Source of the DNA: Cognaticolwellia sediminilitoris | GTDB taxonomy: Bacteria > Pseudomonadota > Gammaproteobacteria > Enterobacterales > Alteromonadaceae | DNA length: 64,000 nt | Direction: 5' to 3' | Assembly: GCA_002104535.1 (NCBI GenBank) | Contig: NBOG01000006.1 | Span: 126,383-190,382, forward strand | Shown here: positions 1-64,000 of the stretch, piece by piece | Numbering within the stretch: the first letter of the stretch is position 1 | How the letters are laid out: every line of letters begins with the position of its first letter | Position numbers and translations under genes: made by a program | Notes under the pieces: model-generated | Databases searched by the model: none | The model's input: the letters and a program-made list of their open reading frames with translations, nothing else | What the model was told of the DNA's origin: nothing

Positions 1-872
1 CCAAAAAATGCTTCTTGCAAAGCTTTAGTCATTGGCCCACGAGTACCGTTGCCCACCGCAATACCATCAACTGATTTTACTGGTACAATTTCAGTCGCTG
101 TTCCACACATAAAGAATTCGTCTGCAAGGTATAAACCTTCTCGTGCAATTGACTCTTCACGTACTTCGTAACCTAGCTGTTTGGCAAGGAAGAATACTGT
201 GTCACGTGTTAAACCTTGAAGAATTGAAGCAGTACCCGGTGGAGTGTAAATAACACCATTTCGGATTAAAAATAAATTTTGTCCAGCACCTTCACTGACC
301 ATATTATTAATATCTAAGGCAACACCTTCAGCATAACCATGACGAGCGGCTTCAGTAGAAATCAATTGTGAAGACAGATAGTTACCACCTGCTTTTGCTG
401 CCGTCGGCATAGTATTAGGTGCTAGTCTATTCCAGCTTGATACGCCAACTTCAACACCATTTTCTACAGCGTCTGCACCTAAGTATGCTTCCCAGCTAAA
501 CGCGGCGATCATAACATCGGCTACAGCGTCAATAGGTGGACGAAGGCCCATGCCAATATCACCTAAAAAGGCTAATGGACGTAAATAGGCTGACTTTAAG
601 TTGTTTTTTACTACTGCATCTTTACAGGCTTGTACTACTTGCTCTTCTGTAAAAGGGATGTTCATGCGGTATATCTTTGCCGATTCAAATAAACGTTTAA
701 TATGCTCTTCTAAACGAAAGATACAGGTACCTTTATGAGTATCGTAAGCACGGATACCTTCAAAAACTGATGAACCGTAATGTAAGGCGTGACTCATTAC
801 ATGCACTGTAGCATTTTGCCACGGCATGAGTTCCCCATTAAACCAAATTAGTTCTGCGTTAACTTTAGCCAT
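1..872 (-). CDS. ilvE: Branched-chain amino acid aminotransferase, 3' end cut by window edge
   Basis: PLP-dependent class IV aminotransferase that makes Val, Leu and Ile from their 2-oxo acids using glutamate, in the cytoplasm. The reading frame opens with MAKVNAELIWFNGELMPW and continues with the family signatures HVMSHALHYGSSVFEGIRAY, YLRPLAF, and the stretch APNTMPTAAKAGGNYL that carries the PLP-binding lysine region. About 290 residues are visible of a usual 305-310; only the C-terminal end, including the stop, lies outside the window. It is the last visible gene of the minus-strand ilvL-ilvG-ilvM-ilvE operon, 74 bases after ilvM. The order matches the enteric ilvGMEDA operon, so ilvD and ilvA may follow outside the window (inference). 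Confidence 0.96.
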   Translation of the reverse strand, partial: MAKVNAELIWFNGELMPWQNATVHVMSHALHYGSSVFEGIRAYDTHKGTCIFRLEEHIKRLFESAKIYRMNIPFTEEQVVQACKDAVVKNNLKSAYLRPLAFLGDIGMGLRPPIDAVADVMIAAFSWEAYLGADAVENGVEVGVSSWNRLAPNTMPTAAKAGGNYLSSQLISTEAARHGYAEGVALDINNMVSEGAGQNLFLIRNGVIYTPPGTASILQGLTRDTVFFLAKQLGYEVREESIAREGLYLADEFFMCGTATEIVPVKSVDGIAVGNGTRGPMTKALQEAFF

Positions 873-905
873 TTTTATTCCTAAATTTTATTGCGTTTCA
901 ACCAG

Positions 906-932
906 TAAACTTAGTGCTACTGATTAAGTTTA
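906..932. repeat. Intercistronic hairpin between ilvM and ilvE
   Basis: Perfect inverted repeat TAAACTTA / TAAGTTTA separated by 11 bases. There is no T run after it on the minus strand, so it is unlikely to be a strong terminator. It could be an mRNA processing or stability hairpin within the ilv transcript (inference). Confidence 0.4.
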
Positions 933-946
933 AATATGTTTGATCG

Positions 947-1213
947 TTATGTTAATCCAGCATTGTTTTGCTGCGATGTACTATTGTCTACTCTGACTTC
1001 TTTGATGTCGATCAGTTTATTAATTTGATCGACTAAAAGTTCAATTGGCCGCTCACTTCTGACCATTAATTCAATCGTGCCGATGTTTGTACCGGTATTT
1101 ACTTTTGCTTTGATACCATTGATCAAAAAACCGCGATAACGAGTGACTTGTAATATGCGCTCAAGTACGACCTGTTTATCATCCGCTTTTATCTTTAATT
1201 GATAGTAGTTCAT
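947..1213 (-). CDS. ilvM: Acetolactate synthase II small (regulatory) subunit
   Basis: ACT-domain small subunit of acetohydroxyacid synthase, 88 residues, the usual size for IlvM (about 87). It starts MNYYQLKIKADDKQVVLERILQVTRYRGF, an ACT-like beta-alpha-beta fold with the RYRGF segment typical of IlvM. Its ATG follows the ilvG stop codon with no gap, so the two subunits are probably translationally coupled and made in balance. It associates with the catalytic IlvG subunit and stabilises or activates it. The small size fits an isozyme II-type enzyme, rather than the larger IlvH/IlvN type that confers valine feedback. Confidence 0.92.
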   Translation of the reverse strand: MNYYQLKIKADDKQVVLERILQVTRYRGFLINGIKAKVNTGTNIGTIELMVRSERPIELLVDQINKLIDIKEVRVDNSTSQQNNAGLT

Positions 1214-2878
1214 TTACGTGCTCTCCATCATTTTGTCATTAGCGGTATTCGGCGGTACTAATGGCCAAACATTATCCTGTGCATCTATTTTCACTTGCAG
1301 TAAATAAGGACCGTCATGTTCAAGCATTTCTTCAATCGCAGCTGTAACCTGTGACTTATTGGTGATCATTTTGGCTTTAATATCAAAGGCATTAGCTAGC
1401 ATGACAAAGTCAGGGTTATCGGCTAAATCTGTTTCACTTAAGCGGCCATTGAAAAATAAATCTTGCCACTGGCGCACCATACCTAACTTAGCATTATCAA
1501 TTAAAACGATTTTTACCGGTAACTGAAAACGTTTAATAGTGGAAAGCTCTTGTACATTCATCATGAACGAGCCATCACCTGAAACAGCAATGATACAATC
1601 GGTCGGCCGACTGACCTGAGCACCAACGGCTGCAGGAACGCCAAAGCCCATAGTACCCATACCGCCACTGGTTAAAAAGTTACTGGGATCATCAAATGCC
1701 ATGTGCTGAGCGGTCCACATTTGATGCTGGCCAACATCGGTGGTTACACAAGTATTTTTGGGCATGTTATCGCTAATTTCTTTTAATACAGCCGGGGCAA
1801 AAATAGACTCACCTGGGTGATTATAATCCCAAGCAAACTCGGTATTCATTTGTTGGCATTTTTCTTGCCATACTTCGATAGATAAAGGGATGGCAAGCGC
1901 TGGTAAATTAACTTTTAAATCACCTAAAATTGACGAGTCAGCCTTGCGGCGTTTGTTGATCTCTGCCGTATCAATATCAAAATGGATGATCTTTGCATTT
2001 GGTGCAAATTCGTTAAGTTTACCGGTAACACGGTCATCAAAACGCGCACCAACTGCGATTAATAAATCACATTCTTGTACCGCTAAATTAGCCGCTTTAG
2101 TGCCATGCATGCCTAACATACCTAAATAGTTTTTATCTTTAGGGTCAATGGCGCCTAAACCTTTTAATGTTGATACGCTAGGCGTACCGGTGATTTTTGC
2201 AAAATCTCTTAATTCATCGACAGCATTAGCCATGCCGACTCCGCCGCCGACATAAAGAACAGGTTGTTTTGCTTGGCTTAATAACGCGATTGCACTACCT
2301 ACGTTCGCAGGCGGTAATTTCACTTTATTTTTTAAATTAACCAACTCATCTAAACGACCATTCACTTCTGCTAATTGAATATCCTTAGGAATATCAACTA
2401 GTACTGGTCCTTGTCTTCCTTCTAAAGCAATGGCAAAAGCTTGATGTAAAACACTGGCTAAGTCATCAATGTTAGTCACTTGAAAAGAGTGCTTAGTACA
2501 CGCAAGTGATAAACCGAAAATATCAATTTCCTGAAAGGCGTCAGAGCCCATCGCGGCAGTGGCAACTTGACCAGTGATCGCAACAACGGGGATTGAATCT
2601 GCTAAAGCATCTGCTAAGCCAGTGATCAGGTTGGTCGCACCAGGGCCTGAAGTCGCTAAACAGACACCGACTTTCCCTGAAGCCCTTGCGTAACCTACAG
2701 CAGAAAATGCAGCCCCTTGTTCATGGCGACATAAAAAATGTTCAACTTCACTGTCGTATAGCGCATCGTAAATTGGCATGATAGCGCCGCCGGGATAACC
2801 AAAAACATGTTCAACGCCATGTTGTTCTAACACGTTAAACAATAAGCCTCCGCCGGTTAATTTTTTATCAGTTGTCAT
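1214..2878 (-). CDS. ilvG: Acetolactate synthase II large (catalytic) subunit
   Basis: ThDP-dependent enzyme condensing two pyruvates, or pyruvate with 2-oxobutyrate, in the first common step of branched-chain amino acid synthesis. The 554 residues match the family length. Visible are the N-terminal ThDP-binding domain with [13 protein letters not shown] and [19 protein letters not shown] (catalytic Glu), the middle FAD-binding region ([29 protein letters not shown]), and the C-terminal ThDP motif beginning [17 protein letters not shown] and ending in the [14 protein letters not shown] region. Unlike the frameshifted ilvG of E. coli K-12 the frame is intact. It is the first structural gene after the ilvL leader and attenuator and is immediately followed by ilvM. 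Confidence 0.97.
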
Positions 2879-3016
2879 ATTCTTGTTTACTTTTTAATCA
2901 CAATTTATGCATTTGCTATTCATGTTTATGAAATGTATGCCTTTTGTAATTATAAGTATTCTCCCAAAGGTAAATGATGTTAATGCGCTGTTGCCAATTA
3001 TTTCGCTTATATAACG

Positions 3017-3052
3017 ACAAACCCCCCAGTCCTTGCGGAGCGGGGGGTTTGT
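3017..3052 (-). terminator. ilv attenuator: terminator hairpin with competing antiterminator
   Basis: On the minus strand ACAAACCCCCC pairs with GGGGGGTTTGT, and the loop region contains TCC-GCAA-GGA, giving a very stable hairpin between ilvL and ilvG. The leader coding segment at 3084-3098 (GCGGGG, then TTTGTT after a small internal loop) is complementary to the first terminator arm (3040-3053), so an alternative antiterminator helix is possible. The T tract after the hairpin on the minus strand is weak (TTTGTCGTTAT). This is the layout of classical translation-coupled attenuation. Confidence 0.8.
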
Positions 3053-3076
3053 TTTATAAGATTCTTTTACTTTTCT

Positions 3077-3157
3077 TTAGCTCAACAAATATCCCCGCGA
3101 CGATTTAATAATCACCACGATGAGAATGTTAATAATGACCAAGCTAAAGTTTTGCAT
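3077..3157 (-). CDS. ilvL: ilv operon leader peptide
   Basis: A 26-residue ORF ending 24 bases before the attenuator hairpin. Its middle is a run of regulated amino acids, LVIINILIVVII: nine of these twelve are Ile or Val, two are Leu and one is Asn. This composition, the position just upstream of a GC-rich hairpin, and the complementarity between the end of the ORF and the terminator arm identify it as the attenuation leader of ilvGM(E). Ribosome stalling at Ile/Val/Leu codons when charged tRNA is scarce would favour the antiterminator. The peptide resembles E. coli IlvL in composition rather than in sequence. Confidence 0.85.
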   Translation of the reverse strand: MQNFSLVIINILIVVIIKSSRGYLLS

Positions 3158-3219
3158 ATTTATTTATATTTTCTTCAATTTTATTGAAATTAGGTTTCGC
3201 TGTTTCCAGCCTATTTAAA

Positions 3220-3249
3220 TTAGTACCATAGCTCTAATACTTCACGCAA
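3220..3249 (-). promoter_or_regulatory. Candidate ilv operon promoter
   Basis: Minus-strand TTGCGT (3249-3244) and TACTAA (3225-3220) with an 18-base spacer, about 60 bases upstream of the ilvL start. The match to sigma-70 elements is moderate. Confidence 0.4.
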
Positions 3250-3366
3250 GCTATTTCTCAAAGTATCTATGATTATTTGTAATAAAGTGCTTTTGAGGGG
3301 AATTATTTTCGCGTTAAACGTTTTCGTTAACTACACTGTCGTTAAGTGAAATAAAAATGGATTTTT

Positions 3367-4890
3367 ATGACTTTAGCCTGTGTATTTAGTAGAGCTCGTA
3401 TCGGGCTCGAATCTCCTTTGGTGACAGTTGAAGTGCACTTGGCAAATGGATTGCCGGCATTCAATATTGTTGGTCTGCCTGAAACATCTGTCCGAGAAGC
3501 CAAAGATCGTGTCAGAAGCGCTATTATAAATTGTGGTTTTGAATTTCCCGCCAAACGTATCACCGTAAACTTAGCTCCTGCTGATTTGCCCAAAGAGGGC
3601 GGACGGTTTGATTTGCCTATCGCGTTAGGCATTCTTGCCGCAGCGTCACAGTTACCAGAAGCCGACTTAAGGCAATATGAATTTGCCGGGGAATTAGCGT
3701 TATCAGGAGAGTTGCGGGCAATTATTGGTGAAATTCCGTTGGCAATGGCCTGTAAAGAAAGTGGTCGTATTTTAGTCATACCCAGTGCTAATGCTGAACA
3801 AGCCAGTTGGGTACAAGGAGCAAAAATACTTAATTTAACGCATTTAAAGCAGCTATTTCCTCACTTTTTAAATCAACAAAGCTTGCCATTAGTGGCAACC
3901 AAAACCTTACAAGCCCATCAAAATATTATCGAACACGATATTGCTGAGGTTGTCGGACAGCCGCTAGCTAAAAGGGCTTTAGAAATTGCCGCAAGTGGTG
4001 GGCATAACCTGTTATTCATTGGTCCTCCTGGTACGGGGAAGACAATGTTAGCGAGTAGGTTGCCAGGTATTTTACCGCCAATGACTGAGCAAGAGGCGTT
4101 ATCGAGTGCTGCAATTCAATCGATTTGTCATAAAAACATCAGCCCTGACTCATGGTTAACTAGGCCATTTAGAGCGCCACATCATACCGCTTCTTCAGCG
4201 GCACTCGTTGGCGGTGGTAGTCATCCGCAGCCAGGTGAAATTTCCTTAGCGCATAATGGCGTACTTTTTCTAGATGAATTACCAGAATTTGAAAGAAAAG
4301 TACTCGATGTGTTGCGTGAACCCATGGAGTCAGGTGAAGTCACTATTTCTCGTGTTTTGATGAAACAAACTTTTCCAGCGCAATTTCAACTGGTTGCAGC
4401 AATGAACCCAAGCCCTACCGGTTTTTACAATGACAAGCGCAGTTCTCCTGAGCAAGTTTTACGTTATCTTAATCGGCTTTCAGGACCGTTTTTAGATCGA
4501 ATTGATATCCAAATTGAAGTCACCAGACTACCTCGTGGTATGTGGGCAAATGATAAAGGCAAGGCGGAATCGAGTCGCACCATTCAAAAAAGAGTCGCTA
4601 TTTGCCATCAAAGCCAAATATTACGTCAAGGTAAAGCGAATGCACAGCTAAGTAGTGCAGAAGTGAGAAGCTATTGCCAACTTGCGCCAGACGATAATGA
4701 ATTTTTGGAATTAGCGATAGAGAAACTAAATTTATCGACCAGAGCACATCATAAAATATTGAAAATTGCTCGGACACTGGCCGATATGGACGCGGTTGAA
4801 AACATTGAGCGCAAGTATTTAATTGAAGCCCTTTCATACCGCGCTATGGATAGAATTTTACGTCATTTAACTGAAGCAGTATCCGCGTGA
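3367..4890 (+). CDS. comM: YifB/ComM family Mg-chelatase-like AAA+ ATPase
   Basis: 507 residues, the family length. The N-terminal part (about 1-190) is the Lon-protease-like ChlI domain (HLANGLPAFNIVGLPET, ADLPKEGGRFDLPIALGIL). It is followed by an AAA+ Mg-chelatase domain with Walker A GPPGTGKT at 219-226 and Walker B GVLFLDELPEF near 300, then a C-terminal helical lid domain. In naturally competent bacteria ComM is a hexameric helicase promoting branch migration of integrating DNA; here that role is inferred from the family. It is divergent from the ilv operon, an arrangement also found in enterics (yifB beside ilvL), and its stop lies 4 bases from the stop of convergent ilvY. No strong ribosome-binding site is visible before the chosen ATG. 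Confidence 0.93.
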   Translation: MTLACVFSRARIGLESPLVTVEVHLANGLPAFNIVGLPETSVREAKDRVRSAIINCGFEFPAKRITVNLAPADLPKEGGRFDLPIALGILAAASQLPEADLRQYEFAGELALSGELRAIIGEIPLAMACKESGRILVIPSANAEQASWVQGAKILNLTHLKQLFPHFLNQQSLPLVATKTLQAHQNIIEHDIAEVVGQPLAKRALEIAASGGHNLLFIGPPGTGKTMLASRLPGILPPMTEQEALSSAAIQSICHKNISPDSWLTRPFRAPHHTASSAALVGGGSHPQPGEISLAHNGVLFLDELPEFERKVLDVLREPMESGEVTISRVLMKQTFPAQFQLVAAMNPSPTGFYNDKRSSPEQVLRYLNRLSGPFLDRIDIQIEVTRLPRGMWANDKGKAESSRTIQKRVAICHQSQILRQGKANAQLSSAEVRSYCQLAPDDNEFLELAIEKLNLSTRAHHKILKIARTLADMDAVENIERKYLIEALSYRAMDRILRHLTEAVSA

Positions 4891-4894
4891 TTGA

Positions 4895-5770
4895 TTATTC
4901 AATGGCATCAAAAAATGCTTGGATCAATGGTTGCTCCTTGCTCTGATTTAAGCAGCACACGCCAAGATCAAAGGGCTCTATTTCGCCAACATTTTCTAAA
5001 TACTGTACCCTGTCTTTAACCGGACTATTCTCAACCACAACCTGCGGAACAATACCGACGCCACAGCCTAAAGCGACCATACTGACTAATGCCTCATGGC
5101 CAGATACTGTAGCGTAAATATTAGCTTTGCCTTGTTGCTTCTTACGATACCAGTACTCAAAACGTTTTCTTGCAGGGCCGTGTTCAGGCAAAATAATAGG
5201 AATTTCCGACCAAACAAAGTCTTGTAAAATTTGCTGTTGAACGCGACACACCATGGTGGGCGCAATGACCGATACGGGAATTTTTGCTAGATGATGGAAT
5301 GTGAATATTCGAGATAACTGTTCTGGTTTGGCCGCAATAGCAAAATCAACGGCTTGCTTTTCAACTTGCTCTAGCGCGTCAGCGGCATCACCGGTTGTTA
5401 ACATGATTTCCACCAGCGGGTGTTGTTGTCTAAAACGCTCTAACAAAGGCGGTAAGTGACTATAGGCAGCGGTTACCGAACAATAAATATGTAACTTACC
5501 TTGTAATTCCGCTTGTTTTTGATTGAGGGACAACTGCAATAATTGCCATTGTTCTAATTGTTGCTCAGCAAATTGATAAAACTGTTTACCTGCTTCACTC
5601 AGCACAACAGTACGGTTATCTCGATGTAGCAATGAGCTGCCTACTTCTAGCTCAAGGCGTTGGATAACGCGGCTTAACGTCGAAGGACTGACATGATGGA
5701 GATCAGCGGTTTTGCCAAAGTGTAATGAATTGGCTAATTCGATAAACATTCGTAATGATTTTAATTCCAC
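4895..5770 (-). CDS. ilvY: LysR-type activator of ilvC
   Basis: 291-residue LysR regulator. The N-terminal winged helix-turn-helix covers about residues 1-60 (MELKSLRMFIELANSLHFGKTADLHHVSPSTLSRVIQRLE), followed by the linker helix and a periplasmic-binding-protein-like effector domain (about 90-290). It is divergent from ilvC, as in E. coli, where IlvY senses acetolactate/acetohydroxybutyrate and activates ilvC. The shared intergenic region contains TTGCA/TGCAA inverted repeats suited to a LysR protein. Confidence 0.93.
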   Translation of the reverse strand: MELKSLRMFIELANSLHFGKTADLHHVSPSTLSRVIQRLELEVGSSLLHRDNRTVVLSEAGKQFYQFAEQQLEQWQLLQLSLNQKQAELQGKLHIYCSVTAAYSHLPPLLERFRQQHPLVEIMLTTGDAADALEQVEKQAVDFAIAAKPEQLSRIFTFHHLAKIPVSVIAPTMVCRVQQQILQDFVWSEIPIILPEHGPARKRFEYWYRKKQQGKANIYATVSGHEALVSMVALGCGVGIVPQVVVENSPVKDRVQYLENVGEIEPFDLGVCCLNQSKEQPLIQAFFDAIE

Positions 5771-5814
5771 TGTATTGCCTTAACACTGTTGAATATGAAA
5801 ATACTACGGTTATG

Positions 5815-5880
5815 TTGCATTTATTGCAATGCTGCAGTGCAAATATATCATTTTAAGCAATGAAATATTTTAGCTATGAT
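5815..5880 (+). promoter_or_regulatory. IlvY operator region and ilvC promoter
   Basis: Two overlapping inverted repeats, TTGCA-N5-TGCAA (5815-5829) and TTGCA-N9-TGCAA (5824-5842), lie between the divergent ilvY and ilvC genes. Downstream is a good -10 TATGAT (5875-5880) with only a poor -35 (TTTTAA, 5851-5856), as expected for an activator-dependent promoter. Assignment to IlvY is inferred from position. Confidence 0.6.
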
Positions 5881-5948
5881 AGTTTCAAGTCAATTAAGTG
5901 ACTAAATAATTAAATTTTCTTGGTCAATACCAAGTGCAGGAGATAATC

Positions 5949-7433
5949 ATGGCTAACTATTTCAATACTTTAAGCTTGCGTGAAAAATTAGCGCAATTAG
6001 GTCAATGTCGCTTTATGAAACGTGAAGAATTCAGTGACGGTTGTAATTTCATTAAAGATTGGAATATTGTCATTGTCGGTTGTGGTGCACAAGGCCTGAA
6101 CCAAGGTTTGAACATGCGCGACTCTGGTTTGAATATTTCTTATGCGCTACGTGATGCAGCGATTGCTGAAAAGCGTCAATCGTATCAATGGGCCACTGAA
6201 AATGGTTTTACCGTGGGTAATTATCAAGAATTAATCCCTCAAGCGGATTTAGTGTTAAACCTAACACCAGATAAGCAGCATACTTCTGCGGTTAACGCCG
6301 TAATGCCGTTAATGAAAGAAGGTTCTACGTTAGCCTATTCACATGGTTTCAACATTGTTGAAGAGGGCATGCAAATTCGCCCTGACATTACTGTTGTTAT
6401 GGTTGCTCCTAAGTGCCCGGGTACAGAAGTACGTGAAGAATATAAACGCGGCTTTGGCGTACCAACGCTTATCGCCGTTCATCCAGAAAATGATCCACAA
6501 GGTAATGGTTGGGCTATCGCAAAAGCATATGCTTCTGCAACAGGTGGTGATCGTGCTGGCGTTTTAGCTTCTTCTTTTATCGCTGAAGTTAAATCAGATT
6601 TAATGGGTGAGCAAACTATACTTTGCGGCATGTTACAAACCGCAGCAATCTTAGGTCACAAGCAATTAGTGGCTCAAGGAGTTGATGCAGGTTACGCCCG
6701 TAAATTATTACAATACGGTATTGAAGGCGTTACTGAAGGTTTAAAATACGGCGGCATCACTAACATGATGGACCGATTATCAAACCCAGCTAAAATTAAA
6801 GCCTTTGATATGTCTTTAGAATTGAAAGAGATTTTACGTCCTTTATTCCAAAAGCATATGGATGACATTATCGAAGGCCGTTTCTCAGCTGGTATGATGG
6901 CAGATTGGGATAATGGTGATGCGAACTTATTAAAATGGCGTGAAGAAACCGCTGAAACATCTTTCGAAAAAGCACCTACTTGTGACAAAGAAATTTCAGA
7001 GCAAGAATATTACGATAAAGGTATTTTCGTGGTTGCTATGGTTAAAGCAGGTGTTGAATTAGCCTTTGATGCCATGGTTGATTCAGGCATCGTTAATGCT
7101 TCAGCTTACTACGAGTCGTTACATGAAACGCCGTTAATCGCCAATACAATTGCGCGTAATATGCTTTATGAAATGAATGTTGTTATTTCAGATACGGCAG
7201 AATACGGTAACTACTTATTCTCACATGCAGCAGTACCTTTGCTAGAAGAGTTTACAAGTAAACTGACGCTAGAAGATTTAGGCGAAGGCTTAAAAAACAC
7301 CTCAAACGGTGTTGATAATGCCCGTCTTATTGAAGTGAATGAAGCGATTCGCAGCCATGGTGTTGAAGCTATTGGCAAAGAGCTTCGTGGTTATATGACA
7401 GATATGAAAAGAATTGTAGAAGCGAACAGCTAA
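5949..7433 (+). CDS. ilvC: Ketol-acid reductoisomerase, long (class II) form
   Basis: NADPH- and Mg-dependent isomeroreductase converting acetolactate or acetohydroxybutyrate to the dihydroxy acid, the second common step of Val/Ile synthesis. 494 residues, the long enteric form with a duplicated C-terminal knotted domain. The start is ATG 5949, giving [18 protein letters not shown] as in E. coli IlvC, with AGGAG at 5938-5942; an in-frame GTG at 5934 overlaps that ribosome-binding site and is rejected. The Rossmann motif [20 protein letters not shown] and the catalytic-site stretches [11 protein letters not shown] and [12 protein letters not shown] are visible. It is followed by a strong terminator and controlled by the IlvY region upstream. 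Confidence 0.97.
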
Positions 7434-7460
7434 ACTGAATCATAAATTTAAAGCGTGCTT

Positions 7461-7497
7461 AGCGGTGTTGAGTGTTAAACCAATACCGCTTTTTTTA
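7461..7497 (+). terminator. Rho-independent terminator of ilvC
   Basis: AGCGGTGTTG pairs with CAATACCGCT (one internal mismatch) across a 10-base loop and is followed immediately by a T run. Confidence 0.88.
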
Positions 7498-7533
7498 ATC
7501 GTTTTTTTTATTACTTATTAAAGGAAAATAAGA

Positions 7534-7851
7534 ATGACTGAATTTACCAATGTCAGTATCTCGAAAGTGGCCAGTATTTATTTTGATGGTCAGGTTACTA
7601 GTAGAAAAGTTACTTTTGCAGACGGATCAGTGAAGACACTAGGAATTATGATGCCCGGTGAATATACTTTTGCAACCGCTGAAAAAGAGCTAATGGAAAT
7701 TCAACAAGGTAGGGTCAGTGTATTGCTTCCTAAGAGTGATACTTGGCAAACTTTTACTGCTAACCAAGCTTTCAATGTTCCTGCCAATGCCTCATTTGAT
7801 ATCAAGGTGAGTGAATTAGCTGACTACTGTTGTTCATATATTGCAGATTAA
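7534..7851 (+). CDS. ppnP: Pyrimidine/purine nucleoside phosphorylase (YaiE/DUF1255 family)
   Basis: Small cupin-fold protein of 105 residues (E. coli PpnP is 94). The family signatures GIMMPGEYTFATAEKELMEI, VLLPKSDTWQ and FNVPANASFDIKV are all present. PpnP cleaves several nucleosides with phosphate to the base and ribose-1-phosphate. A good ribosome-binding site (AAAGGAAA) precedes the ATG. It is monocistronic, since a terminator lies on its 5' side. Confidence 0.93.
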   Translation: MTEFTNVSISKVASIYFDGQVTSRKVTFADGSVKTLGIMMPGEYTFATAEKELMEIQQGRVSVLLPKSDTWQTFTANQAFNVPANASFDIKVSELADYCCSYIAD

Positions 7852-8418
7852 TAAAGTTATAGTGGCTTTGCGTATTCATTTCGACAACATAATCGCTAAC
7901 TAAGCTATTGCGCTAATTGTTATCCATCAGTGATCGATTAGCGCACTTCCAACACTTAACTACTAATACCGAACACGACTTAACTTTGCCTGCCAAAAAG
8001 TTTGATGTTGTGTGTCAAAGTTAAAACCAAGACTGCCATCTCTTTTAAATTCAGCGCTAGCGCTTAAATTGTTTTTCCACCTCTTTTAGTCTATCTATAG
8101 TACATGTAAGGCATACTTAGCGAGTTCAATTAATAAGCTTTCAAATAAAATACTATTCTTTGTGACTTTTTAATAGTAGCTGCCGTTTATACCTACAAAC
8201 ATCATAATTGCCTTTCTTGAAAGTAAATCGTAATAGGTTATAAAAGGAAACAAAAATGAAAAAAACAATCATTGCAAGTGCACTAACGCTGGTATCAATA
8301 AACGGCTGAGCCTTAAAAGCTACATTATCTGAAATACTGATTGTTTATGGTTAATCTAGGTGCCGTTACAGTGCCAATGATACAATAAATATTGTTTAAA
8401 TAATTCTTAGGGCATGAC
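7852..8418. other. 567-base gap with a 9-bp hairpin and a broken short ORF
   Basis: No intact gene was recognised. The inverted repeat TGCGCTAAT (7909-7917) / ATTAGCGCA (7937-7945) could end the ppnP transcript but has no T run. A truncated signal-peptide-like ORF lies at 8256-8309 and is listed separately. The rest is AT-rich with no clear structure. Confidence 0.5.
8256..8309 (+). pseudogene. Remnant of a secreted-protein gene (signal peptide only)
   Basis: A ribosome-binding site (AAAAGGAAA) and ATG open MKKTIIASALTLVSING, which looks like the n- and h-regions of a Sec signal peptide, then hit TGA after 17 residues. No continuation was recognised in the next 100 bases. The best reading is the 5' end of a gene that lost its body; a chance ORF or a small peptide gene is also possible. 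Confidence 0.4.
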
Positions 8419-9249
8419 ATGAAAAGTAACAACAAACTAAAAACAGCCTCGATAAGTGTTTATGGGCTTTTTAGCATTGTATTTTTTGATGTTTTTATCG
8501 CAGATAGTAATTCAGCATTGCTATTACCTAAGGCCGAAGCAAGCGTCACAAGTCGGTTGGAAAGTTTGCCCGATTTTTCCAAAATTGCAGACGTAAAACA
8601 GAAGAAGGAGGCGTTCTTTGCTACCCTATATCCAATTATTCAAGCGGAAAATAATCACGTACTCCAGTTAAGAAAGCTTATCAATATGCTTAAAAATGTG
8701 CCTGTTGCCAAACTTAGTGTAAAACAGCAAGCTTGGTTGAGAGACATTTCAAAAAATTATAAATTAGAAAATGAGTTCATAGATGACAGCACCTTCGATG
8801 AGTTACTTAAAAGAGTAGACTATGTGCCGCCTTCTTTAGCGTTGACCCAAGCAGCTATAGAGTCGGGTTGGGGCACGTCTCGATTTGCAAAACAAGGTAA
8901 TAATTTATTTGGTCAATGGTGTTTTTCTGAAGGTTGCGGCATGGTGCCATCATCAAGAGAAGTAGGTAAAGGTCACGAAGTTGCCAAATTTGACACCATA
9001 AATATGTCTGTTCGTAGTTATATTCTTAACCTTAATAGTCATGAATCTTACCGTGAATTGAGAGAATACCGCGCAACTTTACGTCAAAAAGAATCGTCGT
9101 TTGCTGGTATTACTTTAGCAAAAACACTAACGGAATACTCTGAAGAGGGTAAAGACTATGTGGAAAAAGTAACTGAATTTATTCATCAAAATAAACTTCA
9201 ACGTTTTACAGTGGCGTTTGAGAGTACTATTCAAACAATTACTGACTGA
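8419..9249 (+). CDS. Bax-like glucosaminidase (peptidoglycan hydrolase)
   Basis: 276 residues. A hydrophobic segment near residues 14-30 (VYGLFSIVFFDVFIA) suggests a signal peptide or membrane anchor. The C-terminal half carries the glucosaminidase fold of E. coli Bax: LALTQAAIESGWGTSRFAKQ with the catalytic-type Glu, GNNLFGQWCF and YILNLNSHESYRELR, followed by the TEYSEEGKDYVEKV tail. It probably cuts glycan strands in the periplasm. It stands alone in a poorly conserved patch. Confidence 0.85.
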   Translation: MKSNNKLKTASISVYGLFSIVFFDVFIADSNSALLLPKAEASVTSRLESLPDFSKIADVKQKKEAFFATLYPIIQAENNHVLQLRKLINMLKNVPVAKLSVKQQAWLRDISKNYKLENEFIDDSTFDELLKRVDYVPPSLALTQAAIESGWGTSRFAKQGNNLFGQWCFSEGCGMVPSSREVGKGHEVAKFDTINMSVRSYILNLNSHESYRELREYRATLRQKESSFAGITLAKTLTEYSEEGKDYVEKVTEFIHQNKLQRFTVAFESTIQTITD

Positions 9250-9490
9250 CTTCCTAGAGCGAAGTAATTGATGGCAGAATCTTATGGCTCTGGAACAATC
9301 AATTTGAAAGTTGTACAAAATATACTGTATTTATATGTGACTTTTTAACTTAATAACGCATCTATATCTGTATAACTTAGTACCCCACTAAATTTTTTAT
9401 AATTCCGTTCAGTATTTAATTATTCATTGACGTTATAAGGACTTAAACAGTGTGTTAGTAATAATTAAAACCAAATGTTAGGAGAGTAAT

Positions 9491-9682
9491 ATGAGTAAGC
9501 TTCATCGGTATTTTATAGCAATATTATCCATGCTATGCCTAGTCATTGTGCTTCAAAATATGGCAACCGTCAGTATTTCATTCCTGTTTTGGGAGTTTTC
9601 CATTCCTAGAGCAATTCTGATGGGTTTGATGTTCTTAATAGGATTGATTATTGGCCTTATTTTAAAAATTAAGCGTGAGTAA
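9491..9682 (+). CDS. Small LapA-domain (DUF1049) inner-membrane protein
   Basis: 63 residues with two membrane segments (about 8-25 and 38-59) separated by the motif QNMATVSISFLFWEFSIPRAI, ending in a short basic tail (KIKRE). The pattern QN...V.F.F....P..L is that of the LapA/DUF1049 family (lipopolysaccharide assembly protein A domain). A strong ribosome-binding site, AGGAGAG, precedes the ATG. A single-gene unit facing convergent proA; its own role is unknown. Confidence 0.75.
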   Translation: MSKLHRYFIAILSMLCLVIVLQNMATVSISFLFWEFSIPRAILMGLMFLIGLIIGLILKIKRE

Positions 9683-9765
9683 TATACAGAAAGGTAGGCA
9701 GTGGTGCTTAGCATAAAATGTGTCGCTATTTTGGTTAAATTTAATGTTACCAATACCTACTTACT

Positions 9766-11013
9766 TTAGTCTCTTACTTGCCCATCCCCTAATACCACAA
9801 ACTTTTCAGTGGTTAACGCAGTAAGACCCATTGGGCCAAAAGCATGTAATTTACTGGTAGAAATACCAATTTCTGAGCCTAAACCAAGCTGACCGCCATC
9901 AGAAAAACGTGATGAGGCGTTAACCATGACGACTGATGAATTAATGCTGCGGATAAATCGCTGACTGCGTGTAATATCCTGCGTCACAATAACTTCAGTG
10001 TGATCAGAGCTATAAGTCTGTATATGGTTAATGGCTTGTGCAAAGCTACCGACAACTTTAATCGCTATTTCTTGAGCCAGATACTCAGCATGGTAATCAT
10101 CATCTGTCGCAAGCGTGGCGTCAGAAAAATAAACAACACTTTGCTCACAAGCATGTACTTTTACTTGTGCAGGCTGTAGTGCCAATGCAATTTTAGGCAG
10201 TAATTCGTCCGCTATGTCTGTATGTACCAACACGGTTTCTAATGAATTACAGGCACTGGGGCGTTGGGTTTTTCCATTGACGAGAATATTGACGGCTTTG
10301 GTAAAATCTGCATATTTATCAATAAATAAATGGCAAACACCTTTAAAGTGTTGAATGACCGGGATTTGGCTATGTTCAGTAACATAACGAATTAAGCCTT
10401 CACCGCCACGAGGGATAACTAAATCAATACTTTCACGCTGTTTTAATAATAACTCGATGACACTGCGGCTAGTATCCGGTATTACCGTAATACAGTTCTT
10501 ATCGATGTTAGCTTGTTCTAATACTTGATGCAGGCACTTTGCTAAGGCAAGATTGCTATGGATGGCTTCAGAGCCACCGCGCAGAATAACCGCATTGCCT
10601 GATTTTAAACATAATGCCGCTGATTCCGCGGTGACATTAGGCCTTGCTTCATAAATCATCGCAATAACCCCAAGTGGAATACGCATTTTTCCAACTTGAA
10701 TACCATTTGGACGTAATGCCAAATTGTTAATGTGACCAATCGGGTCATCTAAATGCACAATTTCACGAATGGCATTGGCAATATCGTTAATGCCTTGCTC
10801 GGTGAGTAATAGCCTGTCGAGCATCGCAGATGTTAAGCCCTTGGCTTGGCCTGCGATAATATCTTTTTCATTTTCGGCAAGGATTTCTGCGCAACTATTG
10901 ACAATGGCACTAGCCATTTTTAGTAGTACATCATTCTTCTGTTGAGTGGATAATTGCGCGACAGATAGTGACGCTTGCTTTGCTAATGTTGCACTTTTGA
11001 CTATATCAAACAT
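9766..11013 (-). CDS. proA: Gamma-glutamyl phosphate reductase
   Basis: NADPH-dependent reductase making glutamate-5-semialdehyde in the second step of proline synthesis. 415 residues as in E. coli ProA. Aldehyde-dehydrogenase-fold landmarks are visible: VGKMRIPLGVIAMIYEARPN, CLKSGNAVILRGGSEA, the catalytic-Cys segment TQRPSACNSLETVLVH, and SSRFSDGGQLGLGSEIGIST near the C-terminus. The gene follows proB after 13 bases, so the two form an operon. Confidence 0.97.
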   Translation of the reverse strand: MFDIVKSATLAKQASLSVAQLSTQQKNDVLLKMASAIVNSCAEILAENEKDIIAGQAKGLTSAMLDRLLLTEQGINDIANAIREIVHLDDPIGHINNLALRPNGIQVGKMRIPLGVIAMIYEARPNVTAESAALCLKSGNAVILRGGSEAIHSNLALAKCLHQVLEQANIDKNCITVIPDTSRSVIELLLKQRESIDLVIPRGGEGLIRYVTEHSQIPVIQHFKGVCHLFIDKYADFTKAVNILVNGKTQRPSACNSLETVLVHTDIADELLPKIALALQPAQVKVHACEQSVVYFSDATLATDDDYHAEYLAQEIAIKVVGSFAQAINHIQTYSSDHTEVIVTQDITRSQRFIRSINSSVVMVNASSRFSDGGQLGLGSEIGISTSKLHAFGPMGLTALTTEKFVVLGDGQVRD

Positions 11014-11026
11014 AACTTTCTCACGA

Positions 11027-12139
11027 CTAATTTTTAGTGGTTTCGATCATAACCAGATCGTCACGATGCATAACTACTTTACTCGGGCAACAGCCAAGTA
11101 TGGTGCTAATTTCATCACTTTTATGGCCTTTTATACGTTTTAAATCTCGAGCGTTATATTGGCTGATACCTTTAGCGATATGTATGTCATTTTCAAGATC
11201 ATAAATATCAATACAATCTCCGACTTTAAATGTGCCAGAAACTTCAAGCACGCCAGAGGGGAGTAACGAAGCTCCTTGTTTAACTAACGCATTAATAGCA
11301 CCGGCATCAAGTAACAACTTGCCAGAACTTTTTAAGGTATGTTTTAACCAATGCTTACGTGCCCTTGTTGCACCTTGTTGCGCTATAAAGTGAGTACCTG
11401 GGTTTTTACCCTGTAATATTTGTTCAAAAACATCGCCACGACTACCGTTTAAAATATAAGTGTTGATTCCATTTTCCACTGCCTTTTCAGCCGCTTGAAT
11501 TTTAGTTTTCATGCCGCCAGTGGCAATATGATTATTGGTGGCACCGGCCATGGCATAAACTGACTCGTCTATTGTCGCTATGGTTGGAATTAGCTTGGCT
11601 TGTGGGTTTATACGTGGGTCTTGTTCAAAAACACCATCGACATCACTTAAAATGAATAAGCTATCGGCTTCACTCACTAATGCTACTAATGCCGCTAAGT
11701 TGTCGTTATCTCCAACTTTTAATTCCTCTGTTGCGACCGTATCGTTCTCATTAACAATTGGGATAACATTATTCTCAAGCAGAATTCTTAAGGTGTTTTT
11801 AATATTTATATAGCGTTGGCGATCTTTTAAATCGCCATGGGTAATTAATAATTGACTACAAGGGACATCAAAAAATCGCTGCCAATTTGCCATCATTTGC
11901 ATTTGTCCAACAGCAGCCATGGCTTGTTTTGTCGGGATTGAAGGATTAGGTGAGCCGTGGCTAATATAGGTTCGGCCAGCCGCAACGCTACCAGAAGAAA
12001 CAATAATAATTTCTTTGCCAGCTTGTTGGCATTGCGCAATAAACTGGCTTATAGCGCGGATATATTTTCCGCTACAGCCGTTAGCGTCGGGTGCGACTAA
12101 AGCACTACCCACTTTTATTACAGCACGATTAAAATTCAT
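11027..12139 (-). CDS. proB: Glutamate 5-kinase
   Basis: ATP-dependent first enzyme of proline synthesis, usually feedback-inhibited by proline. 370 residues: an amino-acid kinase domain (about 1-255; VIKVGSALVAPD, IIVSSGSVAAGR, IPIVNENDTVA, VGDNDNLAALVA, GTHFIAQQG) and a C-terminal PUA domain (about 270-365; GKLLLDAGAINALV, SLLPSGVLEV, GISQYNARDLKRIKG). It is the first gene of the proBA operon and has a strong GAGGGGG ribosome-binding site before the ATG. Confidence 0.97.
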   Translation of the reverse strand: MNFNRAVIKVGSALVAPDANGCSGKYIRAISQFIAQCQQAGKEIIIVSSGSVAAGRTYISHGSPNPSIPTKQAMAAVGQMQMMANWQRFFDVPCSQLLITHGDLKDRQRYINIKNTLRILLENNVIPIVNENDTVATEELKVGDNDNLAALVALVSEADSLFILSDVDGVFEQDPRINPQAKLIPTIATIDESVYAMAGATNNHIATGGMKTKIQAAEKAVENGINTYILNGSRGDVFEQILQGKNPGTHFIAQQGATRARKHWLKHTLKSSGKLLLDAGAINALVKQGASLLPSGVLEVSGTFKVGDCIDIYDLENDIHIAKGISQYNARDLKRIKGHKSDEISTILGCCPSKVVMHRDDLVMIETTKN

Positions 12140-12581
12140 GAAGCCCCCTCATTTTTAGTCTCTTAAGCTTGCCTTGAAAAGTGATCTATTTGCAATCAAC
12201 TTTTAGCGATTTTTATAGACTTATTTGCTATTTTCTAATGCTTTATGGAATTAAGTCCGTTAAGTTATTATTTTACTAAGTTAAAACTAGTTTTAATTAG
12301 CAAATAATCCTTCGCAATAAATTAATGATGTGTTTTTACCCAATTTAAATTCACCCTGTTGAAGCTAATAAGATGGCGTTTTTGGTTTTTTGTTCAATGA
12401 TAAAGAGCTTAATAAATACTGTTTATGGTGATTTGGTTTAAATTACTCGTCACACTACAAATAAATATTCAATAAAATGGGATTAATCGCAGATAAATTT
12501 TTAACGATTTTTGCTGAAAATAACTTCAAAACACATTAATATTATGTCCCATAATTCACCTCTTAATGTATTTGGTTTTAT
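12140..12581. other. 442-base divergent intergenic region proB / acyltransferase
   Basis: AT-rich region holding the promoters of the divergent proBA and acyltransferase-MscS units. A TATAAA element lies about 80 bases upstream of proB on the minus strand. No convincing paired -35/-10, repeat, RNA structure or ORF was recognised. Confidence 0.5.
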
Positions 12582-13487
12582 ATGTTGAATTTTTTACCAG
12601 GGCCAATTATTGGCTGTTTTTCTTTCCTTTTATATATAGTCAATACAGTTGTATGGCTAATTCCTATCATCATATTTTCGTTATTAAAAGCATTAGTACC
12701 TTTAACGTTGTGGCAAAAACTTTTTAGTTATTTATTAGACCAAATGGCCAGTAATTGGGTGTTATTGAATACACTCAATCAGAAGTTATTTACCAAAATT
12801 AAGTTTAATATAACCGGTTTAGAAAAGTTAAAAATGAAAGACTGGTATTTGGTGATCAGTAATCATCAAAGCTGGGTTGATATTGTGGTACTTCAGCGAG
12901 TGTTACACGGGAGAATCCCCTTTTTAAAGTTTTTCTTAAAAAGAGAATTGATCTATGTGCCTTTACTTGGCTTAGCCTGGTGGGCGCTAGATTTTCCTTT
13001 TATGAAACGTTATAGCCAACATTTTTTAAAGAGAAATCCGCATTTAAAAGGTAAAGACATCGAAACCACCCAAAAAGCGTGTGAAAAATTTAAGCATAAG
13101 CCAGTTAGTGTGATGAATTTTATTGAAGGAACACGTTTTACAAAGGAAAAGCATGCTAAACAAAGCTCTCCATTTCAACGACTATTAAAACCTAAAGCCG
13201 GCGGCATTGGTTTTGTGCTTCAAGCGATGAAAGGAAACTTGAGTAAAGTAGTTAATGTAACAATTTACTACCCAGAAGGTACGCCTACATTTATTGATTT
13301 TCTATGTGGTAAAGTGAAACACGTATATATTGCTATAGAAACACAAGATATTGACGAGTCACTAATGGGAGACTACGTTAATGATCGCGCTTATAAGATT
13401 CAGTTTCAACAATGGGTTAATAAACTGTGGCTCGATAAAGATAAAGCAATGCTAGCGCTAGAAGCGAAGGCAAATAAGGACTCGTAA
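12582..13487 (+). CDS. YihG-like lysophospholipid/1-acylglycerol-3-phosphate acyltransferase
   Basis: 301 residues. An N-terminal membrane hairpin (about 5-45) precedes a PlsC/LPLAT domain with the catalytic motif NHQSWVD (HX4D), the KFFLKRELIYVPLLGLAWWALDFPFMKRY-type segment, the substrate motif FIEGTRFT and the KPKAGG block. It resembles E. coli YihG, a second acyltransferase adjusting phospholipid acyl composition, more than PlsC itself because of the MKRYSQHFLKRNPHLKGKD region. Its stop overlaps the start of the next gene (TAATG), coupling it to a mechanosensitive channel. Confidence 0.85.
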   Translation: MLNFLPGPIIGCFSFLLYIVNTVVWLIPIIIFSLLKALVPLTLWQKLFSYLLDQMASNWVLLNTLNQKLFTKIKFNITGLEKLKMKDWYLVISNHQSWVDIVVLQRVLHGRIPFLKFFLKRELIYVPLLGLAWWALDFPFMKRYSQHFLKRNPHLKGKDIETTQKACEKFKHKPVSVMNFIEGTRFTKEKHAKQSSPFQRLLKPKAGGIGFVLQAMKGNLSKVVNVTIYYPEGTPTFIDFLCGKVKHVYIAIETQDIDESLMGDYVNDRAYKIQFQQWVNKLWLDKDKAMLALEAKANKDS

Positions 13488-14752
13488 TGCAGACAATGAT
13501 CACCACTTGGTTAACAGAACATAATGTTCAAACATCATACTTAGAACTTAGTGGTGTGATTATCGGCTGTTTGGTCATTTTTCTAATTTGTAGCCTGAGT
13601 TATTATGTGGCGAAAAATTATGTCCTGGTACTTATTCATAAATTAGCCACGGCTTCAAAAAATACCTGGGACGATTTATTTTTTGATCATCAAGTATTTT
13701 CTCGAACCATACTGCTAATTCCTTTTGTCTTATTACTATTACTGACACCATTTTTCCTTGACCCAGAATCTGTTGTCGCGATTGTACTCATTGTTTTTGC
13801 CAAAGTTGCCATGTGCTTTCAAATAGCGCGCAGCATTAGCGCGTTATTAAATGTGATTAACAGTTTATACCGACAAACAGCCAGCGAACGCTACTTGCCG
13901 CTTAATTCGACACTGCAAGTGATTAAATTAGTAGTGTATCTCGTTGCCACTATCTTGGCAGTTGCCCAAGTTTTAGATCGTTCACCGCTCTACTTACTGA
14001 GTGGTTTAGGTGCATTAACCGCAGTATTGATTCTAGTATTTCAAGATACTATAAAAGGACTTGTGGCCAGCATTCAGATTTCAGCAAATAAAATGGTTGC
14101 TCCCGGTGATTGGATTGAGTTACCTAAGTATGGTGCCGATGGAGATGTAGTTGAAATTGGGTTAAATACGGTTAAAGTAAAAAACTTTGATAATACGGTT
14201 ACCACTGTACCTACTTATGCTTTAACCAGCGGTTCATTTAAAAACTGGCGTGGCATGATAAATTCAGGTGGTCGCAGAATCAAGCGCGCCATAATTATTG
14301 ACGTCGCAAGTATACGATTTTATAACCAAGAGCAGCTCGAATCATTAAAGTCAGTGAAACTTATTGCGAAGTACCTTGCACAAAAACAAACTGAAATAGA
14401 ACAACAGGCTGTTGATAATGCAAATATAAATACCGTAAGCGTTGAAACAATAAACGCAAGGCAGTTAACCAATATTGGCACTTTTAGGGCCTATATTGTT
14501 GCCTATTTAAAACAGCACCCAAAAGTGCATCAAGAGATGACTTGTATGGTAAGGCAGCTGCCAGCTTCTGAAGTAGGTTTGCCACTTGAGTTATACTTTT
14601 TCAGTAGTGATCAAAACTGGGTTAATTATGAAGCGATTCAAGCTGATATATTTGATCACCTTTTTGCTGCCGCACCACTTTTTGGTCTTAGAGTCTTTCA
14701 ACACCCAAGTGGTTACGACTGGCAAAAATCAACGTCTAATACTGACGCATAA
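13487..14752 (+). CDS. MscS-family mechanosensitive channel, YbdG (MscM)-like
   Basis: 421 residues with about five membrane helices in the first 190 residues. The pore-lining helix region is YLLSGLGALTAVLILVFQDTIKGLVASIQ, followed by the MscS beta domain (VAPGDWIELPKYGADGDVVEIGLNTVKVKNFDNTVTTVPTYAL) and a C-terminal domain with the YbdG-type ending PLELYFFSSD and FGLRVFQHPSG. Such channels release solutes on osmotic downshock. The start overlaps the acyltransferase stop by one base, and the 3' end overlaps the convergent tesB gene by 17 bases. Confidence 0.88.
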   Translation: MQTMITTWLTEHNVQTSYLELSGVIIGCLVIFLICSLSYYVAKNYVLVLIHKLATASKNTWDDLFFDHQVFSRTILLIPFVLLLLLTPFFLDPESVVAIVLIVFAKVAMCFQIARSISALLNVINSLYRQTASERYLPLNSTLQVIKLVVYLVATILAVAQVLDRSPLYLLSGLGALTAVLILVFQDTIKGLVASIQISANKMVAPGDWIELPKYGADGDVVEIGLNTVKVKNFDNTVTTVPTYALTSGSFKNWRGMINSGGRRIKRAIIIDVASIRFYNQEQLESLKSVKLIAKYLAQKQTEIEQQAVDNANINTVSVETINARQLTNIGTFRAYIVAYLKQHPKVHQEMTCMVRQLPASEVGLPLELYFFSSDQNWVNYEAIQADIFDHLFAAAPLFGLRVFQHPSGYDWQKSTSNTDA

Positions 14753-15593
14753 CCCCTTCTTGCATTGTTGAAGCTACTAATAAACCTGCTTGGTTAAATA
14801 TTTGGCCCTTTACTAAGCCACGGCCACCACTAGCAGATGGGCTATCAATACAATAAAGTAACCATTCATCTAACCGAAAAGGACGATGAAACCACATCGA
14901 GTGATCTATTGTCGCTAGCTGAAAGTTTGGTTGCCAATAACTTACGCCATGAGGATATAAAGCGGTTGGCAAAAAAGAAAAATCTGAGGTGTATGCAAGT
15001 AAATAGGTGTGAATACGAAGGTCATCTGGCAAGTTACCATTGGACTTCATCCACATTTGACATTTAGCGTCAGTTTTCTCGGGCTTTAACCAGTTATAAT
15101 GTTTAATCGGGCGGATTTCTATCGGCTTCTCAGATAAAAGCTTGCCACGCATCTCTTCAGGTATCTCATCTTGATGATCAAAGATGAAATCAGTATATGA
15201 TTTTAAACCTTCAGGGCCAGGTACAAGAGGCATAGTATCTTGGTGATTAAAACCGTCTTCTTGTTTTTGAAACGATGCAGTCATATAAAAAATGGCTTTA
15301 CCATTTTGAATTGCATTAACTCGACGAGTATTAAAGCTTCGACCATCTCGAATAATCTCTACTTGGTAAACTACGGGTTTTGTGGCATCTCCTGGTCTAA
15401 GAAAATAAGAATGTAGAGAATGGACATTATGAGTTGATTCCACCGTTTCTTGTGCCGCAGATAAAGCTTGACCCATAACTTGGCCACCAAATAAAGTCTT
15501 AAAACCTAAGTCTTGACTATTGCCTCGGTAAATCCCTTGTTCAATGCTTTCCAACTTTAACAACGCAGTGAGATCATTTAACACCTGACTCAT
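14736..15593 (-). CDS. tesB: Acyl-CoA thioesterase II
   Basis: Double hot-dog thioesterase hydrolysing medium- and long-chain acyl-CoA. With the start at ATG 15593 it begins MSQVLNDLTALLKLE and has 285 residues, like E. coli TesB (286). AAAAGGG lies about 8 bases upstream, whereas an in-frame ATG 21 bases earlier would add seven residues and place that site inside the gene. Signatures: FGGQVMGQALSAAQETV, HSLHSYFLRPGD, FYMTASFQ, LRIHTYLLAYTSDFSFLP, and the catalytic ATIDHSMWFHRPFR. Confidence 0.95.
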   Translation of the reverse strand: MSQVLNDLTALLKLESIEQGIYRGNSQDLGFKTLFGGQVMGQALSAAQETVESTHNVHSLHSYFLRPGDATKPVVYQVEIIRDGRSFNTRRVNAIQNGKAIFYMTASFQKQEDGFNHQDTMPLVPGPEGLKSYTDFIFDHQDEIPEEMRGKLLSEKPIEIRPIKHYNWLKPEKTDAKCQMWMKSNGNLPDDLRIHTYLLAYTSDFSFLPTALYPHGVSYWQPNFQLATIDHSMWFHRPFRLDEWLLYCIDSPSASGGRGLVKGQIFNQAGLLVASTMQEGVMRQY

Positions 15594-15845
15594 AAAAATT
15601 ACCCTTTTAACCATGATTAATTTTATATTATAACTTGCTATGACCTTAAAAATAATGAAATTTATAAAATGGTTAAAATTTTTGTTGCGAAATAGTTGGA
15701 TTTTTAATCAACGCTTTAGTGGTCTGCTTTGCTTAAATAATGACAATTACTTGTTGATCTATACAGAAATCTAAGCTATGTTGCAGATTCGAGACGTATG
15801 AAAGGGATTTGAAATACGCATTATTAACGTTTATAAGAGGCCATT

Positions 15846-16100
15846 GTGCACGCAGTTCTTGAACGAGAAGTCTTATTAGAAAGACGCCAATATACTCCTG
15901 AACAATCAAATTTGTGGGATAAGCTATCACTGGCACAAAAATTTGCCACTAGTAGTTTGACACAATTTGGCTATGATCTAGCTTTTATTCGTAGCAGTAA
16001 ATCTAGCAATTTAGCTGTATTATTATGCGATGGCAATGCTGCAACAATATCTAATGATGGTGAAATCAATACTTCGCCTGAAATTACTGTTAGACCCTAG
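15846..16100 (+). CDS. Small protein of unknown function
   Basis: 84-residue ORF with a GTG start preceded by AAGAGG, followed 18 bases after the stop by a strong terminator; these signals argue that it is expressed. It opens MHAVLEREVLLERRQYTPEQ, has no membrane segment or signal peptide, contains a mixed middle part (LSLAQKFATSSLTQFGYDLAFIR) and ends in a Ser/Thr/Glu-rich tail. I do not recognise a family. It is divergent from tesB and stands alone. Confidence 0.65.
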   Translation: MHAVLEREVLLERRQYTPEQSNLWDKLSLAQKFATSSLTQFGYDLAFIRSSKSSNLAVLLCDGNAATISNDGEINTSPEITVRP

Positions 16101-16117
16101 TAACAGTTCTCTAATTT

Positions 16118-16155
16118 TAATGAAAAAGCCGCTAATAATTGCGGCTTTTTCATTA
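16118..16155 (+). terminator. Strong, probably bidirectional terminator
   Basis: TAATGAAAAAGCCGC pairs with GCGGCTTTTTCATTA across an 8-base loop, with T-rich stretches on both strands. It ends the 84-residue gene and may also end the convergent TPR-GGDEF transcript. Confidence 0.9.
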
Positions 16156-16207
16156 GTGTGTATATCATGTACAGATCTTCTTCATATTTTGTTAGTCATT
16201 AATTTCG

Positions 16208-18043
16208 TTATCTTTGTTTTTTTGTTGCTTCGCTCAAACGAGAAAGAAAAACATAAGGGTCAATATCTTGAATGTTAGGTGAATCAACCGAGCACTTAAT
16301 TTTAACGGAATGATCACCTAAATTTACAAAAAATCGGGTTTTTATTTCCTGTTGAATCCGACTTGATTTAATTAACACTTGTTCCGAAGTTTGGTGCGGG
16401 CACAACAGTAAGTATTCACCAGCACTAATAACGCCAGCGTAATCTTCCTCATCTATGTTTTCATTAATGATAACCGCAATTGCTTGAATTACATCATTTA
16501 AAATTTTCTTGCTAAAGTGAAAGTTTAACTCTTGCCAGTTTTCTACTTCTAAATAAACCACGGAGATATTGTATTGATATTTTCTCGCCATTTTATACTG
16601 CTGTTGATACCAACGCTTAGTTTGGGCGGGTTGCGCCAAGTGTGTTTTCGGTAACTCTATTTCATCATAACCACGGTTTAAGCGCTGCCTGTGTAAATTA
16701 AAGCTCCAATAGATCATAAACACTACACCACAACTCAATGCGATAGCTAATAAGTTGATCAGCATTTTTTGTCTAGCATACTTATCATTAAACTCTAGCC
16801 TCAGTTGACTCTCTTCAGCTAAGTTCAATGCTAATTGTTTTGTTTTACTGCTAGCAGATGACGCGTTAGCGGCAAATGTTTGCTTTAAGCTGACATTAGG
16901 GTAGAAACCTTGATATAAATTTAGATAGTGTTTAAGCGTGGTTAAAGCTTGCTCAAATTGACCTTGTTCAATGTAGTAATCTGTCAGCAATAAATACAAT
17001 TCTATTTGTTCATGAGATAACGTTATATTATTGGCGAGTGATTGAGCGTAAAGCAGGGCTGAATTGCCATCATCACGTTTATCCAAGGCATAAAAAGTTT
17101 TGACTAAAAATATTTGTGTCGATAATTTAAAGCGTAATAAATTATGTTGTTTGAAAACAGACTTGGCATTGAGTAAACGTTCTTTTGCCAAAGTAAACTG
17201 CTGCTGTTGATAAAGTACTTGACCAAGACCAAGTTCAGCATAGGCGATACGAATATTTAATTTAAACTGTTTAGCAAAGTGCAGTGATTTCCAAAATATA
17301 TTATAAGCATTATCGTATTGTTTTAGTTGATAGTATGCTTTCGCTAATAAGTGGTATGTTCTCGCGATACCTTGAGTTCTAGACATGCCGGCACGTAACG
17401 TTAAAACGCGATTAAGTAATTCCACCGCATTGTCATACTCTGACAAATAAAAGTGCGCTTCAGCTATTATTTCTAATAACGTTATTTGGTCTACACTTTG
17501 CTGATTTTGGCTTAATAAACCCTCTACTTTAGTTAATTTTTTAACTGCTAATGAATAATCTGCACTTAAGGCATGTGCTACTACAGAGTACGCAAGCGCT
17601 TGTAAATGGTAATCCATATTGTTGGCTTGTTCAGCCAGCAAAGCCGCGCTTTGTGAAGTTTCTAATAACGCCTGATAGTCACCTTGAGCATAGTAACCAC
17701 GAGCTATTTTTAGCAAAATATCTAGTTGTATATCAACATCTATTTTGTATATTTCACTACCATATTGTGCAAACTGGAACGCTGCTAATAAGTCACCACG
17801 ATTAAAAGCAACATCTGATAATATTGAAAAAGCTTTAGCTACTGTATTATGGCTATATTGATTACGATCGTTCACAACTGATTGGGCAATGTTGACGATA
17901 TCTTTTGTTATCAGCAACTCTTTATCTTGCTGATAAAGAGTATTGAGTAATTGATGGTAATTCTTATCGTTGTTTTGCGAAGTTGCTGCACTTGTTAGTG
18001 TGATGCAAAAACTGATTAATATACCCAATAGCAATTGCTTCAT
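16208..18043 (-). CDS. Periplasmic TPR sensor with a degenerate GGDEF domain
   Basis: 611 residues. A signal peptide (MKQLLLGILISFCITLTSAA) leads into a long series of TPR-like helical repeats (about 50-400), one membrane helix (about 420-443, LINLLAIALSCGVVFMIYW), then a cytoplasmic domain with the overall pattern of GGDEF proteins (WYQQQYKMARKYQYNISVVYLEVENWQELN). In place of GGDEF it has SAGEYLLL near 540, and the upstream D.LTGL.NR motif is not visible. It is therefore probably not a cyclase and may bind nucleotide or a partner instead. It faces away from the c-di-GMP riboswitch about 250 bases upstream, which lies on the other strand. Confidence 0.75.
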   Translation of the reverse strand: MKQLLLGILISFCITLTSAATSQNNDKNYHQLLNTLYQQDKELLITKDIVNIAQSVVNDRNQYSHNTVAKAFSILSDVAFNRGDLLAAFQFAQYGSEIYKIDVDIQLDILLKIARGYYAQGDYQALLETSQSAALLAEQANNMDYHLQALAYSVVAHALSADYSLAVKKLTKVEGLLSQNQQSVDQITLLEIIAEAHFYLSEYDNAVELLNRVLTLRAGMSRTQGIARTYHLLAKAYYQLKQYDNAYNIFWKSLHFAKQFKLNIRIAYAELGLGQVLYQQQQFTLAKERLLNAKSVFKQHNLLRFKLSTQIFLVKTFYALDKRDDGNSALLYAQSLANNITLSHEQIELYLLLTDYYIEQGQFEQALTTLKHYLNLYQGFYPNVSLKQTFAANASSASSKTKQLALNLAEESQLRLEFNDKYARQKMLINLLAIALSCGVVFMIYWSFNLHRQRLNRGYDEIELPKTHLAQPAQTKRWYQQQYKMARKYQYNISVVYLEVENWQELNFHFSKKILNDVIQAIAVIINENIDEEDYAGVISAGEYLLLCPHQTSEQVLIKSSRIQQEIKTRFFVNLGDHSVKIKCSVDSPNIQDIDPYVFLSRLSEATKKQR

Positions 18044-18252
18044 TGAAAGTGATGTCCCTATTTTATGGTTAGGATCAGTTTGCTCTTAAGGATAGGTTTT
18101 TTCAATTGTATCCTGTAAAAATTAAACATTAATAGTCGAATTTACTGCTTTTTATCAACTTTAGAAATATTCCTTAAAAGTTTAAACAGTCAATAAAATT
18201 GATAATATTTAATATGTTAACGTATATATAATCGCGGTAATATTAAAAGTTG

Positions 18253-18280
18253 TTTACAAATGAAATACTTTGCCTATAAT
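18253..18280 (+). promoter_or_regulatory. Sigma-70-type promoter of the riboswitch transcript
   Basis: TTTACA (18253-18258), a 16-base spacer and a consensus TATAAT (18275-18280) on the plus strand. This places the start point near 18287, just before a 9-bp hairpin (18285-18305) and the c-di-GMP aptamer. Confidence 0.7.
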
Positions 18281-18296
18281 CGTAGTTGAGCTTCTA

Positions 18297-18378
18297 AAGC
18301 TCGACAAGGGCAAATCTAGTGAAAACTGGAGACGCAAAGTTACCGATCTAAGGGGCAACCTATGATAGCGGAACTGCC
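18297..18378 (+). ncRNA. Cyclic-di-GMP class I (GEMM-I) riboswitch aptamer
   Basis: Core motifs in the right order: AGGGCAAA (18307-18314), a 5-bp stem CTAGT/ACTGG capped by the GNRA loop GAAA (18316-18329), then GACGCAAAG (18331-18339), then the second hairpin in which AGTT-A-CCG (18339-18345) pairs with CGGAACT (18369-18375) and which contains ATAGCGG. These match the Vc2-type consensus GGGCAAA, GAAA, GACGCAAAG, TAGCGG. It is read from the plus strand, but both flanking genes are on the minus strand, so no gene lies in sense directly downstream; the transcript would run antisense into the 3' end of the DUF885 gene. Confidence 0.85.
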
Positions 18379-18448
18379 AAATTTAGATATAGTGGGGGCT
18401 TATCTAAATTGAACAGTTCATTGTTATAAACCCCGGTATACTTTGCGT
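18371..18448 (+). promoter_or_regulatory. Putative expression platform of the c-di-GMP riboswitch
   Basis: A long hairpin pairs GAACTG (18371-18376) with CAGTTC (18414-18419) and AATTTAGATA (18380-18389) with TATCTAAATT (18401-18410); it would take the 3' strand of the aptamer helix. Downstream, 18434-18448 (CGGTATACTTTGCGT) is complementary to aptamer bases 18332-18345 over 14 pairs with one bulged base. Both structures compete with the folded aptamer. No T run follows the hairpin, so the mechanism is not plainly termination. Confidence 0.55.
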
Positions 18449-18469
18449 GCCTTCCTTTGTTTCCTGATT

Positions 18470-20248
18470 TTACTTTCCACCTAAATCAATCTTTTGTAAT
18501 TTTTTTGTTTCAACATATTCAATAATTAATTGTTCTAACATTGACAGTGGCATTGAACCATTTTTTAATACTTGATCATGAAACTCTCTTAAATCAAATG
18601 TTTCACCTAACTCCAACTCAGCCATTTTTCGGAGTTTTTTAATGGTTAACTCGCCCATTTTATAAGACAAAGCCTGACTTGGCCAAGAAATGTAACGGTC
18701 AATTTCAGTTTTAACATTATGCAGTGATAAGGCGGTATTATCTGCTAAGTAGTTCATAGCTTGTGCTCTACTCCAGCCTTTTGCATGCATACCAGTATCT
18801 ACCACTAATCGACAAGCTCTCCACATCTCGTAAGTTAATCGGCCAAAGTCGCTATAGGGACTTTGGTAAAAGCCAGCTTCTATGCCCAAGAATTCTGAAT
18901 AAAGTCCCCAACCTTCTCCAAATGCTGATATATAGGTATTATTTCTAAATTTAGGTACATCTTTCATTTCCCGAGCTAGTGAGCCCTGCAAATGATGACC
19001 GGGTACTGCTTCATGTAGAGTCAACGCTTCCAATACATACAGTGGTCGGCGATCTAATCGGTAAGTGTTGACCCAATAGTTACCTGGCTGGTCATCACGA
19101 GACGGACCTGAGTAGCGACCGGTGGTATATTTAGGTGCAATATTCGCAGGGACTTCTATCACTCCATAAGGAGTACGCGGTAGGGTTTTAAAAAACTTTG
19201 GTAGTTGAGCGTCCATTTTTTTAGCAATAAATGACGCTTCTTTTAATAAGCCCTCAGCACTAGTAGCATAGAACTGTTTATCGGTACGTAAGAAGTGAAC
19301 AAATTCTGCAAAAGTACCGGCAAAACCTAGTTTTTTTATTATTGCATCCATTTCTAGTCTGATACGACGAACTTCTTTTAACCCTGTTTCGTGCACGTCA
19401 TCAACAGTTATGTCTAGCGTAGTGTAGTGCTGTAACCTATTCAGATAATAAGCATCGCCATTAGGTAAAGAGCTAGCGGCGATATTATCCCTAGCATTGG
19501 GTTGGTAACGATTAACCATATAGTCATAATACTTTTGATAGCTAGGCATAACTGTATTCAAAATGATGCCTTTTGCTTCAGTTTGTAATGTTTGCGTTAA
19601 CTCTGCAGTAAAGTGCTCAGGCATTTTTTCGAAAGGTTGATAATAAGTACTTGTTGTCGCGTCGGTTTTTATAAATGCTTTAATCGACTCTTCAAAACCT
19701 TGCAGCACTACTTTTGGTTGAGTTATTCCAGCATCAATACCTTTATCCATCCAGTACATTTGTTGAGTAAAGTAATTTGGCAGTGCAGTTAATCTTGCTA
19801 AATAATCACGATAGTCTTGTTCTGTGTTAAAGCTCACTTGGCGATTAATTCTGCTTATCCAAACATGAAAGCCAGACTCTGCCGTTAAAGGCATGTAATG
19901 TTCGTTATTGGTATAATTATCGAGTTGATTTTTTATTGTGTAGGCCAGTACTGCATGATTAATCGATTCATCTGAATTGAGTTTTTCAGTTTTAATCTGT
20001 GTTAGTTTTTGGTAGATCGTACTTAAATCCAAGTGTTGCTTTTTAAGGTTATCTGGAGATAAATCAGGCAAAAGGCGATTTGTAGCTCCAGCTTTATCTA
20101 GATTAAATGGACTTTGTTGTTCTTTAAATTGCTGGTAATCACTAATAACCTGCTCGAGATCTTGATTTTCAGTACTGATTTTAGATTTTGTAGACTGGCA
20201 TGCCACAAGGAAAAATAAGGTAAATATCACAATTGAAAGCGTTTTCAT
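18470..20248 (-). CDS. DUF885 family lipoprotein, putative metallopeptidase
   Basis: 592 residues from ATG 20248; a TTG 12 bases earlier is a poorer start. A lipoprotein signal (MKTLSIVIFTLFFLVAC, lipobox LVAC) anchors it in the envelope. The DUF885 domain has the HEAVPGHHLQG motif, an HExxH-like zinc site variant shared by the family, with downstream FGEGWGLYSE, WRACRLVVDTGMHAKGWSR and EIDRYISWPSQALSYKMGE. A peptidase or carboxypeptidase role is presumed for the family. A second, secreted paralogue lies at 44759-46501. Its 3' end is overlapped by the antisense riboswitch transcript if that runs past 18470. Confidence 0.85.
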   Translation of the reverse strand: MKTLSIVIFTLFFLVACQSTKSKISTENQDLEQVISDYQQFKEQQSPFNLDKAGATNRLLPDLSPDNLKKQHLDLSTIYQKLTQIKTEKLNSDESINHAVLAYTIKNQLDNYTNNEHYMPLTAESGFHVWISRINRQVSFNTEQDYRDYLARLTALPNYFTQQMYWMDKGIDAGITQPKVVLQGFEESIKAFIKTDATTSTYYQPFEKMPEHFTAELTQTLQTEAKGIILNTVMPSYQKYYDYMVNRYQPNARDNIAASSLPNGDAYYLNRLQHYTTLDITVDDVHETGLKEVRRIRLEMDAIIKKLGFAGTFAEFVHFLRTDKQFYATSAEGLLKEASFIAKKMDAQLPKFFKTLPRTPYGVIEVPANIAPKYTTGRYSGPSRDDQPGNYWVNTYRLDRRPLYVLEALTLHEAVPGHHLQGSLAREMKDVPKFRNNTYISAFGEGWGLYSEFLGIEAGFYQSPYSDFGRLTYEMWRACRLVVDTGMHAKGWSRAQAMNYLADNTALSLHNVKTEIDRYISWPSQALSYKMGELTIKKLRKMAELELGETFDLREFHDQVLKNGSMPLSMLEQLIIEYVETKKLQKIDLGGK

Positions 20249-20477
20249 TTTATATCTCAATGATAAATTAAGTACGAATTGACTAGATTAATACCATAAC
20301 AAAACCTAAGTTTTAATACAGTGAATATTTATATGCTGTAAGAATTGCACTTTAGGTACATTTTATCGGACTTATTGATGATTTTAACCATTTTATTATA
20401 GCGTTTTTAAGTAAATTACTAGAGAATGACATACCAGCTATTATTGTAGCGAATGTTGTAGGTTGAAGGTTGGAATA

Positions 20478-21491
20478 GTGCAGTATCGAGATTCCATAGA
20501 AAAGTCTGAGCAAATAATGCATGCCGCCATAAAGCAATTACAATTATGGCATATACCTTCGACGCCAATTAATTATGCCGTTTGTTATAGTTACCTCTCT
20601 AAAAACTCCAAACAACTTAATGCTGTCATTGAAAAAAAAATAGCCAGTGGTAAACCTTTCGATAACTTTTTTTTAGAAGAAGTCTATCGTGCTTATGTTC
20701 TAGGTCAAAGCGCGTTTCGTACTGAGCTGATTGAAGATCTCGATGATGTTTTGGTTGATATAGAATCAAATAATAAGAAATCTTCACAATGCACAAAGCG
20801 TTTAGTGTCCGAACTGGATACAAATATTGCGAGTTTAAAGTCTACAGACAGGCATGAAGTATATAACGCGATTAAAAACATACGTAAAACGACTCAGCAA
20901 TTTAAGCTTGAGCAAGAAAAATTGGCGAATCAATTACTGCTAACCAAAAAATCAACTAACGCTTTACGATCAGAATTAGACGACGTAAAAAAAGAAATTT
21001 ACTTAGATCCACTTACCGGACTTTATAATCGTAAATCAATGACCAAACATTTAGAGCTTTGGTTATCTGAAGATCCTGCGAAAAAAGTTGCAGCTATCGT
21101 TATTAATATTGATCAATTTTCAAAAATAAACACACAATTAGGTCCTGTAATTAGTGACGTATTACTCAGTAAAATAGCAAATAAGGTTAACAGTTATGTC
21201 GGTGACAGTGGCTTGCCAATAAGGTCAGCTGGTGATGAGTTTTTAATTTTATTACCTGATGTTGAACGTTATATTGCCGGTGAAATTGCTGAAAAAATTC
21301 GTCAAGGTGTTGAAAAATTAAGATTTATTAGCAGTAAGTCAGGTAGTCGCTTACCTCCGATGACATTAAGTATTGGGGTCAATGATTATCACGTTGCCAC
21401 GAGTGCTAACGCAATTATTAATGAAACACGAGCACTAATAAATCAGGCAAATAAACCTTTAACAAATCATGTTAATGTTGCTAATAATTAG
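20478..21491 (+). CDS. Diguanylate cyclase (GGDEF) with an AGDEF active site
   Basis: 337 residues from GTG 20478, which has GAAGG about 9 bases upstream; an in-frame TTG at 20463 is less likely. The N-terminal 170 residues are helical, without membrane segments and with a coiled-coil-like stretch (about 130-175). They are followed by a GGDEF domain: DPLTGLYNRKSM (about 177-188), VINIDQFSKIN, and the signature SAGDEFLILLPD (AGDEF 251-255), then SIGVNDYH. The first Gly of the signature is replaced by Ala, a variant that can remain active. No EAL domain is present. It is soluble, makes c-di-GMP if active, and lies about 2 kb from the c-di-GMP riboswitch. Confidence 0.85.
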   Translation: MQYRDSIEKSEQIMHAAIKQLQLWHIPSTPINYAVCYSYLSKNSKQLNAVIEKKIASGKPFDNFFLEEVYRAYVLGQSAFRTELIEDLDDVLVDIESNNKKSSQCTKRLVSELDTNIASLKSTDRHEVYNAIKNIRKTTQQFKLEQEKLANQLLLTKKSTNALRSELDDVKKEIYLDPLTGLYNRKSMTKHLELWLSEDPAKKVAAIVINIDQFSKINTQLGPVISDVLLSKIANKVNSYVGDSGLPIRSAGDEFLILLPDVERYIAGEIAEKIRQGVEKLRFISSKSGSRLPPMTLSIGVNDYHVATSANAIINETRALINQANKPLTNHVNVANN

Positions 21492-21527
21492 CATTGTTGA
21501 TGTAAAACGCTGCCGATCTATTTACGG

Positions 21528-21989
21528 TTAACTAAGTTCATTGATGAGCTCGGTGAGCGTTTTTTCTGAAAATACCTTGATACCGTTTGCTCGAAGTAGT
21601 TGCGTTGTTATACCTTCTCCAGCTATTTTTTCTCGGCAAAATTTTCCATTATAAATAGTTGAGCTACCACAAGAAGGACTCGACTCTTTTAATAATGCGT
21701 AGCGAACACCTTGTTCCTTGCATAGTTGTAATGCTCGATTTGCGCCTAGTGTAAACGCTTGAGTGACATCTTGACCGTTGATAGTTGTGACCGCTATTTT
21801 TTCGCCAACAAACTGAATTTCTGCCGGAGCTCTCGGCGTCGATAAACCACCAGCCATTTCAGGACATATTACAACCAAACGTTGTTCGTTTTGCCAACGC
21901 GCCAAAGTACTATTGACCAATAAATTATCACCACCATCATACCTGACTTTATTACCTAAAAAGCAACTGCTGATAAGAACCTTCTCCAT
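21528..21989 (-). CDS. DUF523 (YbbK-like) family protein
   Basis: 153 residues. DUF523 signatures: VLISSCFLGNKVRYDGG with the conserved Cys, VVICPEMAGGLSTPRAPAEI, and YALLKESSPSCGSSTIYNGKF with its SPSCG Cys motif. The arrangement of conserved Cys residues suggests metal or cluster binding; the function is unestablished to my knowledge. It forms a minus-strand pair with the next gene. Confidence 0.88.
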   Translation of the reverse strand: MEKVLISSCFLGNKVRYDGGDNLLVNSTLARWQNEQRLVVICPEMAGGLSTPRAPAEIQFVGEKIAVTTINGQDVTQAFTLGANRALQLCKEQGVRYALLKESSPSCGSSTIYNGKFCREKIAGEGITTQLLRANGIKVFSEKTLTELINELS

Positions 21990-22036
21990 CTTTTATATCC
22001 CTGATGTTTATAAGTCGTACTAATTACATAGAAACC

Positions 22037-22342
22037 CTAAGCTAACAAGCGCTTAATAGCTTGCAAACCTGGTCTATCTTGCTCGGTAACACATTCTATC
22101 CAACAGGCGTGGCTGTATTCTTCAAAATTTAATAAAAATTCATAATCATTATATTTAACTCTCAAACAATAGAGGTCGGCACCTTTTATGACTTCTAATT
22201 TTGTCGCTCCGGTTGTTTGTAAAATATACTCTATTATTTTTTGGTTATCGTCTAAAGTCCATTGGATATTAAATTTAAGCTGTAGTGCTGATGAATTGAT
22301 CTCGTCAATGTTGGTGGTTTTAATTTCTGTATTAATTAACAT
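22037..22342 (-). CDS. Small conserved-looking protein, possibly DUF3630
   Basis: 101 residues, soluble, no signal peptide. It contains LQLKFNIQWTLDDNQKIIEYILQTTGATKLEVIKGADL then YEFLLNFEEYSHACWIECVTEQDR, an alternating beta/alpha pattern. Size and pattern recall DUF3630 proteins of Vibrio/Colwellia, but I cannot confirm that. It lies 47 bases upstream of the DUF523 gene on the same strand and is divergent from the cytochrome c gene. Confidence 0.6.
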   Translation of the reverse strand: MLINTEIKTTNIDEINSSALQLKFNIQWTLDDNQKIIEYILQTTGATKLEVIKGADLYCLRVKYNDYEFLLNFEEYSHACWIECVTEQDRPGLQAIKRLLA

Positions 22343-22513
22343 GTAATTTCTTTTTGGTTAAATTAGTGGCTCAATATTAAGCTAACACCTGAAAATATAA
22401 GATAAATTTTAATATCTTATTACGGATAAAAAAACCAACGACAAGCGTTTGTTTTTTACATATAATCAAAGAAGGATCCTTTAAAAATTATTTACTAAAG
22501 AGAGATTATATCT

Positions 22514-22813
22514 ATGAAAAAAATTACTTTAGCTGTTGCTGCTACTGTTATGATGGCTTCACCAGCCTTCGCTGGTGATCCAGCTGCCGGCAAATCAAAA
22601 TCTGCTATGTGTGCCGCGTGTCATGGTGCTGCTGGTATTTCTGCTGTACCTATGTACCCAAATTTAGCTGGCCAAAAAGAAGCATATTTAGCTAAGCAAT
22701 TAAAAGATTTTAAATCGGGCAGCCGTAAAGATCCAGTAATGGCGCCTATGGCTATGGCATTATCTGATGAAGATGTTGCTAACATTTCAGCATACTACGC
22801 AAGCCTTAAGTAA
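22514..22813 (+). CDS. Small periplasmic monohaem cytochrome c
   Basis: 99 residues. A Sec signal peptide ends at AFAGDPAAG. It has a single haem motif CAACH (about residues 34-38), the [23 protein letters not shown] segment with its conserved Pro/Tyr pattern, and a distal Met in the [13 protein letters not shown] region. This is the class I / cytochrome c553-c4-half type, an electron shuttle of the periplasm. A good AGAGAGA ribosome-binding site precedes the ATG, and a strong terminator follows. It is monocistronic. Confidence 0.9.
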
Positions 22814-22885
22814 CATTAAGCTTGCCTAAAGTTTCGTGATCTCACACTAAGTAAGTTCATTAGGTTAGTGAAGTCACAGGAACAT

Positions 22886-22912
22886 AAAAAAGCGCTTAAT
22901 TGCGCTTTTTTT
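22886..22912. terminator. Bidirectional terminator between cytochrome c and recQ
   Basis: AAAAAAGCGC-ttaatt-GCGCTTTTTTT: a short GC stem flanked by A and T runs on both sides, between converging genes. Confidence 0.88.
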
Positions 22913-22932
22913 GTCTGTAACCGCTGAGTTAT

Positions 22933-24759
22933 TTAATCTTGGTGCTGTTTAATTAACGATAAAAATGGTTCACCGTAGCGAGCAAGTTTAGTATCGCCAA
23001 TGCCGCTTATATTGAGCATTTGTCTTGATGTCATCGGTTTAACTCGGGCTAACTCTGATAATGTAGCATCGTTGAAAACAATAAACGGCGCTATATCTTC
23101 AAGTGCAGCTATATCTTTTCGCAACGCTCGTAACTTAGCAAAAAGCGCCCTATCATAAACTTTTTCATGCTTATTACGTTGCCAATAACTGGCTTTTTGC
23201 AAGCGAGGTGTCGCTAACATCAGCGGTTGCTGACCTTTTAACACCAACCCTGCCGCCTGTGTAAGACATAAGTTAGACTGTGCAGCAATATCTTGCTGCA
23301 AATAGCCTAAATGGATAAGCTGTCGCACGATAGAGAACCAATAGCCAGGGGTTTTATCACTACCGATGCCAAACGTAGACACTTTATCGTGACCTAGCTG
23401 GACAATTTTTTCATTCAACTCAGCACGCAATACGGCAACGACATGTTCAACATCGCCACTTTCTTTAATTCTAAATACACAAGACAGCACCTTTTGCGCC
23501 GCTTCTGTGGCGTCAAACTGGCTTGGTGGATCTAAGCAAATATCACAGTTGCCACAACCTTGTTCGGTAAACTCAGCAAAATAGTTTAAAACCACTCTGC
23601 GTCGACAAGTTTGTGCATCAACAAAGCCTCGCATGGCTTGAAAACGTTGTAATTCGACATTCACTCGTTGTTCGTTTTCGCCTTCTGAGATGCGTTTACT
23701 AATGCGTTCAACATCTTTTTCATCATATAGAAATAGTGCTTCAGCCGGTAAGCCATCTCGACCAGCACGGCCAATTTCTTGGTAATAAGACTCTAATGTC
23801 TTTGGCGGCTCATAATGAATAACAAAGCGCACATTAGATTTATTAATACCGAGTCCAAAAGCGATGGTTGCGACCACAATTTGTACATCGTCTTTGGCAA
23901 ACTTATCTTGAATGATATTGCGAATATCTGACTCTAATCCGGCATGGTAGGCCGCGCAATTAATGCCGGCTCCGGCTAATCGCTTAGCTAGCTTTTCTAC
24001 TTGCCAACGACTATTGCAATAAATAATGCCGCATTCATCTTTACGTTTACTGATATAGCCAATAATTTGTTGCTCACCCTGATATTTTTCAGCCAAGGTA
24101 AAACGAATATTGGGGCGGTCAAAACTATCAAGATGAATATAAGGGTCGTGTAATGCTAATTGTTGCAATATGTCACGACGGGTTGTGACATCAGCTGTTG
24201 CCGTTAATGCCATTACTGGCACGTGAGGAAAGTTTTGTTTTAACAGGTGTAATTGCGTGTATGCGGGGCGAAAATCGTGGCCCCATTGTGAAATACAATG
24301 TGCTTCATCAATGGCAAAAAGGCTGATGTTAAGTTGTGATAAGCCCTGGATAAAATAATAGTTCTTTAGTCGTTCTGGTGCGACATAAAGTAATTTGATT
24401 TCTCCCTGACCTAGGCGTTTGAAAATATCATTAATAGTTTCTGTATCAAGCGATGAATTCACATAAGCGGCTGATATGCCTTGTCGTACTAGACCGTCAA
24501 CTTGATCTTTCATCAAGGCAATTAACGGTGATACAACAATAGTAACGCCCGGCATTATGGTCGCGGGCAATTGATAACACATTGACTTGCCGCCACCTGT
24601 TGGCATTAATACTAAACTGTCTCTACCTTCAAGCGCATGGTTAATAATTTCTTCTTGGCCAGAACGAAATGTCTGATAACCAAAATGATGTTTCAGCGCG
24701 TCGGTTAATATTGTTGAGGAAATAGCTTGCAACAGACAGTCTTCTTTGGAGGAAATCAA
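22933..24759 (-). CDS. recQ: ATP-dependent DNA helicase RecQ
   Basis: 3'-5' superfamily 2 helicase of recombination and fork repair. 608 residues from the longest start. Motif Ia-III landmarks: Walker A TGGGKS (54-59), [22 protein letters not shown]; then the helicase C domain with [12 protein letters not shown]. The RQC zinc site ([10 protein letters not shown]...CGNCDIC) and a C-terminal HRDC domain (about 530-600) complete the classical form. No ATG lies at the 5' end; candidate starts are TTG 24759 and TTG 24732, neither with a clear ribosome-binding site, so the start is uncertain. No LexA-type box was seen upstream. Confidence 0.95.
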
Positions 24760-24979
24760 TTCACATTTTAACTTAGTAACGGTGATGTGCGGAGGTTTTT
24801 TTTCAATATCGTCAAATATTTTGCTCTCGCTGATGATTCGAAAATAAATACAATCAGGTTTAAGCCTATTTTAAGTTAAGCTGATTTGAAAAATTGCTGC
24901 GGGTAGCAAATTTTCAGCGGTATCGATTAACATGCTGGTAGGTAGTTGAAATAAACAATGCTATTATTGCCGCTCTTTA

Positions 24980-25918
24980 ATGAACCTTAACCTGCAAGTT
25001 TATCCCATGCCAACATCTGAAAAATCCGCCCTTCGTGGTGGTATTATCTTTGCTATTAGTGCTTACACTATGTGGGGGGTTGCCCCATTATATTTCAAAT
25101 TAATTGATCATGTTAATGCTGACGAAATACTCGTTCATCGTGTTGTTTGGTCTACTATTTTATTGATGGTCGTGGTGTTGATGACTAAACGGTGGGATAA
25201 CTTTATTACCACCATCAGGCAACCGAAGGTAGTAGCGAAATTAACGATCACAGCAACATTTTTAGCAGTAAATTGGTTTTTATTTATTTGGGCAGTTAAC
25301 AATGACCATTTACTTGATGCCAGTTTAGGTTATTACATTAATCCACTTTTTAGCGTCGCATTAGGAGTCATCTTTTTAGGTGAACGTTTAAGACCTTGGC
25401 AGTTATTTGCTGTGGGGGTAGCGTTTGTTGGCGTGTTGATTCAGCTTATTATGATTGGCTCATTGCCAATAATCTCTTTAGCATTAGCCGGGACTTTTGG
25501 TACTTATGGCTTATTAAGAAAAAAAATGCCTTTAGATTCTTTTGTCGGCTTATTGATAGAGTCTTTAATGATGCTACCTATTGCTATGATTTATTGGATT
25601 GTGTTTTTAAAAACACAGACAACGAATATGTTTGAGAATGACATGTCGTTAAATGTGCTTCTGGTTTGTGCCGGAATAGTCACTACAGCACCTTTGCTTT
25701 GTTTTACAGCGGCAACTAAACGTATGACCTTGACTGCCTTGGGATTTTTTCAATACATTGGCCCAAGTATCATGTTTGTCTTAGCGACCTTCTACTACGA
25801 AGAGCCGTTGTATTTTGCAAAAATGATTACTTTTGCCTGTATTTGGACCGCTTTAGCAATATTTAGTTTTGATTCAATAAAGGCGAGAAAACGTGCCGTA
25901 ACGGCACCAATAGTTTAA
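24980..25918 (+). CDS. rarD: RarD-type EamA/DMT superfamily transporter
   Basis: 312 residues with about ten membrane helices, two EamA halves. The start ISAYTMWGVAPLYFKLIDHVNADEILVHRVVWS is the RarD signature, and ALGVIFLGERLRPWQ and FFQYIGPSIMFVLATFYYEEP are also typical. The family exports small molecules; RarD was named for chloramphenicol resistance but its substrate is not established. A second possible start is ATG 25007 (MPTSEKSALRG), which fits the E. coli length better; neither has a good ribosome-binding site. Confidence 0.88.
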   Translation: MNLNLQVYPMPTSEKSALRGGIIFAISAYTMWGVAPLYFKLIDHVNADEILVHRVVWSTILLMVVVLMTKRWDNFITTIRQPKVVAKLTITATFLAVNWFLFIWAVNNDHLLDASLGYYINPLFSVALGVIFLGERLRPWQLFAVGVAFVGVLIQLIMIGSLPIISLALAGTFGTYGLLRKKMPLDSFVGLLIESLMMLPIAMIYWIVFLKTQTTNMFENDMSLNVLLVCAGIVTTAPLLCFTAATKRMTLTALGFFQYIGPSIMFVLATFYYEEPLYFAKMITFACIWTALAIFSFDSIKARKRAVTAPIV

Positions 25919-26016
25919 CGATTATTACTTGATAGGTTATTGAGTTTACACATTGAATTAACCAAAGTTAGCATAAATCAATTGTGATACTTACAGTTCT
26001 ATAAACGCTAAATTAA

Positions 26017-26052
26017 AAAGCCGCTTATTAATTGTATTAATTAGGCGGCTTT
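26017..26052. terminator. Bidirectional terminator between rarD and the response-regulator gene
   Basis: AAAGCCGC pairs with GCGGCTTT, and inside it ATTAATT repeats on both sides extend the stem. A/T-rich flanks lie on both strands between converging genes. Confidence 0.85.
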
Positions 26053-26067
26053 AAATAATATACATTT

Positions 26068-27333
26068 TTAGGATTCTTCTTCGGCGCCATAAATGCTGAT
26101 TTGATTCCTGCCATTTTCTTTCGCATAGTAAAGTGCGCTATCAGCTAAGTTCATTTGTTTTTCTAATGCTTCTTGGCTATTGAAAATCACCCCTAAACTC
26201 ACGGAAAAGTTTATTTGTTGTTGTTCAAAGGCAATTTGAGCGACTGAAATTGAGCGACGAAAGTCATCAAGTCGATTGTATAATTGGTCTTCATCTAAAC
26301 CTGCAATTACAACTGCAAACTCTTCCCCACCTAATCTTGCAAATAACCCTTTACCAAAATGTTTGCGCAAATATAGTGAGAATGCTTTCAATATATGATC
26401 ACCGGCATCGTGGCCATAGTTATCATTAACTTTTTTAAAATAATCAATGTCTAATATTGCTAGCGCGTAAGGAGTACCCGTTTTAATATACTCGCTGATC
26501 CTGTGCTGTGCATCACGAATGAAAAATCTACGATTGGGTAAATCTGTTAAATAGTCGGTATTAGCCGCTTTTTGAATTTGTGCAATATTGCTTAAGTTTT
26601 CAATGTTTTGCGTAATTCGACAATAAAACTCTTCAGGACAAAACGGTTTTCTTAAAAAATCATCTGCACCATTTTTAATAAAACGCGCTGAGTGGATGCC
26701 ATTTTCAGCTCCAGAAATACCGATGATAGCCAGTTGATCTCGATGATATTTTTTACGAATTTCATTGGTTAAACCAATACCATCTAATACCGGCATTTCT
26801 AAATCAGTAATGACCATTTTAATATCGTCATGCTGTTGTAAAACCTCTAATGCTAATTGACCATTTTCAGCGACATAGACATTAAAATTTCGGCGTTTGA
26901 GTAATTCTACAATATGATTTCGTGCTGACAGAGAGTCATCAACAACTAACACGCCGTTTCCTTGATTGCTAAGCTGCCAATGTAAAATACGTTTCAAATA
27001 CAAAAAGGCTTGGCTATTTTCCTTTGGAATATAATCAATAACAGGATGGGATAAAATTTTCTGTCTCGTTAAATCATCCATTTTCCCAGTTAAAACAATA
27101 CTTGGAATACCGTGAGAGAGTACGCATTGAATGGCTTCACCATCATTAGCGTCGGGCAATGCATAATCTACAGTTGCGGCAAAAAAGTTATTTTTACCAC
27201 CTTGTAATAACGTTTCCACTTCAGCTAAGCTGGTGGCAACCGTTACCTGATAGTTAAGTGATTCGGCGATTTGTTTAATCACTCGTGCTATAGGTCGGCT
27301 GTCTTCAACCACCAGTAACTGCTTTGACATCAA
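26068..27333 (-). CDS. Double-receiver response regulator diguanylate cyclase
   Basis: 421 residues, soluble. Two receiver domains lie at about 5-120 (acceptor-like D56 in TVDYALPD) and about 127-245 (D177 in VITDLEMPVLDG, Lys in FLRKPF), followed by a GGDEF domain (about 258-418) with DYLTDLPNRRF, ILDIDYFKKVNDNYGHDAGD and an intact RLGGEEF (GGEEF 335-339). This is the PleD-like REC-REC-GGDEF layout. No RxxD inhibitory site precedes the signature, so product inhibition at the usual site may be lacking. Phosphorylation would regulate c-di-GMP synthesis; no partner kinase is adjacent. It lies 24 bases downstream of uvrD on the same strand and is probably co-transcribed. Confidence 0.9.
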   Translation of the reverse strand: MMSKQLLVVEDSRPIARVIKQIAESLNYQVTVATSLAEVETLLQGGKNNFFAATVDYALPDANDGEAIQCVLSHGIPSIVLTGKMDDLTRQKILSHPVIDYIPKENSQAFLYLKRILHWQLSNQGNGVLVVDDSLSARNHIVELLKRRNFNVYVAENGQLALEVLQQHDDIKMVITDLEMPVLDGIGLTNEIRKKYHRDQLAIIGISGAENGIHSARFIKNGADDFLRKPFCPEEFYCRITQNIENLSNIAQIQKAANTDYLTDLPNRRFFIRDAQHRISEYIKTGTPYALAILDIDYFKKVNDNYGHDAGDHILKAFSLYLRKHFGKGLFARLGGEEFAVVIAGLDEDQLYNRLDDFRRSISVAQIAFEQQQINFSVSLGVIFNSQEALEKQMNLADSALYYAKENGRNQISIYGAEEES

Positions 27334-27357
27334 TTTTCCTACTACTTTTTATTATTT

Positions 27358-29532
27358 TTATAACGTTTCTAGATTAGCAAAGCTTACCACTAACCATTTA
27401 CAACCTACTTCAGCAAAATTTACTTGGATACGACTTTGTGGCCCGCTACCTTCGTAATTAAGCACGACACCGTCACCAAACTTTTTATGACGAACATTCT
27501 GGCCTAACTTAAAACCAGAGTTGCCAAAGCTTTCTAAGGTAATAGTGGAGGAAAACTTTCCTTTAGTCGTTGGTCTCTTTACTTGGCTTTGTAAGCGTAC
27601 TTCTTCAACACAAGTTTCAGGCAACTCTTTTAAAAAGCGACTGGCTTTATGATGCTTTTCTTGGCCATATAAACGTCGGCTTTCGGCATGACATAGATAC
27701 AGTTTTTTCATTGCTCGAGTCATACCGACATAACATAAACGGCGTTCTTCTTCTAAACGGCTAAGATCTTCTATCGATTGTTGTGATGGAAACATGCCTT
27801 CTTCTAGGCCAGCAATAAACACTAATGGAAATTCCAGCCCCTTAGCTGAGTGCATAGTCATTAACTGTACGGCAGACTCATAATCATCTGCCTGAGATTC
27901 ACCAGACTCTAATGCGGCATGAGTTAAGAATGAAGTTAATGGGCTTTGCTCTTCTTCTAATTCAGGGTCGACTTCAAAGGTTTGACATGCTGTTACCAAC
28001 TCATTTAAGTTTTCAATTCTGGCTTCTGCACGCTCACCTTTTTCCGCTTGGTACATAGCCTTTAAACCTGAGTGTTGAATAACATGGTTGGCTTGCTGAT
28101 CAAGGTTTAAATGGCTTGAATCATCTTCTAATTGGTCAATCACATGGATAAATTGTTGAATAACTTTCGCACTGCGACCTTTTAGCTCTTCATTATTTAC
28201 CATGTGCTGACACGCTTGCCAAAGCGTACACTCTAAGCTGCGAGCGGCGTCACGTACTAAACTAAGCGTTTGATTACCGATACCACGTGTTGGGGTATTA
28301 ATAATACGCTCAAAAGCGGCGTCATCATCACGATTATTTAGCAAACGTAAGTAGGCTAAGGCATCTTTGATTTCTTGACGTTCAAAAAATCGTAAGCCGC
28401 CATAGATACGGTAAGGTAGTTTAGCTTGAATCAGTGCTTCTTCTAGTAAACGTGATTGCGCATTACTACGATATAAAATCGCGACATCATCAAGTGAACC
28501 ATTCTTTTTGCCCCACTCGGCAATCCGGCCAGCAATAAATCGCGCTTCATCGATTTCATTGAATGCAGTATAGATTGAGATTTTTTCGCCAGCATCGCCG
28601 TCGGTCCATAAATCTTTACCGAGGCGGTTGCTATTGTTATCAATCAGCTGATTAGCCGCGGTAAGAATATTGCCGGTCGAGCGATAGTTTTGTTCAAGTT
28701 TAATGGTTTTTGCGCCATCAAAGTCTTGTAGAAAGCGTTGAATGTTTTCTATTTTAGCGCCACGCCAGCCATAAATAGATTGATCATCGTCACCGACGAT
28801 CATGACGTTGCCACTTTTTTTACCGAGTAAATTTAACCAAGCATATTGAATAGCATTTGTATCTTGAAACTCGTCCACTAAAACATGCGAAAATCGTTGT
28901 TGATAATGACTTAGTAACTCAGGGTTATTTAACCAAAGCTCATGGGCGCGTAGTAACAACTCTGCAAAGTCGACAAGGCCTGCACGGTCGCAGGTGTCTT
29001 GATAAACACGATAAACTTTTACAAAGGTTTCTTCGGTAATGTCATGCTGCGCATCAATATGTTGTGGGCGTAATCCCTCATCTTTTTTACCATTGATATA
29101 CCAAAGGAATTGCTTGGCTGGCCAGCGTTTTTCATCTAGCTCTAAAGAGCGAACGATTCGTTTCACCATGCGTAGTTGATCATCAGAATCTAACACTTGG
29201 AAACTTTGTGGTAGCTTTGCTTCTTGAAAATGCATACGTAATAAACGATGGGCTAAACCATGAAAGGTACCAACCCACATACCGTGAACATTGCCATCAA
29301 CGGTTTGCTCAACCCTAGCACGCATTTCGGCTGCAGCTTTATTAGTAAAAGTTACCGCTAAAATGCTATGAGGAGAGACTTGTTCAACTTTCATTAGCCA
29401 AGCAATACGCTGCACTAAAACCCGCGTTTTGCCACTGCCTGCGCCAGCAAGCACCAACATATTTTGCAAAGGTGCCGCAACAACATCTCGTTGTTTGTCG
29501 TTTAAAGCATCAAGTAATTCAGAAACATCCAT
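27358..29532 (-). CDS. uvrD: DNA helicase II
   Basis: 3'-5' superfamily 1 helicase of mismatch and nucleotide-excision repair, 724 residues (E. coli 720). Motif I GAGSGKT at 30-36, LAVTFTNKAAAEMR, VDEFQDTNAIQYAWL, VGDDDQSIYGWRGA, EQNYRST, LMTMHSAKGLEFPLVFIAGLEEGMFP and EEERRLCYVGMTRA. The C-terminal KLGQNVRHKKFGDGVV tudor-like segment is typical of UvrD/PcrA. It lies 143 bases downstream of yigB, with a small TGATA-acgc-TATCA inverted repeat (29591-29604) in the gap. Confidence 0.97.
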   Translation of the reverse strand: MDVSELLDALNDKQRDVVAAPLQNMLVLAGAGSGKTRVLVQRIAWLMKVEQVSPHSILAVTFTNKAAAEMRARVEQTVDGNVHGMWVGTFHGLAHRLLRMHFQEAKLPQSFQVLDSDDQLRMVKRIVRSLELDEKRWPAKQFLWYINGKKDEGLRPQHIDAQHDITEETFVKVYRVYQDTCDRAGLVDFAELLLRAHELWLNNPELLSHYQQRFSHVLVDEFQDTNAIQYAWLNLLGKKSGNVMIVGDDDQSIYGWRGAKIENIQRFLQDFDGAKTIKLEQNYRSTGNILTAANQLIDNNSNRLGKDLWTDGDAGEKISIYTAFNEIDEARFIAGRIAEWGKKNGSLDDVAILYRSNAQSRLLEEALIQAKLPYRIYGGLRFFERQEIKDALAYLRLLNNRDDDAAFERIINTPTRGIGNQTLSLVRDAARSLECTLWQACQHMVNNEELKGRSAKVIQQFIHVIDQLEDDSSHLNLDQQANHVIQHSGLKAMYQAEKGERAEARIENLNELVTACQTFEVDPELEEEQSPLTSFLTHAALESGESQADDYESAVQLMTMHSAKGLEFPLVFIAGLEEGMFPSQQSIEDLSRLEEERRLCYVGMTRAMKKLYLCHAESRRLYGQEKHHKASRFLKELPETCVEEVRLQSQVKRPTTKGKFSSTITLESFGNSGFKLGQNVRHKKFGDGVVLNYEGSGPQSRIQVNFAEVGCKWLVVSFANLETL

Positions 29533-29675
29533 AGCAAGGTAAAATCAATAACAATAATATGCCGTTATGATAGCAAATTAACTGAAATGTTGATAACGCT
29601 ATCAGGAAGTTTATCTCAACAATGTTTTGTTAAATTGGCAAGTTACGTGTATAGAAAATAAATATATTCAAAAGC

Positions 29676-30401
29676 TTATGGAAGTATATTTGCTAATTGC
29701 TCAATATTGTCAAGCGCAAGGGTGGGTAATACTTTTAAGGGCTTTCCTACCTGATATTGATTTAACCAAGCACTTTGACAACCTGCGTTAATCGCCCCCA
29801 AGACATCATTTTTTCCACAATCACCAACATGTAATAATTGTTCAGGCTTAATACTTAACGCGAGACAAGTTTTATCGAACATATCGCGATCAGGTTTTAA
29901 TTTATTATCCATTGAAGCATGAAAGTGTTCAGTAAAATATTTCGCAATACCTATTCGGTCTGTGTCAACGTTACCGTTAGTTATGGCAACTAAAGGCAAT
30001 TTACTCTGTAAGAATTTCAGCAAGTCGTGGGTTTGCTGGGGCAAGCTAAAGTTACTTCGCTGCTCAACAAAATAGCTTAAGGCAGAGTAAGCTAGTAGCT
30101 CTGCTTCCTTACTTGTTAAACCTAATGATAGCGCACCTAAGTAGTAACTTTGTTGTCGTAGTAGGCCAATGTCATGTTTTAAGTTTGGGGTTTGGGCAAG
30201 TGCCTGTTGACGAAACGGCCACCAAAATCGAAAGTCAAAAGTATATAACTCGGTCTTTATTTTGTACTGTTTAAACACCACTTTAAAATGGGCAACCATC
30301 TTTTTGTCGGTTGCCAGCATAATAGGGTGATTGCTATAAAGCGTATCGTCTAAATCAAAACTGATGGCACGAACAGGCAGTAGTCGACGATAAAATCTCA
30401 C
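29676..30401 (-). CDS. yigB: HAD-superfamily phosphatase, YigB-like
   Basis: 241 residues. HAD motif I is ISFDLDDTLYSN, motif II VAITNGN, and motif III/IV region KPDRDMFDKTCLAL plus LHVGDCGKNDVLGAINAG. E. coli YigB dephosphorylates FMN in riboflavin synthesis and other sugar phosphates. It lies 11 bases after the DUF484 gene. In E. coli xerC sits between these two genes; here it is absent. Confidence 0.9.
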   Translation of the reverse strand: MRFYRRLLPVRAISFDLDDTLYSNHPIMLATDKKMVAHFKVVFKQYKIKTELYTFDFRFWWPFRQQALAQTPNLKHDIGLLRQQSYYLGALSLGLTSKEAELLAYSALSYFVEQRSNFSLPQQTHDLLKFLQSKLPLVAITNGNVDTDRIGIAKYFTEHFHASMDNKLKPDRDMFDKTCLALSIKPEQLLHVGDCGKNDVLGAINAGCQSAWLNQYQVGKPLKVLPTLALDNIEQLANILP

Positions 30402-30412
30402 AATAAAATGAC

Positions 30413-31099
30413 CTAATAAAGTTGTTGGTGTAGCAACTTCGCCACCAACTTTTTAAATTGGTTCAACAATAATGTGTCCATACGAGGGTCAAAATGCTCG
30501 GCATCTTGGCTACTAATGGCTAAAAATCCAATATCTTCTTGCTGATGGGTCAAGCGTACTAAAACAACCGAGCCTGGAGTTGGCTGGGCAAAAATCAATT
30601 CTTGTTCACTTTGTTGCAAACGGCCGAAATAATATTCATCTTTACTGAGTCGGTTTTCGATTATTTCAGCGCAATCAGCTTCAATTAATGAACTGTGTTT
30701 AACGGACGTTGGCTTCACTAACCATAACTTCAAGGCGTCTAACGATAACAATTGCGTTGTTGCTTGATGTAAACAATCTAATAATTCTTCTGCTGCAGTA
30801 CAGTCGAGTAACCGTAAATATAAGTCGCTATACAAAGCAAATAATTGCTCGTTTTGGTTGGCAATTACCATTAATTGGGTAATTTCTTCTTCTAAACTGT
30901 GAATTTTTTGTCGCTGTTGTGACAATTGACGCTCGACTAATGAAATAGCACCACGTTGTTGGTCAGGTAGTCTTAAGCTCGTTACAAGTTCAGCTTGGCG
31001 ATTAAAGAACTCAGGGTGCTCTTGTAAGTAGCTAACAATTAATTCATCGGTGAGTTTAATTTCTTCATCCGACATTGGGTTTTGATCATTTGATTGCAT
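30413..31099 (-). CDS. DUF484 family protein (YigA-like, GAF-type)
   Basis: 228 residues. An N-terminal helical segment (LTDELIVSYLQEHPEFFNRQAELVTSLRLPDQQRGAISLVERQLSQQRQ) with a coiled coil (about 55-85) precedes a GAF-like domain (about 95-225), the standard DUF484 architecture. The molecular role is unknown. The gene lies 18 bases after dapF and 11 before yigB in a tight operon. Confidence 0.9.
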   Translation of the reverse strand: MQSNDQNPMSDEEIKLTDELIVSYLQEHPEFFNRQAELVTSLRLPDQQRGAISLVERQLSQQRQKIHSLEEEITQLMVIANQNEQLFALYSDLYLRLLDCTAAEELLDCLHQATTQLLSLDALKLWLVKPTSVKHSSLIEADCAEIIENRLSKDEYYFGRLQQSEQELIFAQPTPGSVVLVRLTHQQEDIGFLAISSQDAEHFDPRMDTLLLNQFKKLVAKLLHQQLY

Positions 31100-31117
31100 A
31101 AATTTATTATTATCTTG

Positions 31118-31948
31118 TTATAGGTTTATTTGACCGTCGAATACATGTACGGCGGGACCAGTCATTTTTACTGAGTTTCCGGGACCTTTCCAAAAGATTT
31201 TCAATTGGCCGCCAGGTAAATCAACTAATACTTGTCGATTAAGTTTCTTTTGCATTTGTCCAACAACAACAGCAGCGCATGCGCCACTGCCACAAGCTAA
31301 TGTTTCAGCTGCACCGCGTTCATAAACACGTAATTTAATATACTCAGGTGAAACCACTTCCATAAAACTAATATTGGCTTGTTGTGGAAAACGCTCATGT
31401 AATGATAAGGCTTTACCGAGCTCTTCAACTGGCGCTTGTTTTACGTCATCAACTGTTAAAACACAGTGTGGGTTGCCCATGGAAACGACGCCACAAAGCA
31501 CCGTTTCATCTTCACTGCGCAGAATATAGGTACCTTCGGCTTTTTGGGCAGTAAACGGAATTTTGCTAGGTTCAAACTGTGGCACCGGCATATTGACCGA
31601 AACATTGCCGTCTCGCTCAACAAATAACGTCATTTTTCCTGATTGTGTTGAAACCTTGATTTTATGTTTATTGGTTAAGCTTTTTAAACGCACAAATTTA
31701 GCAAAACAACGCGCGCCATTACCACATTGGCCAACTTCACTGCCGTCGGCATTAAAAATACGGTAGTGAAAGTCTAAATCTGGGTCATACGGTGGCTCAA
31801 CAACTAAAACTTGGTCAAAGCCGACACCAAAATTACGATCAGCGAGTTGCTTTATTTGCTCATTCGACAAATAAACATTTTGCGTCACATTATCTAGCAC
31901 GAGGAAGTCATTACCCAAACCGTGCATTTTAGAAAAATTTACTAACAT
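31118..31948 (-). CDS. dapF: Diaminopimelate epimerase
   Basis: Cofactor-independent epimerase converting LL- to meso-diaminopimelate for lysine and peptidoglycan. 276 residues as usual. Both catalytic cysteines are in their motifs, [11 protein letters not shown] and [12 protein letters not shown]; the start [15 protein letters not shown] and [11 protein letters not shown] are also diagnostic. It lies 20 bases after lysA. Confidence 0.97.
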
Positions 31949-31968
31949 CTATGTCTAATCCTGCACTG

Positions 31969-33216
31969 TTACGGTAATAAGCTTTCACCTTGCCATAATT
32001 GGTGTAAAGCTTCACGTTGTCTGATTAAAAAACTTTCGTTACCGTCGACCATTACTTCGGCTGCGCGTGGGCGACTATTATAATTTGAACTCATGGTAAA
32101 GCCATAAGCACCGGCACTACGTATCGCTAGAAAATCGCCAGCGGTGATTGCTAAAGCTCTATCTTTACCGAGAAAATCACCGGTTTCACAAATCGGGCCA
32201 ACAACATCGTATTGTTTACTCGGTATATCATCTCGTTGCTCAACTGGAATAATGGCCTGCCAAGCCTGATAAAGTGCCGGTCTGATCAAGTCATTCATCG
32301 CGGCGTCTACAATGGCAAAGTTACGGTCTTCGCTGACCTTTAAATATTCTACTTCAGTCACTAAAATGCCGGCATTGGCCATAACGGCTCGACCTGGTTC
32401 ATAAATCAGAGTTAGATCTCGACCAACGAGTTTTTCAGCAATCGCTTTGGCGTATTCATTTGGGTGAGGAGGGGTTTCGTCATCGTAACAAACCCCTAAA
32501 CCGCCACCAACGTCTATATGCGTTAAAGTAATACCTTGCTCGGCTAATTCATCAACTAACTTGAGTACGCGATCGAGCGCATCTAAAAACGGCAACACTT
32601 CAGTTAATTGAGAGCCAATATGACAATCCACACCTTGGATATTAATATGCGACATTGTTGTCGCATATTGATACAGCTTTGGCGCTTGCTCAATGCTGAT
32701 ACCAAACTTGTTTTCTTTTAGCCCGGTTGAAATATAAGGATGCGTACCAGCATCAACGTCTGGATTAACCCGTAATGAAATCGGCGCTACTTTATTTAAA
32801 CCTTTTGCAACCGATTGAATGCGCTCTAACTCGGCTTCGGATTCAACGTTGAAGCAATAAATGCCAAGGTTTAATGCAAAAGCAATTTCCTCAGAAGTCT
32901 TGCCAACACCAGAAAACACTACTTTTTTCGGATCGCCACCGGCTTCAATCACCCGCATGAGCTCACCTTTAGAGACAATATCAAAGCCAGAGCCTAAGCG
33001 CGCCATAACATTTAATACCGCGATATTGCTATTGGCTTTTACTGCGTAACAAACTAAATGTGGACGTTCGCCAGCTGCTTGGTCAAATGCATGCCAATGA
33101 CGCTCTATGGTTGCGCGAGAATAAATATAGAGTGGGGTGCCGTATTGCTTAGCGAGTTCAGCAACCTGACATTGTTCGGCATATAATGAATGTTGTTTAC
33201 GATTAAAGTAGTCCAA
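31969..33216 (-). CDS. lysA: Diaminopimelate decarboxylase
   Basis: PLP enzyme making lysine from meso-diaminopimelate. 415 residues. The PLP lysine is in VCYAVKANSN, followed by GSGFDIVSKGEL, HCHIGSQ-type VDCHIGSQLTE, IDVGGGLGVCY, the phosphate-binding IYEPGRA, and GPICETGDFLGKDR with the active-site Cys. It follows lptM by 11 bases; the lptM-lysA-dapF order lets lysine and diaminopimelate synthesis be co-expressed. Confidence 0.97.
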   Translation of the reverse strand: MDYFNRKQHSLYAEQCQVAELAKQYGTPLYIYSRATIERHWHAFDQAAGERPHLVCYAVKANSNIAVLNVMARLGSGFDIVSKGELMRVIEAGGDPKKVVFSGVGKTSEEIAFALNLGIYCFNVESEAELERIQSVAKGLNKVAPISLRVNPDVDAGTHPYISTGLKENKFGISIEQAPKLYQYATTMSHINIQGVDCHIGSQLTEVLPFLDALDRVLKLVDELAEQGITLTHIDVGGGLGVCYDDETPPHPNEYAKAIAEKLVGRDLTLIYEPGRAVMANAGILVTEVEYLKVSEDRNFAIVDAAMNDLIRPALYQAWQAIIPVEQRDDIPSKQYDVVGPICETGDFLGKDRALAITAGDFLAIRSAGAYGFTMSSNYNSRPRAAEVMVDGNESFLIRQREALHQLWQGESLLP

Positions 33217-33227
33217 TACCGTTATTC

Positions 33228-33398
33228 CTATTGTTCTAAACTGGTTTTATCACTGCTTTTAGCAGTTACTTCACTTGTTTTCTCCAAGTTCTCTTGCTGT
33301 TGTGCAGGAGTTTGGTATAAAGGGCCTTTAATGCCACAGCCTGTTATGGTGACTAAACTAAGCAAAGTGATGAAAATAATTGCAAATTGTTTACGCAT
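33228..33398 (-). CDS. lptM: LPS-transport assembly lipoprotein LptM (YifL)
   Basis: Small lipoprotein: signal peptide MRKQFAIIFITLLSLVTITGC, lipobox ITGC, then GIKGPLYQTP, the hallmark of LptM. LptM assists maturation of the LptD/LptE outer-membrane translocon. The chosen start, ATG 33398 (56 residues), is supported by a promoter whose predicted start point lies close to an upstream in-frame ATG at 33425, which would then be almost leaderless. It is the first gene of the lysA-dapF-DUF484-yigB operon. Confidence 0.88.
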   Translation of the reverse strand: MRKQFAIIFITLLSLVTITGCGIKGPLYQTPAQQQENLEKTSEVTAKSSDKTSLEQ

Positions 33399-33434
33399 AA
33401 TTGATTTAATCGATTTTTTTCCCATGATAGACGT

Positions 33435-33463
33435 TTTATAATCCCTTGACCAACAATTACCAA
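33435..33463 (-). promoter_or_regulatory. Promoter of the lptM-lysA-dapF operon
   Basis: Minus-strand TTGGTA (33463-33458), 17-base spacer, TATAAA (33440-33435). It overlaps the plus-strand cyaY promoter candidate. Confidence 0.65.
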
Positions 33464-33474
33464 GCAAAGATTAA
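33446..33474 (+). promoter_or_regulatory. Promoter of cyaY-hemC
   Basis: Plus-strand TTGACC (33446-33451), 17-base spacer, GATTAA (33469-33474). A small hairpin TTACC-gtgta-GGTAA follows, just before the AAAAGGA ribosome-binding site of cyaY. Confidence 0.5.
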
Positions 33475-33508
33475 ACAATCTTACCGTGTAGGTAAAAAGG
33501 AATAGTTA

Positions 33509-33829
33509 ATGAATGATAGTCAATACAATATAGCCGCAGATGATATCCTGCTTGCGGTAGAAGAAGCCATCGAAAATTGCGGTTGTGATATCGATTATGA
33601 AGGCGTTGGCGGTTTATTAACCCTGACCTTTAAAAATGCCAGTAAAATCATTATTAACAAGCAAGCACCATTGCATGAAATTTGGGTGGCAACGAAATTT
33701 AACGGTCATCATTTTCAGTTCGAAAACGAACAGTGGGTTGATAAACGTGGTGGTGGCGAGTTATGGCTGTTTTTATCTGAAGCGGTCAGTAAACAAGCGG
33801 AAGAAAACATTGTTCTTTCTGAACAATAA
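33509..33829 (+). CDS. cyaY: Frataxin homologue CyaY
   Basis: 106 residues, the bacterial frataxin size. N-terminal acidic helix (ADDILLAVEEAIENCGCDIDYEGVGGLLTLTF) with the iron-binding acidic ridge, then the sheet IIINKQAPLHEIWVATKFNGHHF and W.D.R..GELW (WVDKRGGGELWLFL). It modulates iron-sulfur cluster assembly. It lies 21 bases before hemC, with which it is probably co-transcribed, and is divergent from lptM as in E. coli. Confidence 0.95.
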   Translation: MNDSQYNIAADDILLAVEEAIENCGCDIDYEGVGGLLTLTFKNASKIIINKQAPLHEIWVATKFNGHHFQFENEQWVDKRGGGELWLFLSEAVSKQAEENIVLSEQ

Positions 33830-33850
33830 ATAATAGATAAGGTAATTGAA

Positions 33851-34783
33851 ATGACCCAACAAACGGTACGTATTGCTACGCGAAAAAGCGCCTTAGCATT
33901 ATGGCAAGCAGAGTATGTTAAAGCACAACTTGAACACTTTCATCCTGATATAAAAGTTGAATTAGTGCCAATGACCACTAAAGGCGACATTATTCTTGAT
34001 ACCCCACTAGCAAAAGTGGGTGGCAAAGGCTTGTTTGTGAAAGAGCTTGAAGTTGCGATGCTAGAAAATCGCGCTGATATCGCTGTGCATTCCATGAAAG
34101 ATGTGCCGGTTGAATTTCCAGAAGGTTTAGGTTTAGAAATTATTTGTCCGAGAGAAGACCCACGTGACGCATTTGTTTCTAATAGCATCAAAAGCTTAGC
34201 TGATTTACCTCAAGGTGCTGTTGTTGGGACTTCAAGTTTACGTCGTCAATGCCAAATTAAAGCAATGCGCCCAGATTTAGATATTAGAGATTTGCGAGGT
34301 AACGTTAATACTCGGCTTAAAAAACTCGATAATGGTGAGTATGACGCCATTATTCTTGCCGCTGCTGGTCTTATTCGCTTAGAAATGCCTGAGCGTATTC
34401 GCGAATATATCGCCCCAGAAGTTATGCTGCCTGCTAATGGCCAAGGTGCTGTTGGTATTGAGTGTCGTAGCGACGATGACAACATTAAAGCCTTATTAGC
34501 GCCATTGGGCTGTGAGGAAACTCGTATTCGTGTGGTAGCTGAACGTGCAATGAATCGCGCACTCGAAGGTGGTTGTCAGGTTCCTATTGGTAGCTATGCC
34601 GTACTAGAAAAGAATGAAATATTTCTACGTGGCTTAGTGGGGGCTATTGACGGTAGTGAAATTTTAACCAGTGAAGTGCGCGGTAACCTTACTGACGCAG
34701 CAAAACTAGGACAGCAATTGGCGGATGAACTTTTAGCGAAAGGTGCTGATAAAATTCTACGTCAGGTTTATCAGCAAGCGTAA
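33851..34783 (+). CDS. hemC: Porphobilinogen deaminase (hydroxymethylbilane synthase)
   Basis: Polymerises four porphobilinogens to hydroxymethylbilane in haem synthesis. 310 residues. Signatures: [94 protein letters not shown], and the dipyrromethane-cofactor Cys in [13 protein letters not shown]. The usual next gene hemD is not present; a 421-base gap follows. Confidence 0.97.
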
Positions 34784-35204
34784 GCTTAAAGGTTTAAATA
34801 CGCCCTAAACTAACGGGCGTAATGTAACTAGTTTGCTTGTGGAGAATGTTCACTGCGCAGCAAAGTTACAAAAAAGAACATGAATGAGCTTAATTTCTGT
34901 AGTTGTCGACTTGTTTGGCGAAATTAAGCGCTTTAATTTACCAAAACATGGCGCAAGCACCCGATAAATTGTATCTTATTTACTAGGCAAACGTTTCCGT
35001 ACCATTGATCTAAGACAATATTAAAAAAGATCAGCAGTTCTTAGTCGTGTTTTTTTGCTAGAATTAATAATAATTTAAACAGTTACTAGTTCAACTCTTG
35101 CCTGTATTTTGTTGAAACGTCAGAAGAAAGTTAACGATATAATTTATATTTAAGCCAAATAAACTCTGTGTGCTTAGCGCCAACTTGTAGGATAGGATCA
35201 GTTC
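34784..35204. other. 421-base gap where hemD would be expected
   Basis: No ORF of useful length and no recognisable uroporphyrinogen-III synthase segment on either strand. It contains two small hairpins: TACGCCC/GGGCGTA (34799-34821, could end the hemC transcript, though no T run follows) and AAATTAA/TTAATTT (34921-34939). The last 150 bases are AT-rich and probably hold the hemX promoter. Confidence 0.6.
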
Positions 35205-36644
35205 ATGAGCGATAAAAAACAACCTGAAAAAAGCAATGATGATAATACTACTGCTGACACAAGCAGTAATGATGATAATCAAACCAACTTATCTGCTTCT
35301 ATCAAACTTACTCAGGCAGAAAAAAAATCTTCCACGACTGACAAAGTTGCTTCAACTGACAAAGCTGAAAGTGCCAGTAAACCGATCCCGAACAAAAATA
35401 AAGATAACAGCACAGCGACTGTGAAAAATTCAGCGGCGTCATCGCACACAACTTCAGATGTGAAAGCAGCAACAATGAAAAAAGCAGATGATGAGAAAAA
35501 GAAAACTAAAATTTCCAAAATAGCCGTCTTAGCGTTAATTATTGCCTTACTCGCTATATGCGCAAGTGTAGGCCATTACTTTTGGATTGAACAACAAAAA
35601 GCACAAAGCAGTTCGCAGATTAATAGTGAAGTACAAAAAATATTGGCTGTAAATCAGAAAAAAATCGCTCAACAACTGTTACAAAACAAACAAGCGATTA
35701 CTCAGCAATTTCAACAAAGTAATCGAGCAAGTGCTAACGAGTTAACCGCACTTAAAAGAGAACTTGCACAGCGTCATCGTTTTGAAGAAGCCACCTTAGC
35801 CACTATTTCACAACTACAGCAACAAGTGGCAAGTTTAGGGCAAAAACAGCCGAGTGAATGGTCGTTACAAGAAGCAGAGTATTTAATCAGAGTAGCTTCT
35901 AGAAGTTTATGGTTAGAGAAAGACGCACGTACGGCCATTAGTTTACTTAATGATGCCGACATGCGAGTTGAGGAATTAAATGACCCTCAATATTTATCAT
36001 TGCGTCAGACAATTCAACAAGACATTGCCGCACTACAAGTACTGCCGAAATTGGCAACAGATAATGTCATTTTAAAACTGATGACACTTGACCAACAAAT
36101 TAAAGATTTACCATTAGTTTTATTTGAAATTCCTGATAATAGTGAGAGTAAAGCTTCACTAGAGTTAACGGATAATGTGAGTGATTGGCAAGAGAATTTA
36201 GCTAAAGTATGGCGTAAATTCAGTGCTAAATATTTTACTTTTACGCCTAGAAGTGGCGATGTTGAACCGTTAATGTCAGCAACATTTCAACAGAATTTAC
36301 GTGAAAATCTTAGCCTAAAAGTGCAAACCGCCATTTGGGCTGCCAGTAAGGGTAACGATAGTATCTATCTGCAAGCACTAAGTGATATTCAACGCTGGCT
36401 TAATGATTATTTCGATATGAAAAAAACCATTAATCAAAACTTCGACAGCACGCTAGAGTCTTTAAAAGTAGCGGTTGTTACGGTTGAATACCCTAACAGT
36501 TTGGCGGCTTTGAAAAAAATTCGCCAAATTTTGTCGAGTAAGAGTCAGCCTAAAACTAATTTATTAAATCAAGCCTCTTCCGCTGAAAAATCTGCAGCTG
36601 AGGTTATAGCCCCAACAAGCGTTGAACAAGGCGAGGGCATCTAA
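35205..36644 (+). CDS. hemX: HemX-like membrane protein (uroporphyrinogen-III C-methyltransferase-related)
   Basis: 479 residues. A long low-complexity N-terminus rich in Ser, Thr, Lys, Asp and Asn (1-100) precedes one membrane helix (about 105-127, IAVLALIIALLAICASVGHYFW), a coiled-coil stretch rich in Gln (about 130-210), then the HemX domain (EWSLQEAEYLIRVASRSLWLEKD, RLNDYFD-type ending). Despite older names it lacks a methyltransferase core. It overlaps hemY by one base (TAATG), so the two are translationally coupled. Confidence 0.9.
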   Translation: MSDKKQPEKSNDDNTTADTSSNDDNQTNLSASIKLTQAEKKSSTTDKVASTDKAESASKPIPNKNKDNSTATVKNSAASSHTTSDVKAATMKKADDEKKKTKISKIAVLALIIALLAICASVGHYFWIEQQKAQSSSQINSEVQKILAVNQKKIAQQLLQNKQAITQQFQQSNRASANELTALKRELAQRHRFEEATLATISQLQQQVASLGQKQPSEWSLQEAEYLIRVASRSLWLEKDARTAISLLNDADMRVEELNDPQYLSLRQTIQQDIAALQVLPKLATDNVILKLMTLDQQIKDLPLVLFEIPDNSESKASLELTDNVSDWQENLAKVWRKFSAKYFTFTPRSGDVEPLMSATFQQNLRENLSLKVQTAIWAASKGNDSIYLQALSDIQRWLNDYFDMKKTINQNFDSTLESLKVAVVTVEYPNSLAALKKIRQILSSKSQPKTNLLNQASSAEKSAAEVIAPTSVEQGEGI

Positions 36645-37831
36645 TGAAAACACTATTATTGTTTTTGGTGCTGTTTCTTGCTGTTGTAGTAATAACCCCG
36701 ATGCTTATTGGAGAAGAAAGTTATATTTTGATTGCAATTGGTGACTCTGCTATTGAATCCAACGTGATTTCAGCTGTTATATTGTTGACTCTTGTCTTTA
36801 TTATTTTCGTACTTACGATTAAATTTCTTCGTGGTGGACTGAACTTTAGTTTTTCGGCATGGAACAAAATAGCATTTGCTGGTCGTCGTCGAGCTTTACG
36901 AGACTTTAATAAGGGTATTGCTGCTTACGTCTTAGGTGATTATAAGCAAGCGGAACATTTATTAGCTAAATCTGCTGAGAAATCAACTTTGGAGCCTATC
37001 GCGTATCTTGTCGCTGCAGATGCCGCTCATAAGCAAGCACTGAAGCCCAATACAGAGCACTATTTAGCTTTATTGGAGCAGAGTGCGAGTAATTTAAAAA
37101 CATCTGGCTTAGAAGCGGTAATTATTAAAGTAAAATTATTGATAGGACAAAAAAGTTACACACAAGCTCGAGCTGTAATTGACGCGCATCATAAGCACAT
37201 TGGTCACGACGCACGTTTATTAGCGTTAGAAATAGAATTAAGTTTAGTCGAGCAACGCTTTGACCATGTTATCAAGCAACTGAATAGCGCTCAAAAACAA
37301 AAAACCATAACAGCAGATACCATTTCGCTTTGGCAGCAAAAAGCGTTCCACGGCGCGTTTGAACAACAAATTAAGCAACAAGATAGCAACGCTCTGCAGG
37401 AATATTGGCAACAGCTACCGAAGAAAGTAAAGCAATCTGAAACGGTGTTAATGGTTTACTGTCAGGTGCTTGCTGAGAACAACATTAATGAACCACTTGA
37501 AAAGTTATTATTACCGATCATAAAAAAAGGCGCAGCAAGCAATATCTTAAAGGCGATGAGAACCTTACCCATTACGCAAGTAGACAGTTTAATGTCAGCT
37601 TCGCAAAAGCATTTACACAAAGAACCACAAAATGCCCTTTGGCTATCATTAGTTGCCCATTTTGCTATGACGACTGGTCAATGGCCGTTGGCTGAAAAAG
37701 CCTTTAATACTTTGGTTAACCTTGAAGTGCAACAGTACGATAAGGTCGACTTATTAGCTTTTTCTCAAGTACTTGAACACCAAGGGCAGTTAAAGAAAGC
37801 CAACCAAGTGTTGAGAAAAATTCACGCTTAA
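36644..37831 (+). CDS. hemY: HemY TPR-containing membrane protein
   Basis: 395 residues: two N-terminal membrane helices (about 3-22 and 43-62), then FSFSAWNKIAFAGRRRALRDFNKGIAAYVLGDYKQAEHLLAKSA, the HemY signature, and a series of TPR repeats to the C-terminus. It is encoded with hemX in many gammaproteobacteria; its role with haem synthesis or sugar transport is unclear. It must not be confused with protoporphyrinogen oxidase HemY of Gram-positives. Confidence 0.93.
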   Translation: MKTLLLFLVLFLAVVVITPMLIGEESYILIAIGDSAIESNVISAVILLTLVFIIFVLTIKFLRGGLNFSFSAWNKIAFAGRRRALRDFNKGIAAYVLGDYKQAEHLLAKSAEKSTLEPIAYLVAADAAHKQALKPNTEHYLALLEQSASNLKTSGLEAVIIKVKLLIGQKSYTQARAVIDAHHKHIGHDARLLALEIELSLVEQRFDHVIKQLNSAQKQKTITADTISLWQQKAFHGAFEQQIKQQDSNALQEYWQQLPKKVKQSETVLMVYCQVLAENNINEPLEKLLLPIIKKGAASNILKAMRTLPITQVDSLMSASQKHLHKEPQNALWLSLVAHFAMTTGQWPLAEKAFNTLVNLEVQQYDKVDLLAFSQVLEHQGQLKKANQVLRKIHA

Positions 37832-37840
37832 CAACATTAG

Positions 37841-37885
37841 GCTAATATTTGTAACTCAAACGTGAGCGAACACATATTAGCTTTT
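37841..37885 (+). terminator. Probable terminator of hemX-hemY
   Basis: GCTAATAT (37841-37848) pairs with ATATTAGC (37874-37881), with an inner CTCA-aacg-TGAG helix and TTTT after the stem. Confidence 0.5.
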
Positions 37886-38013
37886 CAGCTTGTTTAAAAG
37901 GCTGCATTTTGGTTAATGTGTATCTGACCCTACTTAAAAACTCGGTTAAATGAGGGTGAAATATCTAGCTGTGCTCGGATCTCGCTATTATATTTTCCCA
38001 TTGAGGCATTGAT

Positions 38014-38487
38014 ATGAAACTAATCACGTTGATTTTATCATTCTTATCATTCTCTAGCTTGGCTGGAGTAGACCTTGTTAAGGTCGATAAATCAGAAAAT
38101 AAAATGTACTTACTGGATAATGGCAAAGTCATAAAAGAATATCGTGTTGCTTTGGGTGACAGCCCTAAGGGACATAAAGAAAAAGAAGGAGATGAAAAAA
38201 CGCCAGAAGGTACGTATACACTGGATTATAAAAAAGAGGACTCTTCCTTTTATAGAGCTATGCATATTAGTTATCCAAACCAGACAGATTTAGAGGAGGC
38301 CAAAAAGAAAGGTGTTTCTGCTGGTGGTTTTATCATGGTTCATGGGCAAAGAAATAAGTTTGGGTGGCTTTCAAACTTTACTCAGAACTTTAACTGGACC
38401 AATGGTTGTATAGCCCTAACTAATGCCGAAATGGATGAATTTATGACTTTAGTAAAAATAGGAACAAAAATTCAAATAGAGTGGTAA
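38014..38487 (+). CDS. L,D-transpeptidase family (YkuD) protein
   Basis: 157 residues with a Sec signal peptide (MKLITLILSFLSFSSLAG). YkuD-type domain: VDKSENKMYLLDNGKVIKEYRVALG, KTPEGTYTLDYK, and the catalytic pair HGQRN and WTNGCIALTN (His and Cys of the HX(n)GC motif). It is of the ErfK/YafK-like short periplasmic type, crosslinking or modifying peptidoglycan or attaching lipoprotein. It is monocistronic, in a stretch of small accessory genes. Confidence 0.88.
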   Translation: MKLITLILSFLSFSSLAGVDLVKVDKSENKMYLLDNGKVIKEYRVALGDSPKGHKEKEGDEKTPEGTYTLDYKKEDSSFYRAMHISYPNQTDLEEAKKKGVSAGGFIMVHGQRNKFGWLSNFTQNFNWTNGCIALTNAEMDEFMTLVKIGTKIQIEW

Positions 38488-38613
38488 ATTTAATAAACAC
38501 ATACAAGTTTTTTTCGTCCATCACTATAATACTATTTCTATCTGCAATTAGGCTTATCAAGCTAGCCATGAAATACATTGAAATGTGAAATTATTAAAAG
38601 GAATTAAGCGGCA

Positions 38614-38943
38614 ATGTCTATAAAAGTAGATTACGACAAATATACAATTGATGAACTTTTTGAAGCATATTCAAGTGTTGATAGAAAACAATATCCTGAA
38701 AACTTTACCCGGATAAAAGCTGCAATTGCTAAAAAGCAAGGTGGCAGCTATTCTTGTCCAAAATGCCAGTGTGGCGGTTATGAAACAAGCGAAATGTACG
38801 CGGCGCAAGATAGATTTGAAAGCGTCTTGGATTATGAAACGGGTAAATTTGTAACGGTAAGTTGTATGGACTGTGGCTTTACGGAGTTATATAAAAAATC
38901 TGCAAGCGTAACAGGCAGCTTATTAGATTTTTTTGTGTCATAA
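38614..38943 (+). CDS. Small zinc-ribbon nucleic-acid-binding-type protein
   Basis: 109 residues. N-terminal helical part (YTIDELFEAYSSVDRKQYPENFTRIKAAIAKKQ), then a zinc ribbon with CPKC (about 47-50) and CMDC (about 86-89), separated by a hydrophilic loop. It ends TELYKKSASVTGSLLDFF. This is the COG3478 (YpzJ-like) type, predicted to bind nucleic acid. It lies 5 bases before the next gene and is likely co-transcribed. Confidence 0.75.
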   Translation: MSIKVDYDKYTIDELFEAYSSVDRKQYPENFTRIKAAIAKKQGGSYSCPKCQCGGYETSEMYAAQDRFESVLDYETGKFVTVSCMDCGFTELYKKSASVTGSLLDFFVS

Positions 38944-38948
38944 ATATT

Positions 38949-39191
38949 ATGATGTTTAAGAGTTATACCGCAGCAAGACTTGCAACTTCAAAACCTAAAA
39001 AGTGCAAACGCTGCGGTATTAAAAATGAAAAATTACAAGGTTACTGTGCTGATTGCCTCAGCATTGATTCACCCGAAATGAGAGCGATTGTGAGTAAACA
39101 TTTAGCAGAATCGCAGGCTAATGTATCTCTTGGGAAAGTGTTTGTAATCATTACAATTGCTATAGCTTTAGCTATGGCTCTATTTTTATAA
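38949..39191 (+). CDS. Small membrane protein with an N-terminal zinc knuckle
   Basis: 80 residues: CKRC and CADC (about residues 20-37) form a CxxC-CxxC zinc ribbon, and the C-terminus is one membrane helix (about 59-79, VFVIITIAIALAMALFL). I do not recognise a family. It pairs with the zinc-ribbon gene just upstream. Confidence 0.65.
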   Translation: MMFKSYTAARLATSKPKKCKRCGIKNEKLQGYCADCLSIDSPEMRAIVSKHLAESQANVSLGKVFVIITIAIALAMALFL

Positions 39192-39419
39192 ATCTATACT
39201 GTACACCCCAATCACGTAATTAATTTAAAACTTAATAAGCCGCCGAGGCTAACACATCACAACATTTTATGGTCAGCTATGTTGCTGTTGAAATTACTAT
39301 AAGGGCTTAATTGAAGTGGTGGCTCGGTGAAGAATTTTTATGGTGTCAGTCGAGTTTTAACCGCCACAGCTGATATTGCTATAACGGTCATATCAAAATG
39401 AAAATAGCGATGGCTTAGT

Positions 39420-39468
39420 AAAAAGCCCTATTTAATAATGGCTAATTAAGCCGTCATTAAATAGGACT
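39420..39468 (-). terminator. Hairpin over the arfA stop codon, terminator/RNase III-type
   Basis: On the minus strand AGTCCTATTTAAT (39468-39456) pairs with ATTAAATAGGGCT (39436-39424) over 13 pairs including one G-T, with an inner GGCT/AGCC helix, followed by TTTTT. The arfA stop codon (39448-39446) is in the apical loop. Confidence 0.8.
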
Positions 39469-39649
39469 CTTGTCCTTTATGCTTTTGCGTTCTCTGAAAA
39501 GAGCCTTTACCTTTTTTAGCGGTAATAATTTGCTGTTTAAATAATTTTGAGGTTACCACAGCCGCTAAAAAGTTATCTTTAATAACACCTCTTCCCAATT
39601 CCCAACCAGCTTGTTTTTGCTGGTGTTTTTTTACTTTATTTTTGCTCAT
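39446..39649 (-). CDS. arfA: Alternative ribosome-rescue factor A
   Basis: 67 residues. The core GRGVIKDNFLAAVVTSKLF and KKGKGSFQRTQKHK matches the ArfA pattern (GxIKDNA...LF...KKGKGSY.R..KHK). ArfA binds ribosomes stalled on messages lacking a stop codon and recruits release factor 2, as a backup to tmRNA. In E. coli its own message is made stopless by a hairpin, so it accumulates only when tmRNA fails. The same logic is suggested here by the 13-bp hairpin spanning the stop codon. A basic N-terminal tail (MSKNKVKKHQQKQ) is added relative to E. coli. The 254 bases between this gene and the zinc-ribbon pair hold no recognised gene. Confidence 0.88.
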   Translation of the reverse strand: MSKNKVKKHQQKQAGWELGRGVIKDNFLAAVVTSKLFKQQIITAKKGKGSFQRTQKHKGQESYLMTA

Positions 39650-39797
39650 TTAACTTTACCTATAATGTGTTTAATTACTGTCAATGATGACAATTTTATT
39701 GCATCAATACGAAAACGCGCAGAGTATATACTAATCAAAAAATAATACACAAATATTATTTTTCAGACTGAATTTATCCGAGCTAAACGTAAAATCT

Positions 39798-40499
39798 ATG
39801 GTAAATAATGTGCAAACCATAAAAATAAAAGCCATTGCCCGTCATCATGGTTTATTTATCACTTTAACCGGTGTTAGTGCTTTACTGCTTGTTGCGTGGC
39901 TTTGTAGTTATTACTGGCAACAAGCTCGTTTCCCTTTGTTGTTTCTGGTACTCGCTTGTCTCGTTACTATATTCATTGGTTTGCTAAAGCTGGCTGAGCC
40001 ACGCTTTAGTTTGATTTTAACCACTGACACTTTAACTTTTCATCATCGCTATGGTCGTTGGCAATTTAACTGGCGGCAAATTCGCAACATACATCCTGTA
40101 ACTAATACTGTCGGCATAGCTCGTGAAGAGCTGAATTATGTTGGCATTAAGCTTAACTCGATTGATGTTATCGCCAAGAGTATGACGCTAAGGTTAGCTA
40201 ACCGAATGATTCATGAACAAAAACCACTGATCCAATACTGTGTTAAGCACAATTTACTGACCTTATCGCAAGGTGTTTTAAATTTTGAACCTTATACACT
40301 GAGCAATGGCGAAATTATAAAAGGGCCGATGGCGGCTTTTCTGCATCATAGTGAGGTTTTACATCAAGCCCTTGGCGCGCACATTTTTATTGCCGCGAAT
40401 AATTTAAATAGCTCAATTGAAGACTTTGTCGGCCTAGCAAATGGTTACTTAGCAAAAGCTACAAAGGTTGAACTTAATCAAAGCAAATTATTTCACTGA
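39798..40499 (+). CDS. DUF2982-like membrane protein
   Basis: 233 residues with two membrane helices (about 18-37 and 44-62), then a soluble domain containing FSLILTTDTLTFHHRYGRWQFNWRQIRNI, which resembles a PH-like fold, and NYVGIKL. Size and layout fit DUF2982 proteins of Vibrio, Shewanella and Colwellia; the function is unknown. It is divergent from arfA and apparently monocistronic. Confidence 0.65.
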   Translation: MVNNVQTIKIKAIARHHGLFITLTGVSALLLVAWLCSYYWQQARFPLLFLVLACLVTIFIGLLKLAEPRFSLILTTDTLTFHHRYGRWQFNWRQIRNIHPVTNTVGIAREELNYVGIKLNSIDVIAKSMTLRLANRMIHEQKPLIQYCVKHNLLTLSQGVLNFEPYTLSNGEIIKGPMAAFLHHSEVLHQALGAHIFIAANNLNSSIEDFVGLANGYLAKATKVELNQSKLFH

Positions 40500-40606
40500 T
40501 TTTGCAACTACTAAGGATCATTTAGTGAGAGTTAGATTGAGTTGTTAAGCTTGGAATTATAGAGAGAAGTAAAAGTAGGAATTAGATCGAATCAAGGTAT
40601 GAATGT

Positions 40607-40644
40607 ATAAATAAGTGAGTGTAAACTCACACCCACTTATTTAT
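40607..40644. terminator. Hairpin between DUF2982 and cold-shock genes
   Basis: ATAAATAAGTG (40607-40617) pairs with CACTTATTTAT (40634-40644), with an inner GTG/CAC helix. A/T-rich flanks on both strands suggest a bidirectional terminator for the converging genes. Confidence 0.6.
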
Positions 40645-40757
40645 TTAATCTGCTATGTAAACAACATTGAGTTGTTAACCATAATGTAAGCAATGGATTA
40701 AATTGCTAGGTTAAAAGCCGTTGTTCGCTCGCCAGATTATTTAAGTTTCAAGCGCGC

Positions 40758-40964
40758 TTAAACAGCAACAACTTTATTTGCACATGGACCTTTTTGTCCT
40801 TGGCCAACTTCAAATTCAACAGCTTGACCATCAGCCAATGTAGCGTATTCGCCGCCTGACTGAATTTCTGAATGATGAACAAATAAATCTTTACTACCAT
40901 CTTCTGGAGTAATAAAGCCGAAACCTTTATCTGCATTAAACCACTTAACTATACCTTTGCTCAT
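40758..40964 (-). CDS. CspA-family cold-shock protein
   Basis: 68 residues, a single cold-shock OB domain: [20 protein letters not shown] with RNP1 (KGFGFI), DLFVHHSEI with RNP2 (LFVHH), then [20 protein letters not shown]. It binds single-stranded nucleic acid and acts as an RNA chaperone. A good ribosome-binding site (AGAGAA) precedes the ATG. It cannot be assigned to a particular Csp paralogue from sequence alone. Confidence 0.95.
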
Positions 40965-41074
40965 ATTATTCTCTTTCTCTGTGGTGAAAAATATAATTCT
41001 GTCTTGCTATCACCATTACAAAGCAGAAGTTAAATTGGGTTGGCTATGCGACTAAGCCACGTGCATAATTTTAA

Positions 41075-41398
41075 TTATCGCTTTTTACCGTATTTATTCT
41101 TTGTATTCGCTACTTGTTTGGCCATAGCGAGTAATTCGGCTGAAACATCATCACTGCCGTCTTTGATTAATTTGCTAACATCACCTGAGGAGAATAAAGA
41201 ACCACGTTCTGATTTCACGCCTAATGAGCGGACAAAGTCTTTGGTTTTACCGGTACTGCAGGTTTCTATATATTTTAAAAGCACTTGTTCATTAAAGCTC
41301 TCAGGCTCTTTTTTCAAGGTGGCAATTTGTTCATTAAGTGAGGCGATTTCCGACTCTAAATTTTCAATTAATTCGGCAATATTTTCATAGGGTGTCAT
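41075..41398 (-). CDS. Small coiled-coil protein of unknown function
   Basis: 107 residues from ATG 41398 (MTPYENIAELIENLESEIASL); earlier in-frame ATGs at 41425 and 41476 are possible, and an AAAGAG lies 12 bases before the chosen one. Residues about 3-35 form a heptad-like coiled coil; the rest is Ser/Lys-rich and ends NTKNKYGKKR. I do not recognise a family. A long plus-strand frame overlaps it but lacks a ribosome-binding site and is Ser-rich, so it is read as a shadow. Confidence 0.55.
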   Translation of the reverse strand: MTPYENIAELIENLESEIASLNEQIATLKKEPESFNEQVLLKYIETCSTGKTKDFVRSLGVKSERGSLFSSGDVSKLIKDGSDDVSAELLAMAKQVANTKNKYGKKR

Positions 41399-41672
41399 GT
41401 AGCTATTTAACTCTTTTTGGGGCATTTGAAGATTACGTCTATATAAACTGTAGCGTAGTACACACAATATAACCATTATGTGTAAAAGATCATTGTACAG
41501 TGAATACCAGCTTTTACCTTATATACTTTATAAATAACTGAATTTTGACTAAATAATGTGCTTTAATTGCTTAGGGCAATAACTTACAAGCTGTAAAGTC
41601 TTTACAAAAATTAAACGACACAGCTACCGTATTTACTCACCGCGCTTTACGCTAATCATTCGGGAACACACT

Positions 41673-42215
41673 TTGACTATAATCGAGATATTGCTGTTAA
41701 TCATGGTGGCCTTTATTGTCGTATCTTTGCTTTACAGCAGCGTGAAGTTAGGTATATCTCCTATGCCAAGCTCGACTAAAGCCTTTATAGCTATGCAAAA
41801 ATTAGTGGATGAAACAGGCCAAGGCGCAATCGTTGATTTAGGTAGTGGCTGGGGGAGTTTCGTTATACCTATGGCAAAAAGTAACCCGCAAAGGCAAGTG
41901 GTAGGTTATGAATTATCTTTATTACCTTGGTTAACCTCAGTAATGCAGAAAAATATTTTAGGTTTAGATAATTTAACATTGCACCGGAAAAACTTTTATC
42001 AGGCATGTTTACCCGAGGCCGCCGTATTAGTGTGCTATTTATACCCTGCTGCGATGAATAAGATTGCCAATAAGTTAACATCAGAGCAACCGAAGATTGA
42101 TTTTCTTATCAGTAACAACTTTGCTTTGCCATCGTTACAACCTAGCAAAGTGGTAAAGATAGATGATTTTTATAAATCACCAATTTATTTGTATAAAATT
42201 AATCAGCAAACTTAA
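41673..42215 (+). CDS. Membrane-anchored SAM-dependent methyltransferase-like protein
   Basis: 180 residues, TTG start with CGGGAA upstream. One N-terminal membrane helix (about 3-22, IEILLLIMVAFIVVSLLY) is followed by a Rossmann class I methyltransferase core: motif I IVDLGSGWGSFVIPMA, motif II-like VVGYELSLLPWL, and VLVCYLYPAAM. The short length leaves little room for a substrate domain. Substrate unknown. Confidence 0.72.
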   Translation: MTIIEILLLIMVAFIVVSLLYSSVKLGISPMPSSTKAFIAMQKLVDETGQGAIVDLGSGWGSFVIPMAKSNPQRQVVGYELSLLPWLTSVMQKNILGLDNLTLHRKNFYQACLPEAAVLVCYLYPAAMNKIANKLTSEQPKIDFLISNNFALPSLQPSKVVKIDDFYKSPIYLYKINQQT

Positions 42216-42273
42216 GGTTAATTCCCGGAATAAGTTCATGCCCTCAACTTGATGTATGAGCTGAGGGTGAAGA

Positions 42274-43188
42274 CTAACTCTTATCAGTGGCTTTATTGTT
42301 GGTTGTTTTCTTAACGACCTTTGCTTTGATTTTTTTCTTTGCTGACGCTTTTTTGGCAGCCGGTTTTTGTTTTGGCAAAACCTGACATTGTGGACAAAAT
42401 ACTGAACTGCGGTTCGACTGGCGAATCTCTTCTAATACACTTTGGCAACCATCACATTTTTCACCTGCTCGCCCGTACACAAACAATTTTTGGGCGAAAT
42501 AGCCGGGTTTACCGTCTGCTTGAGTAAAGTCTTTTAAGGTTGTGCCACCTTGTTCAATTGCCGCGGCTAATACTTGCTTAATAATATCGGTTAGCTCATT
42601 AAATTTTGCTTCACTAATACTGTTGACTAACGTTGCCGGGTGAATGCTGGCAATAAATAGCGACTCATTGGCGTAAATATTACCGACCCCAACGACAACA
42701 TGATTGTCCATTAAGAAGGTTTTAACCGGCACTTTGCGATTATTAGCTTTGCTAAATAAATGTCCGTGATCAAAGTCATCGGTTAGAGGCTCAGGTCCTA
42801 GTTTTGTCAGTAGCCCTTGTAAGTCAAGATGTTCAGGAAACCAAAGCACAGCACCAAAGCGGCGCGGGTCATTTAAACGCAGCATTTTACCGTTATCAAA
42901 AGTCACTTCAAAATGATCATGTTTTATTGCAGGGGTATCTTGTTCAAGAATGCGTACCGAGCCGGACATGCCGAGATGCAGTAATAAAGTGCCGCTAGAA
43001 AATCGTAATAAAAGGTATTTCGAACGACGCTCAATTTTTTCTAGAACTTGATCAACAATACCATGTACTTCATCAGGTATCGGCCAGCGCAGCTTGGCAT
43101 TTCGTACCACAACACTGGTGACAGTTTGCATAGCAATATGGGGTGTTATACCTAAACGGCAAACTTCAACTTCTGGTAACTCTGGCAT
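42274..43188 (-). CDS. mutM: Formamidopyrimidine-DNA glycosylase with a Lys-rich C-terminal tail
   Basis: Bifunctional glycosylase/AP lyase removing 8-oxoguanine. Start PELPEVE with the catalytic Pro2 and Glu3; HLGMSGSVRI, NDPRRFGAVLW and VGVGNIYANESLF follow, and the zinc finger CDGC...CPQC lies at about 244-267. At 304 residues it is about 35 longer than E. coli MutM. The excess is a tail after the zinc finger very rich in Lys, Ala, Thr and Asn (about 273-304), resembling histone-like tails. It lies 15 bases after the ATP-grasp gene on the same strand. Confidence 0.95.
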   Translation of the reverse strand: MPELPEVEVCRLGITPHIAMQTVTSVVVRNAKLRWPIPDEVHGIVDQVLEKIERRSKYLLLRFSSGTLLLHLGMSGSVRILEQDTPAIKHDHFEVTFDNGKMLRLNDPRRFGAVLWFPEHLDLQGLLTKLGPEPLTDDFDHGHLFSKANNRKVPVKTFLMDNHVVVGVGNIYANESLFIASIHPATLVNSISEAKFNELTDIIKQVLAAAIEQGGTTLKDFTQADGKPGYFAQKLFVYGRAGEKCDGCQSVLEEIRQSNRSSVFCPQCQVLPKQKPAAKKASAKKKIKAKVVKKTTNNKATDKS

Positions 43189-43203
43189 ATCAGCGTAGCC
43201 CTA

Positions 43204-44094
43204 TTATGATTTATTTTCAGGTGACGCCATTCGCGTTACGAGTGCATTTGCGAAGCGCTCTGGTGAAGCATCATCCATATTAAAATATAACGACGGTTCA
43301 ATTAATTCGGCTTCCATTAAGGCAAAAGTATCTTGAAAACGAACAAAGTCGATACGCGCATACAGTAGCTCACCATGAAGCTTGCTAATGGCCTGCATGG
43401 TTTTATTTGCCGCTGCTATCAATGTTGCTTCAGGGGTTACCGATAATAGACCGCCACCGTGCTCTTCTTGAACGCGAAAGTCACCTTTTGCCGGTGTTTT
43501 TAAAATCGCATGGCTGTATTGACCATTAAAGTAAAACAAAGAGAATTCACCTTCTTGGCAAATATCTGGCATAAACGGCTGCACCATTAGCTCTCGTTTA
43601 GCAAAGGCTTGGTTTAAGTCAGTGGTTTTAGTTGTGTAGTTTTCTTTTGTTAACCAAAAAGTATTATCGGCATTGGCACTAACTCTTGGTTTTAAAACAA
43701 TTTGATTGGTGTCGAAATGAGTAAAATATTCTGCAAGTTTATTCGCGTCAAAAGTTGCTGGCCATAATGTTGGCACAATCGTAACTCCCTCAGCTTCTAA
43801 GTGCGTTAAGTATATTTTGTTAATATTCCATTGCACTACAGCTAAGCTATTTTCTAGGCGAGCACTCGATTGCTCGATATTGGAAAGTACTTTAACGAAA
43901 TTTTCCATGTCATCTTGGTAATCCCATGGGCTCCGTATAACAACCAACTCATAGTCATTCCAGTTTACTGTGCTATTACGCCAAGATACCAGCTCGGTTT
44001 GCCAACCTAATGCCAGCATCGGTGCATCAATTAAGTTATCGTAAGCTTCAAAGTCTTCTAAACTGTCCATGGTTAAAATTGCACATTTTTTCAT
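43204..44094 (-). CDS. ATP-grasp family ligase, RimK/glutathione-synthetase-like
   Basis: 296 residues. N-terminal Rossmann-like part (CAILTMDSLEDFEAYDNL, ELVVIRSPWDYQDDMENF), a central ATP-binding region with IVLKPRVSANADNTFWL and MVQPFMPDICQEGEFSLFYFNGQYSHAILKTPAKGDFRVQEEHGG, and the catalytic ARIDFVRF...LMEAELIEPSLYF block with its metal ligands. The protein probably forms an amide or peptide bond with ATP; substrates are unknown. It is encoded just before mutM and 54 bases after an unknown membrane gene. Confidence 0.82.
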   Translation of the reverse strand: MKKCAILTMDSLEDFEAYDNLIDAPMLALGWQTELVSWRNSTVNWNDYELVVIRSPWDYQDDMENFVKVLSNIEQSSARLENSLAVVQWNINKIYLTHLEAEGVTIVPTLWPATFDANKLAEYFTHFDTNQIVLKPRVSANADNTFWLTKENYTTKTTDLNQAFAKRELMVQPFMPDICQEGEFSLFYFNGQYSHAILKTPAKGDFRVQEEHGGGLLSVTPEATLIAAANKTMQAISKLHGELLYARIDFVRFQDTFALMEAELIEPSLYFNMDDASPERFANALVTRMASPENKS

Positions 44095-44148
44095 AAAGTT
44101 ATTGTCCTTAGAATGGATAGATACACGAAAATCAAATGGTTAGTTGTT

Positions 44149-44661
44149 TCAATCAGTCACGAATATTTCTTGTGGAAATAGCTGGCCATACATTGCTATG
44201 GGCAAGGCTAACCATTGATTTGACTCATGTTTAAATACTAAAAGCTGTTGATCAGTTGCATAAAAATTTAACGCTAAAGGTTCAGTTTTTCCTGCTATGT
44301 CTAGCTTAGCACTGAGCGAAAATTGTCGATCAATGTCAGGCGCTTGTTGCAATAATTCAGCATCGCTTTGTTGCCACGACATCATCATTTGCTCTAATGC
44401 CTGGCCTGAAATATTAGCCGGTGTCGCTCGCCATGTCCGGCCGATGCGTTCAATAGCGATAACATTATCAATTGTTAAGGTTAAAATAATGTTTTGCTGA
44501 CCTACTATGGCAACAGCATGTTCATCCGTTGTGTCAGCATTAGCATCGAGAGAGTTTACTTTTTTATTGGTGAAATTAATTAATAAAATAAAACCCATTA
44601 CCACAAAAATAATGACATTATTCCACCCGGTTTTTGATAATTTTATCAAGATAATCTCCAC
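44149..44661 (-). CDS. Membrane-anchored protein of unknown function
   Basis: 170 residues. One N-terminal membrane helix (about 12-30, GWNNVIIFVVMGFILLINF) is followed by a periplasmic-type domain with beta-rich character (IILTLTIDNVIAIERIGRTW, LALNFYATDQQLLVFKHESNQW). No family recognised. It precedes the ATP-grasp gene on the same strand, and the two may be co-transcribed. Confidence 0.65.
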   Translation of the reverse strand: MEIILIKLSKTGWNNVIIFVVMGFILLINFTNKKVNSLDANADTTDEHAVAIVGQQNIILTLTIDNVIAIERIGRTWRATPANISGQALEQMMMSWQQSDAELLQQAPDIDRQFSLSAKLDIAGKTEPLALNFYATDQQLLVFKHESNQWLALPIAMYGQLFPQEIFVTD

Positions 44662-44758
44662 TAAATTGCTGCTGCACTCATGATACGAAAAAATTGAGCT
44701 TATTAGTATATAGCTTTACACTAAAGCCAATAAAAAGTACCTAAAATAAGGCTTTGCG

Positions 44759-46501
44759 ATGAAACTAAAAAAACTAAGTGTTGGAGTGCTTATCTTCAGT
44801 ACTTTATTTGGCGCGGCTAACACCTACGCCCACCAAGCAAGTGAACAATTTCAAATACTACTAGAAGACCATTGGCAAACAGCAAACCAAGAACAAATTT
44901 TCTTTCGAAAAGACCCCGATGCATTTCGCATGAAGGGTAAATTACCTGAAATGTCAGCAAAAGGCCGTGAGCGTCGCTCTAATTATAATAATGACCTTCT
45001 CGCACGCATTAACAGCATTGATGTCACTAAGTTGTCTGAAAGTGAGCAAGTGACTTACCGTTTGTTTAAATATGAGCGAGAAACTGAAGCGAAAAGCTAC
45101 CAGTATCAAGACCACCTTTACCCATTAACTTATTACTCAAGCTTTTTTAGCTACTTTGCTGGTGCGCCAGCCAACATGTCGTTTTTAACTGAAAATGACT
45201 ACCGCAATTATTTGATCAGCCTTGCCGATTATCCTCGCTACAACAAAGAGCATATTGTCGATTTAAAACAAGCGATAAAGTTAGGTCATACGCAATATTG
45301 TGAAAGCTTTAAAGGCTATGAAAATAAAATAAGTAAGCATTTAGTCGCCAATGTTGAAGACAGTGTTTTTTACGCACCAATGAAGAAAATGCCAAAAGCA
45401 ATTTCATCTAGCCAACAAGCGCAATACCGCCAGCAAGTGAAAACGTTAATAAAAGACACTGTTATCCCCGAATACCAGGCATTTTATGACTTTTTCACAC
45501 AAGAATACATGACAAACTGTCGTACGACAGCAGGTATCAGCAGTGTGAAAGGTGGTGCTGAGTATTATCAATATTTGATTGAGTTTTACACCACCACTGA
45601 TTTATCAGCCGATGAAATACATCAAATGGGCCTTGATGAAGTTAGCCGTATACGTTTAGATATGCAGAAAATTATCAAAGAAGTAGGTTTTAAGGGCGAA
45701 TTTAAAGACTTTATTCAGTTTTTAAGAACTGACGAGCAATTTTATACTAATACTGCTCTAGATATGATGGAAAAAGCCAGTTATATCACTCGCAAAATGG
45801 CAGCACAATTACCGAAGTGGTTTTCGGTATTACCGCGCAGCACCTTTGATATTAAATCTAGCCCGAACGGTGGCGCCTACTATGTTGCTTCAGACGGCAC
45901 AGGTACAACGCCGGGTACCTATTTCTTAGAAACAAAAGATTTAAAGAGCCAACCGTTGTACACCTTAGAAGCGCTAACTTATCATGAAGCCGAGCCAGGG
46001 CATCACTTTCAAAGTGCCATTGCTCAAGAAGTGGATATGGCCGAGTTTCGCAAAACCTTATATCACTCAGCTTATGGTGAAGGCTGGGGCTTATATGCTG
46101 AACGCTTAGCTAAAGAAATGGGCTTTTACCAAAACCCGTATAGTGATTTTGGTCGTTTAACATATGAAGCATGGCGAGCATGTCGTTTAGTGGTAGATAC
46201 TGGTATCCATGTTAAAGGTTGGACCCGTCAGCAAGCCATTGATTATTTAGCGGACAATACGGCATTAAGCATGGCAGAAGTCACCGGACAAATAGATCGT
46301 TATATTAGTTGGCCTGCGCAAGCATTATCGTACAAAATTGGTGAAATAAAAATTCGTCAATTACGTGCTCAAGCAGAAAAAGCCTTAGGAAAAAAATTCG
46401 ACATTCGACTATTTCATGATCAAATGTTGAAAAATGGCAGCTTGCCGATGGCCTTACTTGAAGAGTTGACGTTAGACTGGATTAAACAGCAACAATCTTA
46501 G
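44759..46501 (+). CDS. Secreted DUF885 family protein, putative metallopeptidase
   Basis: 580 residues. Signal peptide MKLKKLSVGVLIFSTLFGAANTYA (no lipobox) indicates periplasmic or secreted location. DUF885 domain with the signature EALTYHEAEPGHHFQSAIAQ, then SAYGEGWGLYAERLAKEMGFY, WRACRLVVDTGIHVKGWTR and QIDRYISWPAQALSYKIGE. It is a clear paralogue of the lipoprotein at 18470-20248, with nearly identical blocks in the second half. Monocistronic with a strong terminator after it. Confidence 0.88.
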   Translation: MKLKKLSVGVLIFSTLFGAANTYAHQASEQFQILLEDHWQTANQEQIFFRKDPDAFRMKGKLPEMSAKGRERRSNYNNDLLARINSIDVTKLSESEQVTYRLFKYERETEAKSYQYQDHLYPLTYYSSFFSYFAGAPANMSFLTENDYRNYLISLADYPRYNKEHIVDLKQAIKLGHTQYCESFKGYENKISKHLVANVEDSVFYAPMKKMPKAISSSQQAQYRQQVKTLIKDTVIPEYQAFYDFFTQEYMTNCRTTAGISSVKGGAEYYQYLIEFYTTTDLSADEIHQMGLDEVSRIRLDMQKIIKEVGFKGEFKDFIQFLRTDEQFYTNTALDMMEKASYITRKMAAQLPKWFSVLPRSTFDIKSSPNGGAYYVASDGTGTTPGTYFLETKDLKSQPLYTLEALTYHEAEPGHHFQSAIAQEVDMAEFRKTLYHSAYGEGWGLYAERLAKEMGFYQNPYSDFGRLTYEAWRACRLVVDTGIHVKGWTRQQAIDYLADNTALSMAEVTGQIDRYISWPAQALSYKIGEIKIRQLRAQAEKALGKKFDIRLFHDQMLKNGSLPMALLEELTLDWIKQQQS

Positions 46502-46532
46502 TGAAGGTACATAAAGCAATGTTCTAATAAAC

Positions 46533-46566
46533 AAAGAGCAAGCACTAAAAGTGCTTGCTCTTTTTT
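46533..46566 (+). terminator. Terminator of the second DUF885 gene
   Basis: AAAGAGCAAGCAC / GTGCTTGCTCTTT with a 5-base loop and a following T run. Confidence 0.92.
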
Positions 46567-46726
46567 ATTGCTATTATTCTAATACCCACAAACAATAGTT
46601 AAGTTAAACTGAAGCAAAATCCAGCCTATAAAATAAACAGCTGACTATAATATAGATACATGTAAATTTTTATAGTAAATTAACAAAGTAATAACATCAG
46701 CCAAATTCTCAAAAAGGAATAATGAC

Positions 46727-46981
46727 ATGAACATTGGAAACAGAATACTCATACTTGCGATATCTTCAGTATTGTTTGCTTGTGGTAGTACAAGTAATAA
46801 AACCTCGCTCGCAAAAGAGAATACCGAAGGTTTAATTTGTAAATCAGAGAAAGTTTTAGGCAGCAAAATACCGAAGAAAGTCTGTAGAACACCAGAACAA
46901 ATGGAAGCAGAGATGTTAGCTACTCAAGATGCCGCTAGACGCATGCGCACATCAGGTAGAGCTGACGGCAATACTATGTAA
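46727..46981 (+). CDS. Small lipoprotein of unknown function
   Basis: 84 residues: signal MNIGNRILILAISSVLFAC with lipobox LFAC, then a mature part with two Cys in LICKSEKVLGSKIPKKVCRTPEQM and an Arg/Met-rich end. The C...IPKKVCRTPEQ block recurs in small proteins of marine gammaproteobacteria as I recall it, with no known function. Good AAAAAGGA ribosome-binding site before the ATG; followed by a terminator. Confidence 0.75.
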   Translation: MNIGNRILILAISSVLFACGSTSNKTSLAKENTEGLICKSEKVLGSKIPKKVCRTPEQMEAEMLATQDAARRMRTSGRADGNTM

Positions 46982-47037
46982 TTCTAAATCAATAGAAAAT
47001 ATATATCTTTAGATGAATTTTATTTTCTTTAGGCAAT

Positions 47038-47064
47038 AAAAAACCCGGTATAAACCGGGTTTTT
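47038..47064. terminator. Bidirectional terminator between lipoprotein and rpmG
   Basis: AAAAACCCGGT-ataa-ACCGGGTTTTT, flanked by A and T runs between converging genes. Confidence 0.9.
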
Positions 47065-47081
47065 AAATAAGCGGCAATCAA

Positions 47082-47237
47082 TTACTTGATTTTAGCTTCT
47101 TTATACATAACATGCTGACGGATACGAGGATCAAACTTTTTGATCTCCATTTTTTCAGGCATTGTTTTTTTGTTCTTATCAGTAGTGTAAAAGTGACCTG
47201 TACCGGCACTAGAAACTAAACGAATTTTATCACGCAT
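47082..47237 (-). CDS. rpmG: 50S ribosomal protein L33
   Basis: 51 residues: [20 protein letters not shown], then [20 protein letters not shown] and [10 protein letters not shown], matching bacterial L33 of the zinc-free type (no CxxC pairs). It follows rpmB by 9 bases, the usual rpmB-rpmG operon. Confidence 0.96.
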
Positions 47238-47246
47238 TGTAATTCC

Positions 47247-47483
47247 TTAAACTTTTTCGCCACGGGCACGGATATCAGTTAAAACTGCATCAATACCTTT
47301 CTTATCGATAATACGCATTCCTTTCGGAGTTAAACGTAATTTAACGAAACTATTTTCACTCTCAACCCAAAAACGGTGAGTTTGAAGGTTAGGTAAAAAA
47401 CGACGACGAGTCGCGTTTCTTGCGTGCGAACGGTTGTTACCAACCATTGGCTTTTTGCCTGTTACTTGGCAGACTTTAGACAT
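47247..47483 (-). CDS. rpmB: 50S ribosomal protein L28
   Basis: 78 residues as in E. coli: [40 protein letters not shown], and the C-terminal [15 protein letters not shown] segment. First gene of rpmB-rpmG. In E. coli radC lies directly upstream; here three extra genes separate them. Confidence 0.96.
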
Positions 47484-47719
47484 ATGAGTACTCCAAAATT
47501 AATTTCAGCTCGAGCTATATTTCCCCAAGACCGTCGCCTCGGGATCCTGAAAAAGGTGGCATATTATAGTGAAACTGAAAATCGAAAGCCAGTATTAATC
47601 ACCTTTAAAGTAAACATAATTGAAAGATGATGTAATTCAATGGTTTAACGAAGAAAAACAAGCCAGATAAAGTATTTTATGCGTTATTATTATCCGAGTG
47701 GAGTAATAATAACGCAATA

Positions 47720-48106
47720 TTAGCTTATTTTTGAGTCTAATAATTTGCGCAATTTTTCTTTTTGATCTTTATTACACAGTTCATCAATCAAAATGCGAAT
47801 AATATGCGACTTTGCTAATTGGCTATCATGAGCCAACTCTTGCAGTTGTTCGATGGCAGCTTCACTTAAGGTAAAGGTAGCCGGGCGAAAACGACGCCCA
47901 CCTTCCGCACTGTTCTCCGCCTGTCGAGCAGCATGCGCTTTTGCAGCCAAAACCGCTTGCTGTAACGACAACTCATCGTGCTCACGGCTAACAATTTTTG
48001 GCTGACCTTGGGCATAATTTTCCGCATCAGCAATAAATTCATCAACGGTGAATTGCTTTTTCTTTCTCGGGCCGTCCTTGGATTTTTTTAAATCACTTAA
48101 ACTCAT
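47720..48106 (-). CDS. Ribbon-helix-helix-type partner of the ParA-like ATPase
   Basis: 128 residues. The N-terminal half is Lys-rich and likely disordered (MSLSDLKKSKDGPRKKKQFTVDE). The C-terminal half, after RPATFTLS, has a short strand and two helices (EAAIEQLQELAHDSQ, AKSHIIRILIDELCN), the pattern of a ribbon-helix-helix DNA-binding fold, then a basic helical end. It overlaps the ParA-like gene by 14 bases, as partition pairs often do. Possible centromere-binding or partner protein; this is inferred from context. Confidence 0.6.
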   Translation of the reverse strand: MSLSDLKKSKDGPRKKKQFTVDEFIADAENYAQGQPKIVSREHDELSLQQAVLAAKAHAARQAENSAEGGRRFRPATFTLSEAAIEQLQELAHDSQLAKSHIIRILIDELCNKDQKEKLRKLLDSKIS

Positions 48107-48761
48107 GAGAATTGTCCGGTTTCATCGCCAATAGCTCTTCAGCTATCGCTATCATTTCTAGAGCTGCTTTACTCTCAGGCTCAATTTCAAGCACTGATGA
48201 ACCCAGCTCTTCACTGTCATCGTAAATATTACGATTAAACGTTACTGCGTTTAAAACATTAATACCGAATGAGCTGCAAACTTCTTTTGCTTCTAAAATA
48301 CGACCCGCTTGATTCGGCAGTGAAGGGCATTGTGTAATAACAAATGATGCCAACATTTTAGGGTTAACCATTTTACAAGTACTGAGCATATCTTCCATAT
48401 GTGGTACGGTTTTTAAATCACGACGTTTCGGACGCAGTGGAATAATGACATGATCAGCGACAGACATTGCAGCACGCAGCGCTAAGTTATCTTGGCCACC
48501 ACAATCAACAACAACATAATCGTAATGCTGATTAAGGCTTAATAAATCATTGCGGATTTTACCATACAGCTGAATACAGTTTATTGCGGGTAAAGATGGA
48601 TCGGAATTTCTTGCTTGTATCCAGTCAGACGTCGTGCGTTGTGGATCACAATCAACCATCAATACAATCGCTTTTTTCTCGCGGGCAAAATACACAGCTA
48701 AATTCTGTGCTAAGCAGCTTTTACCACTTCCGCCTTTTTCCCCGCCTACTAAAATCATCAT
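48093..48761 (-). CDS. ParA/MinD-family P-loop ATPase
   Basis: 222 residues. Deviant Walker A KGGSGKS (residues 9-15), followed by the switch region DCDPQRTTSDW and VVVDCGGQDN, then VIIPLRPKRRDL. No N-terminal DNA-binding domain is present, so it is of the small ParA type. Such proteins position DNA or protein complexes through ATP-dependent cycling. With its overlapping partner it resembles a plasmid partition cassette, yet sits among core genes between radC and rpmB. Confidence 0.85.
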   Translation of the reverse strand: MMILVGGEKGGSGKSCLAQNLAVYFAREKKAIVLMVDCDPQRTTSDWIQARNSDPSLPAINCIQLYGKIRNDLLSLNQHYDYVVVDCGGQDNLALRAAMSVADHVIIPLRPKRRDLKTVPHMEDMLSTCKMVNPKMLASFVITQCPSLPNQAGRILEAKEVCSSFGINVLNAVTFNRNIYDDSEELGSSVLEIEPESKAALEMIAIAEELLAMKPDNSHEFK

Positions 48762-48843
48762 CTCGGTAATTCCTTGTTTACTACTTAAAATACAACAACC
48801 CTTTCATTATAGTTCAATAATCAAAAGGTAACTTAAGCTTAAT

Positions 48844-49161
48844 TTAATCTGTTAATTGCACTGCAATTTCAAACCAACCATTATCTTGTTTAATTGAGCG
48901 CAATACTTTACCAAACAATGTTTGGCTACTTGGATTCGCTGCTTTAAATATAATTTTTACTTGTGTGTTTGCAGCTATAGCACAATCACAATCTACTTTT
49001 AAGCCACCACGAGAAAAATCTAAACACGCTATTTTCTTACGTTGTTCATTGTTATTGTCATCAGTCCAAACAATATCAATTAACTCTTTTTCCATATCAA
49101 TACGGAAAGATTGCCTGCGTTCGTTTTCTTCACTATCTAGTACTTTGTCAATATCGCTCAT
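48844..49161 (-). CDS. PilZ-domain c-di-GMP-binding protein
   Basis: 105 residues, a single PilZ domain. The ligand motifs are RRQSFR (RxxxR type, about residues 15-20) and DFSRGG (D/NxSxxG, about 48-53), followed by VKIIFKAA and GWFEIAVQLTD. It probably reports c-di-GMP levels to an unknown partner. It lies 82 bases upstream of the ParA-like gene on the same strand. Confidence 0.82.
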   Translation of the reverse strand: MSDIDKVLDSEENERRQSFRIDMEKELIDIVWTDDNNNEQRKKIACLDFSRGGLKVDCDCAIAANTQVKIIFKAANPSSQTLFGKVLRSIKQDNGWFEIAVQLTD

Positions 49162-49191
49162 AGAGATTCCTTATTTACAGCTTTTACTAAA

Positions 49192-49872
49192 TCATTGCGT
49201 ATTAATTCGACCATGTTCAGCATACGAATAACAGTGGCAACCCGCAACTATTATATGATCAAGTACTTTTATATCAATTAAAGCAAGCGCTTGCTCTAAA
49301 CGAGTAGTGATATTGTTATCTGCAATACTCGGCTCTGCGATACCAGACGGGTGGTTGTGAGTTAAAATAACTGCCCCAGCTTGGTACTTAATTGCCATCT
49401 CAACCACAATACGCGGATAGACAGCCGCCGCATTAATCGTCCCGAGAAATAAGCGTTCAAACTTTATCACTTGATGCTGAGTATCCAAAAATAATACCGC
49501 AAATACTTCGCGAGTTTCATGGCGCAACTCTGCTTTTAAAAAGTTTTGTGTACTTAGTGATGAGGTCAATGCTTGTCCTGATTGCATTTGCTCGGCTAAA
49601 TACCGTTTAGACATTTCCATACACGCTTGTAACTGCACATATTTTGCCGCACCTAAACCGTGATGCAAACAAAAGCCTTTTAAATCAGCTTGATATAACT
49701 TTGAAATACTGCCGAAACTTTTGAGTAAATTTCTGGCAAGGTCAACAACATGGCAGCCTTTAACACCAGTTCGTAAAAATATTGCCAGTAATTCTGCGTC
49801 ACTTAAGCTACTTGCGCCGTGCTGAAGTAGTTTTTCTCTCGGTTTTTCATCCGTTGGCCAGTCTTTTAACAT
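49192..49872 (-). CDS. radC: RadC family (JAB1/MPN domain) protein
   Basis: 226 residues from ATG 49872 (MLKDWPTDEKPREKLL), which has AAGGA 8 bases upstream; a longer in-frame start at 49932 would run into the coaBC promoter region. N-terminal helix-hairpin-helix part (GASSLSDAELLAIFLRTG), and a C-terminal MPN+ domain with EVFAVLFLDTQHQ, HNHPSGIAEPS and its metal motif HxHx(7)SxxD-type spacing. Despite the name, no DNA-repair role is established. It is divergent from coaBC, as in E. coli. Confidence 0.94.
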   Translation of the reverse strand: MLKDWPTDEKPREKLLQHGASSLSDAELLAIFLRTGVKGCHVVDLARNLLKSFGSISKLYQADLKGFCLHHGLGAAKYVQLQACMEMSKRYLAEQMQSGQALTSSLSTQNFLKAELRHETREVFAVLFLDTQHQVIKFERLFLGTINAAAVYPRIVVEMAIKYQAGAVILTHNHPSGIAEPSIADNNITTRLEQALALIDIKVLDHIIVAGCHCYSYAEHGRINTQ

Positions 49873-49956
49873 GAATGCATCCTTGCAAAGTGATTTTAAA
49901 AAAAGCGCGAACAATGCTATCTTATCGCCCATTGTTGTTATTAAGATTAGCAGTTT

Positions 49957-51201
49957 ATGCAGATTCTTCAGGGTAAAAAAATTCTTTTAGGGATTAGTGG
50001 TGGTATTGCCGCTTATAAAACACCAGAACTAGTGCGTCGATTAAAAGACCAAGGTGCTGATGTTCGGGTAGTAATGACAGAAGGTGCAAAGGCTTTTATT
50101 ACGCCTTTAACCTTACAGGCTGTGTCTGCTAATGCTGTGTCTGATAGCTTATTAGATACTCAAGCTGAATTGGCAATGGGTCATATTGAGTTAGCGAAAT
50201 GGGCCGACTTTATTTTAATAGCCCCGGCCACCGCTGATTTAATCGCTAAAATTGCCCTAGGCATGGCTAATGACTTACTGACCACGCTATGTTTGGCCAC
50301 TGCTGCGCCCATTGCTATCGCGCCAGCGATGAATCAACAAATGTGGCATAACCAAGCCACACAAAACAATATCAAAACATTAATGTCCTATCGTTACAGC
50401 ATTTTTGGCCCAGGTGCCGGAGAGCAAGCCTGTGGTGATATAGGGTTAGGCCGGATGTTAGATGTCCCTGAGTTAGTGACTTTAACTTGCGAACAAATTG
50501 CTAAAACCATGCCTGATGCTAATTCCTCTGAGCAAAAGCCACTTTCTGGTCAACATTGGTTAATCACTGCGGGGCCAACTCGTGAGGCAATTGATCCAGT
50601 ACGTTATATTTCAAACCATAGTTCAGGAAAAATGGGTTTTGCTATTGCTAGAGCAGCCCAAGAGCTTGGTGCAGAAGTGACCATTATTTCTGGGCCGGTA
50701 AATTTAAGTACCCCAGAAAGTTGCCAAAAAATATCGGTAACCAGTGCGACAGAAATGCACCAGCAAGCATTAGAGCATGCACCCGCGGCTGATGTTTTTG
50801 TTGCTTGTGCCGCCGTGGCCGATTATCGAATTGACCATATTGCCAGTGAAAAAATTAAAAAATCACAAGACACTATGCAACTTAACTTGATTAAGAACCC
50901 TGATATTGTTGCAGATGTCGCCGCTTTGGCTAACAAACCTTTTACTGTAGGTTTTGCTGCAGAAACACAAGATGTTGAGCATTACGCGCGCGACAAGTTA
51001 GCACGTAAAAAACTCGATATGATTGCCGCAAATAATGTTGCTGCCGCAGGCCAGGGCTTTAATAGCGAGGATAACGCTTTGACAGTTTTTACTGCCACTG
51101 ATGAAAAGGTGTTGCCATTGATGAGTAAAAATGAGCTTGCAAAACAACTGGTGCAACATATTCAAGACAAGTTATCAAAATCATTAAAAACGAAAAGCTA
51201 A
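49957..51201 (+). CDS. coaBC: Bifunctional phosphopantothenoylcysteine decarboxylase/synthetase
   Basis: 414 residues. The N-terminal flavin domain CoaC (about 1-190) has [43 protein letters not shown] and [11 protein letters not shown]; the C-terminal CoaB part has [25 protein letters not shown] and the ending [24 protein letters not shown]. It makes 4'-phosphopantetheine for coenzyme A. In E. coli dut follows; here slmA follows after 109 bases with no dut. Confidence 0.97.
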
Positions 51202-51310
51202 TTTCATTGTTGAATGTCAGCTCAATAACGCTATACAATCACGCTAAATTTTTAGTCGTAGTCCGTTGAGATAATGACTAAAAGTATAACAAAAATAGAG
51301 AATCAGTTTT

Positions 51311-51895
51311 ATGACGGCGACTCAAAAACCTAATCGCAAACAACAAATTCTAGAGTGCCTTGCGCACATGTTGCAAACCAGTGCTGGGCAAAGAATAACC
51401 ACAGCAAAACTTGCCGCTGAAGTCGGCGTTTCAGAAGCCGCTTTGTATCGCCACTTCCCTTCAAAAGCTCGTATGTTTGAAGGTTTAATAGAATTTATTG
51501 AAGAATCGATATTTTCTCGCGTTAATTTGATTTTAACTGATCACAAAGAAGCGTTGATTCGTTGTCACCATATTTTGCATGTATTATTAATATTTGCTGA
51601 GCGTAATCCTGGTATGTGCCGAATTCTTGCTGGCGATGCATTAATGGGCGAAAATGAACGTTTACGTGCGCGTGTTAACCAGTTTTTTGAAAAGCTTGAA
51701 TCTCAATTTAAACAAGTTTTACGTGAAAGAAAGCTCAGAGAAGGTAAAGGTTTTACTATTTCAGAGCAGGCCTTAGCGAATATTTTATTGGCTTATGCAG
51801 AAGGCAAAATCAACCAATTCGTGCGTTCAGATTTTGCTAAAAAACCGAGTGCCGATTTTAATGAGCAATGGCAATTTTTGATGGCTGATAAATAA
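51311..51895 (+). CDS. slmA: Nucleoid occlusion factor SlmA
   Basis: 194-residue TetR-family protein: [40 protein letters not shown], then the SlmA-specific helices [30 protein letters not shown]. SlmA binds chromosomal sites and blocks FtsZ ring assembly over the nucleoid. ATG start; no strong ribosome-binding site. Confidence 0.96.
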
Positions 51896-51945
51896 AAATT
51901 AATAAATTGGTTTAAAACCACACCGATAAAAATTGTTATCGAAAA

Positions 51946-51965
51946 CGCCTAAGTTAACTTAGGCG
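51946..51965. repeat. 20-bp perfect palindrome between slmA and pepD
   Basis: CGCCTAAGTT / AACTTAGGCG, a perfect inverted repeat with no spacer, 17 bases before the pepD GTG. It could be an operator, a terminator-like hairpin for slmA (no T run) or an mRNA structure near the pepD ribosome-binding site. Confidence 0.7.
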
Positions 51966-51982
51966 AAAATTAAGGAATACCT

Positions 51983-53455
51983 GTGAGCGCTTTATCACAC
52001 CTAAAACCGAATAAATTATGGCAAATTTTTGAACAGATTTGTCAGATACCCCACCCTTCAAAACATGAACAAAAAATATCACTTTGGATCCAGTCATGGG
52101 CAAAAGAGTTAGGTCTTAGTATCAAAGAAGACGCGGTGGGTAATTTAATTATTAAAAAACCAGCCACGGCTGGAATGGAAAATAAAAAAGGCGTAATTTT
52201 ACAAGCTCACATGGATATGGTGCCGCAGAAAAATGCCGATACCGAGCATAACTTTCTAACCGACTCGATTAAGCCTTATATTATTACAGAGGCTGATGGT
52301 GATTGGGTAACGGCAGAAGGCACAACGTTGGGTGCAGATAATGGCATAGGTTTATCATCAGCATTAGCTGTTTTGGCGAGTGATGATATCGCCCATGGTC
52401 CGTTAGAAGTGTTAGTTACCATTGACGAAGAAGCGGGCATGACGGGTGCTTTCGGTCTTGAAGCCGGTTGGCTTGACGGTGAATTATTGATCAACACTGA
52501 TTCTGAACAAGAAGGTGAAGTTTACATGGGCTGTGCTGGTGGTATTGATGGCGAAGCCACATTTGCTATTACCTATGAAGATGCCCCTGCTGATGTTGAA
52601 TCTTTTAACCTGTCTATTTCGGGTTTAAAAGGCGGCCATTCTGGCGTTGATATTCACACAGGCCGAGCCAATGCGAATAAGCTTTTGGTCCGATTTTTAC
52701 TTGAAGCGAGCAATGAGTTTAATTTACGTTTAACGGAATTAAATGGCGGTAGTTTACGTAACGCTATACCACGTGAAGCGGATGCAAGTTTTGTTATTAG
52801 TAAAACACAGGTTGCAGCATTAAAAAGTAAGTTGGCTGATTATTTAGCAACGATACGTCATTCATTAGCCGCAATCGAAACTGATCTTGAAATGTTACTG
52901 ATTTCACCAGAAACATTTGATGAGTGTTGGACACAACAAACACAAAGTAATATTTTACGAGCGCTGAGTGCCTGTCCTAACGGTGTTTTACGTATGAGTG
53001 ATGATATTGAGGGCATTGTTGAAACGTCATCAAATTTAGGTGTTATGCGCAGTAAAGGTAACAAGTTTGTTACGATGACTTTAATTCGTAGTTTACATGA
53101 CGATGGCCGATCAGATGCGCAAACTATGGTGCAATCGGTGTTTGAATTGGCTGGCGCTGACATTAAATTTTCTGGCGCTTATCCAGGCTGGAAACCAGAT
53201 ACTAGCTCGGCGCTCATGCAAACTGTACGTGAAACTTATCAAACTTTATTTAATAAAGTACCTGAGATTATGGTGATTCACGCTGGCCTAGAATGTGGTT
53301 TATTTAAAACGGCTTACCCACACTGGGATATGGTGTCATTTGGACCAACGATAAAATTTCCGCATTCACCGGATGAAAAAGTACAAATTTCAACAGTGGA
53401 GCAATATTGGCAATTATTGGTTGCAGTATTAGCTAATATTCCCGAAAAGGCTTAA
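51983..53455 (+). CDS. pepD: Aminoacyl-histidine dipeptidase (M20 peptidase D)
   Basis: Di-zinc cytosolic peptidase. GTG start with AAGGAA upstream gives MSALSHLKPNKLWQIFEQIC, aligning with E. coli PepD; 490 residues (E. coli 485). Metal and catalytic segments: LQAHMDMVPQ, TTLGADNGIGLS, TIDEEAGMTGAFG, NTDSEQEGEVYMGCAGG, GGHSGVDIH, and VIHAGLECGLF near the C-terminus, with FGPTIKFPHSPDE. Confidence 0.96.
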   Translation: MSALSHLKPNKLWQIFEQICQIPHPSKHEQKISLWIQSWAKELGLSIKEDAVGNLIIKKPATAGMENKKGVILQAHMDMVPQKNADTEHNFLTDSIKPYIITEADGDWVTAEGTTLGADNGIGLSSALAVLASDDIAHGPLEVLVTIDEEAGMTGAFGLEAGWLDGELLINTDSEQEGEVYMGCAGGIDGEATFAITYEDAPADVESFNLSISGLKGGHSGVDIHTGRANANKLLVRFLLEASNEFNLRLTELNGGSLRNAIPREADASFVISKTQVAALKSKLADYLATIRHSLAAIETDLEMLLISPETFDECWTQQTQSNILRALSACPNGVLRMSDDIEGIVETSSNLGVMRSKGNKFVTMTLIRSLHDDGRSDAQTMVQSVFELAGADIKFSGAYPGWKPDTSSALMQTVRETYQTLFNKVPEIMVIHAGLECGLFKTAYPHWDMVSFGPTIKFPHSPDEKVQISTVEQYWQLLVAVLANIPEKA

Positions 53456-53555
53456 TTACACGTATGCGCGGTATTTAAACTACCGCGCTACTTCGCTGTG
53501 ACATATTTGCACGTAATATACTATGCTTAATGAAATCCTCCTGAGCAATGTCCTC

Positions 53556-53577
53556 TTATTAGGCTAAAGTCTAATAA
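53556..53577. promoter_or_regulatory. Operator-like inverted repeat upstream of crbR
   Basis: TTATTAG (53556-53562) and CTAATAA (53571-53577) are perfect inverted repeats around GCTAAAGT. On the minus strand the core reads TATTAGACTTTAGCCTA, which closely matches TATTAAACTTTAGTCTA at 60713-60729. Candidate binding site, possibly for CrbR (inference). Confidence 0.5.
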
Positions 53578-53634
53578 ACAAATCAACGTAAATCATTTAA
53601 GCTGAAATTGGGGTTTTATATAGGAAAAAGTAAC

Positions 53635-54291
53635 ATGATTCAGCCAGAAAAAATTATAATAGCTGACGATCACCCATTATTTAGACAAGCTTTATTGGGC
53701 ACGCTAAAACTAAAGTTAACACAAACCCAATGGTTAGAAGCTCAAACAATAGCTGAACTCGAGCAACAACTTAGCGATAATAACGATAGTGATTTATTGC
53801 TACTTGATTTACATATTCCTGGCGCGCATGGCTTTAATACGCTTATTCATGTGCGAAATCACTTCCCGCAAATACCTGTTGTTGTGGTGTCTGCTCATGA
53901 AGATCATGAAACCATACATAAATCGATGGGGTATGGCGCTTCTGGGTTTATTCCAAAATCGACCCCCGTTGAAGATATATATACGGCTATTGGGCAAGTG
54001 CTACTAGGTAATATTTGGACGCCCAAAGAGTATAACTCCTCGCTGCCGATGCAAGACAATAACAACATTGCAGAGCGTGTTGCTAGCTTAACGCAACAAC
54101 AATATCGAATTTTAATGATGTTTGCTCAAGGCATGTTAAATAAGCAAATTGCCTATGATTTAAATGTTTCTGAAGCAACAATTAAAGCGCATGCTACTGC
54201 AATTTTTCGTAAACTTGACGTCCGTAACCGTACACAAGCGGTGATTACTATTGCTCAACTTGATATCGCTGAAGCGCCATTACAAGAGTAA
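53635..54291 (+). CDS. crbR: LuxR-type response regulator, CrbR-like
   Basis: 218 residues from ATG 53635 with AGGAAA upstream; a TTG 27 bases earlier is rejected. Receiver domain about 4-120 with IIIADDHPLF, the phosphoacceptor Asp in LLLLDLHIPG and Lys in GFIPKSTP; a LuxR helix-turn-helix follows (about 150-210, LNKQIAYDLNVSEATIKAHATAIFRKLDVRNRTQAV). It is convergent with a transporter-like hybrid kinase and near an acetate-type symporter, the context of CrbR, which activates acetate-utilisation genes in Vibrio and Shewanella. Confidence 0.8.
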   Translation: MIQPEKIIIADDHPLFRQALLGTLKLKLTQTQWLEAQTIAELEQQLSDNNDSDLLLLDLHIPGAHGFNTLIHVRNHFPQIPVVVVSAHEDHETIHKSMGYGASGFIPKSTPVEDIYTAIGQVLLGNIWTPKEYNSSLPMQDNNNIAERVASLTQQQYRILMMFAQGMLNKQIAYDLNVSEATIKAHATAIFRKLDVRNRTQAVITIAQLDIAEAPLQE

Positions 54292-54323
54292 AAACGGTTA
54301 GTTCAACAACAATACACTTTGCA

Positions 54324-57300
54324 TTACAAGTACTTCGCTTGGAGCTTTTTCGTTAACATCGAACTCATCATCGCTCTCAACTCTGCGGGTTTAATTAATT
54401 TACGCATAAAACCAATATCAGCTGCCAAAGTTTTTTCTTCTAAATCACTGTCAGTAGTGGCGGTAATTAAAATCGCTGGAATATAATGAGGACTGAGCTT
54501 TCTTAATTTAGCGATTAACTTAATACCGTTAAAATTGCTATCCAGTTGATAATCGACCAACAATATTTCAATGTCATTCTTATGCTCATCATAAAGTGAT
54601 ATTGCTTGATGGTATGAGTCTGCGGCTAAGACATTACAGCCCCAAACAGATAAAAGTTCAACCATGCCACTAAGCACATCGGGGTCATTATCGATACACA
54701 TAACGGTGACGTCACTTAAGCCTAAAGTAACCGCAGGCTTAACCACTACTGATTCCTGCTGCGCAAGTGCTTGTTCAACCCCAACCGAAAACTTACAGCC
54801 CATTCCTGCTTGTGACAGCAGTGCTAAAGGATGACCTAATAACTCTGCCAAACTTTGGGTAATATTAAGTCCTAAACCTAAGCCCCCCGCAGAAGTACTT
54901 TGCTGATTATCTAATTGCGTAAACTGCTCGAAAACTAAGGTTTGTTTTTCTTCAGGAATACCCGGGCCATTGTCATACACTTCTATGTTCACTAAGCCTG
55001 CTTTTAACCGTGCACCTAACAACACTTTTCCGGGACTAGCGTAGCGAAAGGCATTGCCAATTAAGTTTTGTAAAATGCGTCGTAATAAATTTCTATCTGA
55101 ACGCAGCCACATAGCGTTAGCTCGCACGCGAAAATCAATACTTTGTTCCACTGCACTGGCTGAAAACTCTTTCGCGAGATCATCAAATAAAGATTTAACC
55201 GAAAATACCGTAATATTAGGTTTTATATTTCCGCTTTCAATGCGGGCGATTTCGGCTAAATCAGCGACGAGATCATTCGCAACCTTTAACGAGTGATCTA
55301 TATTATCCACTTGCCGCTGCTGTGTTTCGGTTAAATCACCTTGGCTCGCTAACGCAGAGGTAAATAAGCGAGCCGCTTCTAAGGGTTGCATTAAGTCATG
55401 GCTGCAAGCTTTTAAATATAAGCTTTTCTTTACATGTGCTTGTTCAGCTTTTTCTCGTGCTAAGGCTAAAGCGTCATTGGTTTGTTCGAGTTTTTTAGTG
55501 CGCTCTAGTACTCGAGTTTCAAGATCTACATTGGCCTCTTTTAAGCCTTTTTCTGCTTCTCGATAGGCGGTGATATCTGAAAACAACATTACAAAGCCGC
55601 CACCGGGTAATGGATTTCCTTCAATGCGTATCACTCGGCCATCGCTATGCTCTCGTTCAGAGCTATGCGGACTTCCGTTGCGTAAATGGTTTAAGCGTTT
55701 ACTGACTTGTTCTTCTACCTTACCGACACCACATAAACCGCGACGTACGTTAAAGCGAATTAAGTCGCTGATAGGACTGCCTTGATACACTAAATCGCTT
55801 GGGTAGTTAAATAAATCGACATATTTTTTATTCCAAGCAACCAAGTTAAGATCACTATCGACGATTGAAATACCTTCACTGGCGTTTTCTATTGCGCTTT
55901 GTAATAAGTCTTGGCTGTATTGTTGTCGCTGGCTTGAGGCTTCTTCCACGAGTACCGCAATTTCATCAAGAGCAATATCACGACCTTCCAAGGCAGAAGA
56001 TAAAACCAGACGTGCAGATGACGCCCCCATGACACTGGCTAAGGTATTTTCAGTATGCTGTAATAATTTTTGGTTATAGGCGACATTATTCATTTCGTCT
56101 TTCACGGTTGCACGATGAAATTGAGCGAAACTGATAGTAGTTTTTTTCTCGCCGACAAAACGCGAGACTAAGAGCTCAATTTCTTGCAAGTTAATTTGTT
56201 TATTGCGCTGTAACTGTAAAGCTTTTGGCGCCTGATATTCCATAAACAACGATGCTTGCATACGCTCTTGTACACTTTGACGGCTGACATGAGAAAGTAA
56301 CCACATTGACAAAATATTGGCAGATAATGACAGTAAACTTGCCATGGTATTAGCGGGCAAAAATCCGCCTTCAAAAGGATTTGGATAAAGGCCAAATTGT
56401 GGGATGAAATTGAGTAACAACCAACAGCCAAAACCAATAACAATACCTGCATACACAGCCGTTAAGGTTGCTCTGCGCCAATAAAATGCGGCAATTAATG
56501 CCGGTGTTAACTGTGCGAAAGCGCCAAACGCGATTTCCCCTAAAGAGCTTAAGGTATCTGGCGAAGCCATTAAAAACACGCCATAGCCAAGTAAAATAAC
56601 AAATAGAACTAAAATTTTACGAATGGTGAGCAGGCGCAAGCGAAAATTATCGTAATCACTGCTTTGGTGTTTATTGGCGCGATATAGCCATGGAAAAACA
56701 ATTTCATTACTTAGCATGGTACTCAAAGCGATAGATGAAATTATCACCATTGAACTCGCTGCAGAAATAGCACCTAAAAAGGCTAACAAGGTTAACCAAG
56801 GCTGTTGTTGATACCATGGCAAGAATAAAACATAGGCATCAGACGGTACGGTATCGCCTAACAACAAATGTCCGGCTAAGCCCAACGGAACAGCAAATAC
56901 AGCAAATATTAATAAGTAAATGGGGAAGATACGACGACTGAGCCAAGTGTCTTTCTCATTTTTTAATTCAACCACCATCACCTGAAATTGCCGAGGTAAA
57001 GATAAAAATGCCGCCATGGTAATGATCAACATAGCGAACATGGACATAATATTTGGGAAATTTAATTGCTGGTCAAGTTGAAGAGTCGCTGATGATCTAC
57101 GCCAAATGTCCATTGGGGAATCGAATAGTACATAAGTAACAAATATACCGACCGCGAGAAAGGCAAATAACTTAACTAAAGATTCAAAAGCAATGGCTAG
57201 CATAACTCCCGGGTGGCGTTCTGTTACATCGATATTGCGAACACCAAAAACAATAGTGAAACCCGCTAAGACTAAACTGACAATTAAACCAAAATGCCAA

Positions 57301-57758
57301 TTGGCTAAACTTTGCTCCGCTTGAAGTTGTTGAAATGAATAGACAATAGCTTTTAATTGCAAGCCGATATAAGGCATGGTGCCAACCAATGCCACAATGG
57401 TGACAAGAATGGCTAATTTATGTGATTTACCGAAACGGGCCGCTAATAAATCAGCGATTGAGGTCAGGTTTAACTTTAAACTCACCCTAATAATGCGTTG
57501 AATAAACGGCCAAGCGAATACAAAGAGTAATATCGGGCCAAGATAAATAGGTAAATGAGAAATAAAATTACTTGAAGCTTGCCCTGTTGTGCCTAAAAAA
57601 CTCCATGACGTGCAATATACACCTAAGGTTAAGGCATAAATTATCGCTTGGCTTTTACGGACTAATTTATGGCGATATTTATCTCCGAGGTAGGCAATTA
57701 AAAACAGCAAACCAATGTAAGCAAAGCTTAAGCCCGCTAATTGCCAATTCGGAAACAT
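54324..57758 (-). CDS. crbS: Hybrid histidine kinase with SSS transporter-like sensor domain, CrbS-like
   Basis: 1144 residues. The first 500 form a sodium:solute-symporter-like region with about 13 membrane helices. Then follow a cytoplasmic helical linker, a PAS domain (AIENASEGISIVDSDLNLVAWNKKYVDLF), coiled coil, HisKA (ACSHDLMQPLEAARLF with the phospho-His), HATPase (NLIGNAFRYASP, DNGPGIPEEK, GGLGLGLNI) and a C-terminal receiver (acceptor Asp in LLVDYQLDS). This is the CrbS/CbrA-type architecture. It likely senses acetate or a related carbon source and phosphorylates CrbR, whose gene ends 32 bases away in convergent orientation. Confidence 0.85.
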   Translation of the reverse strand: MFPNWQLAGLSFAYIGLLFLIAYLGDKYRHKLVRKSQAIIYALTLGVYCTSWSFLGTTGQASSNFISHLPIYLGPILLFVFAWPFIQRIIRVSLKLNLTSIADLLAARFGKSHKLAILVTIVALVGTMPYIGLQLKAIVYSFQQLQAEQSLANWHFGLIVSLVLAGFTIVFGVRNIDVTERHPGVMLAIAFESLVKLFAFLAVGIFVTYVLFDSPMDIWRRSSATLQLDQQLNFPNIMSMFAMLIITMAAFLSLPRQFQVMVVELKNEKDTWLSRRIFPIYLLIFAVFAVPLGLAGHLLLGDTVPSDAYVLFLPWYQQQPWLTLLAFLGAISAASSMVIISSIALSTMLSNEIVFPWLYRANKHQSSDYDNFRLRLLTIRKILVLFVILLGYGVFLMASPDTLSSLGEIAFGAFAQLTPALIAAFYWRRATLTAVYAGIVIGFGCWLLLNFIPQFGLYPNPFEGGFLPANTMASLLSLSANILSMWLLSHVSRQSVQERMQASLFMEYQAPKALQLQRNKQINLQEIELLVSRFVGEKKTTISFAQFHRATVKDEMNNVAYNQKLLQHTENTLASVMGASSARLVLSSALEGRDIALDEIAVLVEEASSQRQQYSQDLLQSAIENASEGISIVDSDLNLVAWNKKYVDLFNYPSDLVYQGSPISDLIRFNVRRGLCGVGKVEEQVSKRLNHLRNGSPHSSEREHSDGRVIRIEGNPLPGGGFVMLFSDITAYREAEKGLKEANVDLETRVLERTKKLEQTNDALALAREKAEQAHVKKSLYLKACSHDLMQPLEAARLFTSALASQGDLTETQQRQVDNIDHSLKVANDLVADLAEIARIESGNIKPNITVFSVKSLFDDLAKEFSASAVEQSIDFRVRANAMWLRSDRNLLRRILQNLIGNAFRYASPGKVLLGARLKAGLVNIEVYDNGPGIPEEKQTLVFEQFTQLDNQQSTSAGGLGLGLNITQSLAELLGHPLALLSQAGMGCKFSVGVEQALAQQESVVVKPAVTLGLSDVTVMCIDNDPDVLSGMVELLSVWGCNVLAADSYHQAISLYDEHKNDIEILLVDYQLDSNFNGIKLIAKLRKLSPHYIPAILITATTDSDLEEKTLAADIGFMRKLIKPAELRAMMSSMLTKKLQAKYL

Positions 57759-57875
57759 AAAATTCTCTATAATTGATTTTAATCGTTTATTCTTTGATTA
57801 TATGGCATTTTTCACACAAGTCATTAACTGCCTTAACACGATTTAAACTTAAGGTATTCGATAGTTAATTCGCTG

Positions 57876-58322
57876 TTAATTATTCGTCTGTGTATAAAAC
57901 TCAGCAATATATTGTCCGCCTTTAATGTTGGCAATAATACGCAGTTTTTGTTTGCCAGTTTTATCAGTCATTTTAGCGCGTAACGGTGTTGAACTTTGCC
58001 AATAATAAGGGCTTTCAATCATACCCAATGGATAAGGATCAGCTTGGTTAGTTTTATCAACTAAAAAAAGTGTTGCACTATCAAGTGGAAAGGTTGAATT
58101 GACCGAGGTTGTACCTGCTTTATCAAAAATGTTAATTTCAAACTCACCTGATTTCAAAATACATTTTTGATTTATCACATCACATTGGCCAAAGGGTACT
58201 AGCTTAAAAAGCCTTGTTTCCTCAGCTTTTGTTTCTAGATAAAAATCTGACGCGATATAGCCACCCAAGATAAGAAATGGCGCCACCATTAAAGCGACTT
58301 TTGTATGACGGTTCATGATCAT
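57876..58322 (-). CDS. Membrane-anchored protein of unknown function
   Basis: 148 residues: one N-terminal membrane helix (about 9-27, ALMVAPFLILGGYIASDFYL) then a periplasmic-type beta-rich domain with a Cys pair (FGQCDVINQKCIL) and a C-terminal KLRIIANIKGGQYIAEFYTQ. No family recognised. It lies upstream of crbS on the same strand, 117 bases away. Confidence 0.65.
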   Translation of the reverse strand: MIMNRHTKVALMVAPFLILGGYIASDFYLETKAEETRLFKLVPFGQCDVINQKCILKSGEFEINIFDKAGTTSVNSTFPLDSATLFLVDKTNQADPYPLGMIESPYYWQSSTPLRAKMTDKTGKQKLRIIANIKGGQYIAEFYTQTNN

Positions 58323-58440
58323 CCTTATTGTTTTTGACTTTACTTATGTATTAAATTTTAAGGTAACTGAGGCGTTTGAGTTTACCGCGACTCTTGATAA
58401 TAAGTTAATGTATTTATAGATAGTACTATTAATAAAACTT

Positions 58441-58464
58441 AAAGGCCCCACATGTGGGGCCTTT
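58441..58464 (-). terminator. Terminator of the DUF4212-symporter operon
   Basis: Perfect 24-bp palindrome AAAGGCCCCACA / TGTGGGGCCTTT just beyond the symporter stop, followed on the minus strand by AAGTTTT. Confidence 0.88.
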
Positions 58465-58496
58465 ATTTCTATGGTATTAAATACCCTTACACTATT

Positions 58497-60236
58497 CTAG
58501 TGGTCGTGTGCTGCTGATACCCCACCGTGTGGAGTACGGAAGTTATCAACCATTTCTTGAATATGTGCTGGAGCAGGACCGGTAACTTTTAATACTGCAA
58601 ACGCGACAGTAAAGTTAACTAATGCACCTACAGAGCCAAAGGCATTTGGTGAGATACCAAAGAACCAGTTAGGTCCCATATCACCTAAAAATGACGTACC
58701 TGGAATAAACATAATACCTTTGTGTTGGAACACATATAGCATAGTTACACCGATACCAGAAATCATACCTGCAACTGCTGCTTTACCGCTCATTTTCTTA
58801 GCAAATATGCCCATCATTAATGCCGGGAATATTGATGAGGCAGCTAATCCAAAGGCTAAAGCAACCGTTCCCGCGGCAAAGCCAGGCGGATTTAAACCAA
58901 GATAACCCGCTACTATAATAGACAATGTCATCACCACTCGACCCGCAAGTAACTCATTTTTCTCAGTCATGTCAGGCGTTAAAATACCTTTCATCAAATC
59001 ATGAGATATAGAGGACGATATCGCTAACAGCAAACCTGCGGCTGTAGACAATGCAGCAGCTAAGCCACCCGCAGCAACTAGCGCGATTACCCAGTTTGGT
59101 AAGTTTGCAATTGCAGGATTCGCCAATACCATAATGTCACGGTCAACTTTTACCATTTCATTCGTTTCTTTATCAGCATTGTATTGGATTTTGCCATCAC
59201 CGTTTTTATCTTCAAATTGTAATAAACCGGTATTTTCCCAATCTTTAAACCATTGTGGGCGTTCAGCATATTCCATATTTTGGCCTGCTGCCGGCTCAAT
59301 AGTATTCATTAAGTTTAAACGAGCCATTGCGCCAACTGCCGGTGCAACTGTATATAACAATGCGATAAAAACTAGAGCATAACCTGCTGATTGACGAGCC
59401 GCTTTTACTGAAGGGACGGTAAAGAAGCGCATAATTACGTGAGGTAAGCCAGCTGTACCGATCATCAATGACATGGTGTAGGCGAACATATTAACGGTGC
59501 CACCCATGTTATCCGTGGTGTACTCTTTAAAGCCTAAGTCTGTTACTACCATGTCTAACTTATCAAGTAAGTAAACACCGCTACCATCAGCTAACGTTGA
59601 GCCTAAACCAAGTTGTGGAATTGGGTTGCCTGTTAGTTGTAGTGAGATAAATACCGCAGGGATGGTGTAGGCGAAAATTAACACACAATATTGTGCGATT
59701 TGCGTGTAAGTAATACCTTTCATACCGCCAAGCACCGCATAAACCCAAACCACAAACATACCGATATAAAGGCCTAAGTCATAATCAACTTCTAAGAAGC
59801 GTGAGAATGCAACACCAACACCTTTCATTTGACCTATGATGTAGGTTAATGAGGCAATAATTAAACAAATAACCGCAACTACACGTGCTGTTTTTGAATA
59901 ATAACGGTCATAAATAAACTCAGGTACAGTAAATTTACCATGCTTACGCATGTAAGGTGCCAGCAACATTGCTAAAAGCACGTAGCCGCCGGTCCAACCC
60001 ATTAGAAATACAGAGCCCCCGTATCCTAAAAAGGAAATCATACCCGCCATTGAAATGAATGACGCAGCACTCATCCAATCGGCACCAATTGCCATACCAT
60101 TTTGCATTGGCGTTACGCCACCACCAGCAACATAAAAGTCACTTGTTGAACCTGCACGCGCCCACCAAGCTATACCGAAATAAACGGCGAAAGAACCGAA
60201 TACTGCAATGTATGTATAGAGCTTTAACTCATCCAT
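58497..60236 (-). CDS. Sodium:solute symporter, acetate-type (VC_2705 subfamily)
   Basis: 579 residues, about 13 membrane helices of the SSS (LeuT-like) fold. Signatures: FYVAGGGVTPMQNGMAIGADWMSAASFISMAG, GGMKGITYTQIAQY and AGLAAALSTAAGLLLAISSSISHDLMK. A loop about 325-360 carries FEDKNGDGKIQYNADK, an EF-hand-like acidic loop. Paired with DUF4212 it matches the symporters controlled by CrbS/CrbR, probably importing acetate or a similar short acid with sodium. Its ATG overlaps the DUF4212 stop by one base. Confidence 0.88.
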   Translation of the reverse strand: MDELKLYTYIAVFGSFAVYFGIAWWARAGSTSDFYVAGGGVTPMQNGMAIGADWMSAASFISMAGMISFLGYGGSVFLMGWTGGYVLLAMLLAPYMRKHGKFTVPEFIYDRYYSKTARVVAVICLIIASLTYIIGQMKGVGVAFSRFLEVDYDLGLYIGMFVVWVYAVLGGMKGITYTQIAQYCVLIFAYTIPAVFISLQLTGNPIPQLGLGSTLADGSGVYLLDKLDMVVTDLGFKEYTTDNMGGTVNMFAYTMSLMIGTAGLPHVIMRFFTVPSVKAARQSAGYALVFIALLYTVAPAVGAMARLNLMNTIEPAAGQNMEYAERPQWFKDWENTGLLQFEDKNGDGKIQYNADKETNEMVKVDRDIMVLANPAIANLPNWVIALVAAGGLAAALSTAAGLLLAISSSISHDLMKGILTPDMTEKNELLAGRVVMTLSIIVAGYLGLNPPGFAAGTVALAFGLAASSIFPALMMGIFAKKMSGKAAVAGMISGIGVTMLYVFQHKGIMFIPGTSFLGDMGPNWFFGISPNAFGSVGALVNFTVAFAVLKVTGPAPAHIQEMVDNFRTPHGGVSAAHDH

Positions 60237-60490
60237 TATGATTCCTCCACGTTATATTTTTTATCAAGATCGTTCATTTTTTTGGTATACCAAAAAATTA
60301 AACCGACAAATGTGTAAATTGAACCTTGTTGTGCAAACCAGAAGCCCAATTTGTATCCACCTAGACGTATTGCATTTAATGGCTCGACCAAAATCAAACC
60401 AAAACCAAATGAAACTACGAACCAAATGGCAAGACATATAAATATTAGGCGCAGATTTTCTGACCAATATGTTTCATTACCTTCCATCAT
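60236..60490 (-). CDS. DUF4212 small membrane subunit of the symporter
   Basis: 84 residues with the DUF4212 pattern: YWSENLRLIFICLAIWFVVSFGFG with one helix, the NAIRLGGYKLGFWFAQQGSIYTFVGLIFWY second helix, and a basic/acidic tail (KKMNDLDKKYN). It always accompanies this class of SSS symporter. Start at the first of two adjacent ATGs, or the second; TAATG coupling to the symporter gene. Confidence 0.9.
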   Translation of the reverse strand: MMEGNETYWSENLRLIFICLAIWFVVSFGFGLILVEPLNAIRLGGYKLGFWFAQQGSIYTFVGLIFWYTKKMNDLDKKYNVEES

Positions 60491-60712
60491 TCTCTCCTAG
60501 CAATTATTCTTATTAAACTTGTTGCTTAATAAGCCCAGCGTTTTTTTGATTTTTATACGCTATATATCAAGCGAGTTAATAACTTCATTTGATATCACCT
60601 GTTGTTTTAAGAGAGGTTGACTATTAATTCGACCAGCTGGAAAACCAATGTTGGATAAATGAATACTTAACCTACTCTACGATACACACTAACAAGCTTT
60701 TTTCAGTGCTGA

Positions 60713-60733
60713 TATTAAACTTTAGTCTAGAAC
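60713..60733 (+). promoter_or_regulatory. Copy of the crbR-upstream motif in the symporter/DUF294 promoter region
   Basis: TATTAAACTTTAGTCTAGAA, differing at only a few bases from the reverse complement of the site at 53556-53577 (shared core TATTARACTTTAGYCTA). It lies 14 bases before the -35 of the DUF294 promoter and about 220 bases upstream of DUF4212 on the other strand. Confidence 0.5.
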
Positions 60734-60746
60734 GTAGGTGAAACAG

Positions 60747-60775
60747 TTGACTTACTTGACGCTATTGCCCTAAAT
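60747..60775 (+). promoter_or_regulatory. Candidate promoter of the DUF294-exonuclease operon
   Basis: TTGACT (60747-60752), 17-base spacer, CTAAAT (60770-60775), 30 bases before the ATG. The -10 is weak, consistent with activation by a factor bound upstream. Confidence 0.5.
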
Positions 60776-60804
60776 ACACTAAAGACTTTAACTCGAGATA
60801 TTGT

Positions 60805-62646
60805 ATGGACTCAGCATTAACCGAAATTAGCGAATTTATCCATATGCTCCCACCAATGGATTTATTGCCTGGCAATGTCATTGAACAAGTCGTAAAAGAA
60901 ATCAGTATTAGTTACGTTCGTCGCGGTCAGTTGCTGCCACCTCAAGGTGTCACAGAAGAAACCCTTTATATTTTGCGCAAAGGAGCATTAAGCTATGTTT
61001 CTGCTACCGGTGAGTTATTAGGTAAGTTTGGTGAAGGTGATATTTGCTCGGTTTTTTGTCAAATTAATACCGAAAACATTAAAGTTAGTGCAGATGAAGA
61101 TACCTTGCTTTACAGTATTAATTACCAAGTTTTTCATCAGATTATAATTGAATACCCTGATGTATTAGCCTTTTTTCAGCAGACCTCTGAGCAACGTCTG
61201 AACAAAAAAATGATACAGGTTAATGAAAACGCGATTTTGAATTCTTCATTACTTAATAGCGGCATTGATAAGTTTTACCATAGCCCGGTTGTGACCGTTA
61301 CATCTACCACAAGCATTCAACAAGCGGCTATATTGATGACCGAGAAAAATTTTTCTTGCTTGGTTATTGCCGACAACGATCAGCCATTAGGTATTGTCAC
61401 TGATAAAGATATTCGCCGCCGGTGTGTTGCACAAGGAATTGCTGCTGACCAACCCGTTAGTAGCATAATGACTGGTGATATGGCGACTATCGACATCAAA
61501 AGTACCGCATATGATGCTTTAATGATGATGACACAAAAACATATTCACCATTTGCCTGTCACCAATAATAGCCAGCTTATCGGTATGGTTACCGTGACAG
61601 ATTTAATGAATAATGAAGGCGAAAATGCCGTTAATATTACCAGTATCATACATAAGGCTAAAACGGTCAGCGAATTAGTAGATATCAGCGTTATGATCCC
61701 TAAATTGCAAATTCGAATGGCTAAATTGGGCACAACCGCTGACCATGTTGGCAAAAGTATTAGTGCGATAACTATGGCGTTTACCATCCGTTTAATTGAA
61801 ATGGCAGAAAAGTTACTAGGCCCCGCGCCAGTAGCTTACGCATGGTTAGCTGCAGGTTCACAAGCTCGACAAGAGCAGTTTGCCCACTCAGATCAAGACA
61901 ATGCTTTAATTATTTCAAATGATATGCAACCTCAGCATAGCTTTTGGTTTAAAGATCTAGCGACCTTTGTTTCTGACGGTCTTGCTGCTTGTGGTTTTAT
62001 ATATTGTCCAGGTGATGTGATGGCGACAAATCCACAATGGTGTCAAACTCAGCATAAATGGCAACAATATTTCTCACAGTGGATTAACAGCCCAGATCCA
62101 AAAGCGTTAATGCACTGTAGTACATTTTTCGATTTAACCACGGTTTACGGTGATAGTCGATTACTTGAAAGCGTACGAGAAACCATGCTAAAAACCACTC
62201 AGCGTAGTACGCTTTTTATTGCTCATTTATCTCGCAATGCTTTAAATTTAAGACCTCCACTAGGTTTTTTCCGTGATTTTGTATTAATTCAAGATGGTGA
62301 AAACAAAGCGACGCTAGACTTAAAGCATAACGGTATTGCGCCAATTGTTGACCTTGCAAGAATTTATGCACTCTCTGAAGGTATTGCTACGGTAAATACC
62401 ATAGAGCGTTTACAACAAGCGGCAGGAACGAAGTCATTAACAAAATCATCAGCGGCTAACTTAATTGATGCTTACGAGTTTTTAAGCATGTTACGTATGG
62501 TGCACCAAGCCAAGAAATTACAACTAGGGCAGCAGCCTAACAACTACTTATCACCGAAAGAAATTTCAAAGCTTGAGCGCGAACACTTAAAAGGTGCTTT
62601 TAAGGTAATTAAAACCCTGCAGGATAGCCGGAAATTAGCACTGTAA
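60805..62646 (+). CDS. cNMP-CBS-DUF294 putative signal-transduction nucleotidyltransferase
   Basis: 613 residues. Domains in order: cyclic-nucleotide-binding-like (about 15-140, RRGQLLPPQGVTEETLYILRKGALSYV), two CBS domains (about 155-280, SPVVTVTSTTSIQQAAILM, GIVTDKDIRRR, HHLPVTNNSQLIGMVTVTDL), the DUF294 nucleotidyltransferase part (about 300-440, WLAAGSQARQEQFAHSDQDNALII with GSxxR and DxD), and a C-terminal DUF294_C helical domain. CBS domains suggest adenylate sensing. It resembles GlnD-like uridylyltransferase folds. In this locus it accompanies the acetate symporter, suggesting post-translational control of carbon uptake (inference). Confidence 0.87.
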   Translation: MDSALTEISEFIHMLPPMDLLPGNVIEQVVKEISISYVRRGQLLPPQGVTEETLYILRKGALSYVSATGELLGKFGEGDICSVFCQINTENIKVSADEDTLLYSINYQVFHQIIIEYPDVLAFFQQTSEQRLNKKMIQVNENAILNSSLLNSGIDKFYHSPVVTVTSTTSIQQAAILMTEKNFSCLVIADNDQPLGIVTDKDIRRRCVAQGIAADQPVSSIMTGDMATIDIKSTAYDALMMMTQKHIHHLPVTNNSQLIGMVTVTDLMNNEGENAVNITSIIHKAKTVSELVDISVMIPKLQIRMAKLGTTADHVGKSISAITMAFTIRLIEMAEKLLGPAPVAYAWLAAGSQARQEQFAHSDQDNALIISNDMQPQHSFWFKDLATFVSDGLAACGFIYCPGDVMATNPQWCQTQHKWQQYFSQWINSPDPKALMHCSTFFDLTTVYGDSRLLESVRETMLKTTQRSTLFIAHLSRNALNLRPPLGFFRDFVLIQDGENKATLDLKHNGIAPIVDLARIYALSEGIATVNTIERLQQAAGTKSLTKSSAANLIDAYEFLSMLRMVHQAKKLQLGQQPNNYLSPKEISKLEREHLKGAFKVIKTLQDSRKLAL

Positions 62647-62658
62647 TGAAAATATACA

Positions 62659-63360
62659 ATGATGATTAATCACCATATACTTACACGTTGGTTGGTAGGT
62701 TACGAAGCCCAACGAAAACGCATGCTAAAACGCGCACCTAGCGGACCATTACGAGATTTTTTGTCTGTGCCTTTTCCGACGCTTAACACTCGATTTGAGC
62801 AAATTCCCTTTTTGGCAGTAGATTTTGAAACAACCGGTTTAGATGCTGTTAAAGACAAGTTACTCAGTGTGGGTTGTGTAGACTTACAACATCAACAAAT
62901 AACATTGGCCAGTTGTTATCACGAAGTTATTCATACTCAAGGCAGTTTAGAGGCTAATAACGTAACTATTCATCAAATTACTGATGATCAAAAAGACCAA
63001 GGCAAACCGTTAGCTGAAGTTGTTGAGCAATTATTAAATCGCCTTGCCGGCAAAGTAATGCTGGTACATTTTGCCCGCATTGAACGTCAGTTTTTACGAC
63101 AAGCTTGTCTTGAACTTTATGGCATGTCACCACCATTGCCGATAGTAGACACCTTAGTGGTAGCTAAAAGAAACCTTGATAAAAGAGATGTTGCGTACGA
63201 CCCCTCTGAGTTGAGGCTTTCGGCCCTGAGGGCAAAATATGGTTTACCTGAACACTATGCACATAATGCACTTAATGACGCGATTGCGACAGCTGAGTTA
63301 TTGTTGGCACAAGTGTGTGATGGCGGTGAAAACCTGGAGCTACAGCAGCTGATTTTATGA
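62659..63360 (+). CDS. DnaQ-like 3'-5' exonuclease (DEDDh)
   Basis: 233 residues. ExoI motif AVDFETTGLDAVKDKLLSVG, ExoII region LVHFARIERQFLRQA, and ExoIII HNALNDAIATAELL (DEDDh His and Asp). The short form resembles RNase T/PolC-type single-domain exonucleases annotated as DNA polymerase III epsilon-like. It lies 12 bases after the DUF294 gene, a pairing conserved beside acetate symporters in Vibrio and Shewanella as I recall. An ATG ATG start is chosen. Confidence 0.85.
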   Translation: MMINHHILTRWLVGYEAQRKRMLKRAPSGPLRDFLSVPFPTLNTRFEQIPFLAVDFETTGLDAVKDKLLSVGCVDLQHQQITLASCYHEVIHTQGSLEANNVTIHQITDDQKDQGKPLAEVVEQLLNRLAGKVMLVHFARIERQFLRQACLELYGMSPPLPIVDTLVVAKRNLDKRDVAYDPSELRLSALRAKYGLPEHYAHNALNDAIATAELLLAQVCDGGENLELQQLIL

Positions 63361-63509
63361 GTTTGATCTGAAAATTATTCTTATGCGACTTGCGACTATT
63401 CACTTAGGTCGTTATTTTACTAAAGAGCAGGTTATTTAAATAAAATAACTTGGTCTATAGTAAAACTATGAGACAATTCAAATAAGCAATCATATATCTA
63501 AGGTTCATA

Positions 63510-63746
63510 ATGAAACTTTTAGCCCGTAATCTTTCTCGCTCAACCACAGAACAAGAACTTCGCGTTTTATTTTCGGCCCATGGCGCCGTTACTGAATGTA
63601 ATTTAGTATTAGATCAAGAAACTGGAAAATCAAAAGGTTTTGCCTTTATTGAAATGCCAGACGAAAAAGAAGCAAAAGTAGCACTAGCTAACTTGCATGA
63701 AACGAAAGTTTCTAATAATAAAATTCGCGTAAAAATAGCGCAATAA
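63510..63746 (+). CDS. Small RRM-type RNA-binding protein
   Basis: 78 residues, one RNA recognition motif. RNP2 is LLARNLSRS and RNP1 KGFAFIEM, with the usual beta-alpha-beta spacing (TEQELRVLFSAHGAVTECNLVLDQETGKSKGFAF). This is the small bacterial RRM type found in cyanobacteria and marine gammaproteobacteria. A terminator follows. Monocistronic. Confidence 0.9.
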   Translation: MKLLARNLSRSTTEQELRVLFSAHGAVTECNLVLDQETGKSKGFAFIEMPDEKEAKVALANLHETKVSNNKIRVKIAQ

Positions 63747-63770
63747 TTTTATTTAAGCTCTCTAAAAACA

Positions 63771-63802
63771 GAAAACCAGCGTAATATAACGCTGGTTTTT
63801 TT
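63771..63802 (+). terminator. Terminator of the RRM gene
   Basis: AACCAGCGT / ACGCTGGTT hairpin with a 6-base loop followed by a T run. Confidence 0.9.
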
Positions 63803-63895
63803 ATGGTTCGCATTTCTACTTAATAGTAACTTCACGAGATAATCGTCATCCTGACTGATCTGAAAGCAGGCTAGTTTTTCTACATTAAAGATAAA

Positions 63896-63938
63896 AAATA
63901 GAATAGTTTAGTCGTAAGACTAAAAGCTATTCTATTTT
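63896..63938. terminator. Terminator downstream of the right-edge gene
   Basis: AAATAGAATAG / CTATTCTATTT enclosing TTTAGTC-gtaa-GACTAAA; A and T runs flank both sides. It would end the minus-strand gene entering from the right. Confidence 0.85.
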
Positions 63939-63962
63939 ATCAATGTCTACGTAACGATTAAC

Positions 63963-64000
63963 TTAAGGTAAAGTAATCGTAACGGTAGTACCTTTACCTT
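63963..64000 (-). CDS. C-terminal end of a probable histidine kinase, cut by window edge
   Basis: Only the last 12 codons are inside the window: GKGTTVTITLP then TAA. GKGTTV.ITLP is the usual end of the HATPase_c domain of sensor kinases, so this is probably the 3' end of a two-component kinase; a terminator follows. Nothing else can be said. Confidence 0.6.
   Translation of the reverse strand, partial: GKGTTVTITLP

Follow-up and report, generated by a model that had tools for sequence, protein, structure and literature searches.

We propose that the c-di-GMP-I (GEMM-I) aptamer in this window (the whole stretch of 64,000 nucleotides that was analysed) forms part of an autonomous noncoding RNA gene with a c-di-GMP-gated shape, whose main use would lie in the regulatory RNA itself rather than in service as the leader of any one gene; we give this reading a probability of roughly 60%. 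Riboswitches of the c-di-GMP-I type are usually taken to lead into the gene that follows, and the aptamer as such is already known; it is the conserved stand-alone architecture that is new. Judged by its sequence, the aptamer makes up the 5' half of a longer conserved RNA, and the feature thus exceeds the aptamer noted in the first-pass annotation. Four computed results carry the account (the aptamer match, conservation of the RNA, a conserved alternative pairing, and independence from neighbouring genes), and to these it adds ligand binding, a kinetic switch, termination and action in trans as the parts that we infer.

The first-pass annotation had called a GEMM-I aptamer and suggested a check against the RF01051 covariance model, which bears the call out: the plus-strand match scores 79.1 bits (gathering score 35; E 6.8e-14), spans the full model (1-87), and is the sole Rfam match above gathering score in a scan of the 64 kb, while an E-value scan of 18240-18520 gives no family beyond the c-di-GMP-I clan. 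The covariance-model score places the element in the RF01051 family, and binding of c-di-GMP by it is predicted. The consensus TATAAT promoter claimed ahead of the aptamer is also present, with 16 nt between its boxes. Promoter-like sites are not more frequent in the 4.6 kb scanned than in shuffles (16 versus 17.8), and only the site at 18253-18280, among those 16, agrees with the consensus at 11 of 12 positions; the corresponding position is occupied by a promoter-like site in 64 of the 69 loci with enough flank, the window counted. By sequence, the RNA has two marks of a trans-acting small RNA, its own promoter and a discrete conserved unit.

The annotation was equally right that both flanking genes lie on the opposite strand and that no sense-strand gene follows; in the window, the first 900 nt downstream contain no start of a plus-strand ORF of at least 80 aa. 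It had also set the RNA between a degenerate-GGDEF protein and a diguanylate cyclase, which holds on one side only: a GGDEF-type protein adjoins (SAGEY is read at the expected GGDEF position), but the DUF885 gene separates the RNA from the diguanylate cyclase. The window genome has three GEMM-I elements in total. The other two belong to the ordinary type, each followed by a short sense ORF that begins 87 nt past the aptamer core in one and 125 nt past it in the other.

Table 1. Features of the RNA and its flanking genes, in window coordinates
Feature	Position	Strand	Basis
TPR protein with weak GGDEF domain (TPR-GGDEF), divergent neighbour	16208..18043	-	PF13424; PF00990, 30.1 bits
Promoter TTTACA-16-TATAAT	18253..18280	+	11/12 consensus positions
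Whole conserved RNA, ~174 nt, predicted transcript	18288..18461	+	conservation profile; model R1, 201.8 bits (window sequence part of the model)
5'-end hairpin GAGCUUCUAAAGCUC	18288..18302	+	94.7% of cells paired; 3/5 pairs changed on both sides
c-di-GMP-I (GEMM-I) aptamer	18299..18381	+	RF01051, 79.1 bits
5' strand of long-range helix P0, GACAAGGG	18303..18310	+	fold and pairing computations
Aptamer core GACGCAAAGUUACCG, strand covered in rod fold	18331..18345	+	fold and duplex computations
Hairpin AGAUA/UAUCU with 11-nt loop UAGUGGGGGCU	18385..18405	+	97.6% paired; 4/5 pairs changed on both sides
Anti-aptamer strand CGGUAUACUUUGCG	18434..18447	+	CUUUGC conservation; duplex z-scores
GUGC-polypyrimidine tail, contains P0 3' strand (18454-18461)	18447..18461	+	P0 swap test; pyrimidine count
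DUF885 protein, convergent neighbour	18470..20260	-	PF05960, 566.8 bits
Diguanylate cyclase (GGDEF), beyond DUF885, same strand as RNA	20463..21491	+	PF00990, 92.7 bits

The ends of the RNA are placed from the promoter and from conservation. Over 69 loci the latter climbs at the -35 and -10 boxes, is high between about 18292 and 18401 and once more from 18442 to 18451, and falls at about 18462, 8 nt short of the DUF885 stop codon; inside the DUF885 gene it climbs back to about 0.6. Common to the aligned loci are a 5' hairpin immediately after the promoter, then the aptamer, a loop hairpin, and a 3' strand with CUUUGC. For the alignment (A1), 48 loci were retrieved with a pattern joining the aptamer core to a downstream G-rich motif seen in relatives; by record title these are mostly Colwellia, Cognaticolwellia, Thalassotalea, Thalassomonas, Litorilituus and uncultured Alteromonadaceae, and A1 holds the window together with 47 of the 48 (L063, with too short a flank, was left out). 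CUUUGC occurs in 48/48 aligned sequences and CUUUGCG in 44/48, the position of CUUUGC having served to set the 3' ends of A1. The pattern requires AGUGGGGGC, and the constancy of those letters in the 48 loci is thus by construction; AGUGGGGGCUU is nonetheless present in all 17 TPR-GGDEF-linked loci (window included) that were found without requiring the motif, a subset of 32 loci fetched by RF01051 alone. The loop of the hairpin is near-invariant, a few loci having CAGUGGGGGCU instead.

Covariation supports the fold. Across 42 sequences, 97.8% of cells are paired and 15 of 31 pairs have changed on both sides; 0 of 500 shuffles reach either figure, and slid structures reach at most 40.9% paired and four such pairs. 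Both helices outside the aptamer (helix 1, the 5' hairpin, and helix 6, the G-loop hairpin) include pairs changed on both sides. A small ORF in the 3' half (ATG...TGA in the window, 16 codons) was considered and rejected, its ATG being ACG, AAG or AGG in some relatives.

In a sample of 395 genomes of the GTDB family, the whole-RNA model finds the RNA at 125 bits or more in 100 genomes of 18 genera (counted by hand from the match listing), and all other matches score at most 94 bits. The carriers are mostly marine bacteria, some of them named cultured species. An order-wide sample of 394 genomes places every match of at least 125 bits inside the family; the best matches outside it score 99, 91 and 85 bits, none reaching 100. 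The GGGGGC loop behind the aptamer is absent in all nine loci checked from outside the family, and in four such loci, with ORFs of at least 100 aa considered, a sense ORF begins 122-176 nt on in three and 552 nt on in one. Just under the score gap lie divergent relatives within the family: L191 (92 bits) retains the loop and the CUUUGC strand, and L192 (94 bits) and L193 (86 bits) keep the GGGGGC loop core and have at their end a strong hairpin bearing a T-rich run. Within the window's own genus, 4 of 17 genomes (G007, G011, G012 and G013) are without a full match.

Taken as a whole, the RNA is predicted to refold. Its 3' strand is complementary to the aptamer core, the duplex reaching z < -2 in 48/48 sequences (mean -4.1, with all tails trimmed to the same distance past CUUUGC), as compared with +0.26 on average in control GEMM-I elements, of which 15 were named and 12 scored in this test (11 in the whole-fold test below). 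The window sequence (18287-18520) folds as a ‘rod’, in which the 3' half covers the core of the aptamer together with its 5' strand (z -4.2 versus shuffles); for the 175-nt RNA the rod is computed at -63.7 kcal/mol, versus -46.6 with the aptamer enforced. When the RNA is folded at increasing length the aptamer helices are best at 90-105 and 120-125 nt, but not at 110-115, and the rod displaces them between about 130 and 160 nt, being complete near 160 nt.

In a second long-range helix, P0, GANAAGGG pairs with a CCCUUNUC-like tail. Pairs with the RNA's own tail average -8.8 kcal/mol versus -7.8 when tails are swapped between species, and 0 of 5000 permutations are as low (n=59), in a comparison that leaves shared ancestry in place. 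Whole-fold interaction reaches z < -1.65 in 44 of 59 sequences; the other 15 are not clearly stronger than shuffled, two being positive, and 4 of 11 control riboswitches are also low, as would be expected if ordinary riboswitches, too, carry expression platforms. GYYYYY lies within 14 nt of CUUUGC in 52/59 (shuffled mean 30.9, maximum 38); in these three tests the row for L045 is anchored on a second CUUUGC further down. A pseudoknot of GGGGGC with the pyrimidine tail remains no more than an idea, since P0 uses these pyrimidines to pair with AAGGG. A simple scan of the plus strand found no terminator, and the window has no canonical U-run behind the rod.

This conserved second half bears on the suggestion that the RNA serves as a c-di-GMP sink or reservoir, in the style of the merRNA of Bdellovibrio. 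Such a role would suit an aptamer carried on a noncoding RNA with a near-consensus promoter, and the same proposal exists for merRNA (PMC3627812); a sink would need neither the anti-aptamer strand nor the constant loop, yet both are conserved, and we consider this reading very improbable.

Neighbouring genes were surveyed at 72 distinct fetched loci, rather than in all 100 genomes, with a pattern that missed L063, L182 (altered core) and L194 (ordinary GEMM-I). Upstream, the TPR-GGDEF gene is present in 61, was not found in 10 and is cut off in one; downstream, there is a convergent DUF885 gene within 800 nt in 49, a sense GGDEF gene in 20, neither in two, and a cut-off in one. The first-pass annotation had proposed a comparison with relatives as a check, and its outcome is mixed: the RNA is conserved alone, but a sense GGDEF ORF, absent directly downstream in the window, follows it in those 20 loci.

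It is these loci that give weight to the RNA as a cis-acting riboswitch of the diguanylate cyclase gene, in which ligand would prevent a terminator, the transcript would enter GGDEF, and feedback on c-di-GMP would result; in many lineages the transcript would then have to cross the antisense DUF885 gene, as in a non-contiguous operon. The gap from RNA to GGDEF gene is 96-313 nt in the 20 loci, and none holds a promoter better than shuffled sequence, at least 13 of 50 shuffles matching the best site in every locus. A GGDEF gene also lies beyond DUF885 in 18 of the 30 DUF885 loci with enough flank, the divergent L191-L193 included. Against this, no GGDEF gene was found downstream in the other 12 (among them L183-L185), nor at L066 and L069, where the RNA is retained; L192 and L193 place their strong hairpin and T-rich run behind the loop and ahead of DUF885; and the near-invariant G loop would be superfluous in a plain leader. 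Since the RNA is kept where no GGDEF gene was found downstream, we favour a self-acting RNA and place the cis leader second, as an unlikely reading overall that may yet hold for the GGDEF gene in some lineages.

The annotation had also raised antisense control, in which read-through from the RNA would silence DUF885 from its 3' end, a mode of action that PMC9943018 suggests for elements of this sort generally. The convergent gene at 49 loci, and likewise at the divergent L191-L193 and the g76 loci, speaks for it, as does the distance of 8 nt between the conserved RNA end and the DUF885 stop in the window; but the conserved RNA stops there short of the coding sequence, and at least 22 of the 72 loci have the RNA without DUF885 beside it, the aligned 3' half looking unchanged. 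On a tree of 59 TPR-GGDEF proteins (a quick tree, with long-branch warnings) the alternative between DUF885 and GGDEF requires seven changes, at least three of them forced by starred branches, and these neighbour changes likewise count against it. Control of DUF885 is therefore unsupported as the conserved function, and we hold the antisense reading as a whole to be improbable.

Individual loci take the same point further, in that each of the three neighbours (TPR-GGDEF, DUF885 and GGDEF) is missing at some RNA-bearing loci. At L184 the RNA is flanked by DUF885 and by a gene similar to that for the acyl-CoA thioesterase of the window, and neither GGDEF gene was found in the 8 kb; at L066 it faces a gene for an RNase_T-family exonuclease, which we take for oligoribonuclease; and at L069, a single metagenome bin in which misassembly is possible, it lies between genes for a 2-hydroxyacid dehydrogenase and a UvrD/Rep helicase, none of the three usual neighbours being found within 8 kb. 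Conversely, G007, G011, G012 and G013 keep TPR-GGDEF, DUF885 and GGDEF in order without the full RNA (in G012 GGDEF matches as fragments spread over different frames), and by its sequence the gap in G013 is read as holding decayed remnants of it. Neighbours are thus lost where the RNA is kept, and kept where it is gone, which argues that the RNA is its own genetic unit and not the remnant of a lost gene; the annotation's idea of a stand-alone RNA gains strong support from relatives in which the RNA is kept on its own while its neighbours change.

The simplest alternative it had offered, loss of a former downstream gene, lacks support as the main account, given the strict conservation of the 3' half in an RNA that outlives repeated changes of neighbour. 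In general form, the element would be a decaying leader remnant or a bidirectional terminator and nothing else; its convergent position would fit, and decay does occur, as read in the G013 gap and in L182, where the 3' half is retained and the aptamer altered, but covariation, the constant loop, the conserved promoter and the spread over 18 genera leave this reading scarcely credible.

We also searched for trans targets by pattern, using complements of the G loop only; none was found. In the window's own genome there are 28 such sites with at most one mismatch, versus 25 for a reversed control. One candidate, rho, began from a 10-bp match over its start codon in that genome; the C-rich stretch of the leader varies among RNA-bearing genomes where the loop is constant (57 of 80 genomes matched), a similar C-rich leader is also present in RNA-lacking genomes, and rho was rejected as unsupported. 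Within the genus, the rho leader has CCCCC in all 12 RNA-bearing genomes read (CCCCCAC in 10) and in one of four RNA-lacking ones, which may be one clade. Another match fell at dnaK, in what is presumably a heat-shock promoter. Counted up to 20 nt from an ATG, CCCCCAC occurs 20 times in the window's genome versus 15 for the reversed control, and 36/22, 40/15, 81/67, 16/11 and 21/15 times in five other RNA-bearing genomes. Over 40 more genomes the hand-summed counts are 475 versus 376 (20 RNA-bearing) and 1066 versus 688 (20 RNA-lacking), and the excess, being larger where the RNA is lacking, is no sign of targets.

Synthesising these results, we picture an RNA that is driven by its own promoter, opens with the 5' hairpin, continues through the c-di-GMP-I aptamer and the G-loop hairpin, and then carries a 3' strand able to pair with the aptamer core. 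The aptamer would be the first part to fold as the RNA is transcribed. Once it holds c-di-GMP it would stay folded, leaving the 3' tail available, perhaps for pairing with the G-rich loop; if ligand is absent, the 3' half would invade the aptamer and the RNA would close into the long rod, which may double as a terminator. An RNA of this kind would report c-di-GMP by its shape and probably also by its length. The most promising effector candidate is the G loop, and the pyrimidine-rich tail suggests that the loop has an internal partner as well. Tentatively, and at somewhat short of even odds, we extend this to a free-standing class of c-di-GMP-gated RNA, with the aptamer as sensor, the 3' anti-aptamer as switch, and the near-invariant G-rich loop as an effector whose pairing would switch, with the state of the RNA, between the molecule's own tail of pyrimidines and a partner RNA or protein.

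Such a class, if true, would turn a second-messenger signal into RNA regulation without a downstream gene. An RNA family in 18 genera with a strictly kept second half makes c-di-GMP signalling through RNA in trans testable, and what a survey would class as ‘antisense-acting’ can turn out to be its own genetic unit. We recognised no published description of the ~174-nt RNA in the literature searched, in which subscription journals are thinly covered and bioRxiv lies outside. The one stand-alone case met there is merRNA, with a speculative storage role and, according to its authors, no conservation beyond Bdellovibrio (PMC3627812). A survey of antisense-acting riboswitches names the c-di-GMP family as the one most prone to lie opposite a neighbouring gene, with 152 antisense cases, and cites a gene of unknown function in Colwellia sp. 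PAMC 21821 as an example (PMC9943018); kinetic control of GEMM-type riboswitches is described in a third paper (PMC9262584).

Set beside known systems, the window RNA resembles the RF01051 riboswitch over the full model and differs from it in the lack of an adjoining sense gene and in its extra 5' hairpin, G-loop hairpin and anti-aptamer tail. The survey (PMC9943018) looks for an opposite-strand gene within 500 nt and treats it as the target; such a gene is present here, the DUF885 stop lying 8 nt past the RNA end, but it is dispensable and is not conserved with the riboswitch, adjoining in 49 of 72 loci. The GEMM-type riboswitch of pilM, as described in PMC9262584, is like the proposed switch in that the aptamer fold acts as antiterminator, the terminator takes an aptamer strand, and control is kinetic; it sits on an mRNA, whereas the window RNA has no adjoining sense gene, and its termination is putative. 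Closest in kind is merRNA of Bdellovibrio bacteriovorus, a noncoding RNA that carries a c-di-GMP riboswitch and is followed by no conserved ORF (PMC3627812); here no single ORF follows at all loci, but GGDEF does at 20 of 72. Compared by description, merRNA is 445 nt long, whereas the present RNA measures about 174 nt and has a switching half that is conserved across 18 genera.

At one locus (L182:3980-4230, genome G307), the promoter of the RNA is retained, as are its two hairpins (5' and G-loop) and the CUUUGC strand, but the aptamer is altered, reading AACGCAAA, with a changed core. L182 offers a natural test case for whether the 3' half of the molecule is functional in the absence of ligand.

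Divergent relatives of the RNA, found at L192 (G283) and L193 (G412), comprise the 5' hairpin, the GEMM-I aptamer and a loop core of GGGGGC; at both loci a classical hairpin and a T-rich run lie ahead of the convergent DUF885 gene, with a GGDEF gene past it. It is possible that this type represents an older form of the same RNA, one in which termination would be independent of ligand.

The gene neighbourhood brings further observations. In some Colwellia, a gene of the RNase_T family resembling oligoribonuclease adjoins either the RNA itself (L066) or the DUF885 gene beside it (L058); the Pfam search covered only the L066 copy of the two. Oligoribonuclease clears pGpG, the breakdown product of c-di-GMP. 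A separate locus, L045, is titled Endozoicomonas sp. G2_1 in its record; since both the RNA and the gene order are of the Colwelliaceae type, the organism name may be wrong.

Many of the genomes read (L109 and the rho leaders of relatives) have a C-rich leader ahead of the rho start, for example AAGAAACCCCCACTATG or AAGACCCACCAATATG, and in these no obvious Shine-Dalgarno sequence was seen at the expected place. In three genomes of the genus from which the RNA is absent, an additional Rho-like ORF of shorter length (317 aa, 47-48% identity) is present, at G007:C139, G011:C43 and G012:C35.

The two other GEMM-I elements of the source genome (L002 and L003) are of the ordinary kind, each lying upstream of a protein of ~120 aa; the two proteins are alike, sharing a signal-peptide-like start and the motif ...RSFLKTNKLKIRNIF...
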